From Undibacterium piscinae (lineage in GTDB: Bacteria > Pseudomonadota > Gammaproteobacteria > Burkholderiales > Burkholderiaceae_D), in assembly GCA_003970805.2 (NCBI GenBank), contig CP051152.1, positions 4,092,001 through 4,156,000 on the forward strand: 64,000 nucleotides of DNA. The letters run 5' to 3'. The position numbers were made by a program, and so were the translations under genes. The notes under the pieces are model-generated. The model saw only the letters and a list, made by a program, of their open reading frames with translations, did not search any database and was not told the origin of the DNA. Below are positions 1 to 64,000 of the stretch, piece by piece. Each line of letters begins with the position of its first letter. Position 1 is the stretch's first letter.

Positions 1-510
1 TACCGATAGGGGCGATCAAGTCAATGATACGGCCGGTGATGTTTTCCTGACCGTTCATTTCACGCTCTAAGCGCAATGGCACGTTCGGGTGCAGGGGGGT
101 TAAATTTTCAAACAGGATTCTGTGCTTAGACGCTTCCGGTGACTCGCCGTTGACCTTGTCAACCTTCACCAAGGCAAAATAACGCTCGCCGTCTTTCGGC
201 GTTCGCACTTCACCTTCGATGGAGTCGCCAGTGTGCAGATTAAAACGACGGATTTGCGAAGGCGAGATATAGATATCGTCGGTCGATGCCATATAACTGG
301 CATCCGGTGACCTGAGAAATCCAAAACCGTCAGGCAATACTTCGAGTGCGCCATCGCCAAAAATTTGTTCGCCGGACTTCGCGCGCGTTTTTTGAGGATT
401 GCGAACATGAGTTCTTGTTTGCGCATCCGTGCGGCATTGTCAATGTCTAAGCCTACGGCCATTTCTAGCAAGGCTGAGACGTGTAACGCCTTTAATTCTG
501 ATAAGTGCAT
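1..510 (-). CDS. rho: Transcription termination factor Rho, N-terminal part, frameshifted
   Basis: Rho is the hexameric RNA helicase that ends transcription of many genes. The window holds only about the first 165 residues; the ATPase core lies beyond the left edge. The protein begins [11 protein letters not shown] and the reading frame then gives the Rho helix-bundle and cold-shock RNA-binding domains, including [17 protein letters not shown] and [15 protein letters not shown]. The frame breaks at 380-393, where a (CG)4 run lies beside six T: after KKRA the product is out of frame, and removing one CG unit restores the expected [11 protein letters not shown]. Rho is normally essential here, so a sequence error is more likely than a real mutation. 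It follows trxA on the same strand, as is usual in proteobacteria. Confidence 0.9.
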
Positions 511-689
511 GGTGAGTGTCCCGAGATGGGATATATAGGTGGGGTAGTGAGCGGAAGTGAACTACAGACTGGTGTTTTGATCGACTCTGGCATTTTGCCG
601 GAGCAATTTTTTTTAAAATTGTACTGTTATTATTCTTGCGTATCAAGCGATGCGTTAGCACCGCTTGATATATGTCACGACATTTTACC

Positions 690-1016
690 TTAAATATTGC
701 TATCGATAAAGGATGTCAGTTGACCTTTAGACAGAGCGCCAACCTTTTGGGCTGCAGCAACGCCGTTTTTGAATAGTATCAAAGTTGGAATGCCACGGAT
801 ACCGAATTTTGCAGGTACCGCTTGATTCGCGTCGACATCCATTTTTGCAATGATGAATTTACCACCGGATTCTTTCGCAACTTCTTCAAGAATTGGGGCA
901 ATCATCTTGCACGGACCGCACCATTCAGCCCAGAAATCAACCAGGACAGGTTTGTCGGATTTTAAAACGTCAGCTTCAAAAGAAGCATCGCTTACATATA
1001 TGATGTTTTCGCTCAT
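690..1016 (-). CDS. trxA: Thioredoxin 1
   Basis: Small cytoplasmic dithiol-disulfide reductase. The active site WCGPC is present at about residues 32-36 inside [14 protein letters not shown], and the cis-proline loop reads [14 protein letters not shown]. From the ATG at 1016 the product is 108 residues, the normal thioredoxin length. An upstream in-frame ATG at 1070 would add 18 residues unlike any thioredoxin, so the shorter start is chosen. It lies upstream of rho on the same strand with a gap of about 180 bp, the conserved trxA-rho order of proteobacteria. Confidence 0.95.
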
Positions 1017-1070
1017 GGAATACTCGTGAGAGGGCAATTTAAGGGTAGCAGCGCCACAAGAATGGTTCAC

Positions 1071-1560
1071 TGGATTTTATCTCAGTACGCATTCAACGCT
1101 CCGGGTTGAAGTAACTTTTTTGAAATGGTTACTAACGAACTTTATCTGGAGACGATTCATTCCAATTCAATAGTATTGAGTGGAACAAGCTGGAAACGGC
1201 TAATGTCATGTGGCAAACTATTCTCAAATAGTACCCTATTTTTGAAAATGTTTGGCAATTGCCATTGATTTCAGTTTTTTTATATAAAAGAAACTAAATC
1301 TGACGGTAAGCGATTGTCTCGAAATGACGACAGCAATTAGTTTGCACGATACTTTTATTTTACGAGATCTGCCTGAAAACCTGTCTCAACACAGCTTGTT
1401 GTTTGCCGCCTGGAACTGCTGTAATTGAACGATTGCATCTATAATGTAAACATATTTAATCAACTCAGGTTGATCTGTCTGATGCTCATGACAAGCTAGA
1501 TGAAAAAACGAATTTCCGGATATTGACGTGTCCATGATGATCCCAGGATAAGCTACCAAA
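1071..1560. other. Intergenic region between trxA and the zapB-like gene
   Basis: This 490-bp divergent gap has no convincing gene; short ORFs on the minus strand lack family resemblance and a good ribosome site. It is AT-rich and should contain the trxA promoter on the minus strand and the zapB/zapA promoter on the plus strand. A TATAAT hexamer at 1440-1445 could be a -10 element for the plus-strand genes, but no good -35 box sits at the right distance. Confidence 0.4.
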
Positions 1561-1779
1561 ATGATTTCTGAATTTGAATTACTTGCAAATAAAGTGGATA
1601 GTCTCGCTGAGTTGGCACACGCGCTGCGGATTGAGAATGCAGAATTGCGCCGCAACTCGGCACAACTTCTTGCCGAAAATGTTGATATGCATCAGCGTAT
1701 GTCGCAAGCCCATGAGCGGGTTGCCGCATTGCTGGAGAAAATGCCCGCTGAAGACAGTAGCGATAAGGAAAACGCATGA
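1561..1779 (+). CDS. ZapB-like coiled-coil cell-division protein
   Basis: This 72-residue protein is predicted to be almost entirely a coiled coil: FELLANKVDSLAELAHALRI has the leucine heptad pattern and is followed by a second charged helix. This matches the ZapB/DUF904 type of small division factor, which bridges ZapA and the Z-ring in other proteobacteria. The stop codon overlaps the zapA start (ATGA), so the two are translationally coupled. Size, composition and position beside zapA support the call; sequence similarity alone would be weak for such a short coiled coil. Confidence 0.75.
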   Translation: MISEFELLANKVDSLAELAHALRIENAELRRNSAQLLAENVDMHQRMSQAHERVAALLEKMPAEDSSDKENA

Positions 1780-2102
1780 AAGAAGGCAATATGATACAAC
1801 TCGATGTCAACATCATGGGGCAGTCTTATAAGTTGGCCTGCAAAGACGGAGAGAACAAGGCCTTGTTAGATGCGGTAGCCTATCTCAACGAAAAAATGTG
1901 TGCGATACGCGATACCGCAAAAATTAAGGGAACTGACAGAATCGCAGTGATGGCAGCCTTAAGCGTCGCGATAGAATTACTGGCGACTAAATCACCGGAA
2001 GGTCCTTTGTCGGGATTAAGTATGTCTGAAGTGAAGCAAAAAATTCAGTTAATGAATGAAACCCTGGATCAGGCGCTAACGCCACAAGAGAATTTATTTT
2101 AA
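1776..2102 (+). CDS. zapA: Cell division protein ZapA
   Basis: ZapA is a tetrameric FtsZ-crosslinking protein at the division site. The 108-residue product has the family's N-terminal domain (VNIMGQSYKLACKDGENKALL, then AVAYLNEKM) and a C-terminal helical dimerisation segment. The start at 1776 overlaps the upstream stop; a second in-frame ATG at 1791 would give MIQLDVNIMG, equally compatible with the family. The 6S RNA gene follows immediately, the classical zapA-ssrS arrangement of beta- and gammaproteobacteria. Confidence 0.9.
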   Translation: MKEGNMIQLDVNIMGQSYKLACKDGENKALLDAVAYLNEKMCAIRDTAKIKGTDRIAVMAALSVAIELLATKSPEGPLSGLSMSEVKQKIQLMNETLDQALTPQENLF

Positions 2103-2169
2103 ATTGCGCTTTGATTGCTAAATTTAATAAAAAAAATGTAGTGGGAATTCGCGGTTGGGAGTAAACTTA

Positions 2170-2348
2170 AATTCCCTACCGTGTTCGCCAGTGCCATATA
2201 TTCCTTGAACCATTTATGTGCACAGGCTGCGGGAATTGTTCGACAGGTGTGAGCGTCGCTAGTTCGATGAACCCGAAGTTGAAACGACTGCGGCCAACTT
2301 GAACCTTTTGGTTCAGGATGCCGGCATAGCGGCATAGGTGGGGACTTA
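2170..2348 (+). ncRNA. ssrS: 6S RNA
   Basis: 6S RNA mimics an open promoter and sequesters sigma-70 RNA polymerase in stationary phase. The 5' end (ATTCCCTACCGTGTTCGCC) can pair with the 3' end (GGTGGGGA), giving the terminal stem. The segment near 2295-2335, AACTTGAACC followed by GGTTCAGGATGCCGGC, is the hallmark of betaproteobacterial 6S RNA. Its place directly after zapA is the conserved locus. Ends are estimated from the closing stem and may be a few bases off. Confidence 0.85.
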
Positions 2349-2360
2349 TTTGTAGTATCT

Positions 2361-2397
2361 AAAAGCACTTGCGATTCAAGACGCAAGTGCTTTTTTT
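2361..2397 (+). terminator. Rho-independent terminator after 6S RNA
   Basis: The hairpin pairs AAAAGCACTTGCG with CGCAAGTGCTTTT around a short loop and is followed by a T run. It ends the zapA/6S transcription unit. Confidence 0.9.
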
Positions 2398-2513
2398 ATT
2401 GATGCGGTATTTTGCACATTATTTTGCGCAGTGTTTTTCGCCTGCTTGAAAAATCGTATGTATAGCAGGAGTCAGTTGCTGCCATTTTTGATGTTCTTGT
2501 GATAAATAGTTGC

Positions 2514-2537
2514 CCATCCATCCATCCATCCATCCGT
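2514..2537. repeat. CCAT tetranucleotide repeat
   Basis: Five perfect CCAT copies and one CCGT variant lie 27 bp before the EVE-domain start codon. Such a tract can change length by slippage. Only the upstream TTG start at 2510 would place it inside the coding frame. Confidence 0.85.
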
Positions 2538-2563
2538 CCACACATTTAACTCGCTTATTCTGT

Positions 2564-3019
2564 ATGTCTTATTGGTTAATGAAGTCCGAACCCGAAGAAG
2601 TCAGCATCGATGATGCGTTGGCTTTGCCTGCCGTCCCTTGGGTTGGCGTACGTAATTATCAGGCCAGAAATTTCATGCGCGATACTATGCGTATAGGTGA
2701 CGGCGTCCTGTTTTATCATTCGAGTTGCGCTGAGCCTGGTATCACAGGGATAGCCGAAGTGATCAGTGGTAGCTACCCGGATTCGACACAATTTGATGTA
2801 TCAAGTAAGTATTTTGATCCCAAAGCGACACCGGAAAATCCGCGCTGGATGCTGGTCGATATCAAGGCTGTGCGCAAGACGCGCTTGCTGAGTTTGTCAG
2901 AAATGCGTAACTGCGAACATCTCGCTGAAATGCTGGTATTGAAAAAAGGCAGTCGATTGTCGATTACGCCTGTCAGTTCAAGCGAGTGGGCCGCAGTGAT
3001 GGCATTGCTGGACGAATAG
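2564..3019 (+). CDS. EVE-domain protein
   Basis: A 151-residue protein of the EVE (PUA-like) family, beginning MSYWLMKSEPEE, the typical start of this family. The conserved segments VGVRNYQARNFMRD and GDGVLFYHSSC, then PGITGIAEV, are present. EVE domains bind modified bases in RNA or DNA; the target here is unknown. A TTG at 2510 in the same frame would add an 18-residue Pro/His-rich leader encoded by the CCAT repeat, but family members start at the ATG used here. It follows the 6S RNA gene, a common Burkholderiales arrangement. Confidence 0.85.
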   Translation: MSYWLMKSEPEEVSIDDALALPAVPWVGVRNYQARNFMRDTMRIGDGVLFYHSSCAEPGITGIAEVISGSYPDSTQFDVSSKYFDPKATPENPRWMLVDIKAVRKTRLLSLSEMRNCEHLAEMLVLKKGSRLSITPVSSSEWAAVMALLDE

Positions 3020-3027
3020 GCACTTCT

Positions 3028-3801
3028 TTATTTTCCGGTAAATTGTGGCGCCCGTTTTGCCAGAAAACTGCTGATACCTTCGTGGTAATCTGCACTCTCA
3101 AGAAAGCCGAACGCGCTTTTCATTTCTTCTTCATTGAGCGCGGCACGGCTAAATCGTAGCCTTCTTATCATTTGCTTATTCATGCGTGCCGCCAGCGGTG
3201 CGCCGCGCGCGATGCGCTTAGCCGTTGCCAGCGCTTCCGCCGGAACATCATCAGCGATACGCTGTATCAGTCCCTTGTCTTTCGCCTCTGCGGCCTCGAA
3301 TACCCGGCCCTCGAGTAAAATTTCTAGTGTGACCGCTACACCTGCCAAAGCCAGCAAGTCTTGTAACTCGCCCGGAGCGAGCGGGAAGCCGAGCCGGTTG
3401 ATCGGGATGCCAAAGCGTGACGTGGGTGCTGCGATACGGATATCGCAGGCACAGGCGATTTCCAGACCTCCGCCTACGCATACCCCTTCGATTGCGGCGA
3501 TCACCGGATGCCGGCATCGCGCAATCGCTTGTAAGGCCTGCGCTATCGTATGATTGTGATAGTGCATGCCGCTTGCTAGTGTGTTGCGAACGGTCGCGAA
3601 CTCTTCGATATCGGCACCGGCGGCAAAATTGCCGTTGGCACCGTTAAGAATAATGCAGCGCAGATTTTCATCGTCAGATAAGCGGTCAAAATGCGCGCCC
3701 AAAGCTTGCCACATGGCGACATCAATGGCATTGAGCTTGCCTGGGTTAGATAGCGTAAGGATTGCAATCTGACCTTCTACTGCACAAAGAATTTCTGACA
3801 T
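3028..3801 (-). CDS. Enoyl-CoA hydratase/isomerase family protein
   Basis: A 257-residue crotonase-fold enzyme that hydrates or isomerises acyl-CoA thioesters in fatty acid or amino acid breakdown. The oxyanion-hole motifs are NFAAGADIEEF (about residues 58-68) and EGVCVGGGLEIA (about 104-115). A further acidic residue sits in FPLAPGELQD. The exact substrate cannot be read from sequence. It converges with the EVE gene (8 bp between stops) and lies 6 bp from the end of lgt on the same strand, so it may be co-transcribed after lgt. Confidence 0.85.
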   Translation of the reverse strand: MSEILCAVEGQIAILTLSNPGKLNAIDVAMWQALGAHFDRLSDDENLRCIILNGANGNFAAGADIEEFATVRNTLASGMHYHNHTIAQALQAIARCRHPVIAAIEGVCVGGGLEIACACDIRIAAPTSRFGIPINRLGFPLAPGELQDLLALAGVAVTLEILLEGRVFEAAEAKDKGLIQRIADDVPAEALATAKRIARGAPLAARMNKQMIRRLRFSRAALNEEEMKSAFGFLESADYHEGISSFLAKRAPQFTGK

Positions 3802-3807
3802 CCGTGC

Positions 3808-4677
3808 TTACTTCCTCGATTTTTGTTTTTTGGAAATTGGCTTGTCTGCCGATGTGTTTTTCACCGGCGTCTCAGTGTGCTGCACACCAGCAGGTTTGCT
3901 ATAGGCCCAGATCAGCAGCAGGCCACCGCCTAGTATCATAGGCAGGGACAGCATTTGACCGGCGGAAATCGTCAAGCCCGCAAAACTGACTTCGTAGTCG
4001 GGCGTGCGGAAATATTCGGTGAAAAAACGGGCACAGCCATACAGGGTGACGAACATGGCACCGACCGCGAGACGAGGGCGCGCTTTGCGGGAAAACAACC
4101 AGAGGATAATGAACAGCAATACGCCGTCCACCAGGGCCTGATAGATGGGCGAAGGATGGACCGGATGAGCAAGGCCGGGCCAGATCATGGCCCAAGGCAA
4201 ATCGGCAGAGGCGACACGCCCCGGCAATTCATGGTTGATGAAATTGCCTATGCGTCCGGCGGCATAGCCCAATGGTACCAGCGGTGCGATAAAGTCATAG
4301 ACATCGGCAATATGACGCTTAGCCTTGCGTGACCACAGATACATGGCGATCATCACGCCTATCAGGCCGCCATGGAAAGACATGCCGCCTTTCCAGACCG
4401 CAAAAATTTCCAGCGGATGAGAAAGGAAATACGGTAACTGATAGAACACCACTTCACCCATGCGGCCGCCTATGATGACGCCTAGCACGCCGTAAAACAG
4501 CATGTCGTCGATGTCATCCCTGGTCCAGCCCAATGCGGCGATATGCGCCTGACGTAGCCGGATTCTACCTAAGGCGACAAATTGTGCGAAAGCGACCAGA
4601 TACATCAAGCCGTACCAGTGTATCGATAAAAAGCCGATCTTGATGGCGACCGGATCGGGATTGGGATGTATGAGCAT
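3808..4677 (-). CDS. lgt: Prolipoprotein diacylglyceryl transferase
   Basis: Inner-membrane enzyme that attaches diacylglycerol from phosphatidylglycerol to the lipobox cysteine of prolipoproteins, the first step in lipoprotein maturation. The 289-residue product has about seven hydrophobic segments and the Lgt signature GRIGNFINHELPG at about residues 143-155. The conserved GGMSFHGGLIG loop and HPSPIYQ are also present. The C-terminus ends in a lysine/serine-rich tail that looks cytoplasmic. It lies 13 bp after the LysR-type gene on the same strand. Confidence 0.95.
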   Translation of the reverse strand: MLIHPNPDPVAIKIGFLSIHWYGLMYLVAFAQFVALGRIRLRQAHIAALGWTRDDIDDMLFYGVLGVIIGGRMGEVVFYQLPYFLSHPLEIFAVWKGGMSFHGGLIGVMIAMYLWSRKAKRHIADVYDFIAPLVPLGYAAGRIGNFINHELPGRVASADLPWAMIWPGLAHPVHPSPIYQALVDGVLLFIILWLFSRKARPRLAVGAMFVTLYGCARFFTEYFRTPDYEVSFAGLTISAGQMLSLPMILGGGLLLIWAYSKPAGVQHTETPVKNTSADKPISKKQKSRK

Positions 4678-4690
4678 CAGTGTATCTTTC

Positions 4691-5575
4691 TTAATTTCTC
4701 AATAAAGCTAAAAATGATTTGAGTACCGGTGAGGTATTTTCCTTGCGCCAGGCGATGCCTATTTCTACGCTTGCCGCTACATTTGGCAACGCATGGTAGA
4801 CCACGCCGGGACGAATTAAATTCGAGACGGATTGTGGCACAAGAGCGATACCCATGCCAGCCGATACTAATCCTATGATGGTTTGCATTTGTATCGCTTC
4901 CTGCGCAATGGCCGGCGTCAGACCCTCGGCCCGAAAGCAGCCCAGGATAGTGTCGTGCAGGGCAGGGGCGATCTTTCGCGGGAAAATAATCAGCGGCAGG
5001 TCGGCATAGCTATGCAAAGAGCCTGCATTTTTGCGCTTGGCAAATGCTTCCGGAACGGCCAGAATCAAAGGCTCAGACAATACTTTTTGATAGGCTAAGA
5101 TATCACTGAGTTTTTTTGGGATAGGCGGGATCAGCAGGCCGGCATCTACCTCCGATTTCTCAAGCAGGTCTAGCTGTACATCACTGGTCGCTTCCCGTAA
5201 CTCTATTCTGACGTCTTGATGAAGCTTGCGAAACTGGCGTAAATAAGGCGGAAGTATGCTGTAGTCAGCGATAGAAATGAAGGCGAGTGAAAGATGGCCG
5301 CTTTCGCCTGAGGCTGCCCTTTGCACCAACTGTGGCAACGCTTGCGCTTGCAGTAGAATTTTCTTCGCTTCCGGGATCAGCGCCGCACCCGCTGCGGTGA
5401 GTGTGATGCTACGGGTGGTGCGGGTAAATAAGCTGACGCCAAGATGGGTTTCCAGCCCCTGTATTGCCTGCGATAAGGGCGGTTGCGTCATGTGTAGCTT
5501 GGCGGCCGCACGGCCGAAATGCATTTCCTCGGCGACGGCGAGAAAATACCGAAGTTGCCGCAATTCTATATTCAT
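4691..5575 (-). CDS. LysR-family transcriptional regulator
   Basis: A 294-residue LysR-type regulator. The N-terminal winged helix-turn-helix is clear: LRQLRYFLAVAEEMHFGRAA, then LHMTQPPLSQAIQGLE. The remainder is a periplasmic-binding-protein-like effector domain. It resembles regulators of aromatic or organic acid use (BenM/CatM-like), but the target is unknown. Most LysR genes are divergent from a target; here the next upstream gene encodes a small Trp-rich protein on the same strand, with a heptamer repeat in the gap, so no target operon is evident. Confidence 0.85.
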   Translation of the reverse strand: MNIELRQLRYFLAVAEEMHFGRAAAKLHMTQPPLSQAIQGLETHLGVSLFTRTTRSITLTAAGAALIPEAKKILLQAQALPQLVQRAASGESGHLSLAFISIADYSILPPYLRQFRKLHQDVRIELREATSDVQLDLLEKSEVDAGLLIPPIPKKLSDILAYQKVLSEPLILAVPEAFAKRKNAGSLHSYADLPLIIFPRKIAPALHDTILGCFRAEGLTPAIAQEAIQMQTIIGLVSAGMGIALVPQSVSNLIRPGVVYHALPNVAASVEIGIAWRKENTSPVLKSFLALLRN

Positions 5576-5740
5576 TTTTTATTTTTAAATCAGCGCAAAT
5601 GATATTGCGGAAGAGAGAGCCGATTTTCAGAGCAAGCGTACTGCGACTCAATGCATGTCGTTGAGGCGTTTGCTCTTGAAGGGGCGGCTGCGACACTGCG
5701 TCTGGCGAACATCAAACTATAAAAATGAAGCATGATGTAT

Positions 5741-5810
5741 CCGAAATCCGAAATCCGAAATCCGAAATCCGAAATCCGAAATCCGAAATCCGAAATCCGA
5801 AATCCGAAAT
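5741..5810. repeat. Heptanucleotide tandem repeat (CCGAAAT)10
   Basis: Ten perfect head-to-tail copies of CCGAAAT occupy exactly 70 bp; a degraded copy (CTGAAG) follows. The array is 165 bp upstream of the LysR start and 25 bp past the end of the Trp-rich gene. A unit of seven bases is not a multiple of three and the tract is non-coding, so copy-number change could alter promoter spacing but not a reading frame. Confidence 0.95.
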
Positions 5811-5834
5811 CTGAAGCATCTGAAAAAAAGCAGC

Positions 5835-6062
5835 TTATTTTTTCTTGGTATCAAATGAGCGCTTGATGCGCTCTTTTCTCATTTTTTCAAAGTGCGCATG
5901 GTCTTTACGTTTGTCTAAGCCTAGCATGCGCTCAAAAAATTCAAACCATAAAAAAGCAAAAACTGCCAAGCCGATAATCCACCACCATGAAACAGGCTCG
6001 AGAAACCCGACTTCCAGGTATTTAAGTAGGCTAAGTACGAAGATTGCAATGATAAGTGGCAT
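5835..6062 (-). CDS. Small Trp-rich membrane protein (TIGR04438-like)
   Basis: A 75-residue protein with an N-terminal hydrophobic helix (LIIAIFVLSLLKYLEV), the motif EPVSWWWIIGLAVFAFLWFE forming a second helix, and a strongly basic tail ending KRSFDTKKK. This is the pattern of the small Trp-rich family widespread in Burkholderiales, whose function is unknown to me. It is probably an inner-membrane protein with a cytoplasmic tail. It is divergent from the cytochrome c gene. Confidence 0.7.
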   Translation of the reverse strand: MPLIIAIFVLSLLKYLEVGFLEPVSWWWIIGLAVFAFLWFEFFERMLGLDKRKDHAHFEKMRKERIKRSFDTKKK

Positions 6063-6196
6063 GGTGGGTTTCCTTTGCGGAAAGCATAGAAGTAAATTTA
6101 GATTAGGTCAACTGCTGCAATACGTGTTTTGCGCTATCCTGAAGGCAATGAACAGGAGTAAAATGCAATTTGTCGTTTTTTAACTTGGAGAAAGCA

Positions 6197-6514
6197 ATGA
6201 AATTTTCTTTATTTACAGGTACGGTTTTGGCTGCGTCGGTATTGTTCGCATCAGGTTCTGCTATGGCAAACGCTGATCTTGCAAAAGCAAAGAATTGCAT
6301 GGCATGTCACAATGCAGACACTAAGGTAGTTGGTCCTGCGTACAAAGAGGTTGCAAAAAAATATGCAGGTGATAAAACGGCAGAAGACAAGTTGGTGAAA
6401 AAAGTTCTTAAAGGCGGCAGCGGCGTATGGGGTGCTATCCCTATGCCAGCTAATCCACAAGTGACTGAGGCGGAAGCCCATACTTTGGTTAAATGGATTC
6501 TGGCTTTGAAGTGA
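6197..6514 (+). CDS. Class I cytochrome c (c551/c552-like)
   Basis: Periplasmic monohaem electron carrier of 105 residues. A signal peptide (about residues 1-25, ending SGSAMA) is followed by the haem site CMACH near residue 36 and the distal methionine in AIPMPANPQV. This arrangement fits c551/c552 proteins that donate electrons to terminal oxidases or denitrification enzymes. The ATG at 6197 has TTGGAG as ribosome site and gives a complete signal peptide; the longer frame from 6170 has no such support. A strong terminator follows. Confidence 0.9.
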   Translation: MKFSLFTGTVLAASVLFASGSAMANADLAKAKNCMACHNADTKVVGPAYKEVAKKYAGDKTAEDKLVKKVLKGGSGVWGAIPMPANPQVTEAEAHTLVKWILALK

Positions 6515-6530
6515 TCGCTTTAGTCGCATA

Positions 6531-6559
6531 AAAAAACCCGGATTTTCCCGGGTTTTTTT
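6531..6559 (+). terminator. Terminator of the cytochrome c gene
   Basis: AAAAAACCCGG pairs with CCGGGTTTTTT around a short loop, 17 bp after the cytochrome stop codon. Confidence 0.9.
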
Positions 6560-6586
6560 ATGCCTGAAATAGTCGCGCGTTAAATA

Positions 6587-6623
6587 AAAAAGCGCTGCAA
6601 GCTAAGTTTGCAGCGCTTTTTTT
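6587..6623 (-). terminator. Terminator, probably of the livJ relic
   Basis: AAAAAGCGCTGCAA pairs with TTGCAGCGCTTTTT. It is symmetric enough to work both ways; it lies 29 bp beyond the stop of the minus-strand livJ-type gene. Confidence 0.85.
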
Positions 6624-6651
6624 CAGACTCGGTATTACTTCACGTTCAGTA

Positions 6652-7570
6652 TTACTTCACAACCTGAACCAGTTCACGTTTGCCGGCTTTGTAAGTGTAC
6701 AAAGTCAGTGTACCGTCTTTGATGTCGCCTTTGTCATCAAATGCGATGTCACCGGTAACGCCTTTGTATTTGATTTTCTTCAGCACAGGCAAGTATTTTG
6801 CAGATTCTGCAGAATTAGCTTGTTTCATCGCTTCTACCATCAGCATGACTGAATCGTAGACATACGGTGCATAGATCTGTACTTCTACGCCGAATTTTTT
6901 CTTGTAGGCAGCTTTGAAATCATCCATGCCTTTTTTCTGGGCATCAACAACACCACCAGCTTCAGCGCAGACTACCTGGCCTTCGCCGATACCGTCACCA
7001 GCCAATTTAACCAGATCCGTGGTGCAGATACCATCGCCGCCCATGAACTTGGCTGTAATGCCCAGCGCCTTCATCTGACGCAGCATAGGACCTGCAACTG
7101 CATCCATACCGCCGAAGAAAATGACGTCAGGTTGTTTTGCTTTAATTGTGGTCAGGATAGCGCTGAAATCTGTCGATTTGTCAGTGGTATGCTCTTGCAC
7201 TACGATTTCAGCGCCTTTGCCTTTGGCACCTTTGATAAACTCAGCGGCAACGCCTTCGCCATAAGCAGTTTTTATCATCAATGACAGCAACTTTCTTTGC
7301 TTTATTGATCTGCACTGCGTAACGACCCAATGTACCACCCAATTGACCATCATTAGCCACTATGCGGAATGCACCTTTGTAGCCTTGTTGTGTGTACTTA
7401 GGATTTGTCGCTGAAGGAGAAATTTGTACGATACCAGCATCGTTGTAGATCTTCGATGCAGGAATAGTTGTGCCTGAGTTCAAGTGACCAATTACGCCAT
7501 TGACTTTTGCATCAACCAGTTTTTGCGCTACGGTAGTGCCTTGCTCTTTTCTGCAGGTTTTGTCAGCAAT
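6652..7570 (-). pseudogene. Decayed branched-chain amino acid ABC transporter substrate-binding protein (livJ-type)
   Basis: A periplasmic Leu/Ile/Val-binding protein relic in two frames. The C-terminal part (TAYGEGVAAEFIKGAKGKGAE to KRELVQVVK) is complete. The preceding part (QGTTVAQKLVDAKVNGVIGH to AVQINKAKKVAVIDD) is one frame away; the break is in an A5 run at 7269-7273, where one extra base sits between VIDD and TAYGEG. Upstream of about 7560 no frame gives a signal peptide or the first 60-80 residues expected for the family, so the 5' end appears lost or scrambled. A complete livHMG set lies at 61-64 kb, so this may be a spare binding protein. Confidence 0.75.
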
Positions 7571-7797
7571 AGTTTTGACTGGGGCTTGCCATTCTTTTTT
7601 GGTCGCAGAGTTTTTATCGCGATGCAGGGAGTGGCTACTCCGAACGGCAATGGCCCGTACTGGGCATACTGATGCCTTGATTTTGCTGTTTTTGATTTTT
7701 AAAGCAGTGTAAAAACACGAAATAAATCATGCCCGCCACTGACTTGGAGTGCGGGTTTTTTTATAGCTGATAAACTGATGTTTTTTTCTCTTTGAGA

Positions 7798-8938
7798 ATG
7801 CAGATGGAAGCGACCAAAGTTATTGAGTTTGAACGTCCTCAAATGGATATAGGCAGTAGTTGTACTGCGGCAGCATGGGCGCGGGTGCCCGATGCTCCAA
7901 GCGCTGCGGAGCGGCAGCGCCTGAAGACGCGTATTAAGCAATTGCTGCAAGAAAAGCAGGCGGTGCTGGTGGCGCATTATTATGTTGATGCCGAATTGCA
8001 GGATCTGGCTGAAGAGACTGGTGGTTGCGTTTCGGATTCGTTGGAGATGGCAAGATTTGGCCGTGATCACCCTGCGAAAACACTGATTGTGGCCGGCGTC
8101 AAGTTCATGGGCGAAACTGCCAAGATACTTAGTCCGAAAAAAAACTATCCTGATGCCGGATCTGGATGCGACCTGTTCGCTTGATCTGGGATGTCCGTCT
8201 GATGAGTTTGCTGCATTTTGCGATGCCCACCCGGATCGCACCGTAGTGGTCTATGCCAATACTAGCGCGGCCGTCAAGGCGCGCGCTGACTGGATGGTGA
8301 CTTCCAGTATAGGTTTGGATATCGTGGCGCACCTGCATGCGCAAGGTAAGAAAATTTTGTGGGCGCCCGATAAGCATCTGGGCGGCTATATCCAACAAAA
8401 GACTGGTGCCGATATGTTGTTGTGGCAAGGCTCTTGCCTGGTGCATGATGAGTTCAAAGGGATAGAGTTGGATGTGCTCAAGGCCGAGCATCCGCACGCA
8501 AAAATTCTGGTGCATCCTGAGTCTCCCGCCAACGTGGTAGCGCTGGCCGATATGGTTGGCTCGACTTCGCAAATGATACATGCCGCAGTGACTATGGATG
8601 CGCAGGAGTTTATCGTAGCGACCGATAACGGCATTTTGCATAAGATGCAGATGGCGGCACCCGGTAAACGCTTTATCGTTGCACCTACCGCCGGCAATAG
8701 CGCCACTTGCAAGAGTTGCGCGCATTGCCCGTGGATGGCGATGAATGGCCTGGCAAATCTACTCCATGCGTTGGAAACCGGCAGTGGTGCAATTGAAGTC
8801 GATCCTGTGGTTGGTCAGAAAGCGAAACTTTGCATAGATCGTATGCTCGATTTTGCTGCCGCAAAAAAAGCAAACGTGCGCCCGGGGGGCGATTTGGCGC
8901 AAGAGCAAAAATTGTTTTCCGGAATTGGTCCTGCCTAA
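7798..8938 (+). CDS. nadA: Quinolinate synthase A, frameshifted
   Basis: NadA condenses iminoaspartate with dihydroxyacetone phosphate to quinolinate using a 4Fe-4S cluster. The first part runs to [11 protein letters not shown] and the rest starts at [20 protein letters not shown]; the join is an A8 run at 8137-8144, and removal of one A restores a single frame of about 380 residues. Later motifs include [21 protein letters not shown] and [17 protein letters not shown], which carries cluster cysteines. Ribosome-site and start choice (ATG at 7798 or 7804) are uncertain. A homopolymer error is likelier than true loss because nadB and nadC are intact nearby. Confidence 0.92.
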
Positions 8939-8964
8939 CTGCGGGAATAACTCCGGAAGCGACA

Positions 8965-9867
8965 ATGACAAGAATAAAGACGATAGTGATGACAAATACA
9001 GTAACAAGTAATTTAAAAAATATTTATACGCCGTTTGATGCCGATTTGGCAGGGGCGTTTCAGCGTAATGTAAGTGATGCCTTGTCAGAAGATGTCGGCG
9101 CTGCAGATCTTACCGGCAAACTGGTGCCAGCTTTGCAAAGAGTTTCGGCGCGGGTGGTCGTGCGCGAACAGGCAGTGCTGTGTGGCGCGCCTTGGTTTGA
9201 TGCAGTCATGGCGGCCTTGGATGCATCGATTGTGATTGACTGGCAGTACGCGGAAGGCGACCTGATGCTTGCTGATAGTGTGGTTTGCAAGATCGAGGCA
9301 CCGGCTCGTGCCTTGTTGACGGCCGAGCGCAGCGCCTTGAATTTTCTTCAGTTGCTATCGGCAGTGGCAACCGCAACCCGTCGCTATGTCGATATCGTGG
9401 CGGGTACCAAGGCGGCCATTCTCGATACTCGCAAGACGTTGCCGGGTTTGCGTTTGGCGCAAAAGTACGCGGTACGGGTTGGTGGCGGTCAGAATCAGCG
9501 TCTGGCACTTTACGACGGCATCCTGATTAAGGAAAACCATATTGCAGCAGCTGGCGGGATTGCACCATCTTTACAGGCGGCCAAAGCCTTGGATGCGGGT
9601 GTCAGCATACAGGTTGAGGTGGAGAGTCTGGATGAGTTGCAACAGGCTCTGGAGTCAGGCGCTGTTTCTATATTGCTGGATAATTTCAGTACCGAGATGA
9701 TGCGTGCTGCCGTTGAGCTCAATGCTGGGCGCGCTTTGCTGGAAGCGTCCGGTGGTGTAGATCTGCATTCTGTCAGGGCGATCGCCGAAACGGGAGTCGA
9801 TCGCATCTCTATCGGAAGTCTGACGAAAGATATTAAGGCAACCGATTTTTCGTTGCGCATCGTCTGA
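8965..9867 (+). CDS. nadC: Nicotinate-nucleotide pyrophosphorylase (carboxylating)
   Basis: Converts quinolinate and PRPP to nicotinate mononucleotide, the step after NadA. From the ATG at 8965 (GGAAG ribosome site) the product has 300 residues. Family motifs are present: ALNFLQLLSAVAT, then the substrate loop DTRKTLPGLRLAQKYAVRVG, and ILIKENHI. The C-terminal barrel ends with EASGGV and ISIGSLT phosphate-binding segments. It lies 26 bp after nadA and is surely in the same operon. A longer frame from 8830 overlaps nadA and is not used. Confidence 0.95.
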   Translation: MTRIKTIVMTNTVTSNLKNIYTPFDADLAGAFQRNVSDALSEDVGAADLTGKLVPALQRVSARVVVREQAVLCGAPWFDAVMAALDASIVIDWQYAEGDLMLADSVVCKIEAPARALLTAERSALNFLQLLSAVATATRRYVDIVAGTKAAILDTRKTLPGLRLAQKYAVRVGGGQNQRLALYDGILIKENHIAAAGGIAPSLQAAKALDAGVSIQVEVESLDELQQALESGAVSILLDNFSTEMMRAAVELNAGRALLEASGGVDLHSVRAIAETGVDRISIGSLTKDIKATDFSLRIV

Positions 9868-10017
9868 GTCGTTTAATGCCTGTGACCAAATTGCCGGCTG
9901 GACCTACTAATTCTGCTGGTGACGCTTCGCCTGCTCGTTAGTCGCTCGCTAAGCTGAAGAGGCAATATAGTCCTTGCTATGCGCAAAAACGAACAGCGAT
10001 AGTTTGAAAAGTAAAAA

Positions 10018-10046
10018 TGGCGGTCTAAAATAGCAAGTGCAACACT
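10018..10046 (+). repeat. Left terminal inverted repeat of the IS30 element
   Basis: Begins TGGCGGTCTAAAATAGC and ends CAAGTGCAACACT; matches the complement of the right end at 25 of 29 positions. Confidence 0.9.
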
Positions 10047-10077
10047 TCTGTAGAATTTATACAAACAGGAGTGCATC

Positions 10078-11106
10078 ATGAGCTACACGCATTTAACAGA
10101 GTTAGAACGAGAATTTATCGCCAGGCAGTTGCAAGAGAAACAAAGCAAACGAGAGATAGCCAGACGACTGGGGCGCAATGTGACCTCGATTTGCCGAGAG
10201 GTTAAAAGAAGTTGCGATGAGCATGGTCAATACAGACCTATTCATGCGCATCAGAGAGCGCACCAGAATCGTCGCATAGCCAGAAGGCCGCGTAAGTTAG
10301 CCTCGCGCTATGCGGAAGGATTATGGGCTAAAGTAAGATTTAAGCTAGAGCGGGCCTGGTCGCCCAATCAGATTTCTTTATGGCTGCAAAGAGCATTTCC
10401 AGATACTCCGGATTATCAAGTGTCACATACAACGATCTATCACCACATCTACCTTTTGCCTAAGGGCGAATTGAAACGTCAGATCGTTAGCAATTTGCGG
10501 CAGGAAGGGAAGAAGCGCAAAAGCAGCACCCAAGGCAATGGGAAGACATGGATTAAAGAGTTGATTCATGCCCGCCCGGAAGAGGCTGATTTGCGCGTTC
10601 GTCTTGGTCATTTTGAGGGCGATTTGCTGCTTGGCGGTAAAAGTTCACCTGGTGCCGTTGGTGTCTTGTATGAACGGACGAGTCGTCGCGTAAGCCTGAT
10701 TAAATTGGAGCGGCGTGACGCTTACTCTGCCTATCAGGGTTTTGCGAGTGTCTTGAAAAGGATGCCGGTGGGGGCATGTCTCACCATGACATACGATCAA
10801 GGTTCCGAAATGGCGGAGCACGAACGGATAAGCGATGCAACGGGCATCAAAGTCTATTTTTGCGACCCGCACAGTCCCTGGCAACGTGGCGGTGTCGAGA
10901 ATACCAATGGCTTATTGCGTCAATATTTACCGAAAGGAATGGATATGTCAGAGCTAACGCAATATCAACTTCACCGTATTGCCATGGAGTTAAACGAACG
11001 TCCCCGTGTCACCTTAAAAGGACGCTCGCCAAATGAGGTCTGGACACACATGCTTGACGGGTTAACATTTGAAGAGGCTACCAATCAGCCTCTCTTAAAA
11101 ATTTAG
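10078..11106 (+). CDS. IS30-family transposase
   Basis: A 342-residue DDE transposase. An N-terminal helix-turn-helix (LTELEREFIARQLQEKQSKR, then IARRLGRNVTSICREVKR) is typical of IS30. The catalytic residues can be placed as D in LGHFEGDLLLG (about residue 182), D in MTYDQGSEM (about 239) and E in PWQRGGVENTNGLLRQYLPK (about 279), the last being the family signature. The frame is uninterrupted, so the enzyme is probably functional. It has its own ribosome site (ACAGGAG) and fills the element. Confidence 0.95.
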   Translation: MSYTHLTELEREFIARQLQEKQSKREIARRLGRNVTSICREVKRSCDEHGQYRPIHAHQRAHQNRRIARRPRKLASRYAEGLWAKVRFKLERAWSPNQISLWLQRAFPDTPDYQVSHTTIYHHIYLLPKGELKRQIVSNLRQEGKKRKSSTQGNGKTWIKELIHARPEEADLRVRLGHFEGDLLLGGKSSPGAVGVLYERTSRRVSLIKLERRDAYSAYQGFASVLKRMPVGACLTMTYDQGSEMAEHERISDATGIKVYFCDPHSPWQRGGVENTNGLLRQYLPKGMDMSELTQYQLHRIAMELNERPRVTLKGRSPNEVWTHMLDGLTFEEATNQPLLKI

Positions 11107-11133
11107 TGTTGCACTTGGAACTTTAGACCACCA
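11105..11133 (-). repeat. Right terminal inverted repeat of the IS30 element
   Basis: Read on the minus strand it begins TGGTGGTCTAAAGTTCC. The outer 21 bases recur exactly at 25041-25061. Confidence 0.9.
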
Positions 11134-11137
11134 ATGC

Positions 11138-11209
11138 ACCTGCCCTGAAGCGCAATATCCATGCGCCTTGCAGGGCAGGTGCTGCCAGTCGGCGCATGGA
11201 TATTGCGCT
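11138..11209. repeat. Two interleaved perfect inverted repeats
   Basis: Arm A, ACCTGCCCTG (11138-11147), pairs with CAGGGCAGGT (11171-11180). Arm B, 19 bases at 11149-11167, pairs perfectly with 11191-11209 (AGCGCAATATCCATGCGCC and its complement). The order is A-B-A'-B', so the stems are interleaved: as RNA they could form a pseudoknot or two exclusive hairpins. It lies four bases beyond the IS end and 16 bp past the nadB stop, so it may act as a nadB terminator although it lacks a clear U tract. Confidence 0.9.
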
Positions 11210-11224
11210 CTGGCGGTGAGGCTT

Positions 11225-12832
11225 TTATTTTTTACGTTTAGGTGATAATACGGTTGCCAGGGCCTTGGGCATGGTGTCCGGGTAGTCGCGGCTAAAATGC
11301 AGGCCACGACTTTCTCGCCGGGATAAGGCGCTGTTGACGATCAGTGAGGCCACTTCCACCAGATTGCGCAGTTCCAGTAAGTTGTTGGAAATACGAAAGT
11401 GCGCGTAGTACTCGTCTATCTCTTCCTTGAGTAGTTTGATCCTGTGCTTTGCGCGTTCCAGACGTTTGTTGGTGCGCACGATGCCGACATAATTCCACAT
11501 AAAACGGCGCAACTCATCCCAGTTATGCGCAATCACCACTTCTTCGTCGGCGTCTGAGACCCGGCTTTCATCCCAGTCGGGCAAGTAGGGCACTGCGAAG
11601 CTCTCTTGTTCGGCGATGTGTTGGGCCGCAGCTTTGCCAACGACTAGGCATTCGAGCAGGGAGTTACTGGCCAGTCGATTGGCGCCATGTAAGCCGGTGT
11701 AGGCAGTTTCCCCAACGGCGTACAGGCCGGGGATATCGGTGCGACCTGTGGTATCCGTGACGATGCCGCCGCATGTGAAGTGTACCGCTGGCACCACAGG
11801 AATCGGCTGTTTGGTAATGTCTATGCCTAACTCCAGGCAGCGCGCATAGATGGTCGGGAAGTGTTCCTTTAGAAATTCCGGTGACTTGTGGGTAATGTCG
11901 AGTTCGACATAATCAAGGCCACGCTTTTTCATTTCGAAGTCGATGGCGCGCGCCACTACGTCCCGCGGTGCCAACTCGGCTCTTTCGTCGTGCTCAAGCA
12001 TAAAGCGTGAGCCGGCCGCATTCCCGGCTTCTGGTGGCAATTTCAGATGTCCGCCTTCACCGCGCACTGCTTCGGTAATCAAAAATGACTTAGCGTAAGG
12101 GTGATACAGGCAAGTAGGATGAAATTGCATGAATTCCATATTCGCCACGCGACACCCGGCGCGCCATGCCATTGCAATGCCGTCGCCGGTCGCGGTGTCG
12201 GGATTGGTAGTGTACAGGTAGACCTTGCCGGCGCCGCCAGTTGCCATCACGGTATGCTGGGCGCTGAAAGTGTGCACTTGTCCTGTTTTTACGTCCTGCA
12301 CGTAAAGCCCGAGGCAGCGTGGGGTCGCCGAGGTCTCTGCTATTTTTGCTGAAGTGATGACGTCAATCGCGTAATGATGCTCAAATAGGCTGATGTTGGG
12401 ATGATTCCGGACTTGCTGCTCAAGCGTGACCTGTACTGCATGACCGGTCGCATCGGCAGCATGAATGATGCGTCGCTGGCTGTGGCCACCTTCGCGCGTC
12501 AGATGGAAGCCAAGTTCCGCTTCGCTGTCGCGGGTAAACGGCACTCCTTGCTCGATCAGCCAGTCTATCGCTTCACGGCCGTGTTCTATGATGTAGCGCG
12601 TTGCGCCTTCATCGCATAAGCCACCGCCTGCGATCAATGTGTCGGAAATATGTTGTTCGTGGCTATCGCCGGAATCAAGTACCGCAGCGATGCCGCCTTG
12701 AGCCCAATCACTGGCACCATCAAGTAGGCGGCGTTTGGAAATTACCGCAACCTTGCGGGTTTTGGCTAAATGCAGTGCGACCGACAAACCGGCTAAACCA
12801 CTGCCAACAATTGCTACATCGAATTTCATCAT
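11225..12832 (-). CDS. nadB: L-aspartate oxidase
   Basis: FAD enzyme that oxidises L-aspartate to iminoaspartate, the substrate of NadA. The N-terminal dinucleotide-binding motif is [19 protein letters not shown]; the flavoprotein segments [15 protein letters not shown] and [20 protein letters not shown], then [14 protein letters not shown] and [20 protein letters not shown], are all present. The start at MMKFDVA is preferred; the longer frame from 12880 adds 16 residues unlike the family. The product has 535 residues, normal for NadB. It is convergent with nadA-nadC and separated from them by the IS30 element. Confidence 0.95.
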
Positions 12833-12935
12833 AAAACGTGCCGTAAGGGATAAGCATTGATTCGGCCTGGCTAGAGCCAAATCATGGGTGATTTTAAGAA
12901 GGGCAATAAAGCTTGCCCATCAGGTTCGGATTGAT

Positions 12936-14150
12936 TTACTCGGAGACTATCACTGGTTTTACTTTTGCTGCCGCCTCCTTGGCTAACCGACGTGCCGTAT
13001 CTGTATCGGCTGCACGGGCAAGGGCTACACCCATGCGGCGTCGGCTAAATGATTCTGGCTTGCCAAATAAACGGATGTCGACACCGGGAGTCTGCAATGC
13101 GTCTGCCACTCCTTCAAAGGCAATCGCATGATGATCATGCTGGCCGTAGATGACTGCTGAGGCGGATGCGGAGTGCATCGTCACGTCAACCGGCAGACCT
13201 AAAATGGCTTTGGCATGCAATTCAAATTCGCTTTGATATTGACTGGCCATGGTTACCATGCCGGTGTCGTGCGGGCGCGGGCTTACTTCTGAAAACCAGA
13301 CCATGTCGCCCTTGACGAATAGTTCTACACCAAATAAACCTAAGCCACCGAGGTCGTCGGTGACCTTTTTGGAAATTTCGCGGGCGCGTTCCAGGGCCTT
13401 GCTGTGCATCGCCTGTGGTTGCCATGACTCGACATAGTCGCCGTGCACTTGCAGGTGGCCTATCGGTTCGCAGAAATGGGTTTCGATGTTGCCATCTTTG
13501 CCAATCGCCCGCACAGTCAATTGCGTTATTTCATAGTCGAAATCAACTAAACCCTCAACAATAACCCGCCCGGCGTTGACGCGCCCCCCTGTGGCTGCAT
13601 AATTCCATGCCGCCTCCACTTCGCCTGCATGATCAAGTTTTGACTGACCTTTGCCGGAAGAGGACATGACTGGTTTAATAATGCACGGGAATCCGATTTT
13701 GGCGCAAGCCAAGTGCAACTCTTGCAGATTGTCGGCAAATTGATAGGGGGAGGTCGGTAGCGCCAGTGTTTCTGCCGCCAGGCGGCGTATGCCTTCCCGG
13801 TTCATGGTCAGCCATGCAGCGCGTGCGGTTGGAATGATCCTTACTTTGCCTGCCGCTTCCAGCTCGACCAATGTGGCGGTAGCGATCGCTTCTATCTCGG
13901 GAACCACCAGATCCGGTTTTTCCTGTGCGATCAGTTTGGCAAGTGCAGCACCGTCGGTCATGTCTATGACATGGGCACGATGGGCAACCTGCTGACCAGG
14001 GGCGTTCGCATAGCGATCAACCGCAATGACTTCAATGCCTAAGCGTTGCAGTGAAATGATAACTTCCTTTCCTAATTCACCTGAGCCCAATAGCATTACT
14101 TTGGTGGCGGAAGGGGATAGTGGCGTGCCTAATCGCTTGATTTTGTTCAT
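12936..14150 (-). CDS. purT: Formate-dependent phosphoribosylglycinamide formyltransferase
   Basis: ATP-grasp enzyme that formylates GAR with formate and ATP in purine synthesis. From [13 protein letters not shown] the product has 404 residues. The N-terminal domain has [21 protein letters not shown]; the ATP-grasp part has [18 protein letters not shown] and the metal-binding [17 protein letters not shown]. The folate-dependent alternative, purN, is also in this window at 53 kb. The 19 extra residues of the longer frame are not conserved in the family. Confidence 0.95.
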
Positions 14151-14314
14151 CTGAGAAAATAAAAATGTGAGGGTAGTCTGCTTGCTGGTGAATTGCGCCT
14201 GGCACAAAAAGCCCAGTGTATAAGGCTAATGGCGCGTCATCGGGGTAATTTGAAATTATACTTTTGATTTGCCCGATAAATTAATATATGCCCCAAAGAA
14301 ACCAAGCAAATGAC

Positions 14315-14344
14315 TTGACATGATGCTCACGGGCTTGATTTAAT
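14315..14344 (+). promoter_or_regulatory. Sigma-70 promoter of the HU gene
   Basis: A perfect -35 box TTGACA (14315-14320) and a -10-like TTTAAT (14339-14344) are 18 bp apart, giving an expected transcription start near 14351, about 90 bp before the HU start codon. Confidence 0.65.
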
Positions 14345-14440
14345 ACCGCAAGCGGATTTTCCGCTTTCCGTGATAGATGGACGATCAACAAGTCATTCGA
14401 AGACATCGTTGCGAAGTTAAACTTTTGTGAGGGGGCGTAA

Positions 14441-14713
14441 GTGAATAAAACTGAATTAATCGATCATATTGCTAAGACAGCCGACATTTCAAAAGCCGCG
14501 TCATCGCGCGCATTGGATGCCTTGATCGGTGCAGTAAAAGCGACTTTGAAGAAGAATGGCACTGTGACACTGGTTGGCTTCGGTACGTTTTCCGTTGGCA
14601 AGCGCGCTGCGAGAATAGGTCGAAATCCGCGTTCCGGCGAAGCAATAAAAATCAAGGCAGCGAAGGTTCCTAAATTTAAACCTGGCAAAGCTTTGAAAGA
14701 TGCTGTAAACTAA
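14441..14713 (+). CDS. hupB: HU-family DNA-binding protein
   Basis: A 90-residue histone-like protein that bends and compacts DNA as a dimer. It begins [20 protein letters not shown] with a GTG start after GAGGGGG. The beta-arm region [25 protein letters not shown] and the ending [13 protein letters not shown] are characteristic of HU rather than IHF subunits, whose arm and N-termini differ. It stands alone with a good promoter and is followed by two tRNA genes. Confidence 0.9.
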
Positions 14714-14763
14714 TGGTCTTCGTGATGCGGTGACAAGCGTCATGCTTATCAGTTTTCGTGATG

Positions 14764-14839
14764 GGGCACTTAGCTCAGTTGGTAGAGCGGAGCCCTTACA
14801 AGGCTTAGGTCGGGAGTTCGAGCCTCTCAGTGCCCACCA
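14764..14839 (+). tRNA. tRNA-Val (anticodon UAC)
   Basis: A 76-base cloverleaf with encoded CCA. The acceptor arms GGGCACT and AGTGCCC pair fully, the anticodon loop is CTTACAA (anticodon TAC), and the T-loop is GTTCGAG. It lies 50 bp after the HU gene. Confidence 0.95.
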
Positions 14840-14865
14840 TAAAATTGATATAAAGTAGTACATTA

Positions 14866-14942
14866 GGAGTGGTAGTTCAGCTGGTTAGAATACCGGCCTG
14901 TCACGCCGGGGGTCGCGGGTTCGAGTCCCGTCCGCTCCGCCA
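14866..14942 (+). tRNA. tRNA-Asp (anticodon GUC)
   Basis: A 77-base cloverleaf with encoded CCA. Acceptor GGAGTGG pairs with CCGCTCC including one G-U, the anticodon loop is CTGTCAC (anticodon GTC) and the T-loop is GTTCGAG. It follows tRNA-Val by 26 bp, so the two are probably one transcript. Confidence 0.95.
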
Positions 14943-14949
14943 AAATCTA

Positions 14950-14976
14950 AAAGGCGAACGAAAGTTCGCCTTTTTT
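14950..14976 (+). terminator. Terminator after the tRNA pair
   Basis: AAGGCGAAC pairs with GTTCGCCTT around GAAA, followed by T6. Confidence 0.9.
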
Positions 14977-15014
14977 CATATTCGGTAGCAGTTTGTCATA
15001 GTGATCGGTTCAGC

Positions 15015-16937
15015 ATGTTTGAATATATTCGCACCCACCAACGTATCATGCAACTTCTTCTGTTGCTGATTATTTTTCCGTCATTTGCTTTCTTTGGTAT
15101 TGAGAGTTTTACGCGCTCTAGTGGTGCGGATGCTGCTATTGCCACGGTTGCGGGGCACTCTATTAGCCAGCAGGAATTTGATGCTGCCCAGCGTGAGCAG
15201 TTGGATCGTTTGCGTCAGATGTACGGTCAGCAGTTTGATTCGAAAATGTTGAGTACGCCTGAAGCGAAGCAGGCAATCTTGGATGAGTTAATTTCACGCA
15301 AGGCGATTGCTGTGGAAGTTGTGAAAAACCATTTGTCGGTAAGTGATCAAGGTCTGCAGCAAAATATTCTGGCGACTGCTGGTTTGTCTAAGCCCGATGG
15401 TAGTTTCGATACGGATCGCTATAAAAGTTTATTGGCAGCCCAAGGTATGACGCCTGCCATGTATGAACAGCGCTTGCGTCAGGATTTGGCTTTGCAACAG
15501 TTGGTCAATGCCGTTCAGGGTTCGGCATTTACTCCAAAGGCCGTGGCTGAACGTATTTCGGCTATTTATGAGCAAGAACGTGAAGTGCAGAAGTTGGATT
15601 TTAAAGCTGCTGATTATGTGTCGCAGGTTAAAGTGACCGATGCCATGCTGAAGGCTTATTATGAGAAAAATGCGCAGCAGTTCGAAATTCCGGAGTTGAT
15701 CAAAGCTGAGTATGTGGTCTTTAATGATGATGCTTTAAGTGCACAGGTCAGTGTTTCTGATTCGGATATTCAATCTCATTACGAGCAAAATAAAAAATCT
15801 TATGCTACTGAAGAGCAGCGTCGCGCTAGTCATATTTTGATCTCGGCAAAAAAAGATGCGAGTGATGTTGAATTGAAGGCGGCAAAAACTAAGGCAGAAG
15901 GCTTGTTGGCGCAGTTGCGTAAAAATCCTGAATTGTTCGCGAAATTGGCGAAAGAAAATTCGCAGGATTCTGGCTCTGCTGAGCGTGGCGGCGATGTGGA
16001 TTTTTTTGCCAAGGGTGCAATGGTTAAGCCGTTTGAAGATGCTACTTATCAATTGAAGCAGGGTGAAATCAGCGAATTGGTTCAATCTGATTATGGTTTT
16101 CATATTATTCAGTTGACTGCAATTAAACCTGCCGCGATTAAGTCACTTGATGAGGTGAAGAGTCAAATTGCCGCTGACATCAAGAAGCAGAAAGCCGCCA
16201 AGTTATACGCGGAGTCGGCTGAGATTTTTACTAATACCGTTTATGAGCAAAGTGATAGCTTGAAGGCGGTTGCCGATAAGTTGAAGCTGAAGATTGAGAC
16301 GGTCGCATCACTGAGTCGTCAGCCTAATGCAGCGATTCCGGCATCGGTGCCGGTGAATAATCCGAAATTTCTGAAGGCGATTTTTTCCGAAGATTCTTTG
16401 AAGAAAAAACATAACACTGAAGCGATTGAAGTTGCGCCTAGAACCATGGTTGCCGGTCGCGTGGTGGAATATAAGGCTGCAAGCAAGCGTCCATTGGATG
16501 AGGTGAAGGCCCAGATCGAAGTGAAAGTGATTCAGATAGAGGCAGCTGCGTTGGCTAAAAAGGCTGGAGAGCTTAAGTTGGCTTCTTTGAAGGCTGCCGA
16601 TAGTGCAGCTGGGTTTTCTGAGTCAAAGATTGTTTCTCGCTTAAAGGAATCAGATATTGCCGGAGATGCTTTTGCATCCATCATGAAGGTAGATGTGCAG
16701 AAGTTGCCAGCTTTCGTTGGTGTGGATGTTCCTGGGACTGGATATGCCCTGTACCGAATAGTCAAGGTGAGTGCAGGGGTTCCGGATCCGGCAAGACGCA
16801 GTTCTGAATTGCAGCAAATTGCCAATGCCACCGCGCAACAAGACATTTATTCTTATGTCGAAGCTTTGAAGCAAAAAGCCAAGGTGACGATGAGTAAGGT
16901 GGCGTTGGTAGCGCCTAACTCAAGCGCGGAACAGTAA
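15015..16937 (+). CDS. ppiD: Periplasmic folding chaperone/PPIase PpiD-like (SurA_N and PpiC domains)
   Basis: A 640-residue envelope folding factor anchored by one N-terminal helix (MQLLLLLIIFPSFAFFGI, about residues 12-29). A SurA-N-like chaperone segment follows, then a parvulin PPIase domain at about 270-375: RASHILISAKKDASD, FAKLAKENSQDSGSAERGGD, then VQSDYGFHIIQL. The rest is an alpha-helical C-terminal chaperone domain. PpiD helps newly exported proteins fold at the Sec translocon. It follows the HU gene and tRNAs; hupB-ppiD is a conserved order. A terminator follows. Confidence 0.9.
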   Translation: MFEYIRTHQRIMQLLLLLIIFPSFAFFGIESFTRSSGADAAIATVAGHSISQQEFDAAQREQLDRLRQMYGQQFDSKMLSTPEAKQAILDELISRKAIAVEVVKNHLSVSDQGLQQNILATAGLSKPDGSFDTDRYKSLLAAQGMTPAMYEQRLRQDLALQQLVNAVQGSAFTPKAVAERISAIYEQEREVQKLDFKAADYVSQVKVTDAMLKAYYEKNAQQFEIPELIKAEYVVFNDDALSAQVSVSDSDIQSHYEQNKKSYATEEQRRASHILISAKKDASDVELKAAKTKAEGLLAQLRKNPELFAKLAKENSQDSGSAERGGDVDFFAKGAMVKPFEDATYQLKQGEISELVQSDYGFHIIQLTAIKPAAIKSLDEVKSQIAADIKKQKAAKLYAESAEIFTNTVYEQSDSLKAVADKLKLKIETVASLSRQPNAAIPASVPVNNPKFLKAIFSEDSLKKKHNTEAIEVAPRTMVAGRVVEYKAASKRPLDEVKAQIEVKVIQIEAAALAKKAGELKLASLKAADSAAGFSESKIVSRLKESDIAGDAFASIMKVDVQKLPAFVGVDVPGTGYALYRIVKVSAGVPDPARRSSELQQIANATAQQDIYSYVEALKQKAKVTMSKVALVAPNSSAEQ

Positions 16938-16963
16938 TTGGTTTTGATGTAAATCGTTTTAAC

Positions 16964-16994
16964 GAAAAAGACACCAAAACGGTGTCTTTTTTTT
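16964..16994 (+). terminator. Terminator after ppiD
   Basis: AAAAGACACC pairs with GGTGTCTTTT around AAAAC and is followed by a run of T. Confidence 0.9.
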
Positions 16995-17071
16995 GGGTAT
17001 GGCAAATAAATAGTAGTAAATTTTTAATCTGGTGGTAAAGGCGCTAATTACTAGGGGTATGCTGGTAATAT

Positions 17072-17113
17072 TTGATTTGAATCAATATAGCGTTAACGTA
17101 CGATTGCTATTCT
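17072..17113 (+). promoter_or_regulatory. FNR/ANR box and class II promoter of the cco operon
   Basis: TTGATTTGAATCAA at 17072-17085 matches the FNR consensus TTGAT-N4-ATCAA perfectly. A -10-like TATTCT lies at 17108-17113. With a start near 17120 the box is centred at about -41.5, the standard activating position for FNR-type regulators. It predicts induction of the cbb3 oxidase at low oxygen, possibly by the Fnr-like protein encoded at 28.5-29.4 kb. Confidence 0.9.
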
Positions 17114-17144
17114 ATAACTTAATTTTTATCAACTGAGTGAGATC

Positions 17145-18581
17145 ATGACTTTAACCAAAGAAAGTACCTACAACTATCGTGTTGTACGCCAATTTTCTGT
17201 CATGGCAGTAGTTTGGGGTGTGGTCGGCATGCTGGTAGGCGTGCTGATTGCTTCTCAACTTGCCTGGCCGGAGTTTCTGGGCGGAATTCCCTGGCTGAGC
17301 TATGGCCGTTTGCGTCCATTGCATACTAATGCCGTTATTTTTGCCTTTGGTGGTTGTGCTTTGATGGCCACTTCTTATTACGTGGTGCAACGTACTTCAA
17401 ATGTGCGCCTTTTTGCTGGTTGGTTGGCTGAGTTTACTTTCTGGGGTTGGCAATTGGTTATTCTTGCCGCTGCGATTTCACTGCCGCTTGGTTATACGCA
17501 AGGTAAGGAATATGCTGAACTGGAATGGCCTATTGATATCCTGATTGCCTTGGTATGGGTTGCTTATGCCGTGGTATTTTTTGGTACTCTGGCAAAACGC
17601 AAAGTTGAGCATATTTATGTCGCAAACTGGTTTTATGGTGCGTTCATTATTGCGGTTGCGGTTCTGCATATCGTCAATAGTGCAGCCATTCCGGTTTCCA
17701 TGTTCAAATCTTACTCTGCCTATGCTGGTGTGCAAGATGCGATGGTGCAATGGTGGTACGGTCATAATGCGGTTGGGTTTTTCTTGACGGCAGGCTTTTT
17801 GGGTATGATGTATTACTATATTCCTAAGCAAATCGATCGTCCTGTGTATTCATATCGTTTGTCCATCGTCCACTTTTGGGCGCTGATTTTTACTTACATG
17901 TGGGCGGGTCCGCATCATTTGCATTACACCGCTTTGCCTGATTGGGCGCAATCTATCGGTATGGTGTTTTCCCTGATTTTGCTTGCACCTTCCTGGGGCG
18001 GTATGGTCAACGGTATTATGACTTTGTCCGGTGCCTGGAGTAAGTTGCGTTCAGATCCTATCTTGCGCTTCCTGATCGTCTCCTTGTCTTTCTATGGTAT
18101 GTCGACATTTGAAGGTCCGATGATGGCGATTAAGACCGTTAATGCCTTGTCACACTATACAGATTGGACTGTCGGTCACGTTCATTCCGGTGCTTTGGGT
18201 TGGGTTGGATTTATCACTATGGGTAGTTTGTACTACATGATTCCTCGTTTGTTCGGGCAGACAGAAATGTATAGCAAGCGTTTGATCGAGATTCATTTCT
18301 GGATCGCTACTATTGGCGTTGTCTTGTATATCGCCTCTATGTGGATCGCTGGTGTTATGCAGGGCTTGATGTGGCGTGCCGTGAATGAAGATGGTACTTT
18401 GACTTATACTTTTATTGAAAGCGTCAAAGCGACTTTCCCATATTATGTCATTCGTGTAACTGGTGGTGCGATGTATCTGACTGGCATGGTGATCATGGCC
18501 TATAACGTTGCAAAAACAATGATGGCTGCAAAACCCGTCAATAATGCTATTCCAGCCTTGTCTCATGCTGCGCATGCTTAA
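17145..18581 (+). CDS. ccoN: Cytochrome c oxidase cbb3 subunit I
   Basis: Catalytic subunit of the high-affinity cbb3 terminal oxidase, carrying haem b and the haem b3-CuB centre. The 478 residues form about 12 membrane helices. Conserved stretches include [18 protein letters not shown] with a haem-ligand histidine, [18 protein letters not shown], the adjacent pair [13 protein letters not shown] and [19 protein letters not shown]. It opens the ccoNOQP operon, directly behind the FNR box. Confidence 0.97.
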
Positions 18582-18608
18582 ATCAGAGAGATCAATAGGA
18601 GAATACTG

Positions 18609-19226
18609 ATGCGAAATTTTACTCATGATTTAATTGAACGCAATGTGGGCTTGCTGCTTGTGCTGGTGATCTTGACGATCAGCGTGGGCGGTTTGGTCGA
18701 GATTGTTCCTTTGTTTTTTCAAAAATCAACAACTGAAGCTGTTGCCGGTATGAAGCCGTATTCGGCATTGCAACTGACAGGCAGAGATATTTATCTGCGT
18801 GAGGGTTGCTATGGTTGTCACTCGCAAATGATCCGCCCGTTCCGGGCTGAGACTGAGCGTTATGGTCATTACTCGGTTGCCGGTGAGTCTGTATATGATC
18901 ATCCGTTCCAATGGGGTAGTAAGCGTACCGGTCCGGATCTGGCTCGGGTCGGTGGTCGTTATAGTGATACATGGCACAAGGATCATTTGAATGATCCGCG
19001 TTCAGTGGTTCCTGAATCGAATATGCCGTCTTATTCTTGGTTAGCAAAAGCGAAATTGGATCCAGCTGCCGTTGCACCGAAATTGAGTGCGATGAAAACC
19101 CTGGGTGTTCCTTACACGGATCAGCAAATTGCGGATGCTCCGGCAGAGTTGGCTGATAAGACTGAACTGGATGCCTTGGTCGCTTACTTGCAAGTTTTGG
19201 GTACGGCAATCAAGAACAAGAACTAA
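18609..19226 (+). CDS. ccoO: Cytochrome c oxidase cbb3 subunit II
   Basis: Monohaem cytochrome c subunit of the cbb3 oxidase, 205 residues, membrane-anchored by one N-terminal helix ([20 protein letters not shown]). The haem site is CYGCH at about residue 69 in [20 protein letters not shown], and the axial methionine is probably in [10 protein letters not shown]. It passes electrons from CcoP to CcoN. It follows ccoN by 27 bp in the same operon. Confidence 0.97.
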
Positions 19227-19257
19227 AGTGCCGTCAGGTGCTTTTTAGGGAGTAAAT

Positions 19258-19404
19258 ATGAATTTCACAATACTAAGTAGCATAGTGACAGTGGTTAGTA
19301 TGGTGGTTTTTATTGGCATTATTTATTGGGCGTTCAGCTCCAAAAATAAGGCGCGCTTTGAGGAAATCGGGCGCATGCCAATTGATAACGATAATGGGAA
19401 ATAG
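19258..19404 (+). CDS. ccoQ: Cytochrome c oxidase cbb3 subunit CcoQ
   Basis: A 48-residue protein that begins MNFTILSSIVTVVSMVVFIG, forming one membrane helix, followed by WAFSSKNKARFEEIGRMPID. This is the shape of CcoQ/FixQ, which stabilises the cbb3 complex. It lies 31 bp after ccoO and ends 2 bp before ccoP. The GGGAG ribosome site is well placed. Confidence 0.9.
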   Translation: MNFTILSSIVTVVSMVVFIGIIYWAFSSKNKARFEEIGRMPIDNDNGK

Positions 19405-19406
19405 TC

Positions 19407-20402
19407 ATGGCAGATTTTTTTAGTGGATGGTGGAGTATCGCGATCATAGTCGTGGTACTCCTCAGTATTGCGGCATGTGGCCTGTTACTTTGGTCTCAGT
19501 CCAAGGTGAAAGTACAGTTAGGAAGTGACGGTAAGCCACTTCCTGCCGAAACTACCGGGCATGTCTGGGATGGCGACTTGATGGAGCAAAATAATCCTTT
19601 GCCGCGCTGGTGGATGTGGTTGTTTTATATGACGATAGTATTCGCAGTTGGCTATCTGATTGTTTATCCAGGCTTGGGTAGTGTTCAGGGAAGTTTTGGG
19701 TGGAGCCAGGTCGGCGCTTATGAAAAGGAAGTTAAGGAAGGCGAAGAGCAGTACGGTCCTATCTTTAATAAATTTTTAAATATGGAGATCGCGGCAGTAG
19801 CCAAAGATCCTCAAGCCCGGGAAATCGGACAGCGTTTGTTCTTGAATACTTGTGCGCAATGCCATGGCTCTGATGCCCAAGGCGGCAAAGGTTACCCTAA
19901 TCTTGCCGATAATGACTGGTTGTATGGTGGTGATCCTCAGACGATCAAGACGAGCATTCTGGAAGGTCGTCACGGACAAATGCCACCTATGGCTGCGGCA
20001 GTAGGTACTGATGATGATGTTCGCAATGTCGCTAACTATGTATTGAGCTTATCTAACTCAGCCCATGATCCTATCAAGGCTTCATTAGGTAAATCAAAGT
20101 TTGCAGCATGCGCAGCCTGTCATGGTGCGGATGGCAAGGGCACTCAGGCGATGGGTGCGCCAAACCTGACAGATAAGATCTGGTTGTATGGCGGCGGCAT
20201 TGATAACGTGATGGAGACCATCAATAAAGGTCGCAATAACCAAATGCCATCTCATAAGGCTTTGTTGGGCGATGCCAAAGTGCATTTACTGGCAGCTTAT
20301 GTATGGGGTTTGTCGAATGATGCGGCTAATGTTACCGAAGCCGAAGCGGGTGCTATCAAGCAAATCGCTAACAGTGCTGCAAGTGTCGAAGCATCAAAAT
20401 AA
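19407..20402 (+). CDS. ccoP: Cytochrome c oxidase cbb3 subunit III (dihaem)
   Basis: Membrane-anchored dihaem cytochrome c, 331 residues, that receives electrons for the cbb3 oxidase. Two N-terminal hydrophobic segments are separated by a cytoplasmic stretch with HVWDGDLMEQNNPLPRWW, the CcoP signature. The haem sites are CAQCHGSDAQGG (about residue 150) and CAACHGADGKG (about 235), with later methionines in HGQMPPM and NNQMPSH as likely ligands. It is the fourth gene of ccoNOQP. Confidence 0.97.
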   Translation: MADFFSGWWSIAIIVVVLLSIAACGLLLWSQSKVKVQLGSDGKPLPAETTGHVWDGDLMEQNNPLPRWWMWLFYMTIVFAVGYLIVYPGLGSVQGSFGWSQVGAYEKEVKEGEEQYGPIFNKFLNMEIAAVAKDPQAREIGQRLFLNTCAQCHGSDAQGGKGYPNLADNDWLYGGDPQTIKTSILEGRHGQMPPMAAAVGTDDDVRNVANYVLSLSNSAHDPIKASLGKSKFAACAACHGADGKGTQAMGAPNLTDKIWLYGGGIDNVMETINKGRNNQMPSHKALLGDAKVHLLAAYVWGLSNDAANVTEAEAGAIKQIANSAASVEASK

Positions 20403-20436
20403 GTAGTATTTTTACAGAAATTGGTTTGTTAGTAAT

Positions 20437-21849
20437 ATGAAAATTATACCGATAGTCCCAGTGCCGATCAAAGAAGTCGAAATGGCATTGTTTGAAGAGC
20501 GAAAGAAAATCTATCCTCGATCCCAAAAAGGCTGGTTTTCTTCCTGGCGCTGGGCATTGGTATTTTTTACCCAAGTTTTGTTTTATGGTACCGCTTGGCT
20601 GACCTGGAACGACAGACAAGCAGTACTGTTTGATTTAGTTACCCGCAAGTTTTATATATTTGGCTTGGTATTGTGGCCGCAAGATTTTATTTATCTTGCC
20701 GTGTTACTCGTTATTTCCGCCTTGTCGCTATTTTTGTTTACGGCAATTGCGGGGCGTTTATTTTGCGGATATGCGTGTCCGCAAACGGTGTACACCGAAA
20801 TCTTCATGTGGATAGAAAAAAAGATAGAGGGTGATAGAAACGCCCGTATTAAACTTGATGCCGCGCCTATGTCCGCGCGCAAATTCTCCCTGAAGTCTGC
20901 CAAGCATTTTGTCTGGTTGGTGTTGGCGCTCTGGACCGGTTTTACCTTCGTTGGTTACTTCACGCCTATTCATCAGTTGACGGAAGCGGTGCTTGCTTTC
21001 TCCTTGGGCCCTTGGGAAACCTTTTGGTTGTTGTTTTACGGCTTTGCGACGTATGGTAATGCGGGCTTTATGCGTGAGCAGGTTTGTAAGTATATGTGTC
21101 CTTACGCGCGCTTTCAGAGCGCGATGTTCGATAAGGATACTCTGATCGTGACCTACGACACTGAGCGCGGTGAGCCGCGTGGTTCGCGAAATAAAAAAGT
21201 GGATTATAAGGCCGAAGGCAAGGGCTCATGTGTCGATTGTGGCATTTGCGTTCAGGTTTGTCCGACCGGCATCGATATTCGCAATGGCTTGCAATATGAA
21301 TGTATTGCTTGCGGCTTATGTATCGACGGTTGCGATCAGGTTATGGATAAAATGGGCTACGAACGTGGCTTGATCCGTTATACGACCGAACATGCGCTTA
21401 CCCGTAAGCTCGACAGCAAGGCAATGTGGCGTCGCGTGTTCCGTTTGCGCACTTTGGTCTACGGAGCGGCTCTGGGCTTGATTATTCTGGCTGCTGCATT
21501 ATCACTCGCCTATCATGTTCCGCTAAAGGTAGATGTTCTACGTGACCGTGGTATGCCGAAAGTCACCGATACCGGTGGGATAGAAAACGTCTACCGGCTG
21601 CAGATCATGAATACTCAGGAAACTGTACGCAGTTACAAAATTTCGGTAAAGGGTATAAATGGCGCTGAAATTGTTAATGCAACGGAAGTGAATGTAGGAT
21701 CAGCCTCAGCGATCGCTTTTCCGGTTCGTGTGCGGATACCGGCAGGTGCGGCAGAAGTCGGTTCTACTCGCATACGCTTCACCATTATTGATGTAAATGC
21801 GCCTAAGGTTGCCGTGACTGAAAAAGCGGTATTCTTGGTGCCGAAATAG
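20437..21849 (+). CDS. ccoG: Cytochrome oxidase assembly ferredoxin CcoG
   Basis: Membrane iron-sulfur protein of the FixG/RdxA family, 470 residues, needed for cbb3 oxidase assembly, probably by reducing copper. It has about five membrane helices, the motif GRLFCGYACPQTVYTEIFMW, and two 4Fe-4S sites of ferredoxin type: CVDCGICVQVCPTGIDIRNG and CIACGLCIDGCDQVM. The C-terminal part is an Ig-like periplasmic domain. It lies 34 bp after ccoP; ccoNOQP-ccoGH is the standard order. Confidence 0.95.
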   Translation: MKIIPIVPVPIKEVEMALFEERKKIYPRSQKGWFSSWRWALVFFTQVLFYGTAWLTWNDRQAVLFDLVTRKFYIFGLVLWPQDFIYLAVLLVISALSLFLFTAIAGRLFCGYACPQTVYTEIFMWIEKKIEGDRNARIKLDAAPMSARKFSLKSAKHFVWLVLALWTGFTFVGYFTPIHQLTEAVLAFSLGPWETFWLLFYGFATYGNAGFMREQVCKYMCPYARFQSAMFDKDTLIVTYDTERGEPRGSRNKKVDYKAEGKGSCVDCGICVQVCPTGIDIRNGLQYECIACGLCIDGCDQVMDKMGYERGLIRYTTEHALTRKLDSKAMWRRVFRLRTLVYGAALGLIILAAALSLAYHVPLKVDVLRDRGMPKVTDTGGIENVYRLQIMNTQETVRSYKISVKGINGAEIVNATEVNVGSASAIAFPVRVRIPAGAAEVGSTRIRFTIIDVNAPKVAVTEKAVFLVPK

Positions 21850-21857
21850 GAATAAAC

Positions 21858-22400
21858 ATGGATGCAATTCTGCTGCAGCAAAAAAGTAAAAAAGATATCT
21901 GGTATAAGGAGCCTTGGTTGTTATTGGTAGTGGGTGGCCCTTTGCTGGTGGTGTGTGCTAGTATCGCTACAGGGGTGCTGGCTTGGCGCGGTTCGGATAA
22001 AGTGGTTGCTGAGGATTATTATAAGCAAGGCTTAATGATCAATAAAGATATTCAGCGCGACGCTAAAGCGCGCGAATTGGGTTTGACCGGAACGATTACC
22101 TTAAACCTTGCCGCTGGTAAGTTAAAGATGGATCTAAGTGGAAGCAAAGACTTGCCGGAAATCGTACAACTGAGCTTGGCTAGTTCTGGTAAATCGAGTG
22201 CAGTGACCGAGGTGATACGGCGATTGCCTATGAAGCAAGTGGCGACCGGGAAATACGAAGGAGATTTGAAAGAGTCATCAAATCTGGCTCTTAATTCAGT
22301 AAAATTGTTGCACGTCAAAGTAGAAACTACCGAATGGCGCTTAACCGCCGATTGGTTTGACCCAGAACAAAGGTTGGTGCATCTTACTGCTGCAAAATAG
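21858..22400 (+). CDS. ccoH: Cbb3 oxidase assembly protein CcoH/FixH
   Basis: A 180-residue FixH-type protein with one membrane helix (LLLVVGGPLLVVCASIATGV) followed by the family motif VVAEDYYKQGLMINKDIQRD. CcoH contacts CcoN during cbb3 assembly. It lies 8 bp after ccoG. The following 48 bp lead to a small membrane protein rather than the copper ATPase gene ccoI that is commonly found next. Confidence 0.9.
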   Translation: MDAILLQQKSKKDIWYKEPWLLLVVGGPLLVVCASIATGVLAWRGSDKVVAEDYYKQGLMINKDIQRDAKARELGLTGTITLNLAAGKLKMDLSGSKDLPEIVQLSLASSGKSSAVTEVIRRLPMKQVATGKYEGDLKESSNLALNSVKLLHVKVETTEWRLTADWFDPEQRLVHLTAAK

Positions 22401-22447
22401 ACGCACTTCTCTGGTAGGCAAAACAAGCACTAGAAGGGGGACAGAAT

Positions 22448-22705
22448 TTGAACCACAGCGATTCTACTTATACCAAGCCATATCTTCGGTCGATTTTAAT
22501 GATAGTTTTGTGGCCTGCGTTTTTAATGGCATGTATAGCAACCGGTCTGTTTTTTAGCTTGGTTGACCCTATGGAATTGATCGTTCTTGATGAGCGACTC
22601 AAGGTTCATGAGTTGGGTGCTTACACCATAGGTTTTTTTGCGTTTTGGATTCTGGGAACCCTGTCTAGTGGATTGACTGCATTACTTGTACAAAAATCTC
22701 GATAG
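22448..22705 (+). CDS. Small membrane protein of the cco cluster
   Basis: An 85-residue protein with two predicted membrane helices (LRSILMIVLWPAFLMACIAT and YTIGFFAFWILGTLSSGLTA). I do not recognise a named family. The TTG at 22448 has GGGGG seven bases upstream and is preferred; an ATG at 22499 would remove the first 17 residues. It lies between ccoH and hemN on the same strand with 7 bp to the hemN start, so a role in oxidase or haem assembly is a guess from context only. Confidence 0.7.
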   Translation: MNHSDSTYTKPYLRSILMIVLWPAFLMACIATGLFFSLVDPMELIVLDERLKVHELGAYTIGFFAFWILGTLSSGLTALLVQKSR

Positions 22706-22712
22706 ACGAAAA

Positions 22713-24118
22713 ATGAATAGCGATAAAACCCTAGTACGACCAGCCATAGAAATTTCAGAAGAATTAATTCGTCGTTTCGACTCATTGGGTCCCCGGTACA
22801 CGTCTTATCCTACGGCTGATAGATTTACTACTGAATTTGATGCTAATTCAGCGATCCAATACTTAGAGCAGCGTAGTGCGGCGACAGAAAAACCGCCATT
22901 GTCCTTGTATATTCATATCCCGTTCTGCGCTTCGCTTTGCTATTACTGTGCCTGCAATAAAGTGATCACCAAGGATCATGGCCGCTCTGCAAAATATCTG
23001 GAGTATCTCGAAAAAGAACTGAAACTGGTACTCATGCATTTGCCGAAGCGCGAGGTTTTATCTCAGTTGCATTTGGGGGGCGGTACACCGACGTTTTTGA
23101 GCCACCCTGAAATGCGCCAGCTCATGGATATGCTGTGTGCCCATTTTGATTTCTCAGATGACGCTGAAATTTCGATAGAGATTGATCCGCGTACAGTTAC
23201 CACCGAAACTTTGCAACTGCTGGCAGAGTTGGGTTTTAATCGTACCAGTCTTGGTGTGCAGGATTTTGATGCTGATGTGCAGAAAGCCGTACATAGAATA
23301 CAGCCGTATGAGATGGTTGAGCGTACCATCGTCGATAGCCGTGCTGCCGGCTTTGATTCAATTAATTTTGATCTTATCTACGGTTTGCCCAAGCAAAATC
23401 TGGAAAGTTTTTCCAAGACACTCGATCAGGTGATTGCCCTGTCACCCGAGCGTATCGCTTTGTACAACTATGCCCATCTGCCAACGCGTTTTAAGCCGCA
23501 ACGTCGGATTTTAGAGAGCGACCTGCCATCTGCGGAAGAACGCTTGCAAATTTTCATGATGTCCTTACGCCGTTTGCTGGCCGAAGGTTATGTGTATATT
23601 GGCCTTGATCATTTTGCCAAACCTCAAGACAGCCTGGCCAAAGCCAGTGTCGATGGTAGTTTGCATAGAAATTTCCAGGGTTATACCACGCGTGCAGATT
23701 GTGATCTGATTGCTTTAGGCTTATCTGCCATCGGAAAAATCGGTAGTTCATACGTGCAAAATTTGCGCACGCTAGACGAGTACTATCAGGTTCTTGATCA
23801 AGGTAAATTACCTGTGGAAAAAGGCATACACCTAAGTCAGGATGACCTGTTGCGCCGGGAGTTGATTATGGATCTGATGTGCAGTAGCGCTATCGATTTC
23901 CAGAAAGTCGGGCAACAATATAATATTGATTTCAATGATTATTTTTCTGGCGAATTAAGTCAGATTAAGAATTATGCCGATGAAGGCTTGATTAACTTAA
24001 ATGATCAAGGTGTCAGTATTACACCGAAGGGACGTTTTTGTTCGTGCGTGCGGTCGCGATGGCGTTTGACCAATATTTGTCGCGTCAAAGTACGGCCAAA
24101 TATTCTCGTCTGATTTAA
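22713..24118 (+). CDS. hemN: Oxygen-independent coproporphyrinogen III oxidase, frameshifted near the end
   Basis: Radical-SAM enzyme that converts coproporphyrinogen III to protoporphyrinogen IX without oxygen. The cluster motif CASLCYYCAC (C-x3-C-x2-C-x-C) lies at about residue 65 after HIPF. Other family segments are LGGGTPTFLS, EIDPRTVT and GVQDFDADVQKAVHRIQP. The frame breaks in a T5 run at 24035-24039; adding one T gives GRFLFVRAVAMAFDQYL and a normal end at 24118, so this is probably a sequence error. The gene fits the low-oxygen theme of the cluster. Confidence 0.93.
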
Positions 24119-24128
24119 CTCTCAGGGC

Positions 24129-24887
24129 ATGATCACTTTACCGCTGGCTCTTGCCGCTTTGAGCGCCGGCGCAATTGGTGGTGTCCATTGTGTTGGCATG
24201 TGTGGAGGGATCTCCACTCTATTGTCAAAAAATGGCATCGCGGGACGTAAGGTCATCGCGATCGCCAGTGCCGGTGAGAGCGTTTTCTCTGCCAATTCAA
24301 CGGATAAAAATCTTCGCTATCAGGTCTTGCTGCATAGCGGTCGCTTGTTCACGTATATGCTGATCGGTGCTGTTTTTGGCGGTTTAGGTGGCGCTGGTGT
24401 GTTATTTAAACCTTATTTGCCTGTACAGCAGATCTTGTATGTGATCGGCAATCTTGCGCTGGTTCTGCTTGGCTTACGCTTACTGGGCTTGCAATCGGCA
24501 GTGTCGTTTATGAATGGCCTTGGTGATTTGGTGCAGCGTTTTGCACATGCTATTTTGCCGGGTATCCGCCAAAGCTCACCTTATCCATTTTTGATAGGGA
24601 TGAGTTGGGGCTGTCTTCCTTGTGGCCTGTTATTTGGCATTGCGCCGTTTGCTTTCCTGTCCGGTGATGTATTGTCCGGTGCGCTGTTGATGCTGTTGTT
24701 TGGCTTGGCGGCATTGCCGCATTTGTTGCTGGCGCAAAGCCTGGCTAAATCGGTGTGGCAAGGGCGATTCGCAACTATGCTTAGAATGGCCGCTGCCGCT
24801 ATCCTGCTACTGATAGGTATGTTTGGCTTATGGTATTTTGATATGAAGAATATGCCGGGATTCTTGTGCGTGACCCCGGTCAATTAG
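24129..24887 (+). CDS. TauE/SafE-like membrane protein of the cbb3 cluster
   Basis: A 252-residue polytopic membrane protein with six or seven predicted helices. It opens with SAGAIGGVHCVGMCGGISTL, whose HCxGMCGG motif marks a subgroup often annotated as sulfite exporter TauE/SafE and found beside cbb3 oxidase genes, where metal handling is suspected. A second motif is GMSWGCLPCGLLFG near residue 155. Cys and His in the first motif suggest metal binding, but the substrate is not established. It lies 10 bp after the corrected hemN end. Confidence 0.75.
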   Translation: MITLPLALAALSAGAIGGVHCVGMCGGISTLLSKNGIAGRKVIAIASAGESVFSANSTDKNLRYQVLLHSGRLFTYMLIGAVFGGLGGAGVLFKPYLPVQQILYVIGNLALVLLGLRLLGLQSAVSFMNGLGDLVQRFAHAILPGIRQSSPYPFLIGMSWGCLPCGLLFGIAPFAFLSGDVLSGALLMLLFGLAALPHLLLAQSLAKSVWQGRFATMLRMAAAAILLLIGMFGLWYFDMKNMPGFLCVTPVN

Positions 24888-25040
24888 CTGATGTCGCTGC
24901 TGATATTTTGATCTTACCGGCAAGTGCTTTGATGTTAGCTACGCAGTCTGAAATCAGATAGGCTGGAAACCCAATGTTCATGCGCTTTGCCGCGGGCATA
25001 ACCGGCAAGCGACATGGCTAGTACGTTTTGGCTGGGGTAT

Positions 25041-25061
25041 TGGTGGTCTAAAGTTCCAAGT
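25041..25061 (+). repeat. Solitary IS30 terminal-repeat remnant
   Basis: Twenty-one bases starting TGGTGGTCTAAAGTTCC are identical to the outer end of the right inverted repeat of the IS30 element at 10-11 kb (complement of 11113-11133). The next bases (CGCAAGCACAACT) resemble its inner end CGAACACT only loosely. No transposase fragment adjoins it. It is most easily read as a scar of a lost copy. Confidence 0.75.
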
Positions 25062-25082
25062 CGCAAGCACAACTAAGCCCAA

Positions 25083-25400
25083 CTAAGCCTTGATGTCGAT
25101 CAGCGTGCCTAATACCGCATCCATAGTCTTGATTATCTTTGCGGAAAAATCAAACCCCAGTTGGTCCTGCATGGAGTTAACTAGTTCGTCTGTAAGATCG
25201 GTACCACTTTCCTTTGATGTGGTACTTCCTTGCTGACTAATCGTCACCAGCACACCGCCGGTATTGGCTTCCTGAAATGTTGCCTGTTGCGGTGAAAATC
25301 CTGCTGTGCCAGCGTTGGCGATGTTGTGTGCGCTACTGTCGAGCGCACCTTGGTAGGCTTTTAATCCGGACAGACCAGTATTGAGAGCAGAGAGTGACAT
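25083..25400 (-). CDS. Flagellar rod/hook-type protein, isolated
   Basis: A 105-residue protein with the N-terminal motif of flagellar axial proteins, LSALNTGLSGLKAYQGALDS followed by AHNIANAGTAGFSPQQATFQ. Its C-terminus (DELVNSMQDQLGFDFSAKII) matches the usual C-terminal helix of FlgB/FlgC/FlgG-type proteins. It is much shorter than FlgE or FlgG and nearer FlgC, but no flagellar operon adjoins it. It could be a minimal paralogue. The start ATG is well supported by family alignment. Confidence 0.7.
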   Translation of the reverse strand: MSLSALNTGLSGLKAYQGALDSSAHNIANAGTAGFSPQQATFQEANTGGVLVTISQQGSTTSKESGTDLTDELVNSMQDQLGFDFSAKIIKTMDAVLGTLIDIKA

Positions 25401-25463
25401 GGCACGAGCCGGGAAAAGAAGATGGAGCTAGCTTACTCCTAATTAGCTGGTCTTGCTTGCCTG

Positions 25464-27419
25464 TTATAGTTGCTTCATAACACTAGTCTCTCCCACTAAG
25501 GGAATACTGATTTCCAGCCTGGTGCCTTCGCCGGTCACACTGCTTAGATCGAATTGGCCATGCATGGCCTTGACGCGTTCCCGCATGCCCACTAGCCCGA
25601 AAGAGCGCGACTTGTGCATGTCTTCCTCTTCTATGCCGCGGCCATTGTCGTTGATGCTAAATTTTAAGGAGCTGTCGTCGCGGTTAAACTCTATCTGTAC
25701 TTCGCTCGCTTTTGCGTGACGAGCTACATTGGTCAGAGATTCCTGAACGATTCTGAAAATTGCGGTACTGTGGGCATCATCAAGCATGAGTTGCTCTTCA
25801 TTGGCGACTAGTTCGCAATCGATGCCATGGCGCACTGAAAAATCTTTTTTTAAGGTTTGCAGCGCAAAAAACAAGCCGCCTTCATCCAAGGCCCGCGGTC
25901 GCAAATCGGTGGCAATGCGACGTAGAGTAGTGATGGATGTCAGAATTAACTGATCCATGCTGTCTAAGGTTTTTTTGGATTTCTCTGTAACTAGCTTGTC
26001 CCTTTGCAGCAGCGATAGATCCATGCGCAGCGCTGCGAGTAATTGGCCCAAGTCATCATGTAATTCACGGGCGATATGTTTGCGCTCTTCTTCCCGTATG
26101 CTTTGCAATGCCGTAGATAGCTGACTTAATTGCGTATGATATTGTGCCAATTTTTCTTTGGCGATTTTTCTTTCGGTGATGTCGCGAAAAATGACCGTGT
26201 AATAGAGCTGACCATTTTCCATTAAGCTTGAAATCGATGCCTCGATAGGGAATTCTTTGCCGTCAGATCTTAAGCCTGTAACATAGAAATCCTCAAAACT
26301 AGTTCCCATTTTTCGTCTGGTTGCACCAGTCTCGCCAAATTTTTTAACATGAGATCCATGCGCGTTCCTATGCCTGCCTGGGATTACCTGATTGAGGGAA
26401 GCGCCAGTCAATGCTTCAACCGTATAGCCGAAAAAGGCTGCGGCAGCTGGGTTGACCATAATCATTTGATGATTTTCATCAATCGTAATGATGCCGTCGA
26501 TCGCTGTTTCAATGATGCCGGCAAGACGTTTTTTGTGGCGTATTAGCTTTTCCGTGGTCGCTTCCAGTTGTTTGCTCGCCTCTGATAAGGTGGCATAGGG
26601 GACTTGAATGTTGACGGCCACCATGCTGCGGTAAATCGCTATGGCAGACAGTAGTTGAAAACTATGGCCGACTATAACGAAGATTTCATTGGTATTGACG
26701 TAAAGGGAAAAATAGACTTCTGACATCGCCATCATCGAACTTGCCAGAAATAGATGGGCGCGTTTTATCTGCAGATGTTCGCCTGGATGTGAGAGCGGAA
26801 ATGACCTTACCTGAAGAAATAGCAAAATAGAGGTAACAATATTGAAGGCGATTAATATGATCTCGCAATTGATCTTAAACTGGGTCTGGCCTATGTCTTG
26901 GGCATAGCTAAGTGGTAAATATTCAGGTTTAAGGAAAATGATGGCTGAGCTTACTATGGTCAGCGCAAGGCCCAACCCTAACACGGCCCGAGATTTTTTG
27001 CGTGATACCGGCGAATCACCGAAATTGATTGCCAGGCCAAACAATGTGGCCGTAACGATGGAGCGGGACACTAGCCAGAAACTCAGTGACTTGTGCATGT
27101 CGATGGCATTGAGGAAACCGGGCATACCTTGAAAGCTGATCGCATGAAAAAAACCAAAGATTGCCGTGCATAAAAATGCCACAGCCAAGATGACGCTGCT
27201 TTGTTTCCTGATCTCATCGAACGCATTCCAGCACACAATAAATACAGAAGAAAAGATGACTATGGTTGCCGTTTCCAGTGCCGTATGCAAAGGCAGTGCG
27301 GCCGGAACCTGGAAAGAGGAGAGTTGTTCTCTATTGCTCCAAAGCAGACAGGAAAGCAAAAAAAGGGAAAAGCTAATCCAACTTGCGCGTTTGAGTTCTT
27401 TTGGTGTGGATATCGTCAT
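25464..27419 (-). CDS. Membrane PAS-containing sensor histidine kinase (HisKA_3/NarX type)
   Basis: A 651-residue sensor kinase. The first 270 residues hold about eight membrane helices, a MASE-like input domain. A PAS domain follows (about 310-420, IIETAIDGIITIDENHQMIM, VNPAAAAFFGYTVEALTG). The dimerisation domain has the phospho-acceptor histidine in REEERKHIARELHDDLGQLL, and the ATPase domain has FRIVQESLTNVARHAKA and NDNGRGIEEED. Kinases of this type pair with NarL-type regulators; the gene at 30.0-30.7 kb is a likely partner. The ATG at 27419 is chosen over a longer frame. Confidence 0.85.
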   Translation of the reverse strand: MTISTPKELKRASWISFSLFLLSCLLWSNREQLSSFQVPAALPLHTALETATIVIFSSVFIVCWNAFDEIRKQSSVILAVAFLCTAIFGFFHAISFQGMPGFLNAIDMHKSLSFWLVSRSIVTATLFGLAINFGDSPVSRKKSRAVLGLGLALTIVSSAIIFLKPEYLPLSYAQDIGQTQFKINCEIILIAFNIVTSILLFLQVRSFPLSHPGEHLQIKRAHLFLASSMMAMSEVYFSLYVNTNEIFVIVGHSFQLLSAIAIYRSMVAVNIQVPYATLSEASKQLEATTEKLIRHKKRLAGIIETAIDGIITIDENHQMIMVNPAAAAFFGYTVEALTGASLNQVIPGRHRNAHGSHVKKFGETGATRRKMGTSFEDFYVTGLRSDGKEFPIEASISSLMENGQLYYTVIFRDITERKIAKEKLAQYHTQLSQLSTALQSIREEERKHIARELHDDLGQLLAALRMDLSLLQRDKLVTEKSKKTLDSMDQLILTSITTLRRIATDLRPRALDEGGLFFALQTLKKDFSVRHGIDCELVANEEQLMLDDAHSTAIFRIVQESLTNVARHAKASEVQIEFNRDDSSLKFSINDNGRGIEEEDMHKSRSFGLVGMRERVKAMHGQFDLSSVTGEGTRLEISIPLVGETSVMKQL

Positions 27420-27565
27420 AAGTCGGAGCTGATCGGGTGGCAAGATTGCTTGTTGCCGGTAGTGGCAGTGAGCGGCTTGGTATTTTATGTTGCTTTGATT
27501 AACTTGTCTGGATATTTACTCCACGGACTGTTGATGCTGTGCAAATTAAGTGCTTCCTTGCCTGG

Positions 27566-27596
27566 GTAATAAAAAAGGCGCCGGTTCGGGCGCCTT
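27566..27596 (-). terminator. Terminator of the universal stress gene
   Basis: On the minus strand AAGGCGCC pairs with GGCGCCTT around CGAA-type bases, followed by TTTTTTATT. It lies 20 bp after the usp stop. Confidence 0.85.
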
Positions 27597-27616
27597 GATG
27601 TTTTTGTTGCTGAGCT

Positions 27617-28456
27617 TCAGTGCGACATCAGAACCGGGATAGTCATGCTTTCCAAAATGGTTCTGGTAACGCCACCCATGATCATTTCACGGAAGCGGGA
27701 ATGGCCATAACCTCCCATCACTAGCATGTCGCTGTCGAGATCGTGCGATAGGGACAGGATGGCATTGCCGATATCTGTGGATGTCTTGTGAACAGAAACT
27801 TCAACCTTGATGTCATGCCGCGCTAAAAACAGGGCAATGTCCGCTCCCGGTTGCTCGCCGTGGGCATCCGGTTTTGAACTAGGGTTAAAAATCGCAACCT
27901 GTACCAAGTCGGCGCGTTTCAGCAGGGGAATCGCGTCGGTTACCGCACGCGTCGATTCACGACTGGCATCCCATGAAATCAAGGGGCGCTTTGCGACTGT
28001 AGTAACATCGCTGGCATAAGGAATAATCAGCGTAGGGCGCCCGGAGTTCATGACAATATACTCGGGGAAATCGGATAGTACCGATGGGGATGGCTCATCG
28101 CGGTTGGTTTGTCCAAGCACTACCAGGTCGCTGTAACGTGCCATTAAACCTATGCCGCCGCCTGCCTCGTCATTGGAGATCACGTTTTCGTAAGACGTAA
28201 CGCCATATTTTTCTGCTATGTTTTTAAATCCTGTGACCGCTTTTTCGGCACGCTCGCGCAGAAATTTCAGGTGTATCGCCAGATTTGGGTCGCTTGCACT
28301 AATGTTGCCATCCTGATAGATGAAGCGAGATACGCCGGTAACTGCAGCACCAATTAAATGTGCGTTTTCTGCCTTGGCGATTTCCGCAGCTATTCTGACT
28401 CTAAGATCGGAGCGGTTCGATTCATCTACATGGACGAGTATGGTCTTATACGACAT
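27617..28456 (-). CDS. Universal stress protein (tandem UspA domains)
   Basis: A 279-residue UspA-family protein, starting MSYKTILVHVDESNRSDLRV after a GGGGA ribosome site. Two Usp-like halves are present; the second ends with the ATP-binding motif MGGYGHSRFREMIMGGVTR. A longer frame would add eight residues. Usp proteins of this size accumulate under oxygen or energy limitation in many bacteria, which suits its position downstream of the Fnr-like gene. Confidence 0.9.
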   Translation of the reverse strand: MSYKTILVHVDESNRSDLRVRIAAEIAKAENAHLIGAAVTGVSRFIYQDGNISASDPNLAIHLKFLRERAEKAVTGFKNIAEKYGVTSYENVISNDEAGGGIGLMARYSDLVVLGQTNRDEPSPSVLSDFPEYIVMNSGRPTLIIPYASDVTTVAKRPLISWDASRESTRAVTDAIPLLKRADLVQVAIFNPSSKPDAHGEQPGADIALFLARHDIKVEVSVHKTSTDIGNAILSLSHDLDSDMLVMGGYGHSRFREMIMGGVTRTILESMTIPVLMSH

Positions 28457-28523
28457 GTTTTCCCCTGGTGAGTTAAACAAAGCAGTTAAATTGTCTGTGA
28501 ATGATAACTTATTTTTATCAGGT

Positions 28524-29432
28524 TTAATTCAGTGAACTCGCCAACTCTGAATTCCATTGTGGCAAAAGATTTTTTGCCACTAGCGCCGATACTTTTTCAC
28601 TTACTTTTTCGCTGACAATTTTACTTACCTTGCTGCGTGATTTAGCTGGTGGCAGGCGACGCAGGGTTTTTAAGGCGATAGGATCGATGATACCTATCTG
28701 TCTTTGGTCTACGGTAATCATGCCTAGCTCATTGAATGCCGACAGGGTGCGACTGACGGTTTCCAGTGTTAAACCAAGATAGCTGCCGATTTCGTGACGC
28801 GTCATGCGTAAATTGAATACTTTATTGGAATAACCCAACTGGCCAAAACGTTCACCAAGATTGGTCAGAAAGCGTGCCACTTTAGCTTCTGCACTTAAGG
28901 CGCTGAGCATGCTGATCATCGCTTGCTCGCGTACTAGTTCGCGGCTCATTGCGCTAAACATAGCTTGTTCCAGCTCCGCGTAAGTGCGGCCTAATGCAGA
29001 GAACGTTTTGTAAGGGACTAAAATCACATCGCAATCTGACAAGGCGACCGCTTCAGATGCATGGCGCTGCGTATAGATGCCATCAATCCCCAATAAGTCA
29101 CCCTTCATCGGGAAACTGAGAACTTGTTCATTACCGTATTCGTCAATGAGTACCGACTTCAGGAAGCCGGAGTTGACGATATATAAATTTTCAAAGTGCT
29201 GGCCTATGGTGTGAATTCTTTGACCGGCTTTGTAACGCACATGCTGAAACAGACCGTCTTCGCTATTTGCGCTGACTGGAGTGGGAATGTGCAGCAGTTC
29301 ACATACATCGTGCAAAGTGGACCATAAATTTCCCTGGCAGCGCCAGCCAGCCTCATTGGCCAACACCGGGAAATTAATGTGTGAATTCGCTGGCAGATCA
29401 GTTGTTCTTATTGCTGTCGATTCGGAAGACAT
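28524..29432 (-). CDS. Fnr-like CRP-family transcription regulator lacking the usual cysteine triad
   Basis: A 302-residue CRP/FNR-family regulator. A cyclic-nucleotide-like beta-roll occupies about residues 60-165 and a winged helix-turn-helix lies at about 200-255. The recognition helix YLGLTLETVSRTLSAFNELG carries E-x-x-S-R, the FNR signature for TTGAT half-sites. Canonical FNR has three N-terminal cysteines plus C122 for its 4Fe-4S cluster; here only C32 and C44 precede the roll, with C134 at the C122 position. Oxygen sensing may thus be altered. An unusual Ser/Lys/Val-rich extension (about 260-302) follows. It may act at the FNR box of ccoN. Confidence 0.85.
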   Translation of the reverse strand: MSSESTAIRTTDLPANSHINFPVLANEAGWRCQGNLWSTLHDVCELLHIPTPVSANSEDGLFQHVRYKAGQRIHTIGQHFENLYIVNSGFLKSVLIDEYGNEQVLSFPMKGDLLGIDGIYTQRHASEAVALSDCDVILVPYKTFSALGRTYAELEQAMFSAMSRELVREQAMISMLSALSAEAKVARFLTNLGERFGQLGYSNKVFNLRMTRHEIGSYLGLTLETVSRTLSAFNELGMITVDQRQIGIIDPIALKTLRRLPPAKSRSKVSKIVSEKVSEKVSALVAKNLLPQWNSELASSLN

Positions 29433-29454
29433 AATGTTGGCCTATGGTAAATTA

Positions 29455-29838
29455 TTAATTTAAATTCTGGATTTGCGCCGGCTGCTGCCAGTCATGCAAT
29501 ATCTGGGGGATCTGTTCGAAGTCGGTGGACTTATCTAAAAAGTCATCTGCTCCGGCGCGTAGCGCCTGTAAGCGATTGGCGTCAGTCGAGTGGTTGGTCA
29601 ATACCACCACTTTGATGCCCGGCTTGTTTTGTTTGATATTTTTCAGTAGATGCAAACCATTGCCGTCGCTCAGTTGTACGTCCAATATCATGGCGTCTGC
29701 GTCGGCATCGAGAATCGCGTTATACGCGCTGCTGATATCGCCTGCGACTCCGACTACGCGTACATCCGGCAGTTCCTCTACAAATCGTATTAAACGATTT
29801 TGTATGTAAGGAGAGTCTTCTACGATAAACAGGTTCAT
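29455..29838 (-). CDS. Single-domain response regulator
   Basis: A 127-residue protein made of a receiver domain only. Acidic pocket residues are in IVEDSPYIQNRLI, the phospho-acceptor aspartate is in AMILDVQLSDGNGLHLL (about D53), and the conserved Thr and Lys are in VVVLTNHSTD and ADDFLDKSTD. With no output domain it probably works by protein contact, as a phosphate relay or sink. It lies 22 bp upstream of the Fnr-like gene on the same strand and may be co-transcribed with it. Confidence 0.9.
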   Translation of the reverse strand: MNLFIVEDSPYIQNRLIRFVEELPDVRVVGVAGDISSAYNAILDADADAMILDVQLSDGNGLHLLKNIKQNKPGIKVVVLTNHSTDANRLQALRAGADDFLDKSTDFEQIPQILHDWQQPAQIQNLN

Positions 29839-29990
29839 GATGGCCGATATTTGATTAAATGAATGCAGCTACTTGGCATGCATTCATTATCGCCATTCAT
29901 GGGTTTGATTTACATCAGTGTTTGCTGATTTAGCTTGTGGGAATTTGAGCGGGGCTCGTAGGAGTTTTCCTACTGGCGGGGCTTGAGATC

Positions 29991-30007
29991 ATTGAGCGTC
30001 GCTCAAT
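29991..30007. promoter_or_regulatory. Perfect 17-bp palindrome upstream of the single-domain regulator
   Basis: ATTGAGCG-T-CGCTCAAT is a perfect 8+1+8 inverted repeat. A second one, GTAGGA-GTTT-TCCTAC, lies at 29958-29973. Both are in the gap between the NarL-type gene (ends 30047) and the receiver gene (starts 29838). No T run follows, so an operator is more likely than a terminator. Confidence 0.5.
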
Positions 30008-30046
30008 AATGCGGATGACATGCTGATTGTGCGATATAAGCTATTT

Positions 30047-30676
30047 TTAGATCATATTGTGGGCAACTGCGTATTGCACCAGATCAGATAAGGTGTTTCT
30101 TTCCATTTTCAGCATAATCCGTGTCTTGTGCGTACTGACAGTCTTAACGCTTAGATGGAGTAGTTCAGCGATTTCCGTGATGGATTTTCCTTTAACCAGG
30201 TGTCCGAAAACCTCGAACTCGCGGTCTGATAGCAATGTGTGCGGAAGCTCATTGTCCGCCGGCATGGCAGACATTGCCAGTTGTTCCGCGACTTCTATAC
30301 TGATGTAGGGACGGCCTGAGGCGACTTTGCGTAAGGCTGTGACCAGTTGCGTGCCAGCACTCTCTTTGGTCAGGTAGCCACGTGCTCCGGCACGTATTGC
30401 GCGCACTGCATACTGCTCTTCCTCGTGCATAGTCAAGATCAGGATAGGCAATTTCGGCATTTCATCCTTGATTTGGCGAATCAGATCCACGCCGCTGCGA
30501 CCGGGCATGGAAAGATCCATCAGCAGTACATCAAAATTTTCTGATCTTGCTTTTGCCAGAGTGTCGTGGCCATCAACCGCTTCCGCCACTACCTCGATGT
30601 CGTCAATCCCCTCCAGAATACGCTTCAGGCCTTCTCGCATAATGGTGTGGTCGTCAGCGATAAGAATTCGTATCAT
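30047..30676 (-). CDS. NarL/FixJ-family response regulator
   Basis: A 209-residue two-domain regulator. The receiver has IADDHTIMREGLKRIL, phospho-acceptor aspartate in VLLMDLSMPGRSG (about D54) and Lys in ARGYLTKESAG. The C-terminal LuxR-type helix-turn-helix is LSDREFEVFGHLVKGKSITE, then LHLSVKTVSTHKTRIMLKME. It is the probable partner of the PAS sensor kinase at 25.5-27.4 kb, though five genes separate them by strand order. It sits with the Fnr-like and Usp genes in a low-oxygen regulatory block. Confidence 0.92.
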   Translation of the reverse strand: MIRILIADDHTIMREGLKRILEGIDDIEVVAEAVDGHDTLAKARSENFDVLLMDLSMPGRSGVDLIRQIKDEMPKLPILILTMHEEEQYAVRAIRAGARGYLTKESAGTQLVTALRKVASGRPYISIEVAEQLAMSAMPADNELPHTLLSDREFEVFGHLVKGKSITEIAELLHLSVKTVSTHKTRIMLKMERNTLSDLVQYAVAHNMI

Positions 30677-30825
30677 GGAGATGTTTTCAATTCAATATGG
30701 GTGAGTGGGCATGTCGAACATTCAGGCGTGGTTTCTTGACATAAAACATACGCCTGCGCATTGTACTGTAGAAAACCTTTCGTTGTTTTCTATCGGTCTG
30801 CATGAGCTGAGTAGCGGAATATTGG

Positions 30826-32205
30826 CTACCAGACAATTCTCATCCTGAACTGGCGACCCTTGATATTGCTGGTGCTAAGGCGATCCAGCACGTCTTGCGC
30901 AACATACCTGTCGATCGCGACATAGGTCATAAATTCAAATACGTTGATTTTTCCGACCTGTTCTTTCTTGAGGCCGACGTCGCCGGTCAACGCGCCCAAT
31001 AAGTCTCCGGGACGCAGTTTGTCTTTTTTTCCGCCCATGATGCAGATGGTCATCATGGGTGCTTCAAGCCGGGTTTCAGGGTTTTGCTCAAGTTCATCAA
31101 GTTCGCCCCATTGCACTGGTTTATTCTGATATTCCTCTATCAGTTTTACCCATTTTTTTTCATTCGGCGCGGCAAGGCTTAGTGCCAGCCCTTTTTCTCC
31201 GGCACGGCCAGTGCGGCCAATTCTGTGGATATGGACTTCCGTATCTTTGGAGACGTCCACATTGATCACTGCGCCCAGCGTTTGTATATCAAGTCCGCGT
31301 GCGGCGACATCGGTGGCCACTAACACGGAGCAACTTTGATTGGCGAAGAGCACCAGAATTTCATCGCGTTCGCGTTGCTCCAGATCTCCATACAGTGCCA
31401 GGGCGCTGATGCCTTGTTGCTGTAACTCTTCTGCCAGTTCGCGACAATGGATTTTAGTGTTGCAAAACGCCAGGGTGGAAACCGGTTGATAGTGGCTTAG
31501 CAGTTGCGCGACTGCGGCATTGCGATTTTCCGGGGTAACGGCATAGAACAGTTGTTCAATCTGATTGGTGGCATGCTGACTCTCGACTTTCACTTCGGCT
31601 GGGTCGCGCAAGAATTGCTCACTTGCTTTACGGATGTCATCCGGGTAGGTTGCTGAAAATAGCAGGGTTTGCCGACGTGGCGAGCAGGCTGCCACGATGC
31701 CGTAAATATCTTCGTAAAAGCCCATATCAACCATGCGGTCAGCTTCATCGAGCACCAGGGTCTGTACCGTGGCGAGATTAATGCTGCCGCGGCCTATGTG
31801 ATCAAGCAAGCGGCCCGGCGTACCCACTACGATGTGCGCACCATGTTCGAGTGAGGCAATCTGCGGGCGCATCGGCGTACCGCCGCACAGCGTGAGTATT
31901 TTTACGTTGTCGGCAAAACGGGCCAGGCGGCGTAACTCATTTGATACCTGGTCGGCCAGTTCGCGGGTCGGGCAAATGACCAGTCCCTGAATCGCAAAAT
32001 AAGTGGGATTTAACTTTGCCAGGATGCCGATACCAAAGGCGGCCGTTTTCCCGCTCCCTGTTTTGGCTTGAGCGATCAGGTCGCGTTGCTCAAGGATGAT
32101 AGGCAGACTCGCTTCTTGTATCGGAGTCATTTGCGTATAACCCAGATTATCTAGGTTGCTGATCATCTCAGATGTCAGGGGGAGGCTGGAAAAAGTGGAG
32201 GGCAT
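30826..32205 (-). CDS. dbpA: ATP-dependent RNA helicase DbpA
   Basis: DEAD-box helicase of 459 residues acting in 50S ribosome assembly. Motifs in order are the Q motif (YTQMTPIQEASLP), AQAKTGSGKTAAF, VLDEADRMVDMGF, LFSATYP, and the C-terminal VATDVAARGLDIQ with HRIGRTGRAG. The final 75 residues (RPGDLLGALTGDVGLKKEQV and KINVFEFMTYVAIDR) are the DbpA-specific domain that binds hairpin 92 of 23S rRNA. The ATG at 32205 is preferred to a TTG three codons earlier. Confidence 0.95.
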   Translation of the reverse strand: MPSTFSSLPLTSEMISNLDNLGYTQMTPIQEASLPIILEQRDLIAQAKTGSGKTAAFGIGILAKLNPTYFAIQGLVICPTRELADQVSNELRRLARFADNVKILTLCGGTPMRPQIASLEHGAHIVVGTPGRLLDHIGRGSINLATVQTLVLDEADRMVDMGFYEDIYGIVAACSPRRQTLLFSATYPDDIRKASEQFLRDPAEVKVESQHATNQIEQLFYAVTPENRNAAVAQLLSHYQPVSTLAFCNTKIHCRELAEELQQQGISALALYGDLEQRERDEILVLFANQSCSVLVATDVAARGLDIQTLGAVINVDVSKDTEVHIHRIGRTGRAGEKGLALSLAAPNEKKWVKLIEEYQNKPVQWGELDELEQNPETRLEAPMMTICIMGGKKDKLRPGDLLGALTGDVGLKKEQVGKINVFEFMTYVAIDRYVAQDVLDRLSTSNIKGRQFRMRIVW

Positions 32206-32214
32206 GATGGGCAA

Positions 32215-32425
32215 TCTGGGAGTATAGGGCGGCTAGGGCGCTAAAGCAGTGAAGTCTAACAGTTGCTTAGGGCAACTGCCAGCGCTACTTAGCCGGGTTA
32301 AGGCGTAAGGCATTTGTGTGCCGGATGTCGGTGCTATTGCTGTTCTTGTTTTTTAGTAAGTTGGAATGGATGGGCTGCGACAGGTGCATCTGCATGTCTT
32401 TTGCTCACCAACTAATTTCCGTGAC
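32215..32425. other. Intergenic region upstream of dbpA
   Basis: No gene, terminator or clear promoter element is recognisable here. It should hold the dbpA promoter on the minus strand. A short minus-strand frame (32353-32571) overlaps the next feature in another frame and has no family resemblance. Confidence 0.4.
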
Positions 32426-32671
32426 TTAGGATGCTGCCCAGATAGGTAGTCCGCTATGGTCCAGGTTGGCGTCGTGAGTCCAGGCTGGTAGGCCAGTGTG
32501 ATCAGTTTGTCCGAGCGGGGCCAGTAAATCAAGTTGACTATGAGCGGGAACTTTGGATCTTGCATTGCCACGCAAATTGTACTTTTTTTCCGTTAGGATA
32601 GCCGTTGGCGCTGGTTGGGTAAGGTCTAATCCAGGTAGCTCTAGAGTTGTATGATCCTTGGCGTCTCTCAT
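32426..32671 (-). CDS. Hypothetical protein with a short internal repeat
   Basis: An 81-residue frame with no recognised family and no membrane segment. Its end contains two similar blocks, DHTGLPAW and DHSGLPIW, 10 residues apart, and an earlier LELPGLDL segment; such internal repetition favours a real protein. The ribosome site is weak. It lies between dbpA and the initiator tRNA on the same strand as both. It could be spurious. Confidence 0.4.
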   Translation of the reverse strand: MRDAKDHTTLELPGLDLTQPAPTAILTEKKYNLRGNARSKVPAHSQLDLLAPLGQTDHTGLPAWTHDANLDHSGLPIWAAS

Positions 32672-32755
32672 GGTGACTGAAGTTGGAATTGGTAAATGAG
32701 TGAGAGCAAACGATAAAGCCGCTGATTTTTTTAGAAATCAGCGGCTTTAAATATT

Positions 32756-32832
32756 TGGTTGCGGGGACAGGATTTGAACCTATGACCTTCGGGTTATGAG
32801 CCCGACGAGCTGCCAGACTGCTCCACCCCGCG
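32756..32832 (-). tRNA. Initiator tRNA-Met (fMet, anticodon CAU)
   Basis: A 77-base cloverleaf with encoded CCA on the minus strand. It begins CGCGGGGTGGAGCAG; the first base C faces A at position 72, the unpaired end that marks the initiator. The anticodon stem has the three G-C pairs (GGG-CTCATAA-CCC) required for the ribosomal P site. Confidence 0.97.
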
Positions 32833-33043
32833 TCTGAGATAAAGAAGTATATAGATCATTGGCGATTGATACAAGCGATTGTTAAATTTAGTTTATGTGA
32901 AGCTTTTGATTTACGCCTTTGTTTGTTAAATAAATCAAAGTTCTCTTGATGTTGCGCGGTACAGCGAACGTGAAATGTTGGCAATGCAATCTTGTTGCGG
33001 GCATAATAAACACCTTATATTAAGAGTGCCCAATGGCGATTAC

Positions 33044-35811
33044 ATGGATTTATACGCACTAAGTGATGAAATAAATCGTCTTTATATCGAATTGCCTCAA
33101 TTGGACGGGATTGCTAGGGTTGATGTGGTGATCTCGCTTGCCTGGCATTTGCGGCAACTTGATAGCCGGCAGTCTTTGGCTTTTGTCAGTGAAGCAGAGA
33201 TATTGCTCAATACACATACTTCAAGTTCATCTGAGTGGTGGCGTTCGGCTACTTGCCGCTTAGCTTTGATACGCGCTGAAATCGCCGCTTTATTCCAGGA
33301 GTTTGACAACGCGGAGCAATTGTTGCTTGAGGCTCGCTGCGGGTTTGTGGTACTCGGTGATTTTTCCGGTGAGGGTGACAGCTGTTTACTTGAGGTCATT
33401 ATTGCGTTGGAGCAGGGCGATGTGAAACGTGCCGTGCAGGCGGCCAAATCGGCTGCCTTATGTTTTGAGCGTAGTGATGCAGTGCTACGCAAATTGCTGG
33501 CTCAGGCTTGGCATGTATATCTTCTGGCTTTCGTCGAACCTTCCGAGGCAAGGGGCAGATTGATGTCATTATTGGCGAATATCAATGAAGTTAAACATCC
33601 TGCTTTGGCGGGCTTGGTTGCGGCAGCCCAAGGTGAGCTCTTGTTTACCTCTGAGTTGGCGCGTTCCGCTGTGATGTATTCTCAGGCAAGTGAATTGGCG
33701 CGACAGGCTGGGTTGATCCGTCTTGCGATCATGTCTGCCTGCAATGCGGGCGTTGCCTTGCAAAAGCTTGGGGCGCTTGATGCCGCGGCCTCGAATTATG
33801 ACTGGGCGGTATCTCGTGCCAGGAAAACCGCATGGCCGGTAATGATTGCCTTTACCTTGATACGCTTAGGGGAATTGCTCAGGCATCTGAATCGACTTGA
33901 GCAAAGTCAGCAGGTGCTGGAAGAGGCATTACAAGACTTAGCCGGAAGAAATAGCGGGATTCACCTTGCCATTGCGCATGCCGAGTTGGGAAGTACCTTG
34001 TTGCTTCGAGGCTTGCCAAAAGAGGCTGCAAGCTATTTTGATACAGCCATTAAGCTTTACCGTGAAGTAGGTTCATGTCACAACCTCTGTGAGCATTTGA
34101 TTAGTCAGGCGCGTGCGCTTTCTGCTGCGGGCGAGTCGATGGCCGCGCTGACTGCAATTGACGAAGCCAGGGCATTGATCGAAGAGTTATCTCTGGATAC
34201 GCTGCAGGTCGATCTGCGGGAGGCGCTCGCTGAAATTCATCATAGAAATAATTCCCCGGCCATATCTGATATGCAGGTGCCCACTCTTACACTGCACTAT
34301 CTGGAGCAGGCCTTGTGCGTCGGTAGTGGAGTTGATGGCTGGATGGCTTCCTCTTCCTTGTTATTGTCGCTGGCGGAAGCGTGGTCACAGGCCGGAGATG
34401 GCCAACAGGCATTTTCATATGCCAAGCAGGCGATTGCCGCGGATAGGCGCGAGCGCAGTAATCAGGCGGAAAATCTCACCAGCTTGATGCAGGTTCGGCA
34501 CGAAACGGAAAGAGCTAAAGCTGAAGCTATGCATCATCAGCAACTAGCTATGGTGTCAATGGAAACCTCACAGACACTTGATTTGCTAGCGACCGTCGGG
34601 CAAGAAATTACCGCCGATCTTAATTTTAAGAACGTCTGCCATAGTCTGCAGCGTCATCTTGGTAGTTTGCTTGGCGCCGCAGATTTGTGTATCTGGTTGA
34701 TCGATCCTGATTCAAGGGGACTGGTGCTGTCTTATTGCTCGGAAGGCGATATGACGGCTTGTGCAGATTTGCTGAAGTCGGATAGGAATGCGGCCCATGC
34801 AACCCTTTGCATTGCGCAAAGACAGGAGATGTTGCTGACCACTGATGTCGAGGAGGTATCTGAACGTGAGCAAGATCTCGTTTCTGGGCGAACCATGTTG
34901 TTTGGCCCCTTAATCGTTGGTGACTGCGCCTTGGGCGTGATGGCGATACAGTCTATCGGCTCGCTTGTCTATGGTGAGCGTGCGCGCCTTATATTTCGTA
35001 GCTTGTGTGCCTATGGTGCGATCGCACTCGATAACGCGCATACACATGCTCAACTGCAGGAAACGCAAAAGCAATTGGAGCATGCCTTGCTCGATCTGGA
35101 GGAAACCAGCCTCACCGATCCTCTGACAGGGCTGAAAAACCGGCGTTTTCTGATGCAGCATATCGATGGCGATGTGGCACAGAGTGTGCGGCATTATCAG
35201 GATGTTTTTACGGTGTCTGGCGTAGCTGATGTTGCGTCAAAAGATGCTGATTTGTTGATATTTCTGGTTGATTTGGATCATTTTAAGCAAATCAATGATA
35301 AATACGGGCATGCTGCGGGAGATGCGGTGCTGGTGCAGATACGCGAGCGTTTGCAGCAGGTATTCCGTGATTCTGATTATTTAATACGATGGGGCGGCGA
35401 AGAGTTTTTGATTGTTGCGCGCGGCACTACACGCGATATTGCCGCAGAATTGGCTGAACGCGTGCGTTTGGTGGTGGCCGAGTATGAGTTTCATCTTGAG
35501 GGGAATTGAGGATCCGGCAAACATGCTCGGTCGGTTTTGCGTGCTTCCCGTTTGTGACTGCGCATCCAAGCGCCATTAGCTGGCAAGATGTGATTGATAT
35601 TGCCGACATCGCCCTGTATTCGGTGAAGCATTCCGGACGGAATGGCTGGGTCGGCATCTTTGCCGAACAACATGCCTGGCCGGAATTGTTGCTATGCACC
35701 TTGAAGAACGACCCAAAAGGCGCGATACTCAATAAAGACTTGCTGCTCTCGACAAACAAGGCGCCGGAACTGGTGATTGATGCACTCGCAAAAAAACACT
35801 CAGCGGTTTAA
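33044..35811 (+). CDS. TPR-GAF-GGDEF diguanylate cyclase, frameshifted
   Basis: A protein of about 922 residues. The N-terminal 500 residues are helical, TPR-like repeats. A GAF-type domain (about 530-690) follows a coiled linker, then a GGDEF domain with FLVDLDHFKQINDKYGHAAG and the active-site motif RWGGEEFLIVA (GGEEF). It should make cyclic di-GMP in response to a signal bound by the GAF or TPR part. The frame stops at 35509 but continues one frame away as RIRQTCSVGFACFPF; one missing A in the G4A2 tract near 35500-35506 explains it. The ATG at 33044 is chosen over a TTG-initiated longer frame. Confidence 0.88.
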
Positions 35812-35869
35812 ATTGATTGAATGTATAAAACCAACTATAAAACCAACCAAGACAAGAGAGAATTTACTC

Positions 35870-37243
35870 ATGATTGAATATCAGGTAATCGATACGCAAA
35901 TTGCTCCGGATGGTCGTTTGGAGGTGTTGTCAAAAGCCGAAATTACCAAATTGCTTGACACTAGCCACGGTGGACTCTATCAGTTGTTTCGCAGTTGCTC
36001 GCTGGCGGTACTTAATTGTGGCAGCGGCTTGGATGATGGTAAAGAGTTGCTGGAGCGTTACAAAACTTTTGACATCAGCATCATACAGCGTGAGCGTGGT
36101 ATCAAGCTTGATGTCAAGGCTGCCCCGGCCAGTGCGTTTGTTGACGGCGTCATGATCAAGGGAATACAGGAACATTTGTTTACGGTGTTGCGCGATATCC
36201 TGTTCGTTCATGGTGAGATCGAAGAGAACTCGCAGTTTGATCTCAATACAACCGAGGGCGTTAGTGATGCGGTCTTTCATATACTGCGCAATGCCAATCT
36301 GCTCAAGCCCCAGGTCAATCCTAATTTAGTGGTTTGCTGGGGCGGTCATTCGATTTCCGGTATCGAATATGATTACACCAAGCAAGTTGGTTATCATCTG
36401 GGCTTACGTGGTATGGATATTTGTACCGGTTGTGGTCCGGGAGCGATGAAGGGACCGATGAAAGGCGCCACTATCGGTCACGCCAAGCAGCGTATCAGAC
36501 ATGGTCGCTACCTCGGGATTACCGAACCGGGCATTATTGCGGCAGAGGCACCGAATCCTATCGTCAATGATCTGGTGATTTTGCCGGATATAGAAAAACG
36601 CCTGGAAGCCTTTGTTCGTATCGGTCATGCCATAGTGGTGTTTCCGGGTGGTGCCGGCACCGCGGAAGAGATTTTATATTTGCTGGGGATTTTGCTGCAC
36701 CCTGATAATGCAGGTCTGCCTTTCCCGCTGATTTTTACCGGTCCCGAAAGCGCAAAAGACTACTTTTTGCAGATAGACCAGTTTATCGCCGGAACACTTG
36801 GGGAGCAGGCCCGGCAAAGGTATCAGATTATCGTCAACGATCCGTCGCTGGTTGCGCAGGAAGTGTTGGAAGGAATAAAAAAAGTACGTGAATTTAGAAA
36901 GGCCAAGGGCGATGCCTATTACTTCAATTGGTTGTTGAAGATAGATGCCGAATTCCAAAAGCCGTTTGATCCTACTCACGAAAATATGCGAAATCTTGAA
37001 TTGCATAAAAACCAGGAACCCCATCTGCTGGCCGCCAATCTTCGCCGTGCCTTTTCTGGCGTGGTCGCCGGCAATGTGAAAGACCAGGGAATCAGGGCAA
37101 TCGAGAAGTATGGACACTTTGAAATTACCGGTGACATCGCCATTATGGAAGCAATGGATGCGTTATTAAGTTCTTTTGTTGCACATAATCGTATGAAATT
37201 GCCCGGAAAAGCATATACACCGTGCTATCGCGTTATAAAATAA
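35870..37243 (+). CDS. ppnN: Pyrimidine/purine nucleotide 5'-monophosphate nucleosidase (LOG family)
   Basis: A 457-residue PpnN (YgdH)-type enzyme that cleaves nucleotide monophosphates to base and ribose 5-phosphate and is controlled by (p)ppGpp in E. coli. The central LOG motif is VVFPGGAGTAEEILYLLGIL at about residue 260, preceded by CWGGHSISGIEYDYTKQVGY and CTGCGPGAMKGPMKGA. N- and C-terminal domains match the long PpnN form rather than short LOG proteins. The ATG at 35870 follows GAGAG; the longer frame overlaps the GGDEF gene. Confidence 0.93.
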   Translation: MIEYQVIDTQIAPDGRLEVLSKAEITKLLDTSHGGLYQLFRSCSLAVLNCGSGLDDGKELLERYKTFDISIIQRERGIKLDVKAAPASAFVDGVMIKGIQEHLFTVLRDILFVHGEIEENSQFDLNTTEGVSDAVFHILRNANLLKPQVNPNLVVCWGGHSISGIEYDYTKQVGYHLGLRGMDICTGCGPGAMKGPMKGATIGHAKQRIRHGRYLGITEPGIIAAEAPNPIVNDLVILPDIEKRLEAFVRIGHAIVVFPGGAGTAEEILYLLGILLHPDNAGLPFPLIFTGPESAKDYFLQIDQFIAGTLGEQARQRYQIIVNDPSLVAQEVLEGIKKVREFRKAKGDAYYFNWLLKIDAEFQKPFDPTHENMRNLELHKNQEPHLLAANLRRAFSGVVAGNVKDQGIRAIEKYGHFEITGDIAIMEAMDALLSSFVAHNRMKLPGKAYTPCYRVIK

Positions 37244-37373
37244 AGCATTAAAAATTTCAAAGTGGCAATTCATTAGCGTTTCTTGAAAAAATAGTCGCAT
37301 AATACAAAATTGGTGCAAACAAGCTTTGGCAATGTTTGTATGAGCGAATCCCTAACCATTGAGGATGATAGAC

Positions 37374-38330
37374 ATGAGTACCGTACAGCACGATGTCGAT
37401 GAACGCACTAACTTGATTAGTTCAAATAAATTTGAGCTGTTGCTATTTAGATTGGGTGAGAGCGGTATTAGTGAACGTTCTGAATTGTTTGGCATTAACG
37501 TTTTTAAAGTGCGCGAGATTGTGGCTATGCCCGTCATCACTGCGGTAGCCGGTGCGCTTCCGCATAATCTTGGCGTGGTGAATTTACGCGGTCAGATTAT
37601 TCCTGTCATCGATTTGGCATCGGTAGTCGGCTGCAAACCAAAAACGGGTCTCAATATCATGCTGGTGACCGAGTTTGCACGCTCAACCCAGGGTTTTGCG
37701 GTGGAGTCGGTGGAAGAGATCGTCAGGCTCGAGTGGAGTCAGGTCTTATCGGCAGAAGCAAGTACCGCTGGCGGTATGGTGACCAGTATTGCGCGACTTG
37801 ATGGCGATGCGGAAAACACCCGCCTCGCGCAAGTTTTGGATGTAGAGCAGATATTGCGTCAAATGGCGCCAAAAGATATCAAGGATGTTGATTCTGAAAC
37901 CATAGGGGCGAAACTTGTGATCAAGCCCGGCTCGGTGATTCTGGCGGCAGACGATTCTGCAGTTGCCCGTGGTCTGATCGGACAGGCACTAGATGCGATC
38001 GGTGCACCCTACATCATGGCTAAGACCGGTAAAGAAGCGTGGGAGAAATTGCAGGCTATTTATGCTACGGCGCAAGCGGAAGGAAAAGATATCCGTGACA
38101 AAGTGGCGATGGTGCTGACTGATTTGGAAATGCCGGAAATGGACGGTTTTACCTTGACGCGCAATATCAAGCAAGACGAACGTTTTAAGGGAATGCCGGT
38201 AGTCATACATTCCTCATTAACCGGCTCTACCAATGAAGAGCATGTCAAGAGTGTTGGCGCTGATGCGTATGTCGCTAAATTTGTCGCCGAAGAGTTGGCC
38301 GCGACTATCCGCCGTGTAGTTGCGCATTAG
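37374..38330 (+). CDS. cheV: Chemotaxis coupling protein CheV
   Basis: A 318-residue hybrid of a CheW-like coupling domain and a receiver. The first part has GINVFKVREIVAMPVITAVA and GVVNLRGQIIPVIDLASVVG, the CheW core. The receiver starts at ILAADDSAVARGLIG with the phospho-acceptor aspartate in VLTDLEMPEMDGFTL. It couples chemoreceptors to CheA and may aid adaptation. No other chemotaxis gene adjoins it. The ATG at 37374 follows a GAGG ribosome site. Confidence 0.93.
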   Translation: MSTVQHDVDERTNLISSNKFELLLFRLGESGISERSELFGINVFKVREIVAMPVITAVAGALPHNLGVVNLRGQIIPVIDLASVVGCKPKTGLNIMLVTEFARSTQGFAVESVEEIVRLEWSQVLSAEASTAGGMVTSIARLDGDAENTRLAQVLDVEQILRQMAPKDIKDVDSETIGAKLVIKPGSVILAADDSAVARGLIGQALDAIGAPYIMAKTGKEAWEKLQAIYATAQAEGKDIRDKVAMVLTDLEMPEMDGFTLTRNIKQDERFKGMPVVIHSSLTGSTNEEHVKSVGADAYVAKFVAEELAATIRRVVAH

Positions 38331-38410
38331 TGTGACCATTCATCAGGGCATTAAAGCCGGGTTTAAAGTTGGATATTAAGTAAGATAGAAATAAGCAAAA
38401 AGGCAAGTAA

Positions 38411-38455
38411 AAATGAGGGGTGCGATTCAAATGAATCGCACCCCTCATTTTTTGT
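38411..38455 (+). terminator. Terminator after cheV
   Basis: A long perfect hairpin, AAATGAGGGGTGCGATTCA pairing with TGAATCGCACCCCTCATTT, followed by T run. It is symmetric and probably also ends the convergent secreted-protein gene. Confidence 0.95.
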
Positions 38456-38486
38456 CCTGAATCTAAAAATTATTCTGACTCTCTGT

Positions 38487-38957
38487 TTATTTTGCTATCC
38501 GTTGCCAGCCGGCAGGGCAGGTTCTGATGGCAGGATAGAATCCGTCTGGATTATGGCAGTAATACCAGTCATTGCCGCCGGTTTCCGGGTTTGCGGATGC
38601 TGGCTGCGATGGCGCCTGATACTGATTTTGATAGGAGCTGGAATAGTCTGGCTGTTGTACGTAAACGGTAGTTGGTGTCGGGCTAATGACGGTATTGACC
38701 ACCACTTCAGGATAGTAGTGGTAGGAATTTGAGTATGGGTAGTACGGCCGACCGTAATAGGAACCTGAATAGTAAGGTCTGGAGTAATAAGGTCGGGCAG
38801 AGTAAGGGGAGTAGTAGCCAGGAAAGGGTGCGATGCCTATACCTATGCCAAAGCTAACTCTGGGGCCGCGATATGAGTTTCCGTGTGCGGTGGCAGGAAT
38901 TGAACTTGCCGCCAGCATCAGGATCATCGTTGTCAGTATTAATTTCATCCGTTTCAT
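38487..38957 (-). CDS. Secreted Tyr/Pro/Ser-rich protein
   Basis: A 156-residue exported protein. The signal peptide (about 1-23, MKLILTTMILMLAASSIPA then TAHG) is followed by a low-complexity stretch with repeated RPYYS and YYGRPYY-like units. The C-terminal motif WYYCHNPDGFYPAIRTCPAGW holds two cysteines and is seen in many small proteobacterial envelope proteins of unknown role. The start at 38957 has a GAGG ribosome site; the longer frame from 38990 extends beyond it and is less likely. Confidence 0.75.
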   Translation of the reverse strand: MKRMKLILTTMILMLAASSIPATAHGNSYRGPRVSFGIGIGIAPFPGYYSPYSARPYYSRPYYSGSYYGRPYYPYSNSYHYYPEVVVNTVISPTPTTVYVQQPDYSSSYQNQYQAPSQPASANPETGGNDWYYCHNPDGFYPAIRTCPAGWQRIAK

Positions 38958-39104
38958 CGCACACCTCGCAGGAGAACATATATTTCTCAATTGGCAGTTA
39001 AATAATCTTCATCCTGGTCTTGCATCACGTTAACAAGACCTATCCTGAAAATTGGATAAGCATAGTAACATTTTAGGCCGGATATTTCGGTCTGGACGCT
39101 GCAA

Positions 39105-39677
39105 TTACATTGCGTTAGCGAAATCCCAGTTAACCAGGGACCAGAATGCTTCCAGGTATTTTGGACGCGCATTGCGGTAGTCGATGTAGTAAGCGTGTTC
39201 CCACAGATCGCAAGTGAGCAAAGGTGTGTCAGTTGTCGTCAGTGGTGTCGCTGCATTGGAAGTGTTGACGATGTCTAAAGTACCGTCAGCTTTTTTCACC
39301 AGCCAAGTCCAGCTAGAACCGAAATTGCCTACGCAAGATTTGGTGAAAGCGTCTTTGAATGCATCAAACGAACCCCATTTTGCATTGATCGCATCAGCGA
39401 TCGCACCAGTAGGAGCGCCGCCGCCGTTAGGCTTGAGGCCATTCCAGTAGAAAGTGTGATTCCAGATTTGCGCGGAATTATTGAATACGCCACCGGAAGA
39501 TTTTTTGACGATTTCTTCTAATGTGGAGTTCTCGAATTCTGTACCTTTGATCAGGTTGTTCAGATTCGTCACATAGGTCTGGTGATGCTTACCGTAGTGA
39601 TATTCCAGAGTTTCTTTGGAGATATGTGGCGCCAGAGCGTCCATTGCATAGGGCAGTGCCGGGAGGGTATGTTCCAT
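39105..39677 (-). CDS. sodB: Superoxide dismutase (Fe/Mn family)
   Basis: Cytoplasmic enzyme of 190 residues that dismutates superoxide. Metal ligands are in [29 protein letters not shown] and [20 protein letters not shown]. The motif [15 protein letters not shown] and [11 protein letters not shown] favour the iron form (SodB). It is followed on the same strand region by the secreted protein gene and precedes xseA in a conserved order (sodB-xseA-exbB). Confidence 0.95.
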
Positions 39678-39834
39678 AGTGCATCCTTGTGTTTGATTTC
39701 GGTGGGCTTTCGTTCCAGATTTCTGAAACGGTTAATCAGCATTGTAAGCGTTTGCTGAAATGCTTGCAGCAATCCCTTAATTTTATGGCAGCGTCTGGCT
39801 TTTACCATCATTCAGTGTAGCTGCCATATGGAAA

Positions 39835-39870
39835 GAAGCCAGAAGCAGAAGCAGAAGCAGACGCAGACGC
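39835..39870. repeat. Short hexamer repeat tract (AGAAGC/AGACGC)
   Basis: About five imperfect copies of AGAAGC shading into AGACGC lie between the xseA stop and the sodB promoter region. Low-complexity, no assigned role. Confidence 0.7.
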
Positions 39871-39886
39871 GAACCGTGCGCTTGCC

Positions 39887-41257
39887 TTAGCCAGCCTCGC
39901 CAAGTGTGGTTTGCACGGTGCTGATTCCCAGTTCGGCGCTGTCGATGCCGGTACGCAGGTGTATCACGCTATTGGCCTTGATATCTTTACTCGAACGTAT
40001 CAGTTTGCCCTTATGGTCGCTCAGGATCGCATAGCCACGCTCGAGGGTTCTCTGCGGATTGAGTAACTCCAGTTGTGTCTGTAAATTGTCCAGCGTACGG
40101 CGGTTTTGTTGTAGCTGGCGCTGCGTGGCATCGGTAAGCCGACGCTGGGCAGCTTCAAGATGCAGGCGGGCGGTCGCGCAGTCTGGTCGTCTGGCGGCCA
40201 GACGCGCCTGCCATTGCCCGAGTATTGTCTGCGCCTGTTGTAGCGGCATATGGCTGGCATAGCGCAGGCGTTGTGAGCAATTTTGCAGTTGCAGGCGTTT
40301 GCCGGCAATCGCGGCCAGCGGGCTAAGCAGGCGGCGCGCAGACCAGTCCAGGGTTTGCGCCTGGTTTGTCAGTAGTCTTTGCATGCTGCGTTGCAAAGAG
40401 CTTTGGCTTTGCTTTAACTGCTCCAGCCAGTCGGCACGCGCGCTTGCCGCCAGTTCGGCCGCAGCGGTCGGGGTAGGGGCGCGCATGTCGGCGGCAAAGT
40501 CGGCAATCGTAAAGTCCGTCTCGTGCCCGACCCCGCTGATGACCGGCATGCTGCAATGGGCAATCGTACGCGCCACGATTTCAGCGTTAAACGACCACAG
40601 GTCCTCTATGCTGCCGCCGCCGCGACAAACCAGCAGTACATCACATTCTTCGCGGGCCGAGGCGGTGGCGATAGCTTGCGCGATTTTCTCCGCTGAGCCT
40701 TCACCTTGCACCGGAGTCGGATACAAAATCACTTCTATATGCGGTGCGCGCCGGTGCAAGGTCGTGAGTATGTCGCGTAAGGCCGCCGCCTGTGGGCTGG
40801 TGACTATTCCTATGCGTCGTACGAAGGCGGGAATGGTGCGTTTGTTGGCTGTGTCGAACAGGCCTTCACTGGCTAGCCGCGCCTTGAGTTGTAAAAAAGC
40901 TTCATACAGGTTGCCGACCCCGGCCCGGCGTATCGCTTCCACGTTGATCTGATAATCGCCGCGCGGCGCATACAGGCTCACCAGCGCGCGCACTTCCACC
41001 TTATCGCCTTCGCGCGGGGCAAAATCGGCATATTGGGCACGCCCGCGAAACATCACCGCCTTCACCTGCGCCGCGCTGTCTTTCAGGGTGAAATACCAAT
41101 GTCCCGATGCGGCGCGGGTGAAATTGGAAATCTCTCCGGAAACCCAGGTCAGCGGGATGTTGCGCTCCAGAAGTTGCGCAACCGCTTGGTTGAGCGCGGA
41201 GACTGTGATGACAGAGCCGGTGGCAATTGGGTTAGTCAAACGGGATTGAGGAATCAT
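39887..41257 (-). CDS. xseA: Exodeoxyribonuclease VII large subunit
   Basis: Catalytic subunit of ExoVII, which degrades single-stranded DNA. The 456 residues begin with an OB-fold domain ([20 protein letters not shown], then [20 protein letters not shown]). The nuclease core has [36 protein letters not shown] and [20 protein letters not shown]. The C-terminal half is a long coiled coil. It is divergent from exbB, with the large repeat array between them. Confidence 0.95.
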
Positions 41258-41423
41258 AAGGGCTGTAGGGCTAAAAGCTGTCCACAGAAGCGTGGAATGG
41301 CCGCCAGAATGTCATTAAGCCCGGCTGATGTCAAAAAAAATCTGGATATTTTATGTAAGTGCTTGATTTTTATAGTAGAAGTTATTCTGCCTATCGTTTT
41401 GGCAGGACTATAAATGCCTTATG

Positions 41424-41488
41424 AATCAAGGACTTCGGGGTGCTGAAAGTTACTTATGCACAAACTTATCCACAAAATCTGTGGAAAA
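41424..41488 (+). promoter_or_regulatory. Array unit 1
   Basis: IHF-like site 41424-41436 (one mismatch at the last base), consensus DnaA boxes TTATGCACA (41454) and TTATCCACA (41466), and inverted box TGTGGAAAA (41480). All three nonamers fit TTWTNCACA, the best set in the array. Confidence 0.85.
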
Positions 41489-41562
41489 TCTGAACTTGGG
41501 ATGCGTGGCAATAGCGGTTTGTGCGCTGCCATATTTAGTGGCAGATAGGAAATATTGAGTAA

Positions 41563-41626
41563 AATCAATAGCTTAGTTTTGTTTGTAAGGCTTGCACACA
41601 ATCTTATCCACAAAATATGTGTAGAA
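41563..41626 (+). promoter_or_regulatory. Array unit 2
   Basis: Perfect IHF match AATCAATAGCTTA (41563), nonamers TTGCACACA (41592) and TTATCCACA (41604), inverted TGTGTAGAA (41618). An extra reversed near-box TGTGGATAT lies at 41636. Confidence 0.85.
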
Positions 41627-41732
41627 ATTCCTGTCTGTGGATATGTTACTTGCTGTTATCTTAATTTTTTTATCGGAAAGGGTAAAAAACCTAGGCTGCC
41701 TAAATAGTTTGCATGAGATAAAAAATTATTTA

Positions 41733-41796
41733 AATCAATTACTTAGCCTGATCTAATGGGCTTCTTCACAATGTTATCCACAAAATATGTGTAGAA
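41733..41796 (+). promoter_or_regulatory. Array unit 3
   Basis: Perfect IHF match AATCAATTACTTA (41733), nonamers TTCTTCACA (41762) and TTATCCACA (41774), inverted TGTGTAGAA (41788), and a reversed near-box TGTGGATAT at 41798. Confidence 0.85.
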
Positions 41797-41901
41797 CTGT
41801 GGATATATGCTATTTGGGCTTTAAAACTTTCTTTTAATTATTTAAATCATATAAAACCGCGCTCTTGCCACTTTCTTGAGCAGGACTGTAATTTTCAATG
41901 A

Positions 41902-41965
41902 AATCATGGACTTAGGGATTGCAGCATCGCTTGTACACAATCTTGTCCACAAAATGTGTGCAGAA
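41902..41965 (+). promoter_or_regulatory. Array unit 4
   Basis: IHF-like AATCATGGACTTA (41902, one mismatch), nonamers TTGTACACA (41931) and TTGTCCACA (41943), inverted TGTGCAGAA (41957). A further near-box TCATCCACA is at 42005. Confidence 0.8.
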
Positions 41966-42072
41966 AAAAGAGATACTTGCAAACGGGAGTGCCGATTTTT
42001 ACGCTCATCCACAAATGAGAGTGCGGGGTTTTTAGCTGCCTATTTTGGTGGCACTCTTAAAATAGTCAATTA

Positions 42073-42136
42073 AATCAATCGCTTAGTTAGTAAGCGGGGG
42101 CTTGTGCACAATCTTGTCCACATAATATGTGCAGAA
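42073..42136 (+). promoter_or_regulatory. Array unit 5
   Basis: Perfect IHF match AATCAATCGCTTA (42073), nonamers TTGTGCACA (42102) and TTGTCCACA (42114), inverted TGTGCAGAA (42128). Confidence 0.85.
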
Positions 42137-42408
42137 TGTGTGTCGATGACCAGTCATCCTGCGATGCACTGGTTCGCGCAAGCTCAAAAAGGGTTTTGAT
42201 TTTTTTTTTCACGATTAAACGCATATCGTGGATTTTCTATGCCCCGATGTTTGTTGGTGCTGCTTGATGTTGGTTGGTGTTGTGCAGAAAATGCTTTTTT
42301 ATTCAATTTAGTGAGAAACACTATCTTTGGCCGGCCCTTGGCAAAAAAACGGCGAAGCTAAAAGGCCGCTATTGCCTGATTATTGTGCAGAGGTATTTTA
42401 TTGAATGA

Positions 42409-42472
42409 AATCAATTGCTTAGTGTTTTAGTTAAGGCTTGCACACAATCTTATCCACATTAGCTGTGCAGAA
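42409..42472 (+). promoter_or_regulatory. Array unit 6
   Basis: Perfect IHF match AATCAATTGCTTA (42409), nonamers TTGCACACA (42438) and TTATCCACA (42450), inverted TGTGCAGAA (42464). Confidence 0.85.
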
Positions 42473-42578
42473 AAAAGGCGCGGAAGTATAAAAAATGCTT
42501 TTTTAATAGTTTTTTGAGCCGGGTCAGCTCGTTTCCGGCCTCTGCCTATTTTCTTTGCACTTGATGTTTTATCTTTAA

Positions 42579-42642
42579 AATCAATCGCTTAGTTTTAACT
42601 CCAGCACTTCCTAACAATGTTATCCACAATTAATGTGCGAAA
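42579..42642 (+). promoter_or_regulatory. Array unit 7
   Basis: Perfect IHF match AATCAATCGCTTA (42579), weak nonamer TTCCTAACA (42608), consensus TTATCCACA (42620), degraded inverted TGTGCGAAA (42634), and an extra TTATGCACG at 42651. Confidence 0.82.
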
Positions 42643-42747
42643 CTATGAAGTTATGCACGAAAGCATAAACTTGCCTGGTTTTTAGCCTGGGAAAGAGTCG
42701 GAATGCTGCTGTGCCACATTCTTGAGCAGCCATCTGATAGTGATTAA

Positions 42748-42811
42748 AATCAATGACTTAAGGCATTTTTTTGCGTTTGTACACAATATTGTCCACATAT
42801 TATGTGTAGAA
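42748..42811 (+). promoter_or_regulatory. Array unit 8
   Basis: Perfect IHF match AATCAATGACTTA (42748), nonamers TTGTACACA (42777) and TTGTCCACA (42789), inverted TGTGTAGAA (42803). Confidence 0.85.
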
Positions 42812-42918
42812 CATTGGGTGTTTTTATCTGGTATAGAGGTAGTCGCTATGGCATTGCATTTGGACTATGAGCGGTAGTGCGCTGAGTAATTCTTTGGCAT
42901 GGGGATTACTTCTTTTAG

Positions 42919-42982
42919 AATCAATGACTTACCTTTGTTTTTGTAAGATATCCACAGTTTTTCACACAGAATTTGTGTAAAA
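42919..42982 (+). promoter_or_regulatory. Array unit 9
   Basis: Perfect IHF match AATCAATGACTTA (42919). The nonamers ATATCCACA (42948) and TTTTTCACA (42958) are shifted relative to other units, yet the inverted TGTGTAAAA (42974) keeps its usual 55-bp distance from the IHF site. Confidence 0.8.
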
Positions 42983-43122
42983 CATCCTGATTTGCTGTGT
43001 GCGAGTCGCTGGAAGTAAGGCACCCTAAAATTTCCGGTGATTTCAATCGCAGCCACTTGCTCATAGAGACACACTGCGCTACATTGCGGGGTTAGATTCA
43101 CACCCCTCTTTAGGAGTTTCAT

Positions 43123-43728
43123 TTGTTCGCCATTATTCAAGCTGCTGGTTGGCCTATCTATTTTTTACTCATCGCCTCGATTATTGCGCTGGCATTGATA
43201 CTTGAACGTACTTTGTCTCTGCGACGTGAGCGCATACTGCCGAAAACCTTGCTCGATGAGGTTATTCGCGTCTACCACTCAGGCAAAATCAAGCAGGAAG
43301 TGATAGACCAGCTTGCCGGTAATTCGCCTTTGGGAAAAGTGTTGGCGGCCGGATTGCGCAATGTTGACGCGCCGCGCGAAGTCATGAAGGAATCGATAGA
43401 GGAAGCCGGACGCGGCGTTGCGCATGAGCTGGAGCGTTTCCTGACAACGCTGGGTACGATCGCCTCGCTGGCGCCGTTGATGGGCTTGTTCGGTACGGTG
43501 GTGGGGATGATAGAAATTTTTGGCTCCCAGACTTCTTCTGGCGCCAACCCGGCACAACTGGCGCATGGTATTTCCGTGGCCTTGTACAACACTGGCTTTG
43601 GTTTGCTGATCGCTATGCCAGCCTTGATTTTTTACCGTCATTTCCGCGCACTGGTTGATACCCTGGTGGTCGATATGGAACAACAGGCGGTAAAGTTTGT
43701 CGATACTGTTCACAGCGCGAGAAAATAA
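43123..43728 (+). CDS. exbB: ExbB/TolQ/MotA-family proton channel protein
   Basis: Inner-membrane protein of 201 residues that uses the proton gradient to drive TonB- or Tol-type work. The first helix (YFLLIASIIALALILERTLS) and the two later ones carry the family signature LGTIASLAPLMGLFGTVVGM and NTGFGLLIAMPALIFYRHF. A TTG start after TTTAGGAG is used. It is followed by exbD with 1 bp between stop and start. No tonB is adjacent, as in the conserved Burkholderiales exbB-exbD-lpxK-kdsB-adk cluster. Confidence 0.9.
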   Translation: MFAIIQAAGWPIYFLLIASIIALALILERTLSLRRERILPKTLLDEVIRVYHSGKIKQEVIDQLAGNSPLGKVLAAGLRNVDAPREVMKESIEEAGRGVAHELERFLTTLGTIASLAPLMGLFGTVVGMIEIFGSQTSSGANPAQLAHGISVALYNTGFGLLIAMPALIFYRHFRALVDTLVVDMEQQAVKFVDTVHSARK

Positions 43729-43729
43729 G

Positions 43730-44179
43730 ATGAATTTTCGCAAAGGCAAGGGCAGGGAAGACCCCGAGATTAACCTGATTCCTTTTATCGACGTGTTGTT
43801 GGTGATTTTGATTTTTCTGATGGTAACGACCACTTACAGTCGTTTTACCGAGCTACAGATCACATTGCCAACGGCAGACGCAGAAAAAGCGCAGGATAAG
43901 CCGAATCAAATCGAGATCGGCATTGATGCGCAGGGACGTTACAAGATCAATAACCAGGCAGTGTCATTTCTCGATACCGCAACCCTGGCGAATGATCTTA
44001 AGCAGGCTGCCGGTGCCATGGATGCCGCTAAAGATGGCGCGCAGCATGATCCTATCGTCATCATTAACGCTGATCGTGCCGCTACGCATCAGTCAGTGAT
44101 TGATGTTCTGGAAGCGGCGCGCGTGGCCGGACTGGCGAAAGTCACTTTCGCGGCGCAAGCCTCGGGTAAATCCAGGTAA
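43730..44179 (+). CDS. exbD: ExbD/TolR-family protein
   Basis: A 149-residue partner of ExbB with one N-terminal helix. The key motif INLIPFIDVLLVILIFLMVT contains the aspartate (about D25) that carries protons in this family. The periplasmic domain has a typical C-terminal end, VIDVLEAARVAGLAKVTFAA. It starts at the ATG 1 bp after exbB. The longer frame overlapping exbB is not used. Confidence 0.92.
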   Translation: MNFRKGKGREDPEINLIPFIDVLLVILIFLMVTTTYSRFTELQITLPTADAEKAQDKPNQIEIGIDAQGRYKINNQAVSFLDTATLANDLKQAAGAMDAAKDGAQHDPIVIINADRAATHQSVIDVLEAARVAGLAKVTFAAQASGKSR

Positions 44180-44340
44180 GTCCGGGTAAATCTCAGCTAA
44201 ATCTTAGTGTAATCTCAGGGGAGTATGGACGTATGCTGCCCTGAGACGCCCTACTAATATGCGCCTCTCAATGTAATTTTTGATACTAGGTGGGAGTATA
44301 ATGTGCTCCCCGTAGTTTTCATTTATCCGGAGTATTTTTC

Positions 44341-45354
44341 TTGCGTGCTCTTCTCGAAGCAGCTTTACTACGTGCTTGGTTGAGGCGCGGCTTGCTGGCC
44401 TGTTTGCTATGGCCGGTTTCCAAGCTGTTTCAACTGATCATACAATTTCGCCTTGGGCTGATCATGCTCGGCTATAAGCGCCAGACGCGGCTGGACGTGC
44501 CTGTGATTGTGGTCGGCAATATTTTTCTCGGCGGCACCGGCAAGACGCCATTGGTGATCTGGCTGGCGCAACAATTAAAGCGGGCGGGTAAAACGCCGGG
44601 CGTGATTTCGCGCGGCTATGGCGCTAGCGCTGAAACCATTTCTGAAGTACGGCCCGATTCACTGGCCAGCGTGGTCGGTGATGAGCCTTTGCTGATCGCC
44701 TTGCGCGGCGCTTGCCCGGTGATGGTCGGGCGCGACCGGGTAGCCGCGGCACGTGCCTTGCTGGCCGCTTACCCCGCTACCGATGTGATTATTTCTGATG
44801 ACGGTTTGCAGCACTACGCGCTGGCACGTGATGTCGAGATATTGATGTTCGATCAGCGCGGCGTGGGCAATGGCTGGTTGTTGCCGGCCGGCCCCTTGCG
44901 CGAACCGGTTCAGCGGCGCCGTGACTTTACCGTGCTCAATGCACCGGCGGGGGTAGCGGTTGCCGGCATCCATGAAAATGCGATGCGTATGCAGTTGGTG
45001 CCCGATAAGCTGTTTTGTTTGAGTGCTCCCGGCCAGACGACGAGCTTGGCGCAGCTTGCCGGGCAACGGATTACGGCGGCGGCGGGAATTGGCCATCCGC
45101 AACGCTATTTTGCGATGTTGCGCGCAGCCGGATTGCAGTTTGCCGAGCTTGCCTTGAATGACCATCATGCCTTTTCGGCGGAGTCTTTTCGCAATGTTGA
45201 TGCTGATATCATCCTGATCACTGAAAAGGATGCAGTAAAATGTCGCCAGATAGCCGAACTGCGAAATGACGCGCGCATCTGGGTAGTGCCAGTGAGCGCA
45301 CAACTTGACGCCGGTTTTTTGGCGCAACTACTTACTATGATTTCGGAGAAATAA
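44341..45354 (+). CDS. lpxK: Tetraacyldisaccharide 4'-kinase
   Basis: Phosphorylates the 4' position of the lipid A precursor at the inner membrane. The 337-residue product has the P-loop [19 protein letters not shown], then [30 protein letters not shown] and [18 protein letters not shown]. These fit LpxK throughout. A TTG start (MRALLEAAL) after CGGAG is used. It precedes the kdsB genes, linking lipid A and KDO synthesis. Confidence 0.93.
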
Positions 45355-45355
45355 T

Positions 45356-45538
45356 ATGGACGCACGCTTGCTGGATATTTTGGTTTGTCCTTTGTGCAAG
45401 GGACCGCTGGTATATGACAAGACCGCGCAAGAATTGGTATGCAATGCCGATGCGCTGGCTTACCCGATACGTGATGGAATTCCTATTATGTGGGCGGATC
45501 AGGCCCGCAGTCTGGCGGCCACTGAACGGGCGAAGTAA
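45356..45538 (+). CDS. Trm112-family zinc-ribbon-like protein (YcaR)
   Basis: A 60-residue protein starting [20 protein letters not shown], with the Cys pair CPLC and then a later cysteine in [20 protein letters not shown]. This is the Trm112/YcaR family, commonly between lpxK and kdsB. The role in bacteria is poorly known; it may be a small partner for other enzymes. It begins 2 bp after lpxK. Confidence 0.88.
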
Positions 45539-45541
45539 GCG

Positions 45542-46288
45542 ATGAGTTTTATCGTCATTATTCCCGCTAGGATGGCGTCGAGTCGCCTGCCGAATAAGCC
45601 TCTGGCTGATCTGGGCGGTAAGCCCATGGTGGTACGCACCGCTGAGCGGGCGCTGTTGTCGGGCGCTAGCCAGATCATGGTGGCGACTGATCATGCCGAT
45701 ATTCTTGCCGCCTGTGAAACGCATGGCATTCCTGCCTGCATGACACGTGCCGATCACCCTTCCGGGACCGATAGAATTGCCGAAGTTGCCGCAGCCATGG
45801 GTCTGGCAGACGATGCGGTGGTGGTCAACGTGCAGGGCGATGAACCTTTGATTGATCCGGCCCTGATCGCCGCAACTGCGGCATTAGTGAGCGCTAGCGT
45901 ACCGATGGCGACTGCCGCCCATGCTTTGCATGAAGTGCAGGATGTGTTTAACCCCAATGTCGTTAAGGTGGTGCTGGATAAGGCCGGGCGCGCCATGTAT
46001 TTTTCGCGCGCAACCATCCCTTGGCATCGCGATGCTTTCGCACTGGCCAAGGATGTGTTGCCTGCCGGCTATGCCCCATTGCGGCATATAGGTTTGTATG
46101 CATATCGCAACGATTTCCTGCAATCCTATCCTTTGCTGGAAATCTCACCGGTCGAGCAAATCGAGGCTCTGGAGCAATTGCGCGTGCTATGGAATGGTCA
46201 TGCGATTGCGGTCCATGTGAGTGATGCCAGCCCTGCACCAGGAGTCGATACGCAGGAAGATTTAGATAGGGTAAGGCAGTTTTATTGA
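45542..46288 (+). CDS. kdsB: 3-deoxy-manno-octulosonate cytidylyltransferase
   Basis: Activates KDO as CMP-KDO for the lipopolysaccharide core. The 248-residue product starts with [20 protein letters not shown], the nucleotide-binding motif, and has [33 protein letters not shown] and [21 protein letters not shown]. All are KdsB hallmarks. It lies 4 bp after the Trm112-like gene in the same operon. Confidence 0.95.
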
Positions 46289-46552
46289 AGTGCCGACCGG
46301 TAATTTCACGCAAAATCGCCTGATATCGTTGCATATCGATGCAATAGCGTGACAAAGCATCAATAAACTAAAAATCTGTGGTAAGTTTCGTGAAAAGATT
46401 CTGTGATATTACTAGTGCAAAATAAAATAAATAATAAAAAAGAGTCATTAGAAATATCAAATGAAATATCAAATCAAGTAATTGGCATGTTGATAAAATG
46501 GTCGTTTTATTTGCCAGCTTATCATTAGGCATGCACGCAAAAATTTAAATAA

Positions 46553-47233
<681 letters not shown>

Positions 47234-47243
47234 ACCAAAAACT

Positions 47244-47272
47244 AAAGCGGACGTAAATGTCCGCTTTTTTTT
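47244..47272 (+). terminator. Terminator after adk
   Basis: AAAGCGGAC pairs with GTCCGCTTT, followed by a run of T. Confidence 0.93.
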
Positions 47273-47467
47273 CGCCAAAATGTTTGCAAAAAAGATTTTC
47301 AGTTCTTCAATTCCCTGATGTCAGCAGCCGAGCCTGGCTCTATTGCAATAAGTCGCACTAAGTTGCACTAAGGCTCCATCCGTAGGGGCGGCGTAATCAG
47401 ACGGAAGTAAGTTTTCTTGTGTTACATCTTAGGGCATGGGCTGGTAGCGCCAAGTAATTTGTTCTTG

Positions 47468-47558
47468 GGTCGTTGTTATTGTTTGTTGTTATTGAGTTGT
47501 TATTGGGTTGTTATTGGGTTGTTGTTATTGTGTTATTGTTGTTGTATTACTTCGTCGC
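47468..47558 (+). repeat. GT/TA-rich degenerate repeat upstream of hppA
   Basis: Repeated GTTATTG and GTTGTTATTG blocks, about eight in 90 bp, with almost no C on the plus strand. It lies 70-160 bp before the hppA start. The strand asymmetry resembles a slippage-prone or unpaired region; the role is unknown. Confidence 0.75.
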
Positions 47559-47625
47559 TTTGTATCTTCAGGCTTTTCTGGCATTACCCATGCAAGAGGA
47601 AGCCATCACAATAGGAGGATTCAAC

Positions 47626-49788
47626 ATGGTAGCTAGTCTTTGGTTTGTTGTCGCCTGCGGATTGATTGCCGTCATTTATGGCTTGATGTCACGTAGCTGG
47701 ATATTAAAACAGGATGCCGGAAATGCGCGCATGCAAGAAATTGCCAAGGCGATACAGGAGGGCGCTGCCGCCTATCTTGCCCGCCAGTATAAAACCATCG
47801 CTATCGTCGGCATGGTCTTGTTCATCGCGATCTGGGCTTTGCCTGGCTTGGGGGCGCTGCCTGCAATGGGCTTTTTGACCGGCGCGGTATTGTCCGGAGC
47901 TTGTGGCTTTATAGGGATGAACGTCTCGGTAAGGGCCAATGTCCGAACTGCGCAGGCTGCGACTAAAGGGATGAATCAGGCGCTTGATGTGGCATTCCGG
48001 GGCGGTGCGATCACGGGGATGCTGGTGGTTGGCCTGGGTTTGCTCGGTGTCACTGGATTTTATTGGATGCTGATGGCATCTGCACCGCTCGGCTTGGGCC
48101 ATACGGTGACCGAGCATGATGTGATTAAACCTCTAATTGGCCTGGCGTTTGGCGCATCGCTGATTTCAATTTTTGCGCGTCTGGGTGGAGGCATCTTCAC
48201 TAAGGGGGCTGATGTCGGTGCCGATCTGGTTGGTAAGGTCGAGGCCGGCATTCCCGAGGATGATCCGCGCAATCCTGCCGTGATTGCCGATAACGTCGGT
48301 GATAATGTCGGTGATTGTGCCGGTATGGCAGCCGATTTGTTTGAAACGTATGTGGTGACCCTGATCGCCACGATGCTGTTAGGCGCATTGATGATTACCA
48401 AGGCGACTACCGCGGCAATTATGTATCCGTTGCTATTGGGCGCGGTATCTATCCCCGCCTCCATCATCGGTTGCTCTATGGTGAAACACACCCCTGGCAA
48501 GAAAATCATGTCAGCCTTATACACGGGCTTATGGTGGGCGGCCGGCTTGTCCCTGATAGGTTTTGCAGTCGTTACCTGGATGCTGCTGCCGGAGAATATG
48601 CGTATTCCTATGATGGGTTCGGCGGTGGTCGGGATTGTCTTGACCGGTCTGATGGTCTATATCACCGAATACTATACGGGCACCGATTTTAAGCCGGTGC
48701 GGCATATTGCCGAGGCATCCACTACCGGTCACGGAACCAACATCATTGCCGGACTTGGCGTATCAATGAAATCGACCGCCTATCCTGTGCTGGCGGTGTG
48801 TGCCGCGATTCTGGTTTCTTATCAGCTTGGACAAATGTGTGATGCCGGCCTATACGGCATCGCGATCGCCGCCACCTCTATGCTGTCTATGGCCGGTATT
48901 GTCGTTGCGCTCGACGCTTATGGGCCGATTACCGATAATGCCGGCGGTATTGCCGAAATGTCTGGCATGCCGGAATCGGTGCGCGCCATTACCGATCCGC
49001 TCGATGCGGTCGGCAATACCACCAAAGCGGTAACCAAAGGCTATGCTATCGGTTCCGCCGGTTTGGCCGCGCTGGTGTTGTTTGCCGATTACACGCATGC
49101 CTTATCGTCCGTTGGCTTGCAGGTGTCGTTTGAATTGTCCGACCCTAAGGTAATCGTCGGCTTGTTTATCGGCGGCCTGATTCCCTATCTGTTTGGTGCC
49201 ATGGCGATGGAAGCGGTTGGTCGTGCCGCTGGCGCGGTAGTCGTAGAGGTGCGCCGTCAATTCCGTGATATCAAAGGAATTATGGATGGTACTGGCAAGC
49301 CAGAATACGATAAGGCGGTTGATATGCTGACCGCTTCCGCGATCAGGGAAATGATCGTTCCTTCGCTGTTGCCGGTAGTGGTGCCGATTATCGTTGGCCT
49401 TGCGCTTGGGCCTGCCGCTTTGGGCGGTATGCTGATGGGCACTATCATCACCGGCTTGTTTGTGGCCATTTCCATGACTACCGGTGGCGGTGCCTGGGAT
49501 AATGCCAAAAAATATATCGAAGACGGTCATTTTGGCGGTAAGGGTTCGGAAGCCCATAAGGCTGCAGTGACGGGCGATACGGTTGGTGATCCTTACAAGG
49601 ACACCGCTGGTCCTGCAGTTAATCCTTTAATCAAGATCATTAATATCGTGGCATTGTTATTGGTTCCCTTGTTTCCATTATTGCCTTGGACTGCAGCACA
49701 GAATGTCGCTGCACCGCATGTTGAAGCTCCTGCAGCTGTCATATTTGTTCCTGCCATGGCTCCTGCGACTGCCATGCCTGCCAAGTAA
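47626..49788 (+). CDS. hppA: Membrane-bound proton-translocating pyrophosphatase, K+-independent type
   Basis: Integral membrane pump of about 720 residues that couples pyrophosphate hydrolysis to H+ transport. The catalytic loop includes [20 protein letters not shown] and [20 protein letters not shown]; later motifs are [11 protein letters not shown] and [15 protein letters not shown]. Lysine in [14 protein letters not shown] (instead of alanine) is the known marker of K+-independent enzymes. The ATG at 47626 sits behind a perfect AGGAGG; the upstream frame runs through the GT repeat and is rejected as a start. Confidence 0.95.
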
Positions 49789-49820
49789 GAAATGCCAAGT
49801 AAGAAACAGCTAGATCATCT

Positions 49821-49849
49821 AAAAAGGTAGCTCCGGCTGCCTTTTTTTA
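49821..49849 (+). terminator. Terminator after hppA
   Basis: AAAAAGGTAGC pairs with GCTGCCTTTTT around TCCG, followed by T run. Confidence 0.88.
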
Positions 49850-49888
49850 TTCCTGGGCTAAGAAATTGGTTACAATATAGAAGATGTT

Positions 49889-49904
49889 ACGTTTACGTAA
49901 ACGT
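49889..49904. promoter_or_regulatory. Perfect 16-bp palindrome upstream of the SDR gene (candidate operator)
   Basis: ACGTTTACGTAAACGT is a perfect inverted repeat 76 bp before the SDR start. It resembles operators of MerR-type LiuR regulators of branched-chain amino acid and fatty acid breakdown, recalled from general knowledge; no regulator gene is nearby. Confidence 0.6.
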
Positions 49905-49979
49905 CATACTGGTTTGACTGGTAAGTGGGTATGATTGCGCAAACCAAGCGATAGACTTAATTCCGAAAGAGACAGAAAA

Positions 49980-50738
49980 ATGCAAATTCAAAATAATGTT
50001 TTTATCATTACCGGTGGTGCATCAGGTTTAGGCGCAGCGAGCGCACGTATGATTGTTGCCAATGGCGGCAAAGTCGTATTGGCTGACGTGCAATTGGAGT
50101 TGGGCGAAAAACTGGCGGCTGAATTAGGCGCTAAGTTTGTCAAGTGCGATGTCACTTCAGAAGCCGACGGCAAGGCCGTGGTAGCGGCTGCTAACGATTT
50201 AGGTACATTGCGCGGCTTAATCAATTGCGCCGGTGTTGCGCCTGCAGTCAAAACGGTAGGGAAAGATGGCGCGCATCCGCTTGATGTGTTTCAGCGCACA
50301 GTCAACATCAATCTGGTCGGCACCTTCAATATGGCGCGCCTGGCTGCTGAAGCAATGGGTAAAACCGAAGCTACCAGCGACAGTGAGCGTGGCATTATCA
50401 TTAATACGGCATCGGTTGCCGCTTATGACGGACAGATGGGGCAGGCTGCCTATGCGTCGTCCAAGGCAGCGGTAGTTGGTTTAACCTTGCCTATGGCGCG
50501 CGATTTGTCACGTAACGGCATACGCGTCATGACCATCGCGCCGGGAATTTTCGAAACACCTATGTTGCTGGGTATGCCGCAAGAGGTGCAGGACGCTTTG
50601 GGTAAGATGGTTCCGTTCCCATCCCGCCTCGGCAAACCAGATGAGTATGCGCATTTGGCCAAGGCTATTATCGAAAATGTGATGCTCAACGGTGAGACTA
50701 TCCGTCTCGATGGTGCGATACGCATGCAGCCAAAATAA
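49980..50738 (+). CDS. Short-chain dehydrogenase, 3-hydroxyacyl-CoA dehydrogenase type II-like
   Basis: A 252-residue NAD(P)-dependent SDR enzyme. The cofactor motif is ITGGASGLGAASARMIV with D after VVLAD suggesting NAD; the active site is in IINTASVAAYDGQMGQAAYA, then SSKAAVVGLTLPMARDL (Ser, Tyr, Lys). The TRP/APGIFETP segment and overall sequence match 3-hydroxy-2-methylbutyryl-CoA/3-hydroxyacyl-CoA dehydrogenases of isoleucine and fatty acid breakdown. The LiuR-like palindrome upstream supports that role. Start ATG at 49980 follows GAAAGAGA. Confidence 0.85.
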   Translation: MQIQNNVFIITGGASGLGAASARMIVANGGKVVLADVQLELGEKLAAELGAKFVKCDVTSEADGKAVVAAANDLGTLRGLINCAGVAPAVKTVGKDGAHPLDVFQRTVNINLVGTFNMARLAAEAMGKTEATSDSERGIIINTASVAAYDGQMGQAAYASSKAAVVGLTLPMARDLSRNGIRVMTIAPGIFETPMLLGMPQEVQDALGKMVPFPSRLGKPDEYAHLAKAIIENVMLNGETIRLDGAIRMQPK

Positions 50739-50854
50739 TTATGTTGTAATTTGTTATGCGATATAGGAAATCCCGTCTTGTCGCATGACATTTTTATAGC
50801 GTGCTTATACACTAGGACAGACAAGATGTTTGTCCTTTTTTATTTGTGGGCGCA

Positions 50855-52039
50855 ATGATAAACAATAGCAAAACAGGACTGATACTCACCGGTGGTGGTG
50901 CGCGAGCGGCCTATCAAGTCGGTGTATTGAAGGCGATTTCCGGAATTTTGCTGGAAGAGGGCTGGAACGAAAAAGATAACCCTTTCGGCATTATCTGCGG
51001 AACTTCTGCCGGTGCGATCAACGCCACCGCCTTGGCATGCCGCTGCGATCATTTTAACGAAGCGGTCTCCAGCATACTTCATGTGTGGGAGAATTTTGAG
51101 GCGGCTCAGGTGTATCGGGCCGATTCTTTCGGGGTCATACGATCGGGCGCGCGCTGGTTGTCGCTCATGTCATTCGGCTGGCTGTTGAATAAGTGGCGTA
51201 AAACTCCTCCGACATCACTGTTGGATAATTCACCTTTGGCTGCCTTGCTGACCCGCTTGCTCGATCTCGATAGGCTAGATCAGACTTTGGCTAACGGCGC
51301 CTTGCATGCCCTGGCTGTTACGGCCTCATCCTATACTGCGGGGCATCACCTGACCTTTTATCAAACCTTGGCCGATATTGCGCCGTGGGTCAGAAGTCAG
51401 CGCTTATCTCAACGTGACTTTATCGGGGTGCAGCATTTGCTGGCATCTTCCGCGATTCCTTTTATCTTTCCGTCGATCCCGCTCAACTGGGGCGGGCGGC
51501 TGGAGTATTGCGGCGATGGCTCCATGCGTCAGTTGGCGCCGATTTCTCCCGCAATACATCTTGGCGCAGAAAAAGTCTTGATTGTCGGAGCGGGGCGACT
51601 GACAGAACCGGCGCATCAACAAACGGAGAACGCCCAATATCCGAGTTTTGCGCAGATCGCCGGTCATGCCATGTCGAGTATTTTTCTGGATAGTCTGGCG
51701 GTGGATATTGAGCGTTTGACGCGGATTAATAAAACTTTGTCCATGCTGCCGCCAGATCTATTGGAAAAAACTCCGTTGAAGCCGGTAGATATTTTAGTCA
51801 TCGCCCCCTCAGAGCGATTAGATGAGATTGCCAGTCGGCATATCAATAGTTTGCCATTGCCGGTAAGGACCATGCTGGGCGGCATAGGGGCAACCGAAGC
51901 AAGGGGCGCTGGGCTGGCCTCCTATTTACTGTTTGAGTCGAGTTATACGAGGGAATTGATCGAATTGGGAGTTAAAGACACCATGGCAATGCGCGAGCAA
52001 GTATGTGAATTTTTCGCTGATAAGGCAAAAAAACAGTGA
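50855..52039 (+). CDS. Patatin-like phospholipase
   Basis: A 394-residue lipid acyl hydrolase. The oxyanion-hole motif [20 protein letters not shown] is followed by the nucleophile elbow [16 protein letters not shown] (GTSAG, about residue 57). The catalytic aspartate lies in [13 protein letters not shown], where DGS replaces the usual DGG or DGA. The C-terminal third is helical and less conserved. It is probably cytoplasmic because no signal peptide is seen. The ATG at 50855 is three codons after an alternative GTG. Confidence 0.88.
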
Positions 52040-52131
52040 AATCTTGGCGTTTTTGATGTCAAAGGTTGATTCGCCGAACGCAAAACGTTACCCTATACAC
52101 CCTAGTATGTTTTTAAGACATTAAATCTGGT

Positions 52132-52497
52132 ATGCAAATGAAATCAATGGTATTTAAAAAATGGATCGCTTTTTTAATTTCGCTATTGATTGCAACAACG
52201 GTTTTTGCAAAAGGAAGTGCTGGTTATGAATCAATCAGTGCTGCTGACCTGCCAAAGGAGGCACGAGCTACCTTGGTGCTCATTAAGCAGTCAGGTCCGT
52301 TTCCTTATGAGAAAGATGGTATTGTCTTTGGTAATTACGAGGCTCGCTTGCCCAAACAAAAACGGGGCTATTACCATGAATATACGGTTAAAACCCCTAG
52401 GGCAAAAAATCGAGGCATGCGGCGCATTATTTCAGGTGGTGAGCCGAGGACGTCGGGTGAATATTATTACACTGATGATCATTATGAGAGTTTTTAA
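52132..52497 (+). CDS. Secreted barnase-family ribonuclease
   Basis: A 121-residue exported ribonuclease-like protein. The signal peptide (WIAFLISLLIATTVFA, about residues 11-26) is followed by a barnase-type domain: ADLPKEARATLVLIKQSGPF, YEKDGIVFGNYEARLPKQKR. Catalytic residues are visible as E in YYHEYTVKTP, R in RGMRRIISGGEP and H in YTDDHYESF, the barnase Glu-Arg-His set. It should cut RNA outside the cell or in the periplasm. A barstar-like gene follows 52 bp later. Confidence 0.85.
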   Translation: MQMKSMVFKKWIAFLISLLIATTVFAKGSAGYESISAADLPKEARATLVLIKQSGPFPYEKDGIVFGNYEARLPKQKRGYYHEYTVKTPRAKNRGMRRIISGGEPRTSGEYYYTDDHYESF

Positions 52498-52549
52498 AAA
52501 AATACGGGAATAAGTTCATTATCGATACTATGCTGCAGACGGAGCCTTC

Positions 52550-52978
52550 ATGACCATAAATCCATCAACCGAAGGGGACGTAAGCTTGCTGGAAACGGTT
52601 ACGCCTAATGTGGTTCAATCGATCCGCGCTTTTCGTGTTCCCGAATTGCAGGCCGAAGCGATTAAGTCAGGACAGCATTTTTTGTATGCTTACTGCCTCG
52701 AAGCGACCACTAAGCAGCAAGTGCTGGGGAAAATCGCGTCTTCCTTTGGCTTCCCGAAACAAATGTGTAAAAATTTCGATGCCTTGTCGGATTGCCTGAC
52801 CGATCTTATCTGTAAAGCCGGGCCGCAGCCAGGGTTTGTCGTGGTACTCGAGCAATTGCCCAATACCGCTAAGTTTGACAAAGAGGCGCGTGAGATATTA
52901 TTGGATGTATTTCGCGATGCAGCTGAGTTTTGGGCAGAAAAAAAAGTGGCATTTAGGGTATTTTACTCGTTCGAGTGA
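52550..52978 (+). CDS. Barstar-family ribonuclease inhibitor
   Basis: A 142-residue protein with the barstar fold: YAYCLEATTKQQVLGKIASS and FPKQMCKNFDALSDCLTDLI, which carries the Asp/Glu-rich face that plugs the barnase active site, and FRDAAEFWAEKKVAFRVFYS. It has no signal peptide and would protect the cytoplasm from the upstream ribonuclease. The extra 35 N-terminal residues are not conserved in barstars. The two genes form a secreted RNase/immunity pair. Confidence 0.85.
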   Translation: MTINPSTEGDVSLLETVTPNVVQSIRAFRVPELQAEAIKSGQHFLYAYCLEATTKQQVLGKIASSFGFPKQMCKNFDALSDCLTDLICKAGPQPGFVVVLEQLPNTAKFDKEAREILLDVFRDAAEFWAEKKVAFRVFYSFE

Positions 52979-53068
52979 TTAATTATTAGCTTAGCGTATG
53001 GCGTGCCGACTTAGACAGGTCGGCATTTTTATTTGAGAATTAGGCGTGGACACAGGTACAATGCGGCA

Positions 53069-53677
53069 ATGAAAAGGATAGTCATATTAATTTCTGGTCG
53101 TGGCAGCAATATGCAAGCCATCGTTCAGGCAGCAAAAATAGAGCAGTGGCCGGCAGAAATCGTTGCGGTGATCAGTAATCGTAACGACGCTGCTGGTTTG
53201 GAATATGCAAGCAGTATGGGCATTCCCACATCTGTGGTTGTCAGCAAAAATTTCCCTACGCGTGAAGCGTTTGATGCAGTGCTTCAAGCGACAATAGACA
53301 GTTACTCCCCCGATCTTGTTGTGTTGGCTGGTTTTATGCGCATCTTAAGCGCAAGCTTTGTTCAGCATTACACAAATCGGATCATGAATATCCATCCATC
53401 ATTGCTGCCTAGTTTTGTTGGTATGGCGACGCATAAGCAGGCGCTCGATGCCGGCGTGAAGCTGCATGGTATTACTGTCCATTTCGTCACTCCTGAGTTA
53501 GATCACGGGCCAATTATCGATCAGGTTGCAGTCAAGGTACTTGCCACTGATACCGAAGAGAGTTTGGCGCAAAGGCTGTTGATTCAGGAGCATATCGCTT
53601 ACCCTCGCGCCGTGCGTTGGTTCATCGAAGGTAAGCTAAAAATTGAAGGCAATCGTGTCGATGTCGATACTGATTAA
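53069..53677 (+). CDS. purN: Phosphoribosylglycinamide formyltransferase, folate-dependent
   Basis: Transfers a formyl group from 10-formyl-THF to GAR in purine synthesis. The 202-residue product begins MKRIVILISGRGSNMQAIVQ. The active site shows NIHPSLLPSFVGMATHKQAL (Asn, His) and the aspartate in HFVTPELDHGPIIDQ. It is an alternative to PurT at 13-14 kb. The ATG at 53069 is chosen; the longer frame from 53033 lacks family support. It precedes the rsmB-type gene by 33 bp. Confidence 0.95.
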   Translation: MKRIVILISGRGSNMQAIVQAAKIEQWPAEIVAVISNRNDAAGLEYASSMGIPTSVVVSKNFPTREAFDAVLQATIDSYSPDLVVLAGFMRILSASFVQHYTNRIMNIHPSLLPSFVGMATHKQALDAGVKLHGITVHFVTPELDHGPIIDQVAVKVLATDTEESLAQRLLIQEHIAYPRAVRWFIEGKLKIEGNRVDVDTD

Positions 53678-53709
53678 CGAATTAAAGAATGAATTAAGAA
53701 AGAAATACC

Positions 53710-54999
53710 ATGAGATTACCTCCAGCAATTGTCGGTCATACCGAAGAAGTCTTGCGCGAAATATTGCGATTTACCGGTCCTGCTGATGGCACCTTGTCAC
53801 GCTATTTTAGAGAGCATCCACGGTTGGGCGGCAGGGAGCGTGGCGTCATTGCTGAGGCGATCTACGGTCTGTTGCGCAATAAAAGTGTCTACACAAGTTT
53901 CTCTGAATCGGGTTCCGGTTCACCGATGCGCCGTCTTACTTTGCTTGGTCTGGCCGATGCCGCCGGTGTCGACGCTTTAGGCGGACTCACTGATGATGAG
54001 ATCGCTTGGCTGGAGCGTGTCATGCAGATCGACCGCGCACATTTACCGGTAGCAATGAAGTCAAATATGCCTGATTGGTTGTGGCAGAAGCTGGTGCATA
54101 AATTTGGCGAGACTGAGGCCTTGCAATTGGCCGAGTCGCTCAATATGCCAGCGGCTTTAGATTTAAGGGTCAATACCTTAAAAGGTAACCGTGAAGACGT
54201 TGTCACCACTTTAGCTCTGGCTCCGATTATTGCTGAGCCTACGCCTTATTCGGCAACCGGATTACGTATCAAGAAAAAACCGTCGATTCAAAACCTTCCT
54301 TTGTTCCAGGACGGTACGATAGAAGTGCAGGATGAAGGTAGTCAACTTCTGGCGCAATTGCTTGGCGCTAAGCGCGGTGAAATGGTGGCTGACTTTTGCG
54401 CGGGTGCCGGTGGTAAAACATTGGCATTAGGCGCATTTATGCGTAACACAGGTCGCTTATATGCTTTTGATATTTCAGAGAAGCGCTTGGCTAGACTGAA
54501 GCCGCGTCTGGCACGTAGCGGCCTTTCGAATGTACATCCGGTACTGATCGCCCATGAGCGCGATGCTAAAGTGAAGCGACTTGCCGGTAAGTTGGATAGA
54601 GTGCTGGTCGATGCGCCTTGCAGCGGCTTGGGTACGTTACGGCGTAACCCCGATGTGAAATGGCGTCAGACGCAAGCCGGTGTTGCCGAACTTAATGTGA
54701 AGCAGGCTGCCATTCTTGATAGCGCAGCGCGCTTGGTGAAGGCGGGCGGTCGTTTGGTCTATGCGACTTGTAGCGTATTGGACGAAGAAAATGATGATAT
54801 TGTCCAGGCCTTTTTGTTAACGCATCCTGATTTCAAATTAGTCCCTGCTTCGCAAGTACTTGCGGATCAGAAGATTGATCTTGAAATGGGCGATTACCTG
54901 AAACTCCTGCCTCATCTGCATCAAACGGATGGATTCTTTGCCGCGATTATGCAAAGAAATGCTCTTGTTGCGGAAGTCGTCGCAACTCCAGCAGAGTAA
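53710..54999 (+). CDS. RsmB/NOP-family 16S rRNA (cytosine-5) methyltransferase
   Basis: A 429-residue SAM-dependent RNA m5C methyltransferase. An N-terminal NusB-like helical region is followed by a PUA-like linker and the Rossmann core: VQDEGSQLLAQLLGAKRGEM, VADFCAGAGGKTLALGAFM, DAPCSGLGTLRRNPDVKW and YATCSVLDEENDDI. The two catalytic cysteines are in APCSG and ATCSV. It resembles RsmB more than RsmF, but 16S position 967 as target is inferred. Confidence 0.88.
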   Translation: MRLPPAIVGHTEEVLREILRFTGPADGTLSRYFREHPRLGGRERGVIAEAIYGLLRNKSVYTSFSESGSGSPMRRLTLLGLADAAGVDALGGLTDDEIAWLERVMQIDRAHLPVAMKSNMPDWLWQKLVHKFGETEALQLAESLNMPAALDLRVNTLKGNREDVVTTLALAPIIAEPTPYSATGLRIKKKPSIQNLPLFQDGTIEVQDEGSQLLAQLLGAKRGEMVADFCAGAGGKTLALGAFMRNTGRLYAFDISEKRLARLKPRLARSGLSNVHPVLIAHERDAKVKRLAGKLDRVLVDAPCSGLGTLRRNPDVKWRQTQAGVAELNVKQAAILDSAARLVKAGGRLVYATCSVLDEENDDIVQAFLLTHPDFKLVPASQVLADQKIDLEMGDYLKLLPHLHQTDGFFAAIMQRNALVAEVVATPAE

Positions 55000-55027
55000 T
55001 CATTCGATTTAACTACGTTAATTCTTT

Positions 55028-56354
55028 ATGAGTACACCCCTACTGGCAAAGTTATTGTCCGATTTGCTTGATGACTTGCAGACGCCGGATATCTTATGGC
55101 AAGTTGGAACGGTCCTGGTTTGCTTTGTATTGGCGTTATTGCTGTCTCGGCAGGTGAGAAAAAATTTTTTCATCGGTCGGGTCTTCTTCTGATGTCATTA
55201 AGCTAGGGGTGGAGAGTTTTGCCCCCGTGTTATTTCCGGGTTTTTGTCTGGCGTTTATTCTGCTTGCCAAAGTAATTCTTGGTAAATGGCAGCACACCAA
55301 TTTACTTAGCTTACTTTTTCCTATCATTGGATCGTTCGCACTGATTCGCTTTGTCTTGTATGTAGTCAGGCGAACCTTTGCGAAGGATGGCACGATAGGG
55401 AAAGTTCTTGCGCTTTTTGAAAAAGTATTCGTTGCTTTGGTGGTGTTCGGAGTGACGCTTTACTTTACCGGCTTGTGGCAAGAGTTGTCTTCCGCATTAG
55501 ATGACATTGTGCTTCCGCTGGGGCGCAACAAAATTTCCATTTTGGAAATTCTACAAGCACTCGCATCCGTTGTCGTCACCCTGATAGTCGCCATGTGGGC
55601 AAGTGCGGCACTGGAAGCACGCCTGATGCTGTTGCCTAGCATGCATATCTCTCTCAAGGTTGTACTTTCAAGATTGGGGCGTGGCGTCCTGATTTTAGCT
55701 GCCGTTTTGGCGAGTCTGACCATGGTCGGGATTGACTTGACTGTGCTATCCGTGTTTGGCGGCGCCTTGGGGGTTGGCCTTGGTTTGGGCTTACAAAAAA
55801 TCACTAGCAGCTATATTTCCGGCTTTATTATTCTGCTCGATAGAAGTGTATCGATAGGTGACATGATTTCAGTTGATAAGTTTAACGGTGAGATCACCGA
55901 TATCAAGACAAGGTACACGGTACTTAAGGGTTTGGATGGCGGAGAGTCAATTATTCCTAATGAGATGTTGGTTTCTAACCCCGTGCAGAACTATTCATTA
56001 ACGGACCGTTCCATCGTTATGACCACCGACCTCACCGTTTCTTATCATACGGACCTGGAAGCCTTATTGCCTTTGCTGATTGAGACCGTTGCCAGCGTGA
56101 ACCGGGTTTCCGTCGATAACGGACCATCGGCAAATCTGATCAGATTTGGCCCCGACGGGCTTGAGTTGAGGGTAGGGTTTTGGATTGCCGACCCGGAGAA
56201 TGGTCGATCAAATGTGCTTTCGGATGTAAATCGAGCGCTCTGGAAGACGTTGCAGGCCCATCAGATTGAATTGCCTTATCCTCAGCGGGTTGTGACGATG
56301 AATGATGCTGTCAGTAAAACAGAGATACCGATTGGAAAAAGCGTACAATGCTAG
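55028..56354 (+). CDS. MscS-family mechanosensitive channel, frameshifted
   Basis: A membrane protein of about 441 residues with at least five helices and the MscS core: GALGVGLGLGLQKITSSYIS, then FIILLDRSVSIGDMISVD and LVSNPVQNYSLTD. It probably releases solutes on osmotic downshift. The first 45 residues (MSTPLLAKLLSDLLDD to VRKN) are one frame away from the rest; removing one T from T6 at 55165-55170 joins them as KNFSSVGSSSDVIKLG. The Gly-Ala pore helix (GGALGVGLGLGL) is intact. Confidence 0.87.
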
Positions 56355-56431
56355 GGAAAACATTCTAATTTCTGGTCGACTATTTTTGCTTGTCCGTGTC
56401 GACGATGATTAACTATGGAGCACATGTTATT

Positions 56432-57634
56432 TTGAGTACTTTTATTGATATTGCAATAGATTTTTTATCCAATGGCATTACGCGTGCTACTGGTTGGCAG
56501 GTTTTTATTTTTACGATGGTCGTTACTCATATAACCATTGCAAGTGTGACGATTTTCCTGCATCGCTGCCAAGCCCATCGGGCGCTGGAGTTACATGCGA
56601 TTCCTAGTCATTTTTTCCGTTTCTGGCTTTGGCTAACTACCGGTCAGGTGACGAAAGAGTGGGCCGCAGTACATCGCAAGCATCATGCCAAATGTGAAAC
56701 TGTAGACGATCCGCATAGCCCGGTGACGCGTGGCATCAAAAAAGTTTTGTTTGAAGGTGCGGAGCTGTATCGGATAGAGTCGAAAAATCTTGAAACGATA
56801 CAGAAGTATGGACATGGAACGCCCGACGACTGGATGGAAAAAAACGTTTATACAGGCTTTAGCTGGGCAGGCATGATATTGATGTTGTTCATTGATGTGC
56901 TGTTGTTTGGCGTAATCGGCGTCACTGTTTGGGCTGTGCAGATGATGTGGATACCAGTAACCGCCGCTGGAATTATCAACGGTATAGGTCACTACTGGGG
57001 TTATCGTAATTATGACTGCGTAGATGCTTCAACCAACATTCTCCCTATCGGGATATTAATTGGTGGTGAGGAGTTGCATAATAATCACCATACTTTCGGT
57101 ACTTCAGCTAAATTATCTTCTAAGTGGTATGAGTTCGATATCGGTTGGATGTATATACGCTGCATGGAAATCATAGGCTTGGCGAAGGTCAGAAAGGTCG
57201 CGCCAGAGCCTAAGTTTGCGGAAATAAAAACGGTAATTGACATGGATACCTTACAGGCTGTCATTACAAACCGCTATGACGTGATGGCTAAGTATACGAA
57301 GTCGCTGGGCAAGGCGTGGCGTAGTGAGATTGCGCAATTACGTGAAAAAAAGCAATTTGAAGATGGATTTTTAAAACTCGCCAAAAAATACTTGCAGCGT
57401 GAACCTAGTAAGCTTGAAGCTCCCCAAAAGCAGCAATTGTCGGAATTGCTTGCCCACAGCGCTGCCTTAAAAACTATGCATGATATGCGTGTGGAGTTAG
57501 GCTTGATTTGGGAACGTTCTACCGTCAGTCGCGAACAATTGGTGCAGCAGTTGCAAGATTGGTGTGTAAGGGCTGAAGCCTCAGGAATTCAGACTTTACA
57601 TGACTTTTCCCGCCGGCTCCGTACTTACGCTTAG
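56432..57634 (+). CDS. Fatty acid desaturase (acyl-CoA/delta-9 type)
   Basis: A membrane di-iron desaturase. The three histidine boxes are HRCQAHRALELH (about residue 42), EWAAVHRKHHAKC (about 80) and GGEELHNNHHTFG (about 212). Several hydrophobic helices flank them. The C-terminal 130 residues are a basic, helical extension. The TTG at 56432 (GGAG 10 bases upstream, product 400 residues) is preferred; a GTG at 56390 would add 14 residues. It should introduce double bonds into membrane lipids. Confidence 0.85.
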   Translation: MSTFIDIAIDFLSNGITRATGWQVFIFTMVVTHITIASVTIFLHRCQAHRALELHAIPSHFFRFWLWLTTGQVTKEWAAVHRKHHAKCETVDDPHSPVTRGIKKVLFEGAELYRIESKNLETIQKYGHGTPDDWMEKNVYTGFSWAGMILMLFIDVLLFGVIGVTVWAVQMMWIPVTAAGIINGIGHYWGYRNYDCVDASTNILPIGILIGGEELHNNHHTFGTSAKLSSKWYEFDIGWMYIRCMEIIGLAKVRKVAPEPKFAEIKTVIDMDTLQAVITNRYDVMAKYTKSLGKAWRSEIAQLREKKQFEDGFLKLAKKYLQREPSKLEAPQKQQLSELLAHSAALKTMHDMRVELGLIWERSTVSREQLVQQLQDWCVRAEASGIQTLHDFSRRLRTYA

Positions 57635-57668
57635 TCATGTCTACTTAGTAATGCCGATTGATTGAAAA

Positions 57669-57701
57669 TAAAAATGACACTCTTTGGGTGTCATTTTTTT
57701 T
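57669..57701 (+). terminator. Terminator after the desaturase gene
   Basis: AAAATGACAC pairs with GTGTCATTTT around TCTTTGG, followed by T run. Confidence 0.93.
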
Positions 57702-57814
57702 GCCGGCGTAAAGCTATTTTTTTAAGCTGTATGTCGACCTAAGAACCCGGCGATTAAGAGATGTACATAGCCATGTGCGCTCTGATATTTGCTTTTAGAT
57801 AGAGACATCAGGCG

Positions 57815-57844
57815 AAAAAAAACCCGCAAAATTTGCGGGTTCTT
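57815..57844 (-). terminator. Terminator of the rpmB-rpmG operon
   Basis: On the minus strand ACCCGCAAA pairs with TTTGCGGGT, then TTTTTTTCG. It lies 16 bp after the rpmG stop. Confidence 0.92.
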
Positions 57845-57859
57845 TAGAAAGAACTAGAT

Positions 57860-58027
57860 TTATTTAATCTTAGTTTCTTTGTAGATAACATGCTTACGTG
57901 CCTTAGGATCAAACTTCATGATCTCCATTTTTTCAGGCATAGTGCGCTTGTTTTTTGATGTGGTATAGAAATGACCTGTACCAGCAGTCGATTCCAGTTT
58001 GATTTTGTCGCGACCAGATTTAGCCAT
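57860..58027 (-). CDS. rpmG: Ribosomal protein bL33
   Basis: A 55-residue 50S protein. It begins [20 protein letters not shown] and continues [20 protein letters not shown], ending [10 protein letters not shown], the standard bL33 pattern of proteobacteria without the Cys4 zinc ribbon. It is separated by 26 bp from rpmB upstream on the same strand. Confidence 0.97.
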
Positions 58028-58053
58028 GATATTTCCCTAACAATGATTTTCGC

Positions 58054-58290
58054 TTAAACTTTTTCGCCGCGAGCACGCATATCAACCAAAACGGCATCGA
58101 TGCCAATTTTGTCTACGATACGCAGGCCAGCATTAGACAAACGCAGGGCAACCCAGCGATTCTCTGATTCGACGAAAAAACGACGATTTTGCAGATTTGG
58201 CAAAAAACGACGTTTTGTTTTGTTGTTCGCATGGGAAACATTGTTGCCAACCATTGGCCCCTTCCCAGTAACTTGGCAGACACGCGCCAT
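58054..58290 (-). CDS. rpmB: Ribosomal protein bL28
   Basis: A 78-residue 50S protein, starting [20 protein letters not shown] and continuing [19 protein letters not shown], the family signature; it ends DMRARGEKV. It forms an operon with rpmG, the conserved rpmBG arrangement. Confidence 0.97.
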
Positions 58291-58427
58291 GTTTCACTCC
58301 TTAATGGTTTCCGAAATTGGAAAAACGCAAGTATATACAAAAATCTATGATTTATCAACGACTTGCGAAAAACAATTGTGTCTTTGTTGTTTAAAATTAT
58401 TTAACAATTGTGACCATGTGAATAAAT

Positions 58428-59102
58428 TTATATCTGTCCGTGTTCTGCAAAGGAATATACATGCGGATTTGCTATGATGAAGTGATCAAGAACGCGAATG
58501 TCGACCAATGCCAATGCTTGTTTTAATGTATTGGTTAACGAAATATCTGCCTGACTCGGTTCGCATGAGCCGGACGGATGGTTGTGCGCCAGAATGATAC
58601 TTGCGGCATTATGAAGTAAGCCTGCTTTTACGACTTCTCGTGGGTAAACATTGGCGTGGCTGAGCGTGCCACGAAAAAGTTCTTCCGACAGAATCAGCCT
58701 GTTTTTAACATCCAGAAATAGAACGGCGAAAGACTCATAGGGCTTGTTGCCTATTAATAATTGCAGATAATTTTTGACCGCGTTGGGCGAGGAAAGGCTG
58801 GTGGAAATTTTTAATTCTTCCGAGATCGCACGTTTTGCCAATTCGAGTGCTGCATGGAATTGGGCATATTTAGCATGTCCCAGACCGTGGATCGCCGAAA
58901 ACTCTGCGGTACTGGCCGAGAATAAAGCGGTAAGTGAGCCAAATTTGCTGAGCATATCGCGCCCTAGATCTACCGCACTTTTACCTTTGACACCCACTCT
59001 GAGGAAAACGGCAAGCAACTCGGCATCTGAGAGCGCTGCAGCTCCAAATTTAATTAAGCGCTCCCGAGGGCGCTGATCCTCTGGCCATTCGTTGATTCCC
59101 AT
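58428..59102 (-). CDS. radC: RadC family JAB1/MPN-domain protein
   Basis: A 224-residue protein with an N-terminal helix-hairpin-helix domain (RERLIKFGAAALSDAELLAV) and a C-terminal JAB/MPN metalloprotease-like domain. The metal-binding motif is AHNHPSGSCEPSQADI, preceded by EVVKAGLLHNAASIIL. Name apart, a DNA repair role is not established in this family. It is divergent from the FKBP gene. Confidence 0.92.
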   Translation of the reverse strand: MGINEWPEDQRPRERLIKFGAAALSDAELLAVFLRVGVKGKSAVDLGRDMLSKFGSLTALFSASTAEFSAIHGLGHAKYAQFHAALELAKRAISEELKISTSLSSPNAVKNYLQLLIGNKPYESFAVLFLDVKNRLILSEELFRGTLSHANVYPREVVKAGLLHNAASIILAHNHPSGSCEPSQADISLTNTLKQALALVDIRVLDHFIIANPHVYSFAEHGQI

Positions 59103-59198
59103 TGAGTACCCCCTAGATAGTAAATAAGAACCGAGATGAAATCATCTTGAGGCTCTAGCTGATTTACAATATCGGCTTATTCGAACTCTTTCAGAATT

Positions 59199-59654
59199 AT
59201 GTCCCAGCCATCTATTCCAGTCGTCACCCCAGACGCATACCTTACTTTACATTATCGCTTGCGTAGTCCTGACGGCGATGAAATATTAAGTACCTTTAAT
59301 GATAGCCCCGCAACATTGCAAATGGGGGGCGGGCAACTTGCTCCTCAACTGGAAACAGCATTGCTTGGATTGGAAGAAGGTTCGCATACGATACTAGAAC
59401 TGACTCCGGAAAAGGCCTTCGGAGCGCGTAACTCCAGTTTAATTCAACGTGTTTCACTTGCTACTTTGCAAGAGAATTCTGCGTTTGGAGAACAGCATGT
59501 AATCGGTGATTTAGTTGAGTTTTCAGCGCCTTCAGGTGGTCGATTTGCCGGAGTGCTGCATTCCTTGGATGCAGATGGTGCTCTGTTTGACTTTAATCAT
59601 CCGCTGGCAGGAAAGACTGTTTCATTCGAAGTGCAAATAATCGGAATCTTATAG
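59199..59654 (+). CDS. slpA: FKBP-type peptidyl-prolyl isomerase (SlpA-like)
   Basis: A 151-residue proline isomerase of the SlyD/SlpA group. The FKBP core has LTLHYRLRSPDGDEILSTFN and GGQLAPQLETALLGLEEGSH; an inserted flap domain spans about residues 75-125 (ARNSSLIQRVSLATLQENSA) and NHPLAGKTVSFEV ends the fold. The His-rich tail of SlyD is absent. It precedes ispH by 3 bp, the conserved slpA-ispH order. Confidence 0.92.
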   Translation: MSQPSIPVVTPDAYLTLHYRLRSPDGDEILSTFNDSPATLQMGGGQLAPQLETALLGLEEGSHTILELTPEKAFGARNSSLIQRVSLATLQENSAFGEQHVIGDLVEFSAPSGGRFAGVLHSLDADGALFDFNHPLAGKTVSFEVQIIGIL

Positions 59655-59657
59655 TTT

Positions 59658-60593
59658 ATGGATGCAGAAATTTTATTGGCGCAGCCCAGAGGGTTTTGCG
59701 CCGGGGTAGATCGAGCCATAGAAATAGTCGAGCGCGCCTTGCTGCAGTTTGGCGCTCCTATCTATGTTCGCCATGAAATTGTTCATAATGCTTATGTTGT
59801 GAATGATTTAAGAAGTAAAGGGGCTATTTTTATTGAAGAATTGAGCGATGTTCCTTCAGGAAATACCTTGATCTTTTCCGCGCACGGTGTTTCGCAAATG
59901 ATCAAGAAAGAAGCCGAGGCGAGAGGTTTGAGAGTCTTTGACGCTACGTGCCCTTTGGTGACAAAAGTACATATGGAAGTCGCAAAAATGCGACGTGAAA
60001 AACGTGAAATCATTATGATAGGACATCACGGTCATCCCGAGGTTGAGGGAACCATGGGTCAAAGTGATGGTGGAATGTATCTGGTTGAAACTGTGGCCGA
60101 TGTCGAAAAGTTAGATGTCATAGATCCAACGATGCTGGCATACGTATCTCAGACCACGTTGTCAGTGGACGATACTATAGAGATCATTGCCGCACTGAAT
60201 AATAAATTCCCGGATATTATCGAACCTAAAAAGGGCGACATTTGCTATGCCACGACTAATCGGCAGGAAGCGGTGAAATTCATGGCTCCGCAAGTTGATT
60301 TGCTTATTGTGGTCGGTAGCATCAATAGCTCCAATTCGAATCGTTTAAAAGAAGTAGCGCAAAAGAAAGGCGTTACTTCTTATATGGTGGATACTGCGGA
60401 TCAAATTAATCCTGATTGGATCCTTGATTGCGAGCGTATAGGTGTGACCGCGGGAGCTTCGGCGCCAGAATTATTGGTACAAGAAGTGATTGAGCGCCTT
60501 AAGCAATTAGGCGCGAAGCGTGTACGCACATTGGATGGCGTTGAGGAAAATGTAACTTTCCCTATGCCAAAAGGCTTGGCGGGTATAAGATAA
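59658..60593 (+). CDS. ispH: 4-hydroxy-3-methylbut-2-enyl diphosphate reductase
   Basis: Last enzyme of the MEP isoprenoid pathway, a 4Fe-4S protein of 311 residues. The three cluster cysteines are in [35 protein letters not shown] and [16 protein letters not shown]. The active-site segment is [20 protein letters not shown]. It makes IPP and DMAPP in the cytoplasm. It follows slpA directly. Confidence 0.97.
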
Positions 60594-60884
60594 TTTAGAA
60601 TTGTCACGTATTTTTTTAAATAAAAATTCGTGTTTTCTAATTATTCGATACTTTATTTTGTATATTCATCGTTAACATTACGCGGCGATGATTCAGGTTA
60701 GTTTAGTGATGTACTAATTGGATAGTTGCATAGTAGTATTGATCTTGTTTGACGATGTTGCTGGTGCCGCTTTTTGTGACGACGCTATCAAATAGTGATT
60801 TGGCCTGACATTGCCACGCATGATAAGTAAAGTAAAAAATATTATAAAAATAGTCCCATTTAAGTTGTCGAGGAGAGTCTTACC

Positions 60885-60938
60885 ATGAATTTTCATTACG
60901 TTTATATGTTGGAAAATATTGCATGTCTGTTCGGATAA
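60885..60938 (+). CDS. Candidate 17-residue peptide gene
   Basis: The frame MNFHYVYMLENIACLFG starts 15 bases after a strong GAGGAG ribosome site and ends 18 bp before a strong terminator-like hairpin. It is followed 92 bp later by livH. It could be an attenuation leader for the liv operon, although Leu, Ile and Val codons are few (four of 17). Alternatively, it is an independent small peptide or chance. The nucleotide arrangement, not the protein, is the evidence. Confidence 0.35.
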   Translation: MNFHYVYMLENIACLFG

Positions 60939-60955
60939 GCGCAGCCTGAATTTTA

Positions 60956-60985
60956 GCGGCCCCCTAATTTTAGGGAGCCGCTTTT
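60956..60985 (+). terminator. Hairpin terminator before the liv operon
   Basis: GCGGC-C-CCCTAA pairs with TTAGGG-A-GCCGC with one mismatch and is followed by TTTTG. It lies between the small peptide frame and livH, so it may be an attenuator or simply end an upstream transcript. Confidence 0.75.
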
Positions 60986-61076
60986 GCTATCCGGATTTCA
61001 TTTAATTTATGTCGGGTAGCATTCAGGTGCATTGCTTTGATGAAAATTTTAATTTGTTTATAGAAAGAGAAACGAC

Positions 61077-62006
61077 ATGGATACCTTTATCCAACAAATT
61101 ATTAATGGCCTGGTACTCGGGAGTATGTATGCCCTGGTAGCCTTAGGTTACACCATGGTCTACGGTGTTCTTAACCTGATTAATTTTGCCCATGGCGAAG
61201 TGCTGATGGTGGGCGCAATGGCTGGTTTGAGTATTCTTAAACTGTTGCAAGTGTTTGCTCCCGATTTGCCAGGAATGGTGAAATTGATGATTGCGATTCT
61301 TGGTGCAATACCGGTTTGTATCGCGCTTAATGTGTTGATTGAGCGTGTTGCATATCGCAAACTGCGAAATGCTCCAAGGTTAGCTCCTTTGATTACTGCA
61401 ATTGGGGTGTCAATTTTAGTGCAAACTTTTGCGATGATGATATGGGGACGCAGCCCAATTCCATTCCCTCCTATCATGCCTTCCACTCCGGTAAATATTG
61501 GTGGTGCGGTAATTTCTCAGACACAAATTTTATTGTTGGCTCTGGCGACACTTGCCATGGTCGGATTAGTCTTGTTAGTCGAGAAAACTAAAATGGGGCG
61601 CGCTATGCGTGCGACAGCTGAGAATCCTAGGGTCGCCGGGTTGATGGGGGTTGACTCGAATAAGGTGATTGTCGCAACATTCGCGATTGGTGCTGCGCTG
61701 GCAGCGATTGCCGGAGTAATGTGGGCTGCAAACTATTCATCTGCCCAGTTTGCAATGGGTTTTGTTCCTGGATTAAAAGCGTTTTCCGCTGCTGTATTGG
61801 GTGGCATAGGCAATATATACGGAGCGATGGTGGGAGGAATTCTTCTCGGTCTCATCGAGAGCTTGGGTGCCGGTTACATTGGTGACCTTACTGGCGGCGT
61901 CCTTGGAAGTCACTATCAGGATATTTTTGCTTTCGTCGTATTAATTATAGTACTCACATTGCGTCCGTCCGGCATTATGGGTGAACGTGTTGCTGATCGA
62001 GCATAA
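61077..62006 (+). CDS. livH: Branched-chain amino acid ABC transporter permease LivH
   Basis: Inner-membrane permease of 309 residues with eight or so helices. Family motifs are GLVLGSMYALVALGYTMVYG, NLINFAHGEVLMVGAMAGL near the start, and AVLGGIGNIYGAMVGGILLG followed by SLGAGYIGDL. It forms the pore with LivM for import of leucine, isoleucine and valine. It is the first gene of livHMG(F). Confidence 0.95.
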   Translation: MDTFIQQIINGLVLGSMYALVALGYTMVYGVLNLINFAHGEVLMVGAMAGLSILKLLQVFAPDLPGMVKLMIAILGAIPVCIALNVLIERVAYRKLRNAPRLAPLITAIGVSILVQTFAMMIWGRSPIPFPPIMPSTPVNIGGAVISQTQILLLALATLAMVGLVLLVEKTKMGRAMRATAENPRVAGLMGVDSNKVIVATFAIGAALAAIAGVMWAANYSSAQFAMGFVPGLKAFSAAVLGGIGNIYGAMVGGILLGLIESLGAGYIGDLTGGVLGSHYQDIFAFVVLIIVLTLRPSGIMGERVADRA

Positions 62007-62016
62007 GGAGAAAACA

Positions 62017-63207
62017 ATGTCTAATATGTTTGATATAAAAAGTAATCCAGCTAAGGCTTACACTAGCTTCGCCGTGATGGGAATTTTGCTCGTGTTGTTT
62101 CCTTTTGTTGCCGCAAATTTTGGTAACTCCTGGGTACGTATTATTGATTTCGCTTTGCTTTATATCATGTTGGCACTCGGTCTCAATATTGTTGTGGGAT
62201 TCGCAGGATTGCTTGATCTTGGTTATATTGCGTTTTATGCCGTCGGTGCATATTTGGCGGCATTGCTAGGGTCACAGCAGTTCGCGGTGGTGCTCGAGTC
62301 TTTTGTGAATAACTACCCAGCATTAGGGAATTTTTTAGTGAGTTTGTTTGGCCCTGAGATAACTCAGAATGGTCTCCATCTGTCTGTATGGGTTATTGTT
62401 CCCTTGGCTGCGGTCTTGGCTGGCTTGTTTGGCGCTTTGCTAGGGGCACCAACCTTAAAGTTGCGCGGTGATTATTTAGCTATCGTTACTTTGGGTTTTG
62501 GTGAAATTATTCGTATTTTTATGAATAATTTGAATTCGCCTATCAATTTTACGAACGGCCCGCAGGGTATCAATATGATTGACCCAATTCGTATTTTTGG
62601 AGTCTCTTTGGCTGGTGAATCTGGTTCAAATGCGACTGTCGTCATCGGTGGTTTCAGTATGCCGTCTGTCAATGCCTATTATTTTTTGTTTTTGGCATTA
62701 TGTATAGCAATCGTGATCATTTCGCTTCGCTTGCAGGACTCCCGCCTCGGACGTGCATGGGTTGCGATTCGTGAGGATGAGATTGCTGCAAAGGCGATGG
62801 GTATTAATACCCGAAATATGAAGTTACTCGCATTTTCTATGGGTGCTTCGTTTGGCGGTGTCTCCGGTGCGATGTTCGCCTCGTTTCAAGGATTTGTTTC
62901 TCCTGAATCGTTCTCCTTGATGGAGTCTATCGTGATTTTGGCAATGGTTGTGCTCGGTGGGATTGGGCATATTCCGGGTGTGATTTTGGGGGCGGTGTTA
63001 CTCGCGGCACTACCTGAGGTCTTGCGTCACGTGGTTGAGCCTGTGCAAATGATGCTTTTTGGGAAAATTTGGATAGAAGCTGAGGTCTTACGTCAGTTAT
63101 TGTATGGTTTTGCGATGGTTGCAATCATGCTTAATCGTCCAGCAGGTTTATGGCCGGCACCAAAGCACGAAGATAAAATGCCTAATACCAACGAAGCTGC
63201 GGCATAA
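62017..63207 (+). CDS. livM: Branched-chain amino acid ABC transporter permease LivM
   Basis: Second permease, 396 residues, with nine or so helices. Motifs are LALGLNIVVGFAGLLDLGYI, IVTLGFGEIIRIFMNNLNS, then NITNGPQGI-like FTNGPQGINM, and SFGGVSGAMFASFQGFVSPE. The ATG at 62017 follows AAGGAG 9 bases upstream and 10 bp after the livH stop; the longer frame overlapping livH is rejected. Confidence 0.95.
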   Translation: MSNMFDIKSNPAKAYTSFAVMGILLVLFPFVAANFGNSWVRIIDFALLYIMLALGLNIVVGFAGLLDLGYIAFYAVGAYLAALLGSQQFAVVLESFVNNYPALGNFLVSLFGPEITQNGLHLSVWVIVPLAAVLAGLFGALLGAPTLKLRGDYLAIVTLGFGEIIRIFMNNLNSPINFTNGPQGINMIDPIRIFGVSLAGESGSNATVVIGGFSMPSVNAYYFLFLALCIAIVIISLRLQDSRLGRAWVAIREDEIAAKAMGINTRNMKLLAFSMGASFGGVSGAMFASFQGFVSPESFSLMESIVILAMVVLGGIGHIPGVILGAVLLAALPEVLRHVVEPVQMMLFGKIWIEAEVLRQLLYGFAMVAIMLNRPAGLWPAPKHEDKMPNTNEAAA

Positions 63208-63218
63208 GGAATAGCGAT

Positions 63219-63988
63219 ATGACTCAACAGACTGTTTTGAAAATTGAGGGTGCCAATAAACGTTTTGGCGGACTGCAAGCTTTGTCCAATGTGGGCATCA
63301 ATATTAAAGAAGGTCAGATTTACGGTTTAATCGGCCCCAACGGTGCGGGAAAACAACATTTTTTAATGTGATTACCGGGCTTTATCAGCCAGACACCGGT
63401 ACTTTTGAACTTGCTGGAAAACCATATTCACCGTCAGCACCGCATGAAGTAGCGAGAGCCGGCATTGCGCGAACATTTCAGAATATTCGTCTTTTCGGTG
63501 AGATGACTGCATTAGAAAACGTCATGGTGGGTCGGCATATACGTACGCATCAAGGGGTCTTTGGTGCTATTTTTAGAGGCTCTGCAGCTCGTAAAGAAGA
63601 GGCTGAGATTCGTCTGCGTGCGCAAGAGTTACTCGATTTTGTCGGTATCGGACAGTTTGCTGACCGGACTTCGAAATTCTTATCTTATGGCGATCAGCGC
63701 CGTTTAGAGATTGCTCGCGCACTGGCAACAGACCCTAAGTTACTTGCGCTTGATGAGCCGGCTGCGGGAATGAATGCAACAGAGAAACTTGCATTGCGTG
63801 AGTTACTGGTGAAGATTAAGGCCGAGGGAAAAACGATTTTGTTGATTGAGCATGACGTCAAATTGATGATGGGCTTGTGTGATCGGATAACCGTGCTTGA
63901 TTACGGCAAGCCAATTGCAGAAGGCGTGCCGGCAGAGATACAAAAAAATCCGGCAGTTATTGAGGCATATTTGGGAGGTGGTCACTAA
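63219..63988 (+). CDS. livG: Branched-chain amino acid ABC transporter ATPase LivG, frameshifted
   Basis: ABC ATPase of about 256 residues. It begins MTQQTVLKIEGANKRFGGLQ, and the Walker A reads GLIGPNGAGK before the frame breaks at the A4 tract 63350-63353; adding one A gives GAGKTTFFNVITGLYQPDTG. Later motifs are FQNIRLFGEMTALENVMVG, the signature LSYGDQRRLEIARALATDPK and Walker B LLALDEPAAGMN. The error falls inside Walker A, which no functional gene would tolerate, so sequence error is likely. Confidence 0.92.
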
Positions 63989-64000
63989 TGGTTCAAAATG
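63988..64000 (+). CDS. livF: Start of the next liv ATPase gene (livF), truncated by the window edge
   Basis: ATGGTTCAAAATG starts on the last base of the livG stop codon (TAATG overlap). Only four codons are visible; the identity comes from the usual livHMGF order. Confidence 0.5.

Follow-up and report, generated by a model that had tools for sequence, protein, structure and literature searches.

What is the role of a long gap between two genes that holds a tandem series of sites for IHF and DnaA? The gap lies in the window, by which we mean the whole stretch of 64,000 nucleotides of Undibacterium piscinae DNA that was analysed. It is 1865 bp long and low in GC (about 0.38-0.39), reaching from the start of xseA at 41257 to the start of an ExbB/TolQ-family gene at 43123. 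The left flank, xseA (39887..41257, minus strand), codes for the large subunit of exodeoxyribonuclease VII and matches NCBIfam TIGR00237 over the cut-off. The best NCBIfam matches of the right flank (43123..43728, plus strand), a conserved neighbour in relatives that we refer to as exbB, are TolQ and ExbB, all below the cut-off. The original prediction described the gap as a series of units made of an IHF site and a DnaA box, and proposed either an origin separate from dnaA or a DnaA-control locus.

Nine units are present, all in the same orientation as predicted, and they span 41388-42982. On the plus strand, the elements of each unit follow one another in the order TGCN11GCA palindrome, 19 nt, IHF 13-mer, 16-17 nt, DnaA box III, 3 bp, box II, 5 bp and inverted box I. 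The IHF site and the DnaA box had thus been recognized, while the palindrome and the arrangement of three boxes per unit at 9-3-9-5-9, with III and II direct and II and I head to head, had been missed. The palindrome is termed Fis-like because of its G at -7, C at +7 and AT-rich middle. It lies exactly 36 nt ahead of the IHF start in all nine window units and retains six of six defining bases in eight units and five of six in the last one (unit 10). Since every unit has this palindrome before its IHF site, the array starts at 41388, and not at 41424 as first given. The IHF sites agree with the earlier description: they match WATCAANNNNTTR exactly in seven of the nine units and with one mismatch in the other two (units 1 and 4). 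The distance from the IHF site to the core is 16-17 nt, on the box III side, in nine of nine. The central nonamer is TTATNCACA in six units, as stated before; units 4, 5 and 9 carry TTGTCCACA, which lies outside the TTWTNCACA pattern of the original prediction.

The individual units, all on the plus strand, are given here with the positions of the Fis-like palindrome, the IHF site and the III-II-I core in brackets. They are unit 1 at 41388..41488 (41388; 41424, one mismatch; 41454-41488), unit 2 at 41527..41626 (41527; 41563; 41592-41626), unit 3 at 41697..41796 (41697; 41733; 41762-41796), unit 4 at 41866..41965 (41866; 41902, one mismatch; 41931-41965), unit 5 at 42037..42136 (42037; 42073; 42102-42136), unit 7 at 42373..42472 (42373; 42409; 42438-42472), unit 8 at 42543..42642 (42543; 42579; 42608-42642), unit 9 at 42712..42811 (42712; 42748; 42777-42811) and unit 10, the weakest, at 42883..42982 (42883, 5/6; 42919; 42948-42982). 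The steps between central boxes are 138, 170, 169, 171, 336, 170, 169 and 171 nt. The predicted period of about 170 holds for the steps that had been listed; that list omitted the step of 138 and the last one of 171, and 336 is a double step. We searched this double step, between units 5 and 7, for a unit 6 and found box-like fragments and no clear unit.

A strict test of boxes and gaps is passed by eight of the nine plus-strand cores in the window. The exception is unit 10, in which box II is degenerate (TTTCACACA). The same test gives one minus-strand reading at 41774, within unit 3. By chance, any core at all appeared in one of 300 dinucleotide shuffles of the region, and the remaining sampled DNA of this genome, 0.71 Mb, holds two cores, counting both strands. 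In the unit alignment the IHF bases and the DnaA-box bases are invariant, and the spacer is divergent. Mean pairwise identity of the window units is 76% in the core and 26% after it, which indicates that the binding sites are what is kept. The module measures about 100 bp, and spacing is rigid inside units and loose between them. An Rfam scan of 41200-43200 for RNA gave no matches up to E 1. Two short repeats of other kinds occur elsewhere in the window: eleven copies of the 7-mer ATCCGAA at 5739-5815 (98% matches) and a short TTGTTATTG-type tandem repeat at 47459-47549, where a 771-codon ORF begins in its longest reading.

For analysis of relatives, we used the best 80 of 544 loci found with the ExbB query. 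The record titles of these 80 are mostly Undibacterium, Massilia, Duganella, Janthinobacterium and relatives; the four named genera belong to the Oxalobacteraceae. The closest ExbB among them is 93% identical and comes from Undibacterium. The unit finder, a matrix iterated on the gaps themselves with a cut of 16, identified 345 units in 81 gaps (the window and the 80 relatives). As a control, 784 kb of DNA from the opposite strand of the gaps and from downstream of them gave 2 matches. A search of relatives' xseA-exbB gaps had been part of the original prediction, and the pattern is indeed conserved at the same gap, with 3-9 units in 56 of the 81 loci and 1-2 in 17, though none in eight, some of the 81 loci ending at contig ends. 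The unit-free loci are L071, in which the IHF site is kept and the core has an altered gap, L085, in which the core is degenerate, and L094, L106, L114, L115, L117 and L119. Since eight of 81 loci are without units, the locus appears to be dispensable in some lineages. Loci L123-L128 (Rhodocyclaceae, Denitromonas, Oryzomicrobium, Uliginosibacterium) have one core each, and no clear IHF site was found in the aligned L123-L126.

The internal geometry of the unit is also conserved. The gaps of the 80 relatives contain 380 strong plus-strand boxes. An inverted partner accompanies 317 of them, at a gap of 5 in 300, and a direct partner accompanies 305, at a gap of 3 in 294. Among the 344 units that have sufficient flanking sequence, an IHF site of at most one mismatch occurs within 75 nt of 248 (18 of 344 in the shuffled control), and the remaining 96 have two or more mismatches. 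The distance from this site to the core is 16-17 nt in 246 of the 248 cases: 235 of 237 where a locus has several units, and all 11 of the others. A Fis-like palindrome with at least five of six bases is found 34-38 nt before the IHF site in 306 of the 326 units that belong to multi-unit loci and in 10 of 18 others, against a background of 0.9% per position. It fits the E. coli Fis consensus loosely: exact matches to that consensus at -70 to -61 number 52 over 344 units. Past the downstream end of the module, conservation drops to 0.03 bits per position. The median unit spacing across loci is 154 nt and loose. In L181 the repeats are 246 bp long and 90-94% alike in stretches, showing that tandem duplication occurs.

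To place these units among known DnaA-binding loci, we compared them with sites of E. coli. The control set comprised oriC, datA, purH and mioC, with the nrdA and polA double boxes left out. With a matrix trained on the 345 units, DARS2 reaches a score of 25.2 and DARS1 one of 18.3, against 2.6 for datA, -2.8 for oriC and -9.1 for purH. Chance matches of equal score expected per E. coli-size genome, computed as a dynamic-programming tail with even base frequencies, are 0.001 for DARS2 and 0.009 for DARS1. At the 5-bp gap, the match to the box I consensus is 8/9 in DARS1, 7/9 in DARS2, 4/9 in datA, 2/9 in both oriC and purH and 1/9 in mioC. Box III is weak, with a mean of 6.3 of 9. A sequence model built from 40 units of relatives (R2) and searched in 75 kb, to which the following E values refer, gives ungapped alignments with DARS1 over positions 5-37 of 37 (E 1.4e-5) and with the DARS2 core over positions 2-36 (E 0.0039). 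Another stretch of the DARS2 region ranks slightly above that core (E 0.0026). The same search gave a partial match to datA over positions 1-23 only (E 0.0044), a weak partial match to this genome's own origin candidate (E 0.019) and no match to E. coli oriC. The units have a three-box core in which box I faces box II, box III points the same way as box II, and the gaps are those of DARS1 and DARS2; by this anatomy they are probable DARS. The head-to-head I/II pair is described as characteristic of DARS and essential (PMC10380432, in the part available). The order core-IHF-Fis of DARS2 recurs as well, in compact form and with the Fis-like palindrome in the place of the Fis site. Judging from these sequence features, the gap probably carries, nine times in tandem, a compact module of the DARS2 type that would reactivate DnaA. 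The expectation of a DnaA-control locus is in this way supported and sharpened to the DARS2 type, which the original prediction had named.

It might be argued that the array is a DnaA sink instead, in which 27 boxes titrate DnaA or, together with IHF as at datA, promote ATP hydrolysis, so that initiation is repressed. Many strong boxes and IHF sites are indeed gathered at one place, datA too combines IHF and DnaA boxes (PMC4585315, available sections), and recent work backs DnaA titration on the E. coli chromosome (PMC12371093, as far as its available text goes). However, titration needs neither a head-to-head partner at 5 bp, nor IHF at 16-17 nt, nor a Fis-like site at 36 nt, and all of these are kept. 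The head-to-head I/II layout is that of DARS and not of datA, and the matrix separates datA from both DARS. We consider a sink doubtful. Its datA-like form is kept among the rivals; by both matrix and gap, datA is without the units' core arrangement.

A second alternative is transcription control, with DnaA, IHF and Fis acting on xseA or on the operon of exbB. Where a locus has one or two units, the core closest to exbB starts 127-255 bp ahead of it, near promoter distance, and E. coli DnaA also regulates genes via double boxes, as the accessible part of PMC11317965 describes. Yet the window units reach 1.67 kb upstream, and those of L073 and L080 lie farther still. Four loci labelled Herbaspirillum (L106, L114, L115 and L117) keep the gene with zero units. 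Moreover, an array of six units in another genus (L187, 2369-3243), with IHF sites kept and box II degenerate, has neither xseA nor exbB beside it in the 5.5 kb examined. Such regulation is therefore quite improbable as the role of the array.

The possibility of an origin was addressed with GC skew, sampled over the genome in 36 stretches in addition to the window. DnaA boxes, IHF sites and low GC would all suit a second or relocated origin. However, window skew is positive in every 2-kb step, without a sign change. The sampled skew goes over from negative to positive values near 2.687 Mb, which is 1.45 Mb away from the array, and makes the opposite turn near 0.6 Mb. The switch is imperfect, with isolated positive 5-kb steps before it and near-zero or mixed values at 2.76-2.90 Mb. 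It coincides with a low-GC gap in which a repeat occurs three times in tandem, at intervals of about 830 and 775 bp; every copy has several DnaA boxes followed by a DnaA-trio-like ACTACTACTAT run. Three trio strings searched for in the xseA-exbB gap were all absent. Skew and trio strings thus both speak against placing the array with oriC, and it is unlikely to be an origin of replication; an origin separate from dnaA at this place, as originally entertained, finds no backing in these data, and a second or relocated one is hardly credible. A probable oriC lies at the sampled skew switch, in L037 at 6440-8520 (genome about 2686440-2688520). The gene dnaA is at 2.949 Mb, 262 kb from the switch, so the skew minimum is not beside dnaA, a position that would have told against the original prediction.

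The last alternative, a neutral or selfish tandem repeat with chance DnaA-box-like words, draws on the similar 246-bp repeats of L181 and is scarcely tenable given the fall of identity after the core in the window and the conservation of site and place across genera.

Measured along the chromosome as a fraction of the genome, the distance of the array is 0.28 to dnaA and 0.35 to the skew switch. For comparison, E. coli DARS2 is at 0.21 and DARS1 at 0.33 (PMC5010248, available portion). In five other genomes, the distance from the exbB units to dnaA, taken as a stand-in for the origin and expressed as a fraction of the contig bearing both, is 0.15 (G001), 0.27 (G012, one unit), 0.28 (G022), 0.29 (G037) and 0.31 (G014).

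We also asked where else DARS-type cores occur. In the genome itself, model R1, for which 150 of 297 candidates were scored, recovers the nine units and, in the gap between hemE and priA, one partial match; model R2 adds a second core at ppk2-hemE. These two cores, at L014 10042-10076 and 11629-11663, flank hemE. The hemE-priA core has a Fis-like palindrome at 50 nt, and the ppk2-hemE core is accompanied by a perfect IHF site at a distance of 58 nt, as in E. coli DARS2. Both share the core of the array, but each stands singly, about 33 kb from the skew switch. Among the family genomes, own included, model R3 has a match in 40 of 40, some of the matches listed being to the core part alone. Out of 20 regions picked from these matches, 15 are at exbB, 10 of them with at least three units, and the other five are L178, L183, L190 (hemE-priA), L189 and L187. 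This genome set is not independent of the 80 loci, since L174, L175, L186 and L191 overlap L061, L095, L058 and L104.

At the class level (one genome per family, own included), 50 of 58 genomes have a core-model match at E 0.01 or better, partial matches counted, and among the matches listed no run of three units occurs outside the own genome. In two of 29 class loci, L144 and L158, an IHF site lies 17 nt from a core, and the 3 kb examined include neither xseA nor exbB; the compact spacing therefore extends beyond the family. For the 34 cores from 32 other loci, an IHF site is at 58 nt in none, at 56 in one and at 17 in two, one of these two being a perfect site. Spacing of 58 nt is thus not a general rule, as none of the 34 cores elsewhere has it. 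Seven of the 29 class loci, representing seven other families, have a core near priA (L149, L150, L152, L156, L157, L159 and L170), and three family genomes have one between hemE and priA (L178, L183 and L190). A link between DnaA reactivation and the gene of the restart helicase, priA, is possible.

How could a DARS2-type array work? In E. coli, according to the parts available of three reports (PMC4245941, PMC5742627, PMC10380432), DARS binds ADP-DnaA and the head-to-head pair frees ADP, at DARS2 with IHF and Fis. By analogy, ADP-DnaA would bind the unit core; IHF, with Fis, would bend the DNA, so that DnaA molecules on boxes I and II meet head to head and ADP is released; apo-DnaA would then depart and take up ATP. 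Both IHF alpha and beta are encoded, over the cut-off, and so is a Fis homologue of 31% identity, the presumed binder of the palindrome. A short DnaA-like match in the genome is probably Hda. The window itself has an HU/IHF-family gene at 14444-14716, below both IHF cut-offs and probably coding for HU. With nine units, a single chromosomal site would reactivate more DnaA, and the array dose, doubling as the fork passes mid-replichore, would supply ATP-DnaA for the next initiation. Binding, ADP release, the dosage effect and cooperation of units are all presumed here from the E. coli model.

E. coli has two chromosomal DARS described, and the available text of PMC5835720 reports that extra plasmid copies disturb initiation, DARS on higher-copy plasmids being deleterious; that a cell should have nine active copies therefore calls for an explanation. 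Many proteobacteria have DARS-like sequences (PMC10380432, in the part at hand), V. cholerae among them (PMC6090056, likewise). The literature listings that we searched, mostly outside subscription journals, include no tandem DARS array. The array suggests that multiplying such sites lets bacteria tune replication timing. We would give an even chance to a broader proposal: that the group sets this timing by a copy-number-tunable Fis-IHF-DARS array with 3-9 copies at one mid-replichore place, the number being changed by tandem duplication and loss and the units perhaps cooperating as one large ADP-DnaA exchange complex. A native, conserved DARS2-type array of up to nine-fold would suggest that site number can tune the DnaA-ATP cycle. 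It would also offer a natural series of 1-9 copies on which dosage models of initiation control could be tried and, for biochemistry, a module of about 100 bp that resembles DARS2.

Compared with known systems, the units share with E. coli datA the presence of DnaA boxes and an IHF site, the non-coding location and the absence of a rep gene, but datA is without a DARS-type core by both its score and its box I position. DARS1 (bioD-uvrB) has the same core geometry, reflected in its matrix score; it differs in being a single copy and in having no nearby IHF match of at most one mismatch, so the core-IHF spacing is not defining for DARS as such. DARS2, in the mutH upstream region, shares the 9-3-9-5-9 core with I and II head to head, as well as IHF beyond box III, away from oriC; its Fis site beyond IHF has the Fis-like palindrome as its putative counterpart here. 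It differs in being a single copy with other gene neighbours and in having extra boxes IV-VI and two IHF sites, the second 3 bp beyond the first. The available part of PMC4245941 calls Fis and the DARS2 core specific to E. coli-related gamma-proteobacteria, whereas that of PMC5742627 includes beta-proteobacteria. PMC4245941, within the same part, also reports that shifts of 5 or 10 bp between IHF and core lower DARS2 activity. Counted from box III on that side, DARS2 has its IHF sites at 58 and 74 nt and a full Fis consensus at 110 nt, in contrast to the single IHF site at 16-17 nt here; the site order is therefore that of DARS2, but the units are compact. The difference in IHF spacing, 58 minus 16, is 42 nt, which would correspond to about four helical turns.
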